A stretch of DNA of 26,694 nt from the IMG/VR virus record IMGVR_UViG_3300010354_014495, positions 1 through 26,694 of that record; one strand, 5' to 3'. The position numbers were made by a program, and so were the translations under genes. Shown here piece by piece: positions 1 through 26,694 of this stretch. Below the pieces are notes generated by a model, which saw only the letters and a program-made list of their open reading frames with translations, was not told where the DNA came from and did no database searches. This DNA is from a virus. Positions within the stretch are counted from its first letter, which is position 1; every line of letters begins with the position of its first letter.

Positions 1-1
1 A

Positions 2-1387
2 CTTAAGAACAATCAAGGAACAGAAGAAACCCGAGTCCGTCATATGGATTATGGGGTTGTGCTTAACGCTTTCTTCTGGAGACGATTCAAAAACAAAGAA
101 GACATAACATTCTTTGATCCTAATCAAGTTCCTGACTTGTACGAAGCATTTTATAGCAATACAGAACGTTTCGAAGAACTTTATGTAAAATATGAAAAGC
201 AGTCTGGTCTACGTAAAAAGACCATGAGTGCTGAAGAAGTTTTTAAAAGTGGTATACTAAAGGAGCGTACTGATACAGGTCGTATCTACCTAGTGTTCAT
301 CGACAATGTGATGAATCAAGGCCCGTTTGATTCAGATTACCATACTATCTATCAGTCAAACTTATGCTGTGAAATACTTTTACCTACTAAATCTTTTAAG
401 CGTCTCGATGATGCTGACGGTCGCATCGCTTTATGTACTCTTGGATCGATCAACTGGGGCGCCTTCCGCAATCCTGAGGACATGCGTAGGGCTTGCCGTA
501 TTCTTCAGCGCAGTTTGTGTAACATACTTGACTATCAAGATTTCTTAAGTATTCAGAGTAAATTAAGTAACGATGAAATACAACCTCTGGGTATCGGCGT
601 TACTAATCTTGCCTACTGGCATGCTAAACGAGGATTAAAATATGGTAATACAGATAGTCTTGCAGAAGTTAAGTCGTGGATGGAGCACCAGGCATTCTAT
701 CTTACAGAAGCAACTGTCGAGCTGGCCAAAGAAAGAGGCAAGTGCAAAGACAGTGACAAAACTTGGTATGGACGTGGAACGTTCCCGTGGGAAAGACGTG
801 CCAAAGGTGTAAACGAACTCGCCGACTTTACTCCAGAACTAGATTGGGAACCACTACGTGAGCAAATGAAAGAACACGGTGTTCGAAACGCTACACTAAT
901 GGCTATTGCACCTGTTGAATCTAGTAGTGTTGTAATTAATAGTACTAATGGAATCGAGATGCCCATGTCACTTATCTCAACTAAAGAAAGCAAAGCAGGA
1001 TCTTTTACACAAGTTGTTCCAGAGTATCACAGATTGAAGAGCAAGTATCAATTAATGTGGGATCAAAGAGATTGTTCAGGATACTTAAAGACTGCGGCAG
1101 TACTTGCAGCCTATGTAGATCAGAGTATCAGTACCAATACATTTTATAACCCTGCACATTTTCCAGAGCGTAAAGTGCCAACTACATTGATTGCTAAGAA
1201 CTTGATGCAGGCACACATGTGGGGAATTAAAACTTTTTATTATAGCTTGATTAACAAAGCTGGCAGTAAAGCTATCGAAGCTATTGCCGAAGCATATATT
1301 AAACCTAACGGATATCATCTCAATGGCTTTAATGGCCATCAAGTTGATATCGAAATTGAAGAAGATTGTGAAGCGTGTAAACTATGA
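2..1387 (+). CDS. nrdA: Ribonucleoside-diphosphate reductase class Ia, alpha subunit (3' part)
   Basis: This is the C-terminal part of the catalytic large subunit that reduces ribonucleoside diphosphates to deoxyribonucleotides with NrdB. The reading frame is open from base 2, so the gene starts outside the window; the first ATG (44) lies inside the conserved VRHMDYG stretch and is not the start. Visible landmarks are the active-site motif QSNLCCEI (thiyl-radical cysteine codon 365-367), the TLGSINWGA and LGIGVTNLAY regions, the paired radical-transfer tyrosines in TFYYS, and the C-terminal redox pair CEACKL, which has a C-x2-C spacing where E. coli has C-x4-C. It overlaps nrdB by four bases (ATGA), implying translational coupling. 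Phage RNR supplies dNTPs from recycled host nucleotides. Identification is near certain; the N-terminal ATP-cone and first redox cysteine cannot be seen. Confidence 0.97.
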   Translation, partial: LKNNQGTEETRVRHMDYGVVLNAFFWRRFKNKEDITFFDPNQVPDLYEAFYSNTERFEELYVKYEKQSGLRKKTMSAEEVFKSGILKERTDTGRIYLVFIDNVMNQGPFDSDYHTIYQSNLCCEILLPTKSFKRLDDADGRIALCTLGSINWGAFRNPEDMRRACRILQRSLCNILDYQDFLSIQSKLSNDEIQPLGIGVTNLAYWHAKRGLKYGNTDSLAEVKSWMEHQAFYLTEATVELAKERGKCKDSDKTWYGRGTFPWERRAKGVNELADFTPELDWEPLREQMKEHGVRNATLMAIAPVESSSVVINSTNGIEMPMSLISTKESKAGSFTQVVPEYHRLKSKYQLMWDQRDCSGYLKTAAVLAAYVDQSISTNTFYNPAHFPERKVPTTLIAKNLMQAHMWGIKTFYYSLINKAGSKAIEAIAEAYIKPNGYHLNGFNGHQVDIEIEEDCEACKL

Positions 1388-2484
1388 GCAAACAACAATA
1401 TAACCTACAGACTAAGACAGACTACTTACAACGCAAAATGTTTTTGGACCCAGCAGGTCCAGTAACCATTCAACGATTTGAAGAAGTCAAATATAACAAG
1501 ATTGCAGACTTTGAAAAGACAGCTCGTGGCTTCTTTTGGGTGCCAGAAGAAATTTCGCTGACCAAAGATGCACAAGACTTTAAGGACGCCAGCGATGCGG
1601 TCAAGCATATCTTTACTAGTAACCTGCTTAGGCAAACTGCTCTTGACAGTTTGCAAGGCCGCGGCCCAAGCCAAATCTTTACTCCGGTCATAAGTTTACC
1701 AGAACTAGAAGCACTGGTCTATAACTGGACATTCTTTGAAACCAACATTCACAGCCGTTCGTATAGTCACATCATCCGTAACATTTACAACGTGCCTAAG
1801 GAAGTGTTTAACACTATTCACGACACTGAAGAAATTGTAAATATGGCGTCTAGCGTTGGCGCATACTACGATAAGTTACATCAGATTAACTGTGCTGTAG
1901 AATCTAACGGCGACATCAAAGAAGAAGAACATATTAGAGCTATCTATTTGGCCTTACACGCAAGTTATGCCTTAGAAGCGTTCCGCTTTATGGTATCATT
2001 CGCTACAAGCCTGGCAATGGTTGAAAACAAGATCTTTATTGGTAATGGTAACATTATCAGTTTGATTCTACAAGACGAGCTACTACATAAAGGATGGACA
2101 GCTTTCCTTATCAATCAGGTTGTTAAGGAAGATGCTCGATTCGCCAAAGCTGCACAAGACTATCAAGAAGAAGTAATGCAGATTTATCGTGACGTCATCA
2201 AAGAAGAAAAGGATTGGGCAGTATATTTGTTTAAGAAAGGTCCTGTTATTGGTCTTAATGCTAATATCCTAATCGACTTTGTAGACTATACTGCGGCTAA
2301 TGCATTGAAAGATATTGGAATTAAGTATTGGGCAACAGCGCCAAAGTCAACTCCGATTCCTTGGTTCAATAAGCATAGCGACACTAGTAAGAAGCAGACA
2401 GCACTACAAGAAAACGAATCCACTAACTATGTTATTGGTGTCATGAGTGATGCCATTGACTACGACGAACTACCAGTACTATAA
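1384..2484 (+). CDS. nrdB: Ribonucleoside-diphosphate reductase class Ia, beta (radical) subunit
   Basis: This is the small subunit, which carries the di-iron tyrosyl radical cofactor. At 366 aa it is close to E. coli NrdB (376 aa). The expected residues are present: W52 in FFWVPEE, iron ligand D88 in LDSLQGR, E119 and H123 with radical Y127 in IHSRSY, E198 in ALEAFRF, and E232/H235 in QDELLH. The C-terminal tail has the radical-relay tyrosine context NYVIG. One oddity is that E119 and H123 are four residues apart (E-T-N-I-H), whereas in E. coli the same ligands are three apart (E-T-I-H); all other ligand spacings checked agree. The start overlaps the nrdA stop in an ATGA, and glutaredoxin follows after 11 bases, so the three form one operon. 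Confidence 0.97.
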   Translation: MSKQQYNLQTKTDYLQRKMFLDPAGPVTIQRFEEVKYNKIADFEKTARGFFWVPEEISLTKDAQDFKDASDAVKHIFTSNLLRQTALDSLQGRGPSQIFTPVISLPELEALVYNWTFFETNIHSRSYSHIIRNIYNVPKEVFNTIHDTEEIVNMASSVGAYYDKLHQINCAVESNGDIKEEEHIRAIYLALHASYALEAFRFMVSFATSLAMVENKIFIGNGNIISLILQDELLHKGWTAFLINQVVKEDARFAKAAQDYQEEVMQIYRDVIKEEKDWAVYLFKKGPVIGLNANILIDFVDYTAANALKDIGIKYWATAPKSTPIPWFNKHSDTSKKQTALQENESTNYVIGVMSDAIDYDELPVL

Positions 2485-2495
2485 AGGAAATATAA

Positions 2496-2744
2496 ATGAA
2501 AGCAATCGTATGGAGTAAATATCACTGCCCTTATTGCGATCAAGCAAAGGCACTATTGAAATCTAGAAATATAGAATTTGAAGAACGTAAAATTGGCGAT
2601 GGTTATACTAGAGAAGAATTACTAGAAGCTGTACCAGATGCTCGTACTGTTCCACAGATATTTTTAGATGGAAAGTTAATTGGTGGTTTTACTGAGTTAC
2701 AAAGGTATGTACAAAACAATTTGGAACCACAGAGCACATTTTAA
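2496..2744 (+). CDS. Glutaredoxin
   Basis: This is an 82-aa thioredoxin-fold redox protein that likely re-reduces the C-terminal cysteine pair of NrdA. The dithiol active site CPYC is at residues 11-14, the cis-proline motif TVPQIF at 51-56, and the glutathione-binding GGFTEL near 63-68. Length and motif order are those of classic glutaredoxins such as GrxC. The start at 2496 has an AAAGGA ribosome-binding site about 7 bases upstream. It directly follows nrdB, the same logic as the T4 nrd cluster with its thioredoxin-like NrdC. NrdH-type proteins are an alternative, but the CPYC plus GG motif fits glutaredoxin better. Confidence 0.93.
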   Translation: MKAIVWSKYHCPYCDQAKALLKSRNIEFEERKIGDGYTREELLEAVPDARTVPQIFLDGKLIGGFTELQRYVQNNLEPQSTF

Positions 2745-2752
2745 GGAAAATC

Positions 2753-3058
2753 ATGTTATTAGAAAAGAAATACTCAGAAAACGATATCATTAGTTTTAAG
2801 TTGGCCAGCGGCGAAGAAGTTATTGGTAAATATATCAAAGACGATATGACAGCTTTCGTTATCAAGCATCCTTTGATGCTAGTTGCAAGCCAGAAGGGTG
2901 TTGGAATGGCACCATATATGTTCACTGTAGATCCTAGTAAAGAATTTACATTTACAAAATCCGCTATTCTGACCCATGCTAGTACAGATAAAGAAATTGC
3001 AGATCAATATCTGAGCCAGTCAAGTGGAATTGCAATAGCAAAGACTGGAATCGTTTAA
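2753..3058 (+). CDS. Small Sm-like (LSm-fold) phage protein
   Basis: A 101-aa protein of unknown role. The N-terminal half, from SENDIISFKLASGEEVIGKY through DDMTAFVIKHPLMLV, has the pattern of an Sm/LSm beta barrel: a strand ending in L-x-S/N-G-E-x-V-x-G, then a second strand pair. Sm-like proteins of about this size recur in T4-like marine phages, but the function is not established; RNA binding in the manner of Hfq would be a guess. No cysteine cluster, signal peptide or membrane helix is visible. AAGGAAA sits just upstream of ATG 2753, and the gap to glutaredoxin is only 8 bases, so it is probably co-transcribed with the nrd genes. Confidence 0.6.
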   Translation: MLLEKKYSENDIISFKLASGEEVIGKYIKDDMTAFVIKHPLMLVASQKGVGMAPYMFTVDPSKEFTFTKSAILTHASTDKEIADQYLSQSSGIAIAKTGIV

Positions 3059-3070
3059 CGGAGTACTGAT

Positions 3071-3478
3071 ATGGCAATTACTACTAGCAATCCAAATTCT
3101 AGACCCATAGTTACTAGTGAAACTAGCACTAATACTGGTGTCAGTATTGAAATCGATTACACCGAGTATTATAATAGAATTGCAACCGCAGTAGAAACAA
3201 TTGCCACTAACTCAACTACTATCAAAAACGATATTGAAAGTATTAAAAACTCAATTGCAGTTATTGAAACTAAACAAACTACCCTTGCTGAAAAAACAAG
3301 TGATATCCGAGACTATCAGTTAGCAATAAAAAACTTTGCAGAACACGATGGAATACATATCAAGAGTCCTTGGGAATATCTGTACATGTACTCTATCCTA
3401 AATGCCTATGTAGAAAAAGGCTATAATATCAATACAGCAAAGACAGAGGTAGAATCAAAACCAAAACACAGAGACTGA
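3071..3478 (+). CDS. Hypothetical protein with central coiled coil
   Basis: A 135-aa protein I do not recognise. The first 25 residues are Ser/Thr/Asn-rich and look disordered. Residues about 30-90 show heptad spacing of Ile/Val/Leu (for example IATAVETIATNSTTIKNDI and IESIKNSIAVIETKQTTL), suggesting a coiled coil. The C-terminal part is a compact aromatic stretch (SPWEYLYMYSILNAYVEKG). No signal peptide is visible. GGAG sits upstream of ATG 3071. It lies directly before the PAAR spike gene (1-base gap), so a baseplate or tail-associated structural role is plausible but is inferred from position only. Confidence 0.6.
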   Translation: MAITTSNPNSRPIVTSETSTNTGVSIEIDYTEYYNRIATAVETIATNSTTIKNDIESIKNSIAVIETKQTTLAEKTSDIRDYQLAIKNFAEHDGIHIKSPWEYLYMYSILNAYVEKGYNINTAKTEVESKPKHRD

Positions 3479-3479
3479 T

Positions 3480-3743
3480 ATGCCAGGTATAGCTCGTGAT
3501 GCTGGAACAGATACTGCTGGTGGAGCAATTATACAAGGTTCTCCCAATGTGTTTGCTAACGGACAACCAGTTGTACGGATTGGTGATGCTGTACAACCAC
3601 ACGGTCGCGGCCCACATGCTGGCCCAGTAATGGTTGGCGGTAGTGGAAATGTAAAAGCCAACGGAATAGGTGTGAGTAGGGCAGGAGATGCCGCCAGTTG
3701 TGGACATAGCGCAACTGGTTCCGGTAATGTTTTTGCCAATTAA
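3480..3743 (+). CDS. PAAR-motif baseplate spike tip protein (T4 gp5.4-like)
   Basis: An 87-aa PAAR-repeat protein predicted to fold as a sharp cone that caps the central spike of a contractile tail. Repeated units with the pattern G-x-x-N-V-x-A-N-G are visible: GSPNVFANGQPVVRIGD, GSGNVKANGIGVSRAGD and the closing GSGNVFAN. Histidines at HGRGPHAG and the Cys-His in ASCGHS are candidate zinc ligands at the tip. T4 gp5.4 is 97 aa and belongs to this family; type VI secretion PAAR proteins are the bacterial relatives. A short stand-alone PAAR among phage genes supports a tail role over a secretion-system effector. No toxin domain is fused. Confidence 0.9.
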   Translation: MPGIARDAGTDTAGGAIIQGSPNVFANGQPVVRIGDAVQPHGRGPHAGPVMVGGSGNVKANGIGVSRAGDAASCGHSATGSGNVFAN

Positions 3744-3744
3744 T

Positions 3745-3773
3745 TAGACATTATTTTCTGCCTATAGTATAGT
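3745..3773 (+). promoter_or_regulatory. Putative sigma70-type promoter upstream of the Hc1-like gene
   Basis: TAGACA (3745-3750) and TATAGT (3768-3773) are separated by 17 bp, each one mismatch from consensus. The predicted start near 3780 leaves about a 32-base leader before ATG 3812. Motif reading only. Confidence 0.5.
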
Positions 3774-3811
3774 CTGCATAAGTATTCTGTACTTGCCTAA
3801 AGGAGAAATAA

Positions 3812-4003
3812 ATGGCTACAAATAGATATCAAGAATTCGCTAAAGTCGTAGAAGCAATGGAAAATGATTTCGAAAAATTCTACGATAAAGAAGTTGGCGC
3901 AGCCGGCACTCGTGTTCGTAAACACTTACAAGAACTTGCTGGTCTTTGTAAAGATGTACGCAAAGACGTTACCGAAGTAAAAAATCAGCGCAAAACACAA
4001 TAA
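3812..4003 (+). CDS. Histone H1-like (Hc1-type) small nucleoid protein
   Basis: A 63-aa charged, helical protein. The segment from VVEAMENDFEKFYDKEV through GAAGTRVRKHLQELAGLCKD matches the conserved helical domain of bacterial Hc1/histone H1-like proteins known from Chlamydia and Bacteroidetes, with the hallmark A-x-G-T-R-x-R-K. The long Lys/Ala/Pro tail of chlamydial Hc1 is absent, so this is the short form. A likely role is DNA binding or compaction of phage or host DNA, inferred from family. It is preceded by an AAAGGAGA ribosome-binding site and a sigma70-like promoter, so it may be expressed independently of the upstream tail genes. Confidence 0.75.
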   Translation: MATNRYQEFAKVVEAMENDFEKFYDKEVGAAGTRVRKHLQELAGLCKDVRKDVTEVKNQRKTQ

Positions 4004-4006
4004 ATA
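3999..4006 (+). promoter_or_regulatory. T4-type late promoter motif (AATAAATA)
   Basis: AATAAATA followed by C matches the T4-like late -10 element TATAAATA with one mismatch at the first base. It overlaps the stop of the Hc1-like gene and lies about 58 bases before ATG 4065. A separate perfect TATAAT (4037-4042) with no convincing -35 lies in the same gap. Confidence 0.45.
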
Positions 4007-4064
4007 CTGTGTCAACCAATTATGGTGACAAGGCGTTATAATATTATGCTTGGAGGAGACTAGC

Positions 4065-4367
4065 ATGAAAAAAATCTTAGCAGTATTATTGCTTACATCG
4101 AGCACAATAGCATTTGCTGGCCACGGTCACCATGGTCTACGACATGGACATCATCATAAGCACTGGCACGGTCCCCACCATGGTTGGGTAGTGCCTGCCC
4201 TTATTGGCGGCGCCGTAGTTTATGCGGCAACTAGACCAGATCCAATTGTCGTGCAACAACCAACAGTTGTGTTACAACCTAATCAAGTCTTAATCGATGG
4301 TGTTGTATATACAAAACAGATAATGATTATTAATGGTGTACAACAAGAGGTATTGTTAAAGCAATGA
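4065..4367 (+). CDS. Secreted His-rich small protein
   Basis: A 100-aa protein of unknown function. The start is ATG 4065, with GGAGGAG at 4052-4058; an upstream in-frame TTG would overlap that ribosome-binding site. Residues 1-18 form a Sec signal peptide (MKKILAVLLLTSSTIAFA) cleaved before GHGHH. The mature protein opens with about 25 residues containing roughly a dozen histidines, then a hydrophobic stretch WVVPALIGGAVVYAA that could be a glycine-zipper-like membrane segment, and a C-terminal beta-rich region (VLIDGVVYTKQIMIINGVQQEVLL). A metal-binding or envelope-inserted role is suggested by composition only. The gene ends in an ATGA overlap with the next. Confidence 0.8.
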   Translation: MKKILAVLLLTSSTIAFAGHGHHGLRHGHHHKHWHGPHHGWVVPALIGGAVVYAATRPDPIVVQQPTVVLQPNQVLIDGVVYTKQIMIINGVQQEVLLKQ

Positions 4368-4525
4368 AAATTTGGGAAGCCACAATAAAATTACCAACTG
4401 GTCCACAACGACAAGTCAAAACTACTGTTTCCGCTGAAAACGTATATGCCGCAATGGCATTACTAGAACAACAGTACGGAAAAGGTTGTTGTTTAGGACC
4501 TCCTCGAGAAATCAAATACAAGTGA
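4364..4525 (+). CDS. Small hypothetical protein, 53 aa
   Basis: A 53-codon open frame starting in the ATGA overlap with the His-rich gene and ending TGA at 4523-4525, six bases before iscU. The protein starts MKIWEATIKLPTG and has a two-stranded then helical look (QVKTTVSAENVYAAMALLEQ), followed by GKGCCLGPPREIKYK. This resembles the short beta-alpha modules common in phage genomes. It carries a vicinal cysteine pair. Its support is the tight coupling to both neighbours and a protein-like composition; function is unknown. Confidence 0.6.
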   Translation: MKIWEATIKLPTGPQRQVKTTVSAENVYAAMALLEQQYGKGCCLGPPREIKYK

Positions 4526-4531
4526 TAAGTT

Positions 4532-4936
4532 ATGGCATACTCTGAACAAGTGATTGATCATTATGAGAATCCAAGAAATGTTGGCTCTTTTGATAGGACT
4601 GACGACTCCGTTGGTACTGGCATGGTTGGTGCACCTGCTTGTGGCGATGTTATGAAGCTACAGATAAAAGTCGATGATACTACGGGTATAATTACCGATG
4701 CTAAGTTTAAGACTTATGGTTGCGGAAGTGCTATTGCAAGTAGTTCATTGATTACCGAATGGGTCAAAGGCAAAACACTTGACCAAGCAACAACAATCAA
4801 GAATACCCAAATTGCAGAAGAACTTGCACTTCCTCCGGTTAAAATACATTGTTCTATCCTAGCAGAAGATGCTATCAAAGCCGCAGTAGAGGACTATAGA
4901 AAAAAGCATGCTCAAGTATCCTATAACAATAGTTGA
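4532..4936 (+). CDS. iscU: Fe-S cluster assembly scaffold IscU
   Basis: A 134-aa scaffold on which [2Fe-2S] clusters are built before transfer to apo-proteins. The three cluster cysteines are present: C37 in GAPACGDV (with D39), C64 in YGCGSA and C107 in KIHCS, plus H106. The chaperone-recognition motif LPPVK, bound by the Hsp70 HscA in bacteria, is intact at residues 100-104. Length and motif order are those of full IscU (E. coli 128 aa). No IscS, HscA or HscB is in the window, so host cysteine desulfurase would have to supply sulfur. The 3' end overlaps the next gene by 29 bases, and iscA follows it, making an iscU-oxygenase-iscA operon. Confidence 0.95.
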   Translation: MAYSEQVIDHYENPRNVGSFDRTDDSVGTGMVGAPACGDVMKLQIKVDDTTGIITDAKFKTYGCGSAIASSSLITEWVKGKTLDQATTIKNTQIAEELALPPVKIHCSILAEDAIKAAVEDYRKKHAQVSYNNS

Positions 4937-5555
4937 TAACTTTTATGAAGATCCAGATCAAATTAGAGATTTTGCACTAGGATTAAAATATCATAGTCCT
5001 CGCAACCTAGACGAGAGCGAAGGAATATTCCCGGGTAAACGGACAAGCGAATTAGGTCCATCACATCCGGGATTTTTTTATTATTCTGTTAATAAACTCC
5101 TTAGTGTTTTCCATGATTATAAGACACAACAGCTCAGTTGGAATATTTCTAATAAGTTTCAGCTTATTGATTCGTCATTTAAATCCGACTGGATACATTC
5201 CGATGTTGGTTGTGTATTTGCTGCCATAGTTTATCTAACACCCAATGCGCCTTTAGATGCAGGAACCTCTATATATAAAAAAAATAATAACTTTCGAAAA
5301 GATTTGTATGAAAAGTTAAACGAAGAAAAATTTAATTTTTATCGAAATAATGGCGAAGATAAAAGAGATGTAATAAATTCAATGTTTACCGAAACAGTTC
5401 GTGTTAATAATATGTATAATCGACTTCTAGTCTACGAAGCCGAACAGTTCCACGGTGGCAATAACTTTTTTGGATCTACAGATGAGGACTCCCGACTTAC
5501 ACAGATATTTTTTATCAAAGCTATTGATACTAACTCCTATCCATTACAGCGATGA
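4908..5555 (+). CDS. Putative 2OG-Fe(II) oxygenase-like protein (DUF6445-like)
   Basis: A 215-aa protein with the pattern of a cupin-fold iron/2-oxoglutarate oxygenase. The motif WIHSDVG gives an H-x-D pair, the distal histidine is probably in [11 protein letters not shown], and [11 protein letters not shown] provides the arginine after it that usually binds 2-oxoglutarate. The order H-x-D ... H ... R and the length fit small phage-encoded oxygenases such as the DUF6445 type. The substrate is unknown. The ATG at 4908 lies inside iscU (29-base overlap) and no better start follows in frame; the stop overlaps the iscA ATG (ATGA). Being sandwiched between two Fe-S genes may reflect shared iron use, which is only inference. 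Confidence 0.7.
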
Positions 5556-5872
5556 TAACTTTGACAAATAAGGCAGCAGAAAAAATCAAGCAACAACTAC
5601 AGCGCAGGGGAAAAGGGCTGGGTATCAGGATAGGTGTTAAAACTACAGGATGTTCGGGACTTGCCTATGTTTTAGAATACGTAGACAAAATATTTGAAGG
5701 GGATCACATTTTTGACTCCAACGGTGTTCACATATATGTAGATCCCAAAAGTATGGCGTATATTACTGGATTGGAAATGGATTGGATACGTAATGGGCTT
5801 AATGAAGGGTTTGAATTTCGTAATCCAAACGAAAAAGATCGTTGCGGCTGTGGCGAATCTTTCCGAGTATAA
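5552..5872 (+). CDS. iscA: A-type Fe-S carrier protein IscA
   Basis: A 106-aa A-type carrier that accepts Fe-S clusters and passes them to targets. It is collinear with E. coli IscA (107 aa). The conserved cysteines are C34 in [10 protein letters not shown] and C98/C100 in the C-terminal CGCGESF. The GLNEGFEF and [11 protein letters not shown] stretches identify it as IscA rather than ErpA. It starts inside the stop of the preceding gene (ATGA), so expression is coupled to the iscU operon. Possible clients include phage or host Fe-S proteins, and ferredoxin needed by the bilin reductase encoded further downstream. Confidence 0.95.
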
Positions 5873-5882
5873 GCCAAAATAA

Positions 5883-5911
5883 TTGACATATAGAGAAACT
5901 TCAGCTACAAT
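5883..5911 (+). promoter_or_regulatory. Consensus sigma70 promoter
   Basis: TTGACA (5883-5888) and TACAAT (5906-5911) are separated by exactly 17 bp: a perfect -35 and a one-mismatch -10. The predicted start near 5918 gives about a 26-base leader to ATG 5944. This is the strongest host-type promoter seen in the window and suggests early transcription of the following gene. Confidence 0.75.
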
Positions 5912-5943
5912 AGTGGCTGTGTTTATATTTTTGGTGAATATTT

Positions 5944-6342
5944 ATGAGTATGCATTTGGAAGGGCCTTGGCTTAGTACCACCGGCAAAAAAAGAGGCAAA
6001 CGTAAGTTTCGCAATGCTGAAGAAGCAAGAAAGGCACGAGAATTGGACGAAAGTTGGAAAGAACTCCAAAAAAAATGGGGTTTGGAAGCAGAAGAGAGAA
6101 AGCGCAAGCGAGCCCTTTCGGCACCTGTTATGCTTCCTACAGAATCCGGTATCTACCGTAGAGATACTGGTCCCCGTATTCCTAGCCTTAATGGCGGTAT
6201 GGATATGGCACCGGCTACAAAGGCTGCGCCAAAAGTTTACACCGGAACTAAAGTTAAAGGTATTGCTACTATGCACAAAAGCAATGCAGTACCTGTTTTT
6301 AGTGACGAAGAAGCAGTAGACATTTCCAAAATGCGTCGATAA
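5944..6342 (+). CDS. Conserved phage protein of unknown function
   Basis: A 132-aa basic protein. Its start MSMHLEGPWLSTTGK, the RNAEEARKARELDESW helix and the C-terminal block KVYTGTKVKGIATMHKSNAV with FSDEEA-x-DISKMRR match, from memory, a conserved hypothetical seen in many unrelated tailed phages. The middle (residues 60-85) is a low-complexity linker. No enzymatic motif is visible. It sits alone behind a near-consensus sigma70 promoter, suggesting an early gene. GGTG at 5933-5936 is the only weak ribosome-binding site. Confidence 0.8.
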   Translation: MSMHLEGPWLSTTGKKRGKRKFRNAEEARKARELDESWKELQKKWGLEAEERKRKRALSAPVMLPTESGIYRRDTGPRIPSLNGGMDMAPATKAAPKVYTGTKVKGIATMHKSNAVPVFSDEEAVDISKMRR

Positions 6343-6398
6343 AGCAGGACTATATAAACGTAGTAGTTTACAACATAGGAAACAAGATAATTACTTGT

Positions 6399-6420
6399 TG
6401 CACCGAGAAATTTTGGTGCA
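6399..6420 (+). other. Nine-bp hairpin in the SleB leader
   Basis: 6399-6407 pairs with 6412-6420 (two G-U pairs) around an AAAT loop, followed after three bases by CTTTT. It could be a weak terminator of the upstream gene or a leader structure. It sits in a 161-base gap (6343-6503) that otherwise holds two AAGGAG-like sites and a small GACC/GGTC hairpin. Confidence 0.4.
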
Positions 6421-6503
6421 GGCTTTTAACGCATAAGGAGATGTATCAGAGCCAAAGTAAAACGACCCTAGCGAGGTCTTATCCAGCGTAAAGGAGAAGA
6501 AAG

Positions 6504-7034
6504 ATGATACGCATCATGAAAACAGCAGTTTTAGCACTGGCACTTTTGGTAGTGTTTATAACTGGACAAACAGTAATCGAGTATAAGCTAGACCGTCTTA
6601 AAGAAGCTAGGACAACAGCAAGCCCGGTTACAGCAGAATTAAGACAGCGACAATTAGACTGTCTTGCCCGTAACATTTACCACGAAGCCGGTTATGAGCC
6701 ATTCGAAGGTAAAGTAGCAGTAGCACAAGTAACACTAAACAGGGTCGAAAGTGGTTTATTCCCTAGCGATGTCTGTAAAGTAGTATATCAAAAAAATGTT
6801 ATCTACGAAAAAGTACTTTGCCAATTTAGTTGGTACTGTGAGCAAGCCAGTATCAAGAAACCTATGAATGGCCCTGTGTACACAGAAAGTATGGAGGTAG
6901 CCAAAAAAGTATTGCTAGAGGGATTTAGATTGCCTTCAGTTAAAGATGCACTTTATTTCCACGGTGATTATATTAATCCAGGGTGGAAACGAGAAAAAGT
7001 TGCTAAAATTGGCCGTCACATTTTTTACAAATAA
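6504..7034 (+). CDS. SleB-type cell wall hydrolase with N-terminal membrane anchor
   Basis: A 176-aa peptidoglycan hydrolase of the Hydrolase_2/SleB family. Residues 6-22 are a hydrophobic segment (signal anchor or signal peptide). The catalytic domain runs from about residue 50: LARNIYHEAGYEPFEGK has the catalytic glutamate E61, followed by VAVAQVTLNRV, then CQFSWYC, and ends with the conserved ALYFHGDYINPGW and IGRHIFY. A lytic transglycosylase-like activity is expected from the family. It is a candidate endolysin: the N-terminal helix would allow Sec-dependent export as in signal-arrest-release endolysins. AAAGGAG sits 8-9 bases before ATG 6504. A three-helix membrane protein follows after 9 bases. 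Confidence 0.88.
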   Translation: MIRIMKTAVLALALLVVFITGQTVIEYKLDRLKEARTTASPVTAELRQRQLDCLARNIYHEAGYEPFEGKVAVAQVTLNRVESGLFPSDVCKVVYQKNVIYEKVLCQFSWYCEQASIKKPMNGPVYTESMEVAKKVLLEGFRLPSVKDALYFHGDYINPGWKREKVAKIGRHIFYK

Positions 7035-7043
7035 GGATAAATC

Positions 7044-7379
7044 ATGAGTTTTGCATCAGTTAAACAATTCGTTAAAGACCTTTTTGATCTCGACTTATGG
7101 GTTAAGAATATCAAGGAGCATGCTCCGCATATCAGTGCAGAAACAGCAGGATGGTGTGCAATAGTGCTATTGCACCTTGCTACAATACCTACAATGGTTG
7201 CTGTGCTTACAGGACTAACGGAAAAGATGCCGCCTGTGGATTTAGTACTATTTTCCTGGGCTGGACTGTTCCTTTTCTTCTTAAAAGCAACAATTCAAAA
7301 GGATCTTCTTAACATTGTAACCATAGGTTTTGGTTTTTTTGTTCAGGCTTGCCTGATGGCTTTGATCATATTCAAATAA
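7044..7379 (+). CDS. Three-helix membrane protein, possible holin
   Basis: A 111-aa protein with an amphipathic N-terminus (VKQFVKDLFDLDLWVKNI) and three likely transmembrane helices: about residues 33-57 (ETAGWCAIVLLHLATIP), 66-83 (DLVLFSWAGLFLFFLK) and 91-110 (IVTIGFGFFVQACLMALIIF). I do not recognise the family. Its size, helix count and position immediately after a wall hydrolase are compatible with a holin or holin-like partner, but that is inferred from context. AAGGATAA precedes ATG 7044. Its stop codon overlaps a late-promoter motif for the next gene. Confidence 0.7.
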   Translation: MSFASVKQFVKDLFDLDLWVKNIKEHAPHISAETAGWCAIVLLHLATIPTMVAVLTGLTEKMPPVDLVLFSWAGLFLFFLKATIQKDLLNIVTIGFGFFVQACLMALIIFK

Positions 7380-7382
7380 ATA
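7375..7382 (+). promoter_or_regulatory. T4-type late promoter motif (AATAAATA)
   Basis: AATAAATA followed by C is the same octamer as at 3999. It overlaps the stop codon of the membrane-protein gene and would start transcription near 7389, about 15 bases before ATG 7404 and including the AGAGGAGCAGG ribosome-binding site. Confidence 0.55.
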
Positions 7383-7403
7383 CAAGATAAAGAGGAGCAG
7401 GAT

Positions 7404-7991
7404 ATGCCATCAGGATTCGTACAAGATACAAACCAAATTCAGCCAAATTTCTACAGAGTACAAATTGATTGTACAGACTGGAATTCGGCAACCGATACAA
7501 CAGGAGGCGGCGTGTCTCCTAATAGTTCAGATAGCTTTAGCACAGCTAATTTGCCAACTACTGCCGCAGAAGCCACACTAAGAGCTCGCGGAAATATGCG
7601 TTGGAGAAATATTGTCAATCGTCTAACTAACGTTGCCGATTGTCAAATTCTCGACTTAACAGTAGCTGGTGAATCGAACGGCGACGATCAGCCCGATACT
7701 GTTACTTTTACAGTAAAATATGATAGAGATGCTGGTATTATTGCGGCATGCGGAGCAACAACCTTTACACCAACTACAGGCGGCGCAGTTACTATTAATA
7801 CAGTAGCTAAAGCAATACGTTACCTAATTGGACAAGGTGTAGCTGACGCTACAACTGCTACAGTTCGAGTAGCCAGTGCGCTAGGTGACGGCATGGAATC
7901 CGTAACCGTAGCCGCACCTGATACTATTGGTGATATCTATGATGATGTTACTGTGTCTCTAATTGATACAACAACACTAGTTAACTCATAA
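7404..7991 (+). CDS. Hypothetical protein A, paralogue of the following gene
   Basis: A 195-aa acidic, Thr/Ala/Asp-rich protein of unknown function with a beta-rich look and no signal peptide. It shares a pattern with its downstream neighbour: a helix ending R-x-N-x-RW (RARGNMRW), an acidic segment leading to DDQPDTVTFTVKYD, a helix AKAIRYLIGQGV, and a final strand pair ESVTV ... DDVTVSLID. The two therefore look like a tandem duplication that has diverged strongly. A virion-associated or decoration-type protein is one guess, supported only by the late-promoter motif directly upstream. Confidence 0.75.
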   Translation: MPSGFVQDTNQIQPNFYRVQIDCTDWNSATDTTGGGVSPNSSDSFSTANLPTTAAEATLRARGNMRWRNIVNRLTNVADCQILDLTVAGESNGDDQPDTVTFTVKYDRDAGIIAACGATTFTPTTGGAVTINTVAKAIRYLIGQGVADATTATVRVASALGDGMESVTVAAPDTIGDIYDDVTVSLIDTTTLVNS

Positions 7992-8002
7992 TAGGATAGA
8001 AA

Positions 8003-8602
8003 ATGCCACAATATAAAGTTACAATTAACATGGATAATGTTACTTCGGTAGCAACTTATCCATCTATTGATGAACATCCTGATGCTGATGACAGAGCTAA
8101 GGGCGGAGTAAATCCTTTAGAATGGACAGACTTACAGCATCCACCAACTGATCCTGATTATGCTATAGCATTAACAAGAGCAAACCTACGTTGGACAAAA
8201 ATATTCGAGGAACTCTGTAAAGCTGGATCGTATCAATTCTATGACGAATTTGTCGAAGGCATTGACATTGCCGATCATCAACCTTCAAAAGTAAGTTTTG
8301 AAGTCAAATGGAAAATTAATCCTTTACCAGTTTATCAGTATTACCTAGAGACAGCAAATGGAAATTTAACCGGCTCTGACGGCGGAGCAATTGATACTGC
8401 TGAAAGAGCAATCAAGCAAATGGTAACAGACGGTATTTGTGCCGGTGGCGGCAGTGGCTGGTCACGATTTGCCAGAGTTCATAACCACGCTCGTTGGAAC
8501 GACGAAACGGTTACTGTTACAATAATTCAACCGGATATTCCTCCTAAGGTTTTCCAAGATATTACCGTAGAAGAAGTCCCTGAAACATTTCAAATTAATT
8601 AA
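8003..8602 (+). CDS. Hypothetical protein B, paralogue of the preceding gene
   Basis: A 199-aa acidic protein of unknown function. It aligns with the preceding 195-aa protein through LTRANLRW, the acidic run ending HQPSKVSFEVKWK, the helix AERAIKQMVTDGI and the closing strands DETVTVTIIQ and FQDITVEEV. It differs by an N-terminal strand MPQYKVTINMDN and an aromatic insert LPVYQYYLETANG. GGATAG precedes ATG 8003. The final TAA overlaps the next ATG by one base. A paired structural or host-interaction role is plausible but unproven. Confidence 0.75.
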   Translation: MPQYKVTINMDNVTSVATYPSIDEHPDADDRAKGGVNPLEWTDLQHPPTDPDYAIALTRANLRWTKIFEELCKAGSYQFYDEFVEGIDIADHQPSKVSFEVKWKINPLPVYQYYLETANGNLTGSDGGAIDTAERAIKQMVTDGICAGGGSGWSRFARVHNHARWNDETVTVTIIQPDIPPKVFQDITVEEVPETFQIN

Positions 8603-9765
8603 TGTTACTTGCCTGGTTATTACTTCTTACTGGTCTCATCATCTCTGCGGTCGCAATCTATTATTCAGTAATAGGTTTGGCCGCAATATTTTCTGCGGCC
8701 GTGATTCCCATTTATATTATGGGAGGCAGTTTAGAAGTTGCCAAATTAGTCTGTGCTAGCTGGTTAAAAGCCAATTGGGAACGTGCTCCACGTTTCATGA
8801 AGTATTACATGATTACTGCGGTTGCTGTACTCATGTTGATTACCAGCATGGGTATTTTTGGATTTTTATCAAAAGCACACACCGATCAAGGTATTACTAG
8901 TGGTGATGCTACTGCAAAGTTAGCAATCTATGATGAAAAAATTAAAGTAGCAAAGGAAAACATTGATGCAAATCGCAGGGCACTCAAACAAATGGATGAG
9001 GCTGTGGACCAAGTTATGGGTCGAAGTCAAGATGAAAAAGGTGCGGACAAGGCAGTTGCGCTACGTAGAGGCCAGGCCAAAGAACGCACTAGACTACTTT
9101 CTGAAATTGCAGCCGAACAGAAAGTTATTAGCCAACTTAGTGAAGAGCGGGCACCCATTGCCGCAGAAAATCGTAAGATTGAAGCAGAAGTTGGGCCAAT
9201 AAAATATATTGCCAAACTAATTTATGGTGATAACCCAGATACTAATATTTTAGAAAAAGCAGTTACTTGGGTCATCATACTAATTGTTGTAGTATTTGAT
9301 CCATTAGCAGTGATCATGTTGCTAGCCGCCCAAATGACTTTTGGTTGGGCACGAGAACAAAAAGAAAAAGAACCTAAAGAGCAGGAAGTTGCACCTATTC
9401 CTGTAGATGATGGGTTTAAGTTTTTAGCTGATGAAAAGGATATCTATCCAGACGGTCATCCAGTAACTACAACTCAGTTTGTCGAGGGTGGTGAGCATCC
9501 AAGAGATACATATGAACACGAACACACAGAATTAGTTCCAGCAGAAACACCGGCGACTGCCACAGGGGGTGATATAACAGCGCCAGAGCAACAGCAAGTA
9601 CAGGAAGAAACTCCTGTCGAACAATGGAACAAAATGATTGCCGAGGCTGAAAAAGCAGTAGAAGCTGAAATAGCACGAGGCGATGAATTATTAGACGAAG
9701 AGTCAAAAAAAAAGACTTACATGACGAAAGACCCGCAGGGACAGATACAAGTCAAGTCCAGGTAG
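8602..9765 (+). CDS. Membrane protein with long coiled coil; upstream part of a possible -1 frameshift fusion
   Basis: A 387-aa protein. Two hydrophobic segments occupy about residues 3-43 and a third about 70-90 (MITAVAVLMLITSMGIFGFL). A charged coiled coil spans about 105-200, a fourth membrane helix about 218-243 (VIILIVVVFDPLAVIMLLAA), and an acidic Pro/Glu-rich tail reaches the stop. Similar coiled-coil membrane proteins occur in marine T4-like phages; the role is unknown. Near the end the frame reads TCA AAA AAA AAG, an in-frame A-AAA-AAG heptamer (9708-9714) identical to the dnaX slippery site. The -1 frame beyond it stays open to 10055, so a longer 484-residue form is possible. The start shares one base with the previous stop (TAATG). 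Confidence 0.85.
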   Translation: MLLAWLLLLTGLIISAVAIYYSVIGLAAIFSAAVIPIYIMGGSLEVAKLVCASWLKANWERAPRFMKYYMITAVAVLMLITSMGIFGFLSKAHTDQGITSGDATAKLAIYDEKIKVAKENIDANRRALKQMDEAVDQVMGRSQDEKGADKAVALRRGQAKERTRLLSEIAAEQKVISQLSEERAPIAAENRKIEAEVGPIKYIAKLIYGDNPDTNILEKAVTWVIILIVVVFDPLAVIMLLAAQMTFGWAREQKEKEPKEQEVAPIPVDDGFKFLADEKDIYPDGHPVTTTQFVEGGEHPRDTYEHEHTELVPAETPATATGGDITAPEQQQVQEETPVEQWNKMIAEAEKAVEAEIARGDELLDEESKKKTYMTKDPQGQIQVKSR

Positions 9766-10055
9766 GTTATATCCAAAATGCCGAGCAAGAGGATCGTTCG
9801 TTATGGAAAAGGATTTTAGCGAAAAAAGAATACACAGACATCTTTAAACCTATTGACAGATTGTATGTTGAGTATGATAAAGATAAGTTTGCTGGCATAG
9901 TTGTTAACGAAAGTCTTGAACCTGAATTGACATCTTTTATTAAGGATATACAATCAGGTTCAAGAAAATTTAACGATTACACGCCTGATGAAATACAATA
10001 TTTCGCAAGTAGGATTTATGAACTTAGGAAAAATAACAGTAATAACACCGCCTGA
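9687..10055 (+). CDS. Downstream frame of the candidate -1 frameshift (C-terminal extension)
   Basis: An open frame with no ATG or GTG: it is open from 9687, and its first usable initiation codon is a TTG at 9861 with no ribosome-binding site. The translation is nevertheless protein-like well before that point, for example EDRSLWKRILAKKEYTDIF and KPIDRLYVEYDKDKFAGIVV, then a helical end TPDEIQYFASRIYELRK. Entering it by a -1 slip at A-AAA-AAG (9708-9714) would add 113 residues after Lys371 of the upstream protein. Alternatives are a homopolymer assembly error that split one gene, or a separate small gene starting at TTG 9861. It overlaps the next gene start by 38 bases. Confidence 0.6.
   Translation: MIRRRVKKKDLHDERPAGTDTSQVQVGYIQNAEQEDRSLWKRILAKKEYTDIFKPIDRLYVEYDKDKFAGIVVNESLEPELTSFIKDIQSGSRKFNDYTPDEIQYFASRIYELRKNNSNNTA
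9708..9714 (+). promoter_or_regulatory. Slippery heptamer A-AAA-AAG (candidate programmed -1 frameshift site)
   Basis: Nine A residues followed by G, phased as AAA AAA AAG in the zero frame, contain the E. coli dnaX-type heptamer. The purine-rich GAAGAG lies 5 bases upstream. Downstream, only weak pairing is visible: a CCC/GGG hairpin at 9732-9740 and GACTT 9714-9718 with AAGTC 9749-9753. The -1 frame is the one that continues downstream. Confidence 0.55.
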
Positions 10056-10422
10056 CAAGTTGTTTAACTTAACTTTAAGTTACTTACTAGTCAAGCCTAG
10101 TGTCTTAGTTAAACAGCAATTCCAGGCAATCTTAAGTAAAAGCATAGATGATATAAATGTTTTTATTTACGACGAAGAAGAGTCGGATATTAGTTGGTTA
10201 CTAAGTGTTGCCCACCAAGCTGACATAGTCATTATTGATATCGATAATTGCGATACCATAACAAAAACTTTTATAAGTTTTTTACTGGCTCAGCCTAATG
10301 CACACTATATAACTAGTGATGAAATTACACCTTACAATTTAATTTCAAAAAATCGAATATACGATCTGAATCAGATAATTGAACAACTAAACGAAGAAGA
10401 AGAGGATGATGATGAATCATAA
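10018..10422 (+). CDS. Hypothetical acidic protein
   Basis: A 134-aa protein of unknown function. ATG 10018 is chosen over the in-frame ATG 9988 because AGGA (10011-10014) is correctly spaced before it and the sequence then starts MNLGKITVITPPD. The fold looks alternating beta/alpha: IDDINVFIYDE, then ADIVIIDIDNCDTI, then NAHYITSDEITPYNLI. This is reminiscent of a Rossmann-like or receiver-like sheet, but there is no recognisable nucleotide-binding loop. The C-terminus is strongly acidic (EEEEDDDES). It overlaps the preceding frame by 38 bases, and its end overlaps the bS21 gene start, so the three are translationally linked. Confidence 0.7.
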   Translation: MNLGKITVITPPDKLFNLTLSYLLVKPSVLVKQQFQAILSKSIDDINVFIYDEEESDISWLLSVAHQADIVIIDIDNCDTITKTFISFLLAQPNAHYITSDEITPYNLISKNRIYDLNQIIEQLNEEEEDDDES

Positions 10423-10642
10423 ACCAAAAGGGACCGGAATTACGGTAAAAGAAGGCGAAAATATCAATGCAGCCCTCCGTCGATTTAAACGTAAAGTCGA
10501 CGATGCTGGAACGTTGGACACCTTAAGAGAAAAAGAATTTTACGAAAAACCAACCACAGCACGTAAACGTGCCAAAGGAGCTGCCCGTGCTCGTTGGTTA
10601 AAAAAGCTCGAAAAAGAGTCATTACCTAAAAAAATGTATTGA
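10412..10642 (+). CDS. rpsU: Ribosomal protein bS21
   Basis: A 76-aa homologue of small-subunit protein bS21, which sits near the 16S rRNA 3' end and helps initiation. The pattern ITVKEGENINAALRRFKRKV, then EFYEKPTTARKRAKGAAR and a basic C-terminus ending KKMY follows E. coli bS21 (71 aa). Three consecutive ATG codons occur (10406, 10409, 10412); the last is best spaced from AAGAAGAGG (10397-10405). Phage-encoded bS21 has been reported in marine phages, including pelagiphages, and is thought to be incorporated into host ribosomes. The start lies inside the upstream acidic gene. A sigma70-type promoter for the next gene begins in its last codons. Confidence 0.93.
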   Translation: MNHKPKGTGITVKEGENINAALRRFKRKVDDAGTLDTLREKEFYEKPTTARKRAKGAARARWLKKLEKESLPKKMY

Positions 10643-10667
10643 CTTTTTCTAAGTGTTCTTGTACAAT
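10639..10667 (+). promoter_or_regulatory. Sigma70 promoter giving a predicted leaderless mRNA
   Basis: TTGACT (10639-10644), 17-bp spacer, TACAAT (10662-10667). The -10 ends six bases before ATG 10674, so transcription should begin at or within a base of the start codon. No ribosome-binding site precedes the ATG, consistent with leaderless translation. Confidence 0.7.
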
Positions 10668-10673
10668 ATTAGT

Positions 10674-11255
10674 ATGAGAACAGACATAATGATTGACTTA
10701 GAAACGCTGGCGACATCTACGGATGCCGCCATTCTTACGATTGGTGCAGTTAAATTTGACCCATTCGGCAAAGACATAGAAGAACCAGATATGGATAGCT
10801 TTTATGTTAGAGTAGACCTTGACAGTTGCCATGATCTTGGACTAACTGTTAATGACGACACAGTTGCTTGGTGGGCCAACCAAAGCAAAGAAGCACAAGA
10901 CGAAGCATTTAGTACAGAAAATCGTGTACATATTAGAGATGCGTTTGATCAATTGTATAAATTCTGCTGGGGAGCCAAACGTGTATGGTCGAATGGTAGT
11001 GGCTTTGATATTGTAATTTGCGAAACAGTTTTTAAGAGATTACAAAAAGCCTGTCCGTGGAATTTTTGGCAGACAAGAGATTGTAGAACTGCATTTGATT
11101 TAGGAATTAATCCTCATCGCCCGCCAGTAACAGCTCATCATGCTTTACAAGATGCTTGGAATCAAGCAGTGGGTATACAAAATGTTTATACAACCTTAAG
11201 AACCAGCACTACTAAAGACGGAAATTATATAACACCGTTTGCAAATCAGAGATAA
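10674..11255 (+). CDS. DEDDh-family 3'-5' exonuclease (Rv2179c-like)
   Basis: A 193-aa RNase T/DnaQ-fold exonuclease. The acidic motifs are in order: MIDLET (D-x-E), a second motif in WSNGSGFDIVI, and the HHALQDAWNQ block with the catalytic His and last Asp. The WWANQSKEAQDEAF insertion is typical of the Rv2179c-like 3'-5' exoribonuclease family common in tailed phages. The start is ATG 10674; a GTG at 10653 is in frame but lies inside the promoter. Likely roles are RNA turnover or trimming during infection, inferred from family. It is the last gene before dnaK. Confidence 0.88.
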   Translation: MRTDIMIDLETLATSTDAAILTIGAVKFDPFGKDIEEPDMDSFYVRVDLDSCHDLGLTVNDDTVAWWANQSKEAQDEAFSTENRVHIRDAFDQLYKFCWGAKRVWSNGSGFDIVICETVFKRLQKACPWNFWQTRDCRTAFDLGINPHRPPVTAHHALQDAWNQAVGIQNVYTTLRTSTTKDGNYITPFANQR

Positions 11256-11258
11256 ATA
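11251..11258 (+). promoter_or_regulatory. T4-type late promoter motif upstream of dnaK (GATAAATA)
   Basis: GATAAATA matches TATAAATA with one mismatch. The predicted start, 5-6 bases past the motif, falls at about 11264, which is the first base of the CUUCGG hairpin. The motif overlaps the stop codon of the exonuclease gene. Confidence 0.55.
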
Positions 11259-11262
11259 ATTT

Positions 11263-11283
11263 TGTAGGCGCTTCGGGTCTACA
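11263..11283 (+). other. CUUCGG-capped hairpin in the dnaK 5' leader
   Basis: 11263-11269 pairs with 11277-11283 (one G-U pair). Then comes one bulged G (11270) and a C(UUCG)G tetraloop closed by 11271/11276. No U-run follows, so it is not an intrinsic terminator. The same architecture recurs before hsp20 (13231-13253), and both are followed by TACAA, then TTCTTGCT, then an AAGGAG site. Confidence 0.75.
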
Positions 11284-11313
11284 ATATTCTTGCTTAATTA
11301 AAGGAGAAAAGAT

Positions 11314-13218
11314 ATGAGCAAAATCATCGGTATCGACTTAGGTACAACAAATAGCTGTGTGGCAATCCTAGAAAACGGAGTTGCTAAAGTAATTGAGAAC
11401 AGCGAAGGTGCTAGAACAACACCATCAATCATTGCGTACACTGATAAAGAAATTTTAGTTGGCGCAACAGCAAAGCGACAAGCAGTCACAAATCCAAAGA
11501 ATACAATCTATGCGGCCAAGCGTTTAATTGGACGTAAGTTCAGCGAAAGTGCTGTGCAGAAAGACATCGACTTAATGCCTTACAAAATTATCCAAGCTGA
11601 TAATGGCGATGCATGGGTCGAAGCAAACGGCGAAAAACTAGCACCTCCACAAATCAGTGCCGAAGTTCTTCGTAAGATGAAAAAGACAGCTGAAGACTAC
11701 CTTGGTACTACAGTAACACAGGCAGTTATCACAGTACCTGCTTACTTCAATGACAGCCAGCGCCAGGCAACTAAAGATGCCGGTAAGATTGCAGGCCTTG
11801 AAGTATTGCGTATTATCAACGAACCTACCGCGGCTGCACTAAGCTACGGTGTTGATAAAACAGATAAGAAAGATCGTAAAGTTGCTGTCTATGACTTGGG
11901 CGGTGGTACATTTGACGTATCTATTATCGAAATTGCCAATATTGATGGCGACAAACAAATCGAAGTACTTTCCACTAACGGTGACACATTCCTAGGTGGT
12001 GAAGACTTTGACCAAGTACTAATGGACTACTTGGTAGACGAGTTCAAGAAAGAAAACGGCATTGACCTAAAGGGCGATATGCTTGCTCTACAGCGCCTAA
12101 AGGACTCTGCTGAAAAGGCTAAGATTGAATTATCTAGCGCACAATCAACAAGTGTTAACTTGCCTTACATTACAGCAGATGCGACAGGTCCTAAGCATAT
12201 GAACGTGACTATAAGCCGCGCTAAATTTGAAGCTATGGTTGAAGATCTAATTCAACGTAGTATTGAGCCGTGTAAAGTTGCTATGAAAGATGCTGGTGTT
12301 ACTAACGCAGACATTGATGAAGTTATTCTTGTTGGCGGACAAACACGTATGCCTAAAGTACAGGAAGCTGTTGAAAAGTTCTTTGGAAGGACTCCCCGTA
12401 AAGATGTCAATCCAGACGAAGCTGTTGCCGCCGGCGCTGCCATTCAAGGTGCTGTTCTAGCAGGCGATAAAACAGACGTACTATTGCTAGACGTTACTCC
12501 ACTAACACTTGGTATTGAAACAATGGGCGGCGTCTTTACTAAATTGATTCAAAAGAATACAACTATTCCAACCAAACATAGTCAAGTGTTTAGTACAGCA
12601 GACGATAATCAACCAGCAGTTACAATTAAAGTAGCACAAGGTGAACGTGATATTTTTAAATATAATAAACTTCTAGGCGAATTTAACCTGGAAGGTATAA
12701 CTCCGGCGCCACGTGGAGTTCCGCAGATTGAAGTTACACTTGATATCGATGCAAACGGTATTCTAAACGTAAGTGCTAAAGATAAAAATACCGGCAAAGA
12801 AAACAAGATCACTATCAAGAGCGATTCTGGACTAACTGACGCAGAGATTCAGCGCATGGTTCGTGAAGCGGAAGAAAATGCCGAAGCTGATAAGAAAGCT
12901 AAAGATCTTATTGATGCTCGTAATGGCGCTGAAGGGCAACTTCATTCGTTCCGAAAAGACTTTGATGCTTATAAAGATCAAATTACTGAGGAAGAAAAAA
13001 CCAAGATTGAAGAAGCAATTAAAGAAGTTGAATCTGCATCAGCAGGTAATGACACAGAAACAATTAATAAGAGTGTTCAAACTCTATTCGAATCTGCAGG
13101 ACCGATTTACACTAAAAAGCAACAGGCAGAATCGGCCAAAGCAGCTAACCCGACAGCTGAGGGTGAACAAACCGTAAATGCGGAGTTCAAAGAAGTTGAT
13201 GCTTCTGATAAGAAGTAA
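11314..13218 (+). CDS. dnaK: Hsp70 chaperone DnaK, full length
   Basis: A 634-aa Hsp70, essentially the length of E. coli DnaK (638 aa). The nucleotide-binding domain shows [14 protein letters not shown] (phosphate 1), the [16 protein letters not shown] phosphate-2 loop and [10 protein letters not shown] (adenosine). The interdomain linker is [15 protein letters not shown], followed by the substrate-binding beta domain and helical lid. The C-terminus ends [14 protein letters not shown], related to the EEVKD tail of bacterial DnaK. AAAGGAG is 6-7 bases before ATG 11314, behind a hairpin leader. No DnaJ or GrpE is in the window, so it would use host co-chaperones. Possible clients are phage structural proteins and, because IscU carries LPPVK, Fe-S transfer; both are inference. 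Confidence 0.98.
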
Positions 13219-13224
13219 TATAAT
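13196..13224 (+). promoter_or_regulatory. Sigma70-type promoter for hsp20 inside the dnaK 3' end
   Basis: TTGATG (13196-13201), 17-bp spacer, perfect TATAAT (13219-13224). The predicted start, seven bases past the -10, is 13231, exactly the first base of the CUUCGG hairpin. Confidence 0.65.
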
Positions 13225-13230
13225 GTAAAC

Positions 13231-13253
13231 GTAGGATGCCTTCGGGGTCCTAC
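13231..13253 (+). other. CUUCGG-capped hairpin in the hsp20 5' leader
   Basis: GTAGGA (13231-13236) pairs with TCCTAC (13248-13253), followed inward by a T-G wobble, one bulged G and CC(UUCG)GG. It is structurally the same as the dnaK leader hairpin, and downstream spacing and words (TACAA, TTCTTGCT, AAGGAG) are also shared. There is no U-tract. Confidence 0.8.
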
Positions 13254-13280
13254 AAAGTTCTTGCTATAAGGAGATCTAAA

Positions 13281-13712
13281 ATGACACAACTAAGAACTAT
13301 TGACGCGGCAGCTCTTGCCCACCTAAACAGAGCACTTGTAGGTTTTGATCGAGTATTCAATGATCGTTTTTTTAACGGTAACCAAAATGGTAACTATCCT
13401 CCGCATAATATTGTGAAGTATAGTGAAGATACATACGGTATTGAAGTTGCAGTGGCAGGCTTTACGAAAGAGGAAATTGCAGTTGAGATTGACCAAGATC
13501 AACTGACAATCCGCGGAGTCAAAAATCGTCCTAACGAAAGTACTATAGAGTACTTGCATCGTGGACTTGCTACTCGTGATTTTGAACAGACATTTACTCT
13601 AGCTGAGTATATGGAAGTTGTTGGCGCCAAAGTTGCAGACGGAATGTTACAAATCGATATTAAACGGGTAGTTCCAGAAGCACTGAAACCTCGTCAAATT
13701 GAGATTAAATAA
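13281..13712 (+). CDS. hsp20: Small heat-shock protein (IbpA-like Hsp20)
   Basis: A 143-aa alpha-crystallin-domain chaperone that holds unfolding proteins. The N-terminus ALAHLNRALVGFDRVFND matches the IbpA/IbpB start. The alpha-crystallin domain (about residues 37-128) contains YPPHNIVKYSEDTYGIEVAV, AGFTKEEIAVEI and the GLATRDFEQTFTLAE block. The C-terminal anchoring motif is RQIEIK (I-x-I). The start is ATG 13281, with AAGGAG 7-8 bases upstream; an in-frame ATG at 13236 lies within the leader hairpin and is rejected. It follows dnaK with its own promoter and is closed by an intrinsic terminator. Hsp20 genes are widespread in T4-like marine phages. Confidence 0.96.
   Translation: MTQLRTIDAAALAHLNRALVGFDRVFNDRFFNGNQNGNYPPHNIVKYSEDTYGIEVAVAGFTKEEIAVEIDQDQLTIRGVKNRPNESTIEYLHRGLATRDFEQTFTLAEYMEVVGAKVADGMLQIDIKRVVPEALKPRQIEIK
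13705..13712 (+). promoter_or_regulatory. Possible late promoter motif for clpS (ATTAAATA)
   Basis: The octamer overlaps the hsp20 stop and matches six of eight positions of TATAAATA. If used, transcription would begin near 13718, just ahead of the GC-rich hairpin. Weak on its own; listed because no other clpS promoter is visible after the terminator. Confidence 0.3.
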
Positions 13713-13723
13713 TTATATAACAC

Positions 13724-13746
13724 GGGGGAGGAAACTCCCCCTTTTT
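13724..13746 (+). terminator. Rho-independent terminator after hsp20
   Basis: A perfect 7-bp stem GGGGGAG/CTCCCCC with a GAAA tetraloop is followed directly by TTTTT (13742-13746). It lies 11 bases after the hsp20 stop and only 13 bases before the clpS ATG, so clpS must be reached by read-through or by a promoter upstream of the hairpin. Confidence 0.92.
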
Positions 13747-13759
13747 AAAAGAGGAAAAC

Positions 13760-14062
13760 ATGGCTAATACTGATATTTCACTTGATGAAAAGATCAAGGT
13801 AACAGTTAGTGAACCTAAGAATTGGAAGGTTATTTTTCTTAATGATGATACCACTCCGATGGAATTTGTCATTACCTTACTTGTTGAAATTTTTAAACAT
13901 TCGGATGACAATGCAAAAGATATTACATTACAAGTCCATGAAACAGGTTCTGGAATAGCAGGAATTTACAGTTTTGAGATTGCAGAAGCTAAAGCTGTAG
14001 AGGCAACAAACTTAGCAAGACAAAATGGATTTCCTTTACAAATCAAACTTGAAGAGGATTAA
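13760..14062 (+). CDS. clpS: ClpS, N-degron adaptor of the ClpAP protease
   Basis: A 100-aa adaptor that delivers N-end-rule substrates to ClpA(P). The core is intact: WKVIFLNDDTTPMEFVITLL contains the N-D-D-x-T-P-M-E-F binding-pocket signature, followed by LQVHETGSGIAGIYSFEIAE and LARQNGFPLQIKLEED. Length is typical (E. coli 106 aa), with a flexible N-terminus of about 20 residues. AGAGG precedes ATG 13760. It abuts the heme oxygenase gene with zero spacing, so a proteolysis adaptor and bilin synthesis enzymes form one operon. No ClpA or ClpP is in the window, so it would act on the host protease. Confidence 0.95.
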   Translation: MANTDISLDEKIKVTVSEPKNWKVIFLNDDTTPMEFVITLLVEIFKHSDDNAKDITLQVHETGSGIAGIYSFEIAEAKAVEATNLARQNGFPLQIKLEED

Positions 14063-14611
14063 ATGAGTCTTAGAGAATTAACTAAAGAAGCACACAACAA
14101 CGCTGAAAGACAAGAATTTGTTAAAATCTTATTTTCAGGTAAAATTAATCCGAAGTTGTATGCAGCCTATTTAAAAAATCAACACCCGCAATATGAAATA
14201 CTGGAAGTATGTGCAATGCCTCTTGGGTTGTTAACAGGGCTACCGGATATTCGCCGAGCCCCTGCAATTCTTGAAGACTTTATTGAATTGAATACAGATA
14301 ACGAAGAAGTTACTATTCTTCCAGTAGTTAACGAATATATCAAATATATTCTAAGTATTAAAGACGATCCTAAACGTCTTATGGCTCATGTTTATGTTAG
14401 ACATATGGGCGACTTAGCAGGCGGCCAGATGATTGCCAAGCGTGTTCCAGGAAAAGGTAAGTACTATCAATTCCAGGATCCTGAAGCACTTAAGGCAGCT
14501 ATCAGAGAACGTATCAATGATGATATGGCCGACGAAGCTAAAGTTTGCTTTGAGTTCGCTACAAGGTTTTTCCAGGAAATGATGACCTTAGTAGAGTACA
14601 AAGATGAGTAA
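14063..14611 (+). CDS. ho1: Heme oxygenase (biliverdin-forming)
   Basis: A 182-aa HO-1-family enzyme that opens heme to biliverdin IX-alpha, CO and iron using ferredoxin electrons. The proximal heme ligand is H11 in LTKEAHNNAE. The distal helix motif is GDLAGGQMIAKRVPG within YVRHMGDLAGG, and the LKNQHPQYEILE helix is also typical. It starts immediately after the clpS stop and its own stop is inside the start of pcyX (8-base overlap), so biliverdin production is coupled to its reduction. The same heme oxygenase-bilin reductase pairing is known from cyanophages (ho1/pebS) and from uncultured marine phages (with pcyX). Released iron could also feed the Fe-S genes, which is speculation. Confidence 0.95.
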   Translation: MSLRELTKEAHNNAERQEFVKILFSGKINPKLYAAYLKNQHPQYEILEVCAMPLGLLTGLPDIRRAPAILEDFIELNTDNEEVTILPVVNEYIKYILSIKDDPKRLMAHVYVRHMGDLAGGQMIAKRVPGKGKYYQFQDPEALKAAIRERINDDMADEAKVCFEFATRFFQEMMTLVEYKDE

Positions 14612-15284
14612 AGTTTGGGACAAATTAATAGAAATAGAAAAATTATTTGAAAGTGAATTCTATGCCACTGGTAGCATTATACATGAGCCTGGCATGGATC
14701 GATTCAATCAACCTGGTTGGGTTAACAAAGTCTGGATGAGTAGTCAGTATCGTAGAGCACACATTGATGTTGTAGATGCTAGAGAAACTAAAGGACTGTG
14801 GATGATGCATTGCTGTGTTTTTCCACATTTACACAACCCTGCTCCAATTTTTGGATTTGACGTTATAGCCGGCCGTAATAAAATTACTGGTTGTTTCATG
14901 GATTTTAGTCCAGCAGGCGATAGTGAACATCCGTTAATTGACTGGTTTGCAGAAGAAGCACACAAGCTCCAGTGGAACAAGACTCGCAAACTTCCAGACT
15001 GGGCCGAACGTATTTTTACTGGTAGTATGATTGCCGCCGGCAACGTACAAGACGAAACCGAGCTAGAACAAATTTTTACAATAGCTAAACACGGTTTAAA
15101 ACATTATCTTAACTCGGTAGGCGAAACTAACAAAACAGCAGTTAGTACTAAGTCTGCACAAAACTACTACGCACAAAATCAAAAAATGAATCCTCATACA
15201 CCTAAAGTTATGGTTAGTTTAGGGCTTAGTGAAGAGGATGTGCAGGTTTTCATACAGGATTGTTTGTTCCCCGAAATACGCTAA
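14604..15284 (+). CDS. pcyX: Ferredoxin-dependent bilin reductase, PcyX-like
   Basis: A 226-aa bilin reductase expected to reduce biliverdin to a phycobilin. The family core is clear: MMHCCVFPHLHNPAPIFGFD and VIAGRNKITGCFMDFSP. Relative to PcyA, the catalytic His (H69) and Asp (D86 in FGFD) are kept, while the PcyA glutamate of HLE is replaced by aspartate (H53-I-D55). This matches the group of PcyA-derived phage enzymes called PcyX, reported to make phycoerythrobilin in phages of probably non-photosynthetic hosts. PebS and PcyA are alternatives; the heme oxygenase partner and non-cyanophage context favour PcyX. The ATG overlaps the heme oxygenase stop by 8 bases. Confidence 0.88.
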   Translation: MSKVWDKLIEIEKLFESEFYATGSIIHEPGMDRFNQPGWVNKVWMSSQYRRAHIDVVDARETKGLWMMHCCVFPHLHNPAPIFGFDVIAGRNKITGCFMDFSPAGDSEHPLIDWFAEEAHKLQWNKTRKLPDWAERIFTGSMIAAGNVQDETELEQIFTIAKHGLKHYLNSVGETNKTAVSTKSAQNYYAQNQKMNPHTPKVMVSLGLSEEDVQVFIQDCLFPEIR

Positions 15285-15287
15285 ATA
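15280..15287 (+). promoter_or_regulatory. T4-type late promoter motif (GCTAAATA)
   Basis: CTAAATA, a variant of the late octamer, overlaps the pcyX stop. It would start transcription about 15 bases before ATG 15308, similar to the spacing at 7375. This suggests late expression of the putative capsid-packaged proteins. Confidence 0.5.
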
Positions 15288-15307
15288 TTGTATCATTGGG
15301 AACAGCT

Positions 15308-15595
15308 ATGAGAGCACGAGAATTTATTACAGAAGACTGGAACAAAGTTAATAGACAGGATAAAACAGACGGTCTAAGTCAAAAAGCCGTTAATGCTTAT
15401 CGCCGAGAAAATCCTGGTTCTAAGTTAAAAACAGCAGTTACTACAAAGCCTAGCAAATTAAAACCAGGTAGCAAGGCTGCTAAACGTCGTAAGAGTTTCT
15501 GTGCTCGTATGAGCGGTAACAAAGGTCCTATGAAAGATGAAAAAGGACGCCCAACACCAAAGGCTAAAGCGTTACGCCGTTGGAACTGCGAGTAA
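15308..15595 (+). CDS. DUF6321-like phage protein with putative capsid-targeting N-terminus
   Basis: A 95-aa very basic protein. ATG 15308 is chosen because the in-frame upstream ATG (15260) lies inside pcyX, and MRAREFITE is a plausible conserved start. The body, LSQKAVNAYRRENPGSKLKT, then KPGSKAAKRRKSFCARMSG and a closing KAKALRRWNC, matches DUF6321-type proteins of T4-like phages. The first nine residues resemble T4 internal-protein capsid-targeting sequences (IPIII begins MKTYQEFIAEA), which gp21 cuts after F-I-x-E. The mature protein would then be a packaged basic DNA-associated protein. The targeting role is inference; the family assignment is fairly firm. Confidence 0.8.
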   Translation: MRAREFITEDWNKVNRQDKTDGLSQKAVNAYRRENPGSKLKTAVTTKPSKLKPGSKAAKRRKSFCARMSGNKGPMKDEKGRPTPKAKALRRWNCE

Positions 15596-15603
15596 GATTC
15601 ATT

Positions 15604-17232
15604 ATGCGTTTTCAAGAACTTAAACATATTATTTCAGAAGCCAGTATTTGGAGTCGTGCAGGTGCATATAAGTACGGTCACATGGTTCGTATCTCAACAG
15701 GATCTAGGATTGGAGAAGTATTACTTGATAAAATACAACAAAAAGTTCCCGACTTTGATCCAGAAGAAAAGCTAGAGTGGGTAGAAAGTCCGGCAGAAGA
15801 TTCTGTAAAAATACAAGCAGGTACAGGGTCTACTAAATTACATTTTAAACGCTCTAATGAATCTGGAATTACACTTGTTGGAACTCCTAGTGCTATTGAA
15901 AAAGGACTTTTACACGCCGAACGTTATAATAGGGGCGACATAGCAGAAGCTATCTTAGGTGCTAGTCTTACTGCAAAACTTATTAAACGAGGATCTGATA
16001 GAATTGGGACTATTGGAGACAGCGATGTTAAGGCAGTCTTAGCAAGAGCTGTCAAAGCCGGAGATGAACTAAGCTATACAGTAGAGGACAAGAAAAGTCA
16101 AATTGCTGATAAAATTGTGTTCACATTACGTTTACCTAGCGGTAGTATGAATGCTCTCAAAAATCCTGATAACTGGGATAAGTTTGCTGACCTATTTACA
16201 TCCGCCGCCAAATATGTAAACAGTGGAGATGCTGAAAAATATAGTAATCACTTTTATCAAAATGGAAAAGTTGACGAAGTTTATATTATCAGCGACGGCG
16301 TAAGTAACCAGAAAGGTCGTAAGACCGATGTACAAGCTGTAGTAAAAGATCCCGTAACAGGCAAAGTCCGCGATTTAAGAAATGTAGACATCAGCCTTAA
16401 AGCCGACAGCAATATCTATGGGCAACAAGGTACCGGAGGACTACAAGCAGGAAAACAAGTTTGGTTACAAAAAGCGCAATTAATGTTTGGTGAGTTAGGT
16501 GTAAACATATCAATGCCAGCCCGACACACTGATATTGTCGATTTTTGGCGACAAGTCTATAAACAAGCAACTAAACAGCTTAACCAACATTTTTCACACT
16601 ATACTGCTACTCAAGAAACAATCTTTATTGAAAAACTAGCAAACCTAATTGAAAAACATGGTAGTTCTGGAAATAAAAATTTAAAACTATTAAGTTTTGA
16701 AAAAGGCGATTTCAGTATTCATAGTTTTAGTATGGTAAAACAACGTTTAATCGCAGCCAAGATAGACTTTGGTGCAGAATTAACAATTGGCCCTAGAAGT
16801 GGAAAACCAAGTATCATCATTTACGACAGGGCCAGCGGAAAAATTTTAACAGCTATTCGTTATTTCCAAGGCGGAGAAAAATCTAGCAATTATTTTGAAA
16901 AAGGTCCGTTGCTCCATGACTTGACAAAAATTTCAAAATATGCACAACAGCCTGCAAAACCAGCAGCACCTACTCCGGCAACACAACAGCCTGCAACAGT
17001 TGCTACACCTACACAAGCAGCACCTGCACAGCCGGCGGCAACTACAGCTCCGACTGCACAAGGTCCTGGCAAGTCCATGACCACAGTTGCTCCAGGGATG
17101 GCTACATCAGCTAACCCTTATACAATGCAACAACCAGAGGAAGAACCTGTTACAGAAACAGGCAATGATAAAGATTTAGATTATATTAGGCGTATGTCTG
17201 GAATTATTAACCAGATGGCTAAACATTCCTAA
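15604..17232 (+). CDS. Large putative capsid-packaged protein, possible nuclease-like core
   Basis: A 542-aa protein. It starts MRFQELKHIISEASIWSR, where IISE followed by A resembles a gp21 cleavage site after a T4-type capsid-targeting peptide; the upstream in-frame ATG (15580) lies inside the preceding gene. The central region contains GRKTDVQAVVKDP and then NVDISLKADSNIYG, a spacing reminiscent of D ... D/E-x-K metal-dependent nucleases, but the acidic residue before the Lys is displaced, so this is low confidence. Residues about 455-510 are a Pro/Ala/Thr/Gln-rich linker, followed by a short helical end (DYIRRMSGIINQMAK). It overlaps the convergent desaturase gene by 14 bases. Confidence 0.75.
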   Translation: MRFQELKHIISEASIWSRAGAYKYGHMVRISTGSRIGEVLLDKIQQKVPDFDPEEKLEWVESPAEDSVKIQAGTGSTKLHFKRSNESGITLVGTPSAIEKGLLHAERYNRGDIAEAILGASLTAKLIKRGSDRIGTIGDSDVKAVLARAVKAGDELSYTVEDKKSQIADKIVFTLRLPSGSMNALKNPDNWDKFADLFTSAAKYVNSGDAEKYSNHFYQNGKVDEVYIISDGVSNQKGRKTDVQAVVKDPVTGKVRDLRNVDISLKADSNIYGQQGTGGLQAGKQVWLQKAQLMFGELGVNISMPARHTDIVDFWRQVYKQATKQLNQHFSHYTATQETIFIEKLANLIEKHGSSGNKNLKLLSFEKGDFSIHSFSMVKQRLIAAKIDFGAELTIGPRSGKPSIIIYDRASGKILTAIRYFQGGEKSSNYFEKGPLLHDLTKISKYAQQPAKPAAPTPATQQPATVATPTQAAPAQPAATTAPTAQGPGKSMTTVAPGMATSANPYTMQQPEEEPVTETGNDKDLDYIRRMSGIINQMAKHS

Positions 17233-17950
17233 TCTTTGCTAGGTGTAAAAACTTAAACAAGTTTATATACCACCAACCTATATCTACTTCGAACCAGCGC
17301 CTACTAAGTTTAGCACTTGCTGGTTCAAGGTGGTGATTATTGTGTAACTCTTCTCCACCAATAACAAAGCCAACAGGCAAAATATTACGACTATTATCTT
17401 TCGTTTGTCCATTACGGTACCCCCACCAATGCCCAATACCGTTAACAACACCAGCCGCCCAGAATGGAATCCAGATCATTTGAATTCCCCACACGATTAA
17501 GCCCCATGGTCCAAAAAGAACAAGGTCAATAACCAACATCAATAGAATACCAAGGCGGCTATGTGGGGAATATAGTTTACGTTCTAACCAATCATCAGGA
17601 GTGCCAACTCCGTACTGTAGAATCATTTTTTGATCTTTGGAAGCATCATTATACAAGAATGCTCCTTTGAATAAAACACGCATAAGTCCGTAAACTTTAG
17701 GGCTATGCGGGTCTTCGGATTCGTCTGTAAACCTGTGATGTTTACGATGTATTGCTACCCATTGTTTTGTTACCATACCTGTGGTTAACCATAACCAAAA
17801 TCTAAAAAAGTGTGATAACGCAGGGTGCAATTCTACGGATTTATGTGCTTGACTGCGATGTAAAAACACAGTTACAGCAAGAATGGTAATGTGTGTCATT
17901 ACCAACAAAGAAATTATTATCATGTTATATTTATCGTATAAGTACACCAT
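17219..17950 (-). CDS. Fatty acid desaturase (delta-9-type, membrane)
   Basis: A 243-aa integral-membrane di-iron desaturase that would introduce a double bond into acyl chains. The three histidine boxes are present: HRSQAH, HRKHH (in AIHRKHHRF) and HNNHH (in GEELHNNHHLEP), between hydrophobic segments. At 243 residues it is shorter than many bacterial stearoyl-desaturase relatives, but no box is missing. It is the only minus-strand gene in the window. The longest start is ATG at 17950; an in-frame ATG at 17923 (MIIISLLVMTHITIL) is as likely, since neither has a ribosome-binding site and 17923 would leave a 25-base divergent promoter gap. Its 3' end overlaps the plus-strand gene. Confidence 0.9.
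   Translation of the reverse strand: MVYLYDKYNMIIISLLVMTHITILAVTVFLHRSQAHKSVELHPALSHFFRFWLWLTTGMVTKQWVAIHRKHHRFTDESEDPHSPKVYGLMRVLFKGAFLYNDASKDQKMILQYGVGTPDDWLERKLYSPHSRLGILLMLVIDLVLFGPWGLIVWGIQMIWIPFWAAGVVNGIGHWWGYRNGQTKDNSRNILPVGFVIGGEELHNNHHLEPASAKLSRRWFEVDIGWWYINLFKFLHLAKIRNV
17937..17944 (+). promoter_or_regulatory. Late-promoter-like motif giving a predicted leaderless mRNA (TATAAGTA)
   Basis: TATAAGTA differs from TATAAATA at one base and ends four bases before ATG 17949. It can also be read as a sigma70 -10 (TATAAG) with a poor -35 (TTATTA, 17914-17919). Either way the start would be at the ATG. Confidence 0.45.
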
Positions 17951-18629
17951 GCAAATAGGTAAATTTTACAGCAAACCCAAGCACAACTTCTTTGCCCCAA
18001 GTTGGGAATATTACATTGGTATGACTAATGTTAATAGTCCAATTTTTGTAGAAGATTTTAAAACGTATATTCTACAAAAAGAAAAAGAAATCATTGAAAA
18101 ATTTAAAGGGCAAGGTAACGATGCAGGAACGGCTCTGGGCGTTGATTCTCTAACAGCCAAATATAGATTTTATAATATTTTTGCTTTGGAAGATCCAGTA
18201 GCACAGGCATTTAAGAGTTTTGTCGTTGAACAATATAAAGTGTTTTTAAGAGAATTTGGACTATACATTCCTCCAACTTGGGGACGTTGTTGGGCAAATG
18301 TGTTGTATAACGGGCAAAGCATAGGTGCTCATAATCATGGATGCCACAGCTATAGCTACTTGAGCGGGCACTTTGTTCTGGCGGCAGAAAATACTGCTAC
18401 ATACTACGAAAACCCAGTAGATTTATCTCAGCATAAGGAACCAAATATACCTGGAACTCTTACGTTTTTTCCGTCTTATCTTCGACACTGGACAGATAAA
18501 AATGAAAGTAATTCGGAACGCATTACACTAGCATTTGACTTATATATTGCCGATGAGGAATTTAGAAAAAACAACTTTTACGGTTATTTTAGGGGAGAAA
18601 ATGATGCACCAGAAGTACAGCTCATATAA
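17949..18629 (+). CDS. Putative 2OG-Fe(II) oxygenase-like protein
   Basis: A 226-aa protein resembling the phage 2OG-Fe(II) oxygenase group related to TIGR02466. The N-terminal iron motif region is GAHNHGCHSYSYLSGHFVL, followed by the FFPSYLRHWTDKN segment with the distal histidine and SERITLAFDLYI with the 2OG-binding arginine. The usual H-x-D/E appears as H-x-H, as in relatives that begin HxHPN. The substrate is unknown. ATG 17949 (MQIGKFYSKPKHNFF) is preferred; the frame extends upstream to 17883, but that part overlaps the divergent desaturase gene. It and the desaturase start head to head. Confidence 0.7.
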   Translation: MQIGKFYSKPKHNFFAPSWEYYIGMTNVNSPIFVEDFKTYILQKEKEIIEKFKGQGNDAGTALGVDSLTAKYRFYNIFALEDPVAQAFKSFVVEQYKVFLREFGLYIPPTWGRCWANVLYNGQSIGAHNHGCHSYSYLSGHFVLAAENTATYYENPVDLSQHKEPNIPGTLTFFPSYLRHWTDKNESNSERITLAFDLYIADEEFRKNNFYGYFRGENDAPEVQLI

Positions 18630-18779
18630 AAAGCTCACTTTAGACTTCTGAGTAGCGAATTCATACGTCAAGCCAGCAGCCGGCTACACCGCGGTAACAA
18701 GTACCGGTCCTAAGGTGTTAATGTATTTAACCATTCTATTTGACCTAAAAGTTAAACTACTATATTATAAATAGAATAC
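18630..18779 (+). ncRNA. Candidate structured RNA in the intergenic region
   Basis: 150 bases without a gene. Within it AGCC (18671-18674) pairs with GGCT (18682-18685). ACACC (18686-18690) pairs with GGTGT (18714-18718), enclosing CGGTA (18692-18696) and TACCG (18702-18706) around an ACAAG loop. The local GC is higher than in the flanks. CGGTCCTAAGGT (18705-18716), with GGTAAC just upstream, equals the conserved 23S rRNA helix 69-71 strand. It could be a leader regulator of the DUF3307 gene, a small RNA or an rRNA mimic. No known riboswitch class is matched convincingly and no U-tract terminator follows. Confidence 0.35.
18766..18773 (+). promoter_or_regulatory. Perfect T4-type late promoter (TATAAATA)
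   Basis: An exact TATAAATA octamer ends six bases before ATG 18780. The transcript would start at or one base before the start codon. An overlapping sigma70 option is TTGACC (18740-18745), 17 bp, TATTAT (18763-18768). No ribosome-binding site is present. Confidence 0.65.
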
Positions 18780-19148
18780 ATGGAAATACTAGCTCTTTTA
18801 TTGTTATTTCAAATTAAGCATTGGTATGCTGATTTTAAAATACAGACTTATATGCAAACCGTCAAGAAAGGCGTTTGGTTAGATCCTATTGGTATAAGTC
18901 ATAGTTTAGATCACGTAGTAGCAACCTTAGTCATCTTAGTTTGTTTTTCCTTTATGCATCCTATTGGTGTATTCACCATCGCCTGGCTTGCATTTGTAGA
19001 AGGCATCTTACACTACTTAATAGATTACATTAAAGTAAAGTATGGTTGTAAAGATAATACAAAGCCTTTATTTTGGAATCAATTTGGCCTAGATCAACTA
19101 GCGCATCAAGTAACGTACCTAGCAATGGTCGGTTATCTACTACTTTAA
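18780..19148 (+). CDS. DUF3307 membrane protein
   Basis: A 122-aa membrane protein with four hydrophobic helices. The family pattern is visible: an N-terminal LLFQIKHWYADFKIQTYMQT, a conserved histidine pair in ISHSLDHVVATL, FVEGILHYLIDYIKVKYGC in the third helix, and a closing FGLDQLAHQVTYLAMVGYL. DUF3307 proteins occur in bacteria and many phages; the function is unknown. The conserved His/Asp residues near membrane faces could bind metal, which is inference. It starts directly at a perfect late promoter without a ribosome-binding site, so its mRNA is probably leaderless. Confidence 0.85.
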   Translation: MEILALLLLFQIKHWYADFKIQTYMQTVKKGVWLDPIGISHSLDHVVATLVILVCFSFMHPIGVFTIAWLAFVEGILHYLIDYIKVKYGCKDNTKPLFWNQFGLDQLAHQVTYLAMVGYLLL

Positions 19149-19163
19149 TATCCGTTAAAAACA

Positions 19164-19171
19164 GTTAAATA
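19164..19171 (+). promoter_or_regulatory. T4-type late promoter motif upstream of the csg genes (GTTAAATA)
   Basis: TTAAATA, a variant of the late octamer, would start transcription near 19177, about 20 bases before ATG 19198 and ahead of the CTAGGAGCG ribosome-binding site. It is the only promoter candidate seen upstream of the curli-like module. Confidence 0.45.
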
Positions 19172-19197
19172 CTAAAGTAAACTCTCTAGGAGCGACC

Positions 19198-19392
19198 ATG
19201 AAGAGAACATTAGTATTAGCAGGAGCATTGCTGATCGCATTTAATGCGAAAGCAGAATTAGTTCAACAATTTAAAAATCCAGCCTTCAGTGGAGCCGGCT
19301 GGAGCAGTCACGCACTGACTATTGATTCAATTGAAAAATCACGCCGCGATCAAATTGAAGCTGATAAAAAAGCAGCTATCGCTAAAGCATAA
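19198..19392 (+). CDS. csgF: CsgF N-terminal part (signal peptide and CsgG-constriction peptide), ended by in-frame TAA
   Basis: A 64-aa product. Residues 1-19 are a Sec signal peptide with cleavage AKA before ELVQQFKNPAFSG. The mature start QFKNPAFSG matches the CsgF start (QFRNPNFGG), the segment that threads into the CsgG channel and makes its second constriction. The rest, ALTIDSIEKSRRDQIEADKK, corresponds to the linker. Translation stops at TAA 19390-19392, but the same frame continues with AELLNTPLNRF and the remaining CsgF domain to 19677. The 45-residue mature product therefore contains the whole constriction peptide and lacks the surface head. It may be a nonsense mutant, a read-through gene, a deliberate truncation or a sequencing error. 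A good AGGAG site precedes it. Confidence 0.85.
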   Translation: MKRTLVLAGALLIAFNAKAELVQQFKNPAFSGAGWSSHALTIDSIEKSRRDQIEADKKAAIAKA

Positions 19393-19401
19393 GCAGAATT
19401 A

Positions 19402-19677
19402 TTGAATACACCTTTGAATCGATTTATTAGTCTATTCCAAAGTCAAGTGTATGCACAAATTGCCACTCAGTTGAGTAATAATTTATTTCAAAACAGATGT
19501 TCAGCCGCTGATGGTTCGGCAATACCGGGATGTGTAAATCCAACAACAGGAACATTTGCATTAGACGGCAATACTATTACATGGAACAAGCAAAATGACA
19601 AAGTCGTACTAACTGTAGTCGATGCTAAAGGAACAGTTACAACGGTTACAGTTCCTATTGCTAGTTTTGGATTCTAA
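19402..19677 (+). CDS. csgF: CsgF C-terminal part (head domain), separated by an in-frame stop
   Basis: A 91-codon continuation in the same frame as the preceding csgF fragment. FISLFQSQVYAQIATQLSNN matches the CsgF helix (FTQAIQSQILGGLLSNI), and GNTITWNKQNDKVVLTVVDA with GTVTTVTVPIASF matches the closing beta region (LNVTDRKTGQTSTIQVSG). The first possible start is TTG 19402, without a ribosome-binding site and without a signal peptide, so independent export is unlikely; read-through of TAA 19390-19392 would give a complete CsgF of about 159 residues (E. coli 138). It has an insert with two cysteines (NRCSAADGSAIPGC). The csgG ribosome-binding site AAGGAG follows at once. Confidence 0.75.
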   Translation: MNTPLNRFISLFQSQVYAQIATQLSNNLFQNRCSAADGSAIPGCVNPTTGTFALDGNTITWNKQNDKVVLTVVDAKGTVTTVTVPIASFGF

Positions 19678-19686
19678 GGAGCAAAT

Positions 19687-20637
19687 ATGTTTAAGTTATC
19701 AATTATTAGTCTAGCAATGATGGCTCTGGTAGGATGCTCCACTGTCAGACCATGGGGAAATGTAGAAATAAAAGAAGAAGCAAAAGTAAGCGGAACAATT
19801 AATAAAAGTTTTGATGCTGTGCCAGCACCCGCAGGAGCACCTGTTGTTGTTGCAGTATACAGTTTTAAAGATCAAACAGGCCAGCGTAAACCAAGTAACA
19901 CATTAAGTTTATTTTCGACAGCAGTTACACAAGGTGCAGAGGCATATCTAATTAAAAGTTTACAGGAAGTTGGTAATCGTCAATGGTTCACTGTAGTTGA
20001 ACGTGTCGGCCTTGACAACTTATTAAAAGAACGTCAGATGATTCGTCAGACTAGAGAAATTTACGACGGCGACAAAGCTAAGATGTTACCTCCAATGACA
20101 TTGGCAGGTGTTATTTTAGAAGGCGCCATCGTTGATTATAACAGCAATACATTAACAGGCGGTACTGGAGCCAGATACTTAGGTATTGGTCCGTACACAC
20201 AATACACTCAAGACTTAGTTGTTATCAGCTTGCGTCTTGTCAGTGTAACAACAGGAGAAATTTTAACTACTGTTACAGTAGAAAAAAATCTCTTGAGCAC
20301 CAGCGATGGTGTAACAGCATTAAGATTCTTTAACCAAGCCACAAGAGCATTTGAATTTGATAGTAGTCAAACCTTCAACGAACCAGGTAACTATGCATTG
20401 CGTAGTGCTGTTGAAACAGCAATAGTTGAATTGATTAACAAAGGAGAGCGCCAAGGGCTTTGGAAATTCAAGGAGAAGCCGAATGAGCTGGTTCAGAACA
20501 AAACCGAAGTTAAAGGAGCCTCCCAAACACCTTCCTCATCACAGAAACAGTCCGCTGAGTCAAAAACTGTGGGAGGAGACACAACGCCAACAAATGCCGT
20601 TGACGGATCAGGAAAACCAATCCACTCAGCAAAATAA
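19687..20637 (+). CDS. csgG: CsgG-like outer-membrane curli secretion channel (lipoprotein)
   Basis: A 316-aa lipoprotein homologous to the nonameric outer-membrane pore that exports curli subunits. It has a lipobox LVGC with acylated C17, then VVVAVYSFKDQTGQRKPS, VERVGLDNLLKERQMIR, and the diagnostic GGTGARYLGIGPYTQYTQD, with SVTTGEILTTVTVEKNLLS and the RGLW-like RQGLWKFKEK near the end. In the constriction loop the phenylalanine is kept (F76 in LFSTAV) but the E. coli Tyr and Asn positions read Ser and Leu, and the loop is one residue longer. A Ser/Gln/Thr-rich tail of about 40 residues extends beyond the usual C-terminus. CsgG homologues have been noted in T4-like marine phages. Confidence 0.95.
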   Translation: MFKLSIISLAMMALVGCSTVRPWGNVEIKEEAKVSGTINKSFDAVPAPAGAPVVVAVYSFKDQTGQRKPSNTLSLFSTAVTQGAEAYLIKSLQEVGNRQWFTVVERVGLDNLLKERQMIRQTREIYDGDKAKMLPPMTLAGVILEGAIVDYNSNTLTGGTGARYLGIGPYTQYTQDLVVISLRLVSVTTGEILTTVTVEKNLLSTSDGVTALRFFNQATRAFEFDSSQTFNEPGNYALRSAVETAIVELINKGERQGLWKFKEKPNELVQNKTEVKGASQTPSSSQKQSAESKTVGGDTTPTNAVDGSGKPIHSAK

Positions 20638-20645
20638 CAGGAATC

Positions 20646-20670
20646 TAAACGGAGAATAATAATCCGTTTA
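20646..20670 (+). other. Perfect 8-bp inverted repeat containing the ribosome-binding site of the curlin-repeat gene
   Basis: TAAACGGA (20646-20653) pairs with TCCGTTTA (20663-20670) around a 9-base AT loop. The only Shine-Dalgarno-like word, CGGAG (20650-20654), is in the 5' arm and is 22 bases from ATG 20677, too far unless the hairpin brings it closer. No U-run follows. Confidence 0.65.
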
Positions 20671-20676
20671 TTGTAA

Positions 20677-21552
20677 ATGATGAAAAAAACTATAATAACA
20701 CTAATGCTTTTAACAGCTTTTCCAGTCTTTGCTCAAAGCGTAGCTGTTGCACAGCCAAGCCCAAATGCCCCGGTCAATCCTGTACTAACTGTAAGTCCTA
20801 ATGCAGTTAGTGCATTGGGTGCCAATACAACAAACCGAGTGTTTGTCGATCAAAGCGGAGAAAATCCAGATGTAAGTATTACACAAACTGGTGTAGGCAA
20901 TACTGCTGGATCAAACGCAACCTACACAAAGGCAATTACAAGTATTCCTCAAAGACTTAACGGCCTAACACCATCAACACGTAGTTTTACTGTTGATACA
21001 CCATTGTATCTACGCGGTGCAGACCAAGACTTAACCATTGTCCAAACTGGTAATAATAACACTATTAGCCTACGTGCAGAAAATCCAACAACTGCTGGCG
21101 ATGGTGTTAGTATCAATATTCAACAAATTGGCAATAGCAACTTTGTTGATGCCAGTTGCGGTGGCGGCGCCACTGTAGGCGGAACAGCATTAACAACTTG
21201 TAAGGATGCAACTATTAGTTGGAAGTGGACTGGAGACAGCAATGTTATGCAGTTCAAAGGTACAGGAGACAGCCTAAACAGTCAAGTTGAAGTTACAGGT
21301 AACAGTAATGAAATGTACATCGATGCCGTAGGTGACAAACATAGTCAAGTAATTAAAGTTGCTGGAGACTATAATGTATTTAATATCAGTCAAACTGGTA
21401 ACAGTACCAACGGAAGTAGTGTATGGATCGACTTAGCCGGCAACAGCAATAAGTTTGCTATTAGCCAAGCTGGTACACAAGACAATGTTGTACACATTAA
21501 GAGTGTAGCTAGCACAGGTAATTGGAATATCGTTCAACGTACAACACCATAA
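20677..21552 (+). CDS. Curlin-repeat (CsgA/CsgB-like) secreted amyloid-type protein
   Basis: A 291-aa secreted protein. A signal peptide ends ...AFPVFA before QSVAVAQ (start at ATG 20677 or the next ATG 20680). The body has imperfect curlin repeats of the Q-x-G-x-x-N type: VSITQTGVGNT, LTIVQTGNNNTISL, INIQQIGNSNF, VEVTGNSNEMYID, FNISQTGNSTN, WIDLAGNSNKFAISQAG and WNIVQRT. These are spaced every 20-30 residues, as in CsgA/CsgB, where such repeats stack into an amyloid beta-solenoid. A cysteine pair sits between two repeats. It lies directly downstream of csgG and is the obvious export substrate. Whether it polymerises or decorates phage or cell is unknown. Confidence 0.85.
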   Translation: MMKKTIITLMLLTAFPVFAQSVAVAQPSPNAPVNPVLTVSPNAVSALGANTTNRVFVDQSGENPDVSITQTGVGNTAGSNATYTKAITSIPQRLNGLTPSTRSFTVDTPLYLRGADQDLTIVQTGNNNTISLRAENPTTAGDGVSINIQQIGNSNFVDASCGGGATVGGTALTTCKDATISWKWTGDSNVMQFKGTGDSLNSQVEVTGNSNEMYIDAVGDKHSQVIKVAGDYNVFNISQTGNSTNGSSVWIDLAGNSNKFAISQAGTQDNVVHIKSVASTGNWNIVQRTTP

Positions 21553-21561
21553 GGAGTTGCA

Positions 21562-22707
21562 GTGAAAGCGTTGCTAATTGGATTATTGTTAGTAGCAACC
21601 GCAGCTCACGCACAAATAGGTAGCATTACAGAATTTTCAGGTAGTGCTACCATTAAGCGTGGGAAAGAAACTATCACGGCACAGAAGGGTACTGCTGTCG
21701 AACAAAACGATAAAATTGAAACTAAAAACGGTAAATTAAAAATTGTTTTCAAAGACGATACTACCGTTAGTGTAACAGAACACAGCAGCCTGGTCATAGA
21801 TGATTTTGTTTATGATCCAAAAAGCGGTAAAGGTAGTCTTGGCATGAAAGCCACTGGCGGAACTGTTCGTTATGTATCTGGAGCACTAGCCAAAGATCCT
21901 AAACAGGTTAAGATAAACACTCCGACCGCAGCCATTGCTGTTCGTGGTACTGATTTTGTAATGAGTGTAAACGAAACTGGTGGTAGTATGGTTATTCTTA
22001 TGCCCAGTTGTGATTGGGAAACTAGTGCAGTTAAAGGTGTTAGTTGTTCAAGTGGTAAGATTGATGTAGAATCTGGTCCTAACCTTGTTAGCATGGATCG
22101 TCCTTATCAAGCTACTCTAGTTGAAACAGCAGGTCAGCCTCCCACTCCTCCAATTACTGTAAATCTGTTTGGAACGCCAATTGGCAATAATTTACAAATA
22201 GCACCTCCAAGAACTATGGCTGGAGGTAATGTAGTTGTTGCTGCTCGTGCTGCCGCAGCCGCCACAGGTGTAACTAGAGAGGCTCGTAAAACTGACAAAG
22301 AAGATAAAGAAGATAAAGAAGATAAAGAAGATCATAAAGATCATGAAAAACAACACGTAGCATCACGTCAAGCAGAAGATCGCAAAAGCGAAAGCGATGG
22401 AGAAAAGAAAACAACTTTATCTTTAAGTGATAAAGATACAGAAGTGACTATTGCTAGCCAAACGGCTGCTGTTGGAGAAACAGAAAATCCTAACTTGTTT
22501 GCGTTATACGCAGATAAATCACAGACTAAACAAGTTGGTTGGATGTATGAAAGTCTAAGTCCTAATGGACGTAATTATGCTAACGTAACACAAGTAATGG
22601 GTACACAAATACAAGTCACAATAACTCAAGACATGCAGACTGTAAGTCACAATTTTAGTAGCGGTCGAGCTATAGGATCGATTACTATTAATCAAACTTC
22701 GAGGTAA
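21562..22707 (+). CDS. FecR-domain periplasmic/secreted protein
   Basis: A 381-aa protein starting at GTG 21562 with TAAGGAG upstream. A signal peptide ends AAHA before QIGSITEF. Residues about 20-150 form a FecR-type domain: GSATIKRGKETITAQKGTAV, then EQNDKIETKNGKLKIVFKDD and the closing KINTPTAAIAVRGTDFVMSV, a hallmark of FecR-domain proteins (T-P-x-A-x-x-x-V-R-G-T). A four-fold DKE tandem repeat and charged linker (about 245-285) lead to a C-terminal beta region ending RAIGSITINQTSR. In bacteria such proteins are often encoded beside CHASE2 cyclases, as here (one lies 2.4 kb downstream). There is no TonB-linked partner. The stop overlaps the next start region. Confidence 0.85.
   Translation: MKALLIGLLLVATAAHAQIGSITEFSGSATIKRGKETITAQKGTAVEQNDKIETKNGKLKIVFKDDTTVSVTEHSSLVIDDFVYDPKSGKGSLGMKATGGTVRYVSGALAKDPKQVKINTPTAAIAVRGTDFVMSVNETGGSMVILMPSCDWETSAVKGVSCSSGKIDVESGPNLVSMDRPYQATLVETAGQPPTPPITVNLFGTPIGNNLQIAPPRTMAGGNVVVAARAAAAATGVTREARKTDKEDKEDKEDKEDHKDHEKQHVASRQAEDRKSESDGEKKTTLSLSDKDTEVTIASQTAAVGETENPNLFALYADKSQTKQVGWMYESLSPNGRNYANVTQVMGTQIQVTITQDMQTVSHNFSSGRAIGSITINQTSR
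22294..22329 (+). repeat. Four tandem 9-bp repeats in the FecR-domain gene
   Basis: GACAAAGAA once and GATAAAGAA three times, encoding Asp-Lys-Glu four times, followed by a degenerate GATCATAAA copy. This likely arose by replication slippage and lengthens a charged linker in multiples of three residues. Confidence 0.9.
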
Positions 22708-22712
22708 TGTAT

Positions 22713-24551
22713 ATGAAAAAAATACTTCTTAGTTTATTATTTTTATGTTCTAATGCATTTGGCGCCATTACTGACGGCAAATTTGGTATCAATCAAATTT
22801 TTGATGTCCAGTATTATTGGAGTGGTAATACTTTAAACGCCAGTAACTTTATTGCTCCTTATAATAAAAACTTTCAAACAGTAACAGTTACCGCAGGACA
22901 ATACTTTCAATTTTTTAACAGCACAACTAATCCAGGCAAGTACGGTTTGAAGTTAATGAACAGCAACGGCACACAGCATAGCATTGTTCACGACTATGGA
23001 GATATTACAGCTTTAGGTAATGGAGCTATCTTTTACATCGGCAGCGGATTTTTTGGTAACGTTATTACTACAGCACAAGGATACAGTTACGGAGCAAGTG
23101 CCACATTCACTAATATGAATACAAGTCCTACTAGTAGTGATTTTAACAATTATACCTTTGCTAGCTCGACTCCATTGTCCTCAGGACAAACAGCACAACC
23201 AGCTGCTCCTACAGTCAATTGGCAAGTAATTAGAACTAACAGTAACCCAGTAGTTATTAGCAATATCTATCCTACTAGCTATAACAGTCCAAACGGAGAA
23301 GGCGCCGCTAATGCATTTGACGGTAATGTTAATACAAAATATCTAAACTTTGATAAAAAGAATGCAGGTGTCACCGTTAAACTAAGTCAAGGTCGTGTTG
23401 TTCAAAAGTTTACTATTACTACTGCTAACGACTTTAGCGGTCGTGATCCTACAAGTTATAAGTTGTATGGTAGTAATGACGGCGTTAATTGGACACTGAT
23501 AAAACAAGACAGTATAAGCCTTAGTGAAAATAGATTCTGGACCAGCCCGGAAATTGCAGTAGCTAACACTAATGCCTACGTCTATTATTTTATTCTATTT
23601 CCAACTACTAAATCTGGAGACGGCTGTGGATTAAACTGCGACAGTATGCAGATAGCAGAAGTAACTTATTATTATGATCTCAACGACGGTGTCACCAGCA
23701 CGGACACAGGCAGCGGAGGAACTCCAGCCAACCCAGGACAAGCTGGTAGTGTATGTAGTGATTGTTTTTCAAGTAACATCACTGCCGCTCAACAGGCATT
23801 ATTAGATGCTGCTCGTGCAAGAAGAAATGCTATCTCACTCGGAAATCATATTAGAATTAGTGCGGATGGTTCTAGTCCTAATATTACCGTTGAACAAATA
23901 GGTAGCTATAACACAATACAAGGACTAAGCGGAGCAGGCACATATGCTACAGTCAATGGTTTCGGTAATACTGTTAATATCAAACAAGGTGATACTTTAT
24001 CTGGTAAAAATCTTATTGAAATGGGTGTCCAAGGTAATGGCAATGTGGTCAATATTAGCCAAGCAAGAAATACTACTACTGGGGCAGTTGACGGTGCAGA
24101 AAGCGGTGGGCACATAGTACGCCTTTCAGTCACAGGCAATAGTGCAACTTATAATTTAAGACAAGGCAACGACGGTGGCCCAAACAGCGGACATTTTTTA
24201 AACTTTACTATAAATGGCGGCGGTGGAACTCATAATGTAACACAGGCTAATAATGGAGAAAAATTAGCATTTGTTAGCATTACCGGAAACTCTAATAACG
24301 AAACTATTGTGCAAAGCGGCACCGGAAATCATTTCTTAGATCTTACATTATCGGGCAATGGTAATAGTGCTAACATAACACAAACTGGCAGCGGCAGTCA
24401 CAAAGCCACTATTAATTTGGTGAATGCAGGAGGCCCAAGCTCAGCCACAGTTATTCAACAGGGTAGCACAAATCAAATTTATAGCATAACTCAGCAATGC
24501 GCTAATCTGTCAGGGTGCTCGGTGAGCGTAACGCAGGGTAACGGTCCTTAA
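22713..24551 (+). CDS. Secreted discoidin-like (F5/8 type C) and curlin-repeat protein
   Basis: A 612-aa secreted protein. ATG 22713 (MKKILLSLLFLCSNAFG) is preferred over ATG 22707 because GAGG is 8 bases upstream. After the signal peptide comes an aromatic-rich beta domain (about 20-150). Next is a discoidin-like carbohydrate-binding domain (about 190-325) with GEGAANAFDGNVNTKYLNF and SYKLYGSNDGVNWTLI. A linker with CSDC follows, and from about 385 a long array of curlin-type units such as ITVEQIGSYNT, VNIKQGDT, VNISQARN, YNLRQGND, ANITQTGSGS and VSVTQGNGP. It combines a binding head with an amyloid-type stalk. It probably exits through CsgG; a fibre-tip adhesin or nucleator role is inference. 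Confidence 0.85.
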   Translation: MKKILLSLLFLCSNAFGAITDGKFGINQIFDVQYYWSGNTLNASNFIAPYNKNFQTVTVTAGQYFQFFNSTTNPGKYGLKLMNSNGTQHSIVHDYGDITALGNGAIFYIGSGFFGNVITTAQGYSYGASATFTNMNTSPTSSDFNNYTFASSTPLSSGQTAQPAAPTVNWQVIRTNSNPVVISNIYPTSYNSPNGEGAANAFDGNVNTKYLNFDKKNAGVTVKLSQGRVVQKFTITTANDFSGRDPTSYKLYGSNDGVNWTLIKQDSISLSENRFWTSPEIAVANTNAYVYYFILFPTTKSGDGCGLNCDSMQIAEVTYYYDLNDGVTSTDTGSGGTPANPGQAGSVCSDCFSSNITAAQQALLDAARARRNAISLGNHIRISADGSSPNITVEQIGSYNTIQGLSGAGTYATVNGFGNTVNIKQGDTLSGKNLIEMGVQGNGNVVNISQARNTTTGAVDGAESGGHIVRLSVTGNSATYNLRQGNDGGPNSGHFLNFTINGGGGTHNVTQANNGEKLAFVSITGNSNNETIVQSGTGNHFLDLTLSGNGNSANITQTGSGSHKATINLVNAGGPSSATVIQQGSTNQIYSITQQCANLSGCSVSVTQGNGP

Positions 24552-24576
24552 GATTATAAGTTCCTAATAAAACTAG

Positions 24577-24584
24577 CATAAATA
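24577..24584 (+). promoter_or_regulatory. T4-type late promoter motif (CATAAATA)
   Basis: CATAAATA followed by C matches seven of eight positions of the late octamer. It lies 33 bases before ATG 24618, ahead of a TTGAGGA ribosome-binding site. It would transcribe the small protein and the cyclase separately from the csg genes. Confidence 0.55.
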
Positions 24585-24617
24585 CACAGTAAAATTTCAT
24601 TTATTTGAGGACTCAAA

Positions 24618-25055
24618 ATGGCACAAGAATTTTTAGTTGAAACTTTTGTCTGGCAACCCGGACTTAAGAAAAAAGAACATAGATTTGATACTCTGGATGC
24701 AGCAAAAGCATTTGCAGACGAAGAATCACCACACTTCCATATCATCAAAGTATGGAATGAATCTGGTAAGAATGTTTATACAAAAAGAACAGCGCAGACG
24801 CTGGCCCAGGATCCTGACGGAAGTCATTCTGAATGGCTTGTTGCCGCAAAGAACTTTGCACAAAAGGGTGAGTTAAATCCACGATTCATTAATGATGCTG
24901 CTACTCTAGCAAAAATACAAGCATCGGCACCTAATCCAGGAAATGCACCTGCTCCTATGGGCAACGTAACTCCAATGCCACCGGAGCCAAATCTAAATGT
25001 TCCACTAGCACAGGGCGGAGAGCCGTTTCCTGTACCAGATCAAATGCCTGAATAA
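24618..25055 (+). CDS. Hypothetical protein with Pro-rich tail
   Basis: A 145-aa protein of unknown function. The N-terminal half is compact alpha/beta: FLVETFVWQPGLKKKEHRFD, then TLDAAKAFADEESPHFHIIKVW and NESGKNVYTKRTAQ. A middle segment SEWLVAAKNFAQKGELNPRF is helical, and the last 45 residues are Pro/Asn/Ala-rich (for example NPGNAPAPMGNVTPMPPEP). It has no signal peptide, so it is probably cytoplasmic or packaged. Its stop TAA shares one base with the cyclase ATG (TAATG), so the two are translationally coupled despite no recognisable link. It has its own late-promoter motif. Confidence 0.75.
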   Translation: MAQEFLVETFVWQPGLKKKEHRFDTLDAAKAFADEESPHFHIIKVWNESGKNVYTKRTAQTLAQDPDGSHSEWLVAAKNFAQKGELNPRFINDAATLAKIQASAPNPGNAPAPMGNVTPMPPEPNLNVPLAQGGEPFPVPDQMPE

Positions 25056-26694
25056 TGAAAAGAGTTTTACTAAGTCCTTGGACAGCATTAGTAACGTTAA
25101 CTATTGTTGTCCTGGTTAGATTCTTTGATCCCTCATTTGTAGAAAGCGTAAGGCTAAGATATTTTGATCAGTTAATTATTGGACAGCCTTCGGCTACTAT
25201 ACCTGTTCATACAGTCAATATCGACGAAGAGGCTTTAGACAAATACGGACAGTTTCCATTTCCTAGAGATACTTATGCACGTATCATAAAAGACCTATAC
25301 GATAGGAACGCAGGCTTAGTTGTATTCAATATCCTTATGCCTGAACAAGATCGTTTTGGCGGAGATGCTGCATTAGCTAAAACTCTTGAAAAACATCCTA
25401 CCATACTTCCTCAGGTAGCCAGTACTAAAGGTAAGAACAAAACATTTGGATCACCAGTACAAGTTGTTGGAAGTGATCCTCAAGGAAACTTTGTAGAATA
25501 TCCTGGTATTATTGCCAACGTGCCCGTGTTAGAAGAACGTGCCGCCGGTGTCGGTGTTGTAAACACATTTCCAGAAATAGACGGTGTAGTTCGTCGTATG
25601 CCATTGTTAATTGCTGCTCCAGATAGTTATCTACTGCCTTTAGACCAGCAACAAATAACTGTATATCCTTCTATTAGTTTAGAAACTATACGTGTAGGAG
25701 TAGGCGACACTAAGATACAAGTTAAAATAGGAGACCAAGGAGTCGAAGCACTCCGTGTTCCTAAACTCAATAGAATTAATGTAGACCCTTTAAGTAGGAC
25801 TTGGATTGATTGGAGTCAAACTCCTACTGAACACAGCTTGGCAAAACTACCTAAAGATTTTAAAGGTGAAATAGTCATTGTTGGTCTGAGCGCCGCTGGA
25901 CTAGTACAGCCAGTAGCTACTGCTAAAGGCGAAGTGTGGCCGCAGTATATGCAGGCATCATTAATTGGCACATTACTAAACGGCCGTGCCATACAACGTC
26001 CGGGACATGCAGATGACTACGAAATTGTAGCTATATTAGCAGTAGGTTTGTTGTTAATCTTTTTAATGAGGTGGACTTATGTCGGCATCGTTGCGACTGT
26101 TATTGCAATTGGCAGTATTATTGCTGGTAGCATGTATTCATACAGCAATTTTCTATTTTTATACGACGCAACTGCCCCAGCAGTTGGCTTGGGATTGGTC
26201 GCTTTGCACGCCTACATGGTCAAATTCGTATCAGAGTTCTTACAAAAACAACAGATCAGAAAACAGTTCCAAAGTTACCTTAGCCCCGATCTAGTTGCTA
26301 AATTAATCAAAGATCCTAGTCTACTAAAGTTAGGCGGCGAAGAAAAAGAATTAAGTATCATGTTCACTGATGTAAGAGGATTTACATCAATATCTGAACA
26401 CTATGGCAAGGATGTGCAGGGTCTAACTAGTATTATGAATCGTTACATGACTGCCATGACACGTACTATTTTAGAAACAGGCGGCACACTAGACAAGTAC
26501 ATTGGTGACGCACAGATGGCTTTCTGGAATGCACCATTAGATGAAACAAAGCATTGTAAAGATGCTGTTCGAGCCGGATTAGAAATGTTAGGGAGTTTAG
26601 ATGCGTTTAATGCAAGTATTAGAGAAGAAGGTGTTCCACCCTTTGGCATGGGTATTGGTATCAACACTGGCGTTGTTGTTGTTGGTAACATGGG
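25055..26694 (+). CDS. CHASE2-domain class III adenylate cyclase (3' truncated by window end)
   Basis: An open frame of 546 codons running off the window. It starts MKRVLLSPWTALVTLTIVVL with a first membrane helix. A CHASE2 extracytoplasmic sensor domain follows (about 25-310; TVNIDEEALDKYGQFPFPRD and GVGVVNTFPEIDGVVRRMPL are typical). Three further membrane helices (about 318-395) connect to a class III cyclase domain. The cyclase shows MFTDVRGFTSISE (metal Asp 439), LDKYIGDAQMAFWNAP (Lys 481, Asp 485) and GMGIGINTGVVVVGNMG; the last catalytic Asn/Arg region lies beyond the window. The Lys/Asp pattern favours ATP over GTP. It would produce cAMP in response to an envelope signal. No ribosome-binding site is obvious; it is coupled by TAATG to the gene before. 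Confidence 0.93.
   Translation, partial: MKRVLLSPWTALVTLTIVVLVRFFDPSFVESVRLRYFDQLIIGQPSATIPVHTVNIDEEALDKYGQFPFPRDTYARIIKDLYDRNAGLVVFNILMPEQDRFGGDAALAKTLEKHPTILPQVASTKGKNKTFGSPVQVVGSDPQGNFVEYPGIIANVPVLEERAAGVGVVNTFPEIDGVVRRMPLLIAAPDSYLLPLDQQQITVYPSISLETIRVGVGDTKIQVKIGDQGVEALRVPKLNRINVDPLSRTWIDWSQTPTEHSLAKLPKDFKGEIVIVGLSAAGLVQPVATAKGEVWPQYMQASLIGTLLNGRAIQRPGHADDYEIVAILAVGLLLIFLMRWTYVGIVATVIAIGSIIAGSMYSYSNFLFLYDATAPAVGLGLVALHAYMVKFVSEFLQKQQIRKQFQSYLSPDLVAKLIKDPSLLKLGGEEKELSIMFTDVRGFTSISEHYGKDVQGLTSIMNRYMTAMTRTILETGGTLDKYIGDAQMAFWNAPLDETKHCKDAVRAGLEMLGSLDAFNASIREEGVPPFGMGIGINTGVVVVGNM

Follow-up and report, generated by a model that had tools for sequence, protein, structure and literature searches.

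Among the closest described systems, Shigella spa13 resembles the phage gene analyzed here in that its C-terminal extension is reached by slippage (112 aa there, 113 aa here) and ends over the start of the next gene (PMC5009743). However, spa13 is a type III secretion gene for an unrelated protein, and its slippage was demonstrated experimentally, whereas that of the phage gene is proposed from sequence. The phage family further differs from spa13 in that its unslipped tail is itself conserved and its default frame swaps among lineages. The tssM gene of Citrobacter rodentium, like the phage gene, encodes an inner-membrane protein with two C-terminal length variants that arise through an A-run (11 A's in tssM), and both forms and their ratio are required (PMC4256274). 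Unlike the phage gene, tssM is a bacterial type VI secretion gene for a different protein, and it has not been described as a deep two-tail system in which selection acts on both tails. Thermus thermophilus dnaX shares with the phage gene an A9 run and nearby stops in the out-of-frame readings, and it shows a transcript ladder (PMC1088944, PMC5009743); its alternative product, however, is a truncation and not a second conserved tail. Lambda gpG/gpGT provides a phage gene with a short and an extended product (PMC5009743). In contrast to this pair, the present gene encodes an apparent membrane protein of 387 aa with long predicted helices and lies beside a cell-wall hydrolase. The A_AAA_AAG heptamer of E. 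coli dnaX/IS911 recurs identically and in frame in the phage genes that are termed type i below. Known E. coli cases of the dnaX/IS911 type have stimulators, namely a Shine-Dalgarno (SD)-like element and a stem-loop. Such stimulators were not found here, and the invariant of the phage family is A9, not the heptamer. We know of no phage precedent for two-tail transcriptional slippage at A9, and none was found in a limited literature search.

The window, that is, the whole stretch of viral DNA that was analyzed (26,694 nt), carries the following features of the slippage gene.

8602-9765, plus strand: ORF of 387 aa, with the 0-frame stop TAG at 9763-9765 (from sequence)
8602-9714, plus strand: shared N-terminal part of 371 aa (from AlphaFold2 and conservation)
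9705-9713, plus strand: A9 tract with a putative slippage role, followed by G9714
9708-9714, plus strand: in-frame heptamer A_AAA_AAG inside the slip site
9714-10055, plus strand: -1-frame extension of 113 aa plus stop, the end of the 484-aa product (from sequence, relatives and dN/dS)
9715-9765, plus strand: 0-frame tail TYMTKDPQGQIQVKSR plus stop, the end of the 387-aa product, predicted to form a small beta-hairpin
9716-9724, plus strand: third (+1) frame CTT ACA TGA, closed immediately (from sequence)
9768-9806, plus strand: motif Y-I-Q-N-A-E-Q-x5-W, extension residues 19-31, conserved in the long tail
9831-10040, plus strand: helical C-terminal domain, extension residues ~40-109 (from AlphaFold2)

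Positions 9703-9717 read TCA AAA AAA AAG ACT in the 0 frame, and apart from the A9 tract no stretch of A or T in the window reaches nine. A preliminary description of this DNA had reported AAA AAA AAG in a 387-aa frame that stops soon afterwards, together with a -1 frame that is open from 9687 to 10055 and devoid of ATG and GTG. Both observations hold at these coordinates; the -1 frame stays open between 9687 and its stop at 10053-10055, and its earliest potential start codon is a TTG at 9861. The same description had envisaged two products of 387 and 484 aa, the longer one with a charged extension. Conservation and the selection seen in each frame lend this proposal strong support, and the two isoforms very probably exist.

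The two-tail family is a large group of uncultured phages, mostly from freshwater. An IMG/VR protein search with the window's protein returned at least 599 related stretches, from which 80 loci were kept for close comparison. Most of the 80 loci contain the same heptamer 55-61 nt ahead of the 0-frame stop, and the -1 frame that follows encodes a homologue of the window's extension. The protein search and further pattern scans were pooled into a comparison of 228 distinct homologous genes. In 132 of the 228, two frames 3' of an A-run each encode an alternative C-terminal tail, and thus the two-frame layout that the preliminary description had suggested seeking in homologues recurs far beyond chance; every type-i and type-ii gene stems from a metagenome assembly, and counts of distinct genes do not equal counts of independent events. 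When other run lengths were permitted in a pattern scan, 104 of 105 public stretches still had exactly A9 (65 distinct contexts). The base right after the run is G in 130 of the 132 two-tail genes.

The two-tail genes fall into two types. In type i (n = 112, including the window), frame 0 leads to a short hairpin-like tail, and the -1 frame leads to a long tail that carries YxQNxEQ..W, often together with the helical domain. The -1 product spans ~103-115 aa, or ~38-48 aa when the helical domain is missing, as in relatives with a short (~40-aa) extension. Residues Y19, Q21, N22, E24, Q25 and W31 of the extension are invariant in alignment A1 (53 sequences). In type ii (n = 20; 18 with A9 and two with A10), frame 0 leads to the long tail and the +1 frame to the hairpin tail, which reads ..TWMERxGxQQ.., while the -1 frame stops at once. 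The run of type-ii genes has the phase NNN AAA AAA AAA G, in which A_AAA_AAG is not in frame. Many of these genes first resembled single-ORF fusions, yet they hold exactly nine A's. One further locus, L297, combines the shifted phase (NNN AAA AAA AAA G) with the tail order of type i. The third frame reaches a stop within five codons in each of the 132 two-tail genes, compared with 36% at random out-of-frame positions, and amino-acid constraints account for part of this closure. In a core-domain tree, built by FastTree with local supports only, the two types are interleaved; judged by the starred branches, the type-ii label must have changed eight times or more, a pattern to which core-tail recombination could add.

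Selection was compared between frames by dN/dS. Given as Nei-Gojobori sums over non-independent pairs, in which the contrast between frames is evidence and the exact values are not, dN/dS between the run and the 0-frame stop of type-i genes is ~0.19-0.213 in frame 0 and ~1.0 (1.02) in the -1 frame, and just past that stop it is 0.24 in the -1 frame; in the type-ii overlap, it is 0.225 in the hairpin (+1, non-default) frame and 0.93 in the long default frame. Because the values are low in the respective frames, the unslipped and slipped tails of type i are each maintained, and the type-ii contrast likewise places the non-default hairpin under selection. Within the overlap, purifying selection is confined to the hairpin frame in both types, and in type i it passes to the -1 frame directly past the 0-frame stop.

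How is the second tail produced? We propose that RNA polymerase slips on the exact A9 tract during transcription and that this slippage would give rise to two C-terminal isoforms of an inner-membrane coiled-coil protein. Unslipped mRNA would encode the 387-aa form with its hairpin-like tail, and mRNA with one added A would encode the 484-aa form (371 + 113 aa), which ends in the YxQNxEQ..W motif and the small helical domain. Other insertions or deletions would bring the reading into the third frame, where a stop follows at once. A ribosomal -1 slip and a single added A in the mRNA yield an identical peptide, ..SKKKDLHD... Programmed slippage on A9, most likely by RNA polymerase, is the probable source of the two isoforms; we infer the polymerase to be the slipping enzyme, as distinct from the points that the sequences display directly.

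Transcriptional slippage is favored because the A9 tract survives changes of phase and heptamer, because no stimulator was found and because long runs are avoided elsewhere. The run lies in the other phase in type-ii genes and in L297, and therefore A9, rather than A_AAA_AAG, is the invariant. Programmed transcriptional slippage is marked by a homopolymer of about nine or more A/T within the gene and of conserved length, by the avoidance of such runs in the same genomes and, as its defining sign, by mRNAs of heterogeneous length at the run; the first two can be read from sequence. The run is exactly nine A's long in 126 of the 132 two-tail genes, whatever its phase. A TCA Ser codon, combined with AAG, contributes the ninth A at 104 of 114 canonical sites, while TCA makes up 22% of the Ser codons elsewhere in the gene. 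Long runs are depleted from the other genes of the same contigs, with 16 A8 runs observed against 98 expected (0.16), 24 T7 runs against 62 (0.39) and one T8 run against 21 (0.05). This avoidance fits the limits of E. coli RNA polymerase, which is reported not to slip detectably with fewer than eight A's or seven T's (PMC6260861), although slippage in replication or sliding by ribosomes can also cause long runs to be avoided. As far as sequence comparison can assign it, the phage gene is placed in the transcriptional slippage class by the length of the run, its independence of phase and the avoidance of such runs elsewhere. In the A10 genes L258 and L311, the frame runs directly into the long tail. 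Against transcriptional slippage, E. coli RNA polymerase is reported to make no deletions on poly(A) (PMC6260861), and the type-ii hairpin would therefore need an insertion of two A's or a polymerase that behaves differently. A search of eight large contigs for a phage multisubunit RNA polymerase (PF00562, multisubunit enzymes only) found none, and thus any slippage during transcription would likely be due to the polymerase of the host.

The preliminary description had put forward a dnaX-type -1 shift on A_AAA_AAG as its main reading and transcriptional slippage on nine A's as an alternative. The dnaX-type shift is possible for the window's own gene. It is not the best account of the family, because sister lineages keep A9 while they change its phase, lose A_AAA_AAG and carry the alternative tail in the +1 frame; the alternative of transcriptional slippage fits better. 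In its full form, the ribosomal explanation invokes a programmed -1 frameshift on A_AAA_AAG, as in dnaX/IS911, with an overlapping A_AAA_AAA one codon earlier, and assumes that type-ii genes use another mechanism or have lost the function. The window and nearly every canonical gene have the heptamer in frame, and few heptamers are as prone to shifting in E. coli (PMC5009743, PMC4066793). The third Lys codon is AAG in 112 of 114 canonical sites, against 35% AAG among Lys codons, a bias that a ribosomal A_AAA_AAG signal would predict. AAG may instead hold the run at nine, since the following codon begins with A. In addition, a few canonical genes that have TCT, and hence only A8, retain the two-frame layout.

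However, a ribosomal shift leaves both the constant ninth A and the conserved +1 hairpin of type ii unexplained, and a -1 shift cannot reach that hairpin. In-frame A_AAA_AAG is not clearly more avoided in other genes than the heptamer in other phases. Stimulator-free shift-prone motifs in E. coli reach only 2-10x a background of ~0.055% (PMC4066793), which counts against a ribosomal shift at a site with no stimulator nearby. No SD-like element was found upstream of the site, where SD duplex energies lie within the background, and no downstream stem-loop was detected in windows right after the site (mean z ~0, with a model that covers structures other than pseudoknots). A weak structure signal (z ~-1) 40-130 nt downstream was rejected as too distant and barely above windows elsewhere in the gene. 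A UACAU/AUGUA pairing was also discarded; it lies within conserved Tyr-Met and Tyr-Val codons and shows no convincing compensatory change by eye. We therefore regard transcriptional slippage at A9 as the probable mechanism and dnaX-type ribosomal frameshifting as rather unlikely, and the two may act jointly in type-i genes.

E. coli ribosomes are known to slide on homopolymeric A, and sliding along the poly(A)/poly(Lys) stretch would give access to every frame, but this explanation is very improbable here: A11 gives a robust truncated product in vitro whereas A9 and A10 give little (PMC4363877), and the phage run is nearly always nine. The -1 region can scarcely be a separate downstream gene with its own start, such as the TTG at 9861, since conservation begins at the 0-frame stop, upstream of that codon, and single-ORF homologues have the same region fused. 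Independent initiation is also unlikely given the scarcity of start codons, in that 110 of 112 relatives have no ATG, GTG or TTG in the -1 frame between the slip site and the motif and 101 of 112 lack a start codon anywhere upstream within the open -1 frame. Homopolymers are error-prone and all sequences come from metagenome assemblies, but the assembly or sequencing error that the preliminary description had allowed for, or a decayed gene, is refuted by exactly nine A's in more than 100 distinct genes from many samples, by purifying selection in both frames and by the rarity of A10 single-ORF variants.

On balance, we lean toward regarding this family as a widespread, conserved case of programmed transcriptional slippage in dsDNA phages, with an exact A9 tract, two selected tails, a closed third frame and a default frame that has switched repeatedly. 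With more than 100 natural versions of a single slippage site, set in two phases around a shared A9 core, the family allows a direct test of a long-standing ambiguity, namely whether the polymerase slips or the ribosome shifts frame where a site is rich in A. It also points to a very common, uncharacterized phage membrane protein with both tail forms under selection, and it cautions that the conserved long tail of two-tail phages escapes gene callers.

What kind of protein carries these tails? AlphaFold2 predicts helices at residues 2-32, 34-57, 64-97, 100-141, 145-208 and 212-256 (mean pLDDT 72.6), followed by a low-confidence, predicted cytosolic linker (~257-337) and a helix at 338-363. Residues ~100-208 form a two-helix coiled-coil hairpin; the three long N-terminal helices include hydrophobic segments, and helix 212-256 is hydrophobic. 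The N-terminal part probably has four transmembrane segments, with a topology deduced from the hydrophobic segments. In the unslipped tail, strands are predicted at 372-376 and 382-386 with low-confidence residues. The extension has a low-confidence start and helices at residues 44-57, 70-81 and 91-109 (pLDDT ~72-90 by block). Searches of Pfam, PHROG and NCBIfam returned only sub-threshold matches for the gene product and its extension. Fold searches of the PDB yielded no confident or informative match, with a best Z of 4.5 over 60 residues for the extension and only generic coiled coils (Z ~10) for the N-terminal part. The extension as the sole query against viral_contigs and phage records found nothing, probably because single-sequence patterns are too specific, and no second copies of the extension domain beyond the gene itself were found in eight large contigs. 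Both proteins may belong to one membrane complex in which their ratio matters, with the long tail recruiting a cytosolic partner. The gene could thus provide a membrane anchor of mixed oligomers with or without the partner-recruiting tail or, given its neighbors, a lysis regulator. A lambda-type tail assembly chaperone (gpG/gpGT), which is a small soluble protein whose gene directly precedes the tape-measure gene, was rejected on the basis of neighbors and protein type, and no tape-measure gene was recognized among the neighbors examined.

The N-terminal core is conserved in hundreds of viral contigs and in several cultured phages, and the slippage gene was found on contigs of up to 383 kb. 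The core lacks the slip site and the extension in Pelagibacter phage Mosig, Xanthomonas XacN1, Stenotrophomonas RAS14, Salicola SCTP-2, Microcystis Mel-JY01 and Flavobacterium immuto. Single-ORF relatives hold the YxQNxEQ..W motif in one frame with the core, and contigs binned to marine bacteria hold the core and a YVQNEEQ motif in a single frame. In L412, L415 and L422, which have no A-run, the hairpin-like and YxQNxEQ tails are joined in one frame (WMEHDEQGNQIKRIKENYQQNAEQ), perhaps as an ancestral or mended state. A10 variants that read into the long tail (L258:4203, L210:4356 and L059:5232) may reflect lineages in which this state is fixed, phase variation or faulty assembly. The 86-kb contig IMGVR_UViG_3300027679_000366 bears two copies of the gene on opposite strands (L029 and L080), one with A9 and one with A8. 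In three loci from marine-bacteria bins (L349, L351 and L353) and three basal viral homologues (L215, L216 and L235), A9 lies at other positions of a variable tail, and the -1 frame stops immediately.

The slippage gene of the window is flanked by the following genes.

6504-7034, plus strand: SleB-like cell-wall hydrolase (Hydrolase_2; PF07486, E 3.5e-24)
7044-7379, plus strand: hydrophobic protein of 111 aa, syntenic
7404-7991 and 8003-8602: two adjacent similar proteins of 195 and 199 aa, directly upstream of the slippage gene
10021-10422, plus strand: following gene of 133 aa, which begins at ATG 10021 and shares its first 35 nt with the end of the -1 frame

The SleB-like hydrolase, probably an endolysin, is found near 89 of 114 canonical and 24 of 26 fused-type genes. 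The 111-aa hydrophobic protein accompanies 92 of 114 canonical and 25 of 26 fused-type genes; it has no family match in Pfam, PHROG or NCBIfam, and at a guess it could be a holin. A homologue of the 133-aa gene lies near 102 of 114 canonical genes, and its product has no convincing match in the same three databases. The 195- and 199-aa proteins, for which there are no family matches, occur near type-i genes and not near fused-type genes. S21 and an exoribonuclease-like protein are also among the neighbors of slippage genes.

The window carries further cargo away from the slippage gene. Positions 19402-24551 hold a curli (type VIII secretion) cluster with a CsgF-like protein, CsgG, a curlin-repeat protein, a FecR-domain protein and an F5/8-type-C protein with curlin-like repeats. 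This cluster is unusual phage cargo, and parts of it have homologues in up to three related phage loci. A protein with CHASE2 and adenylate/guanylate cyclase catalytic domains (25055-26692) runs off the contig end. A NifU/IscU-like scaffold, a DUF6445 protein that overlaps its end and an IscA-like Fe-S protein stand in a row at 4532-5872, and the window also encodes a heme oxygenase (14063) and, on the minus strand, a fatty acid desaturase (17219).
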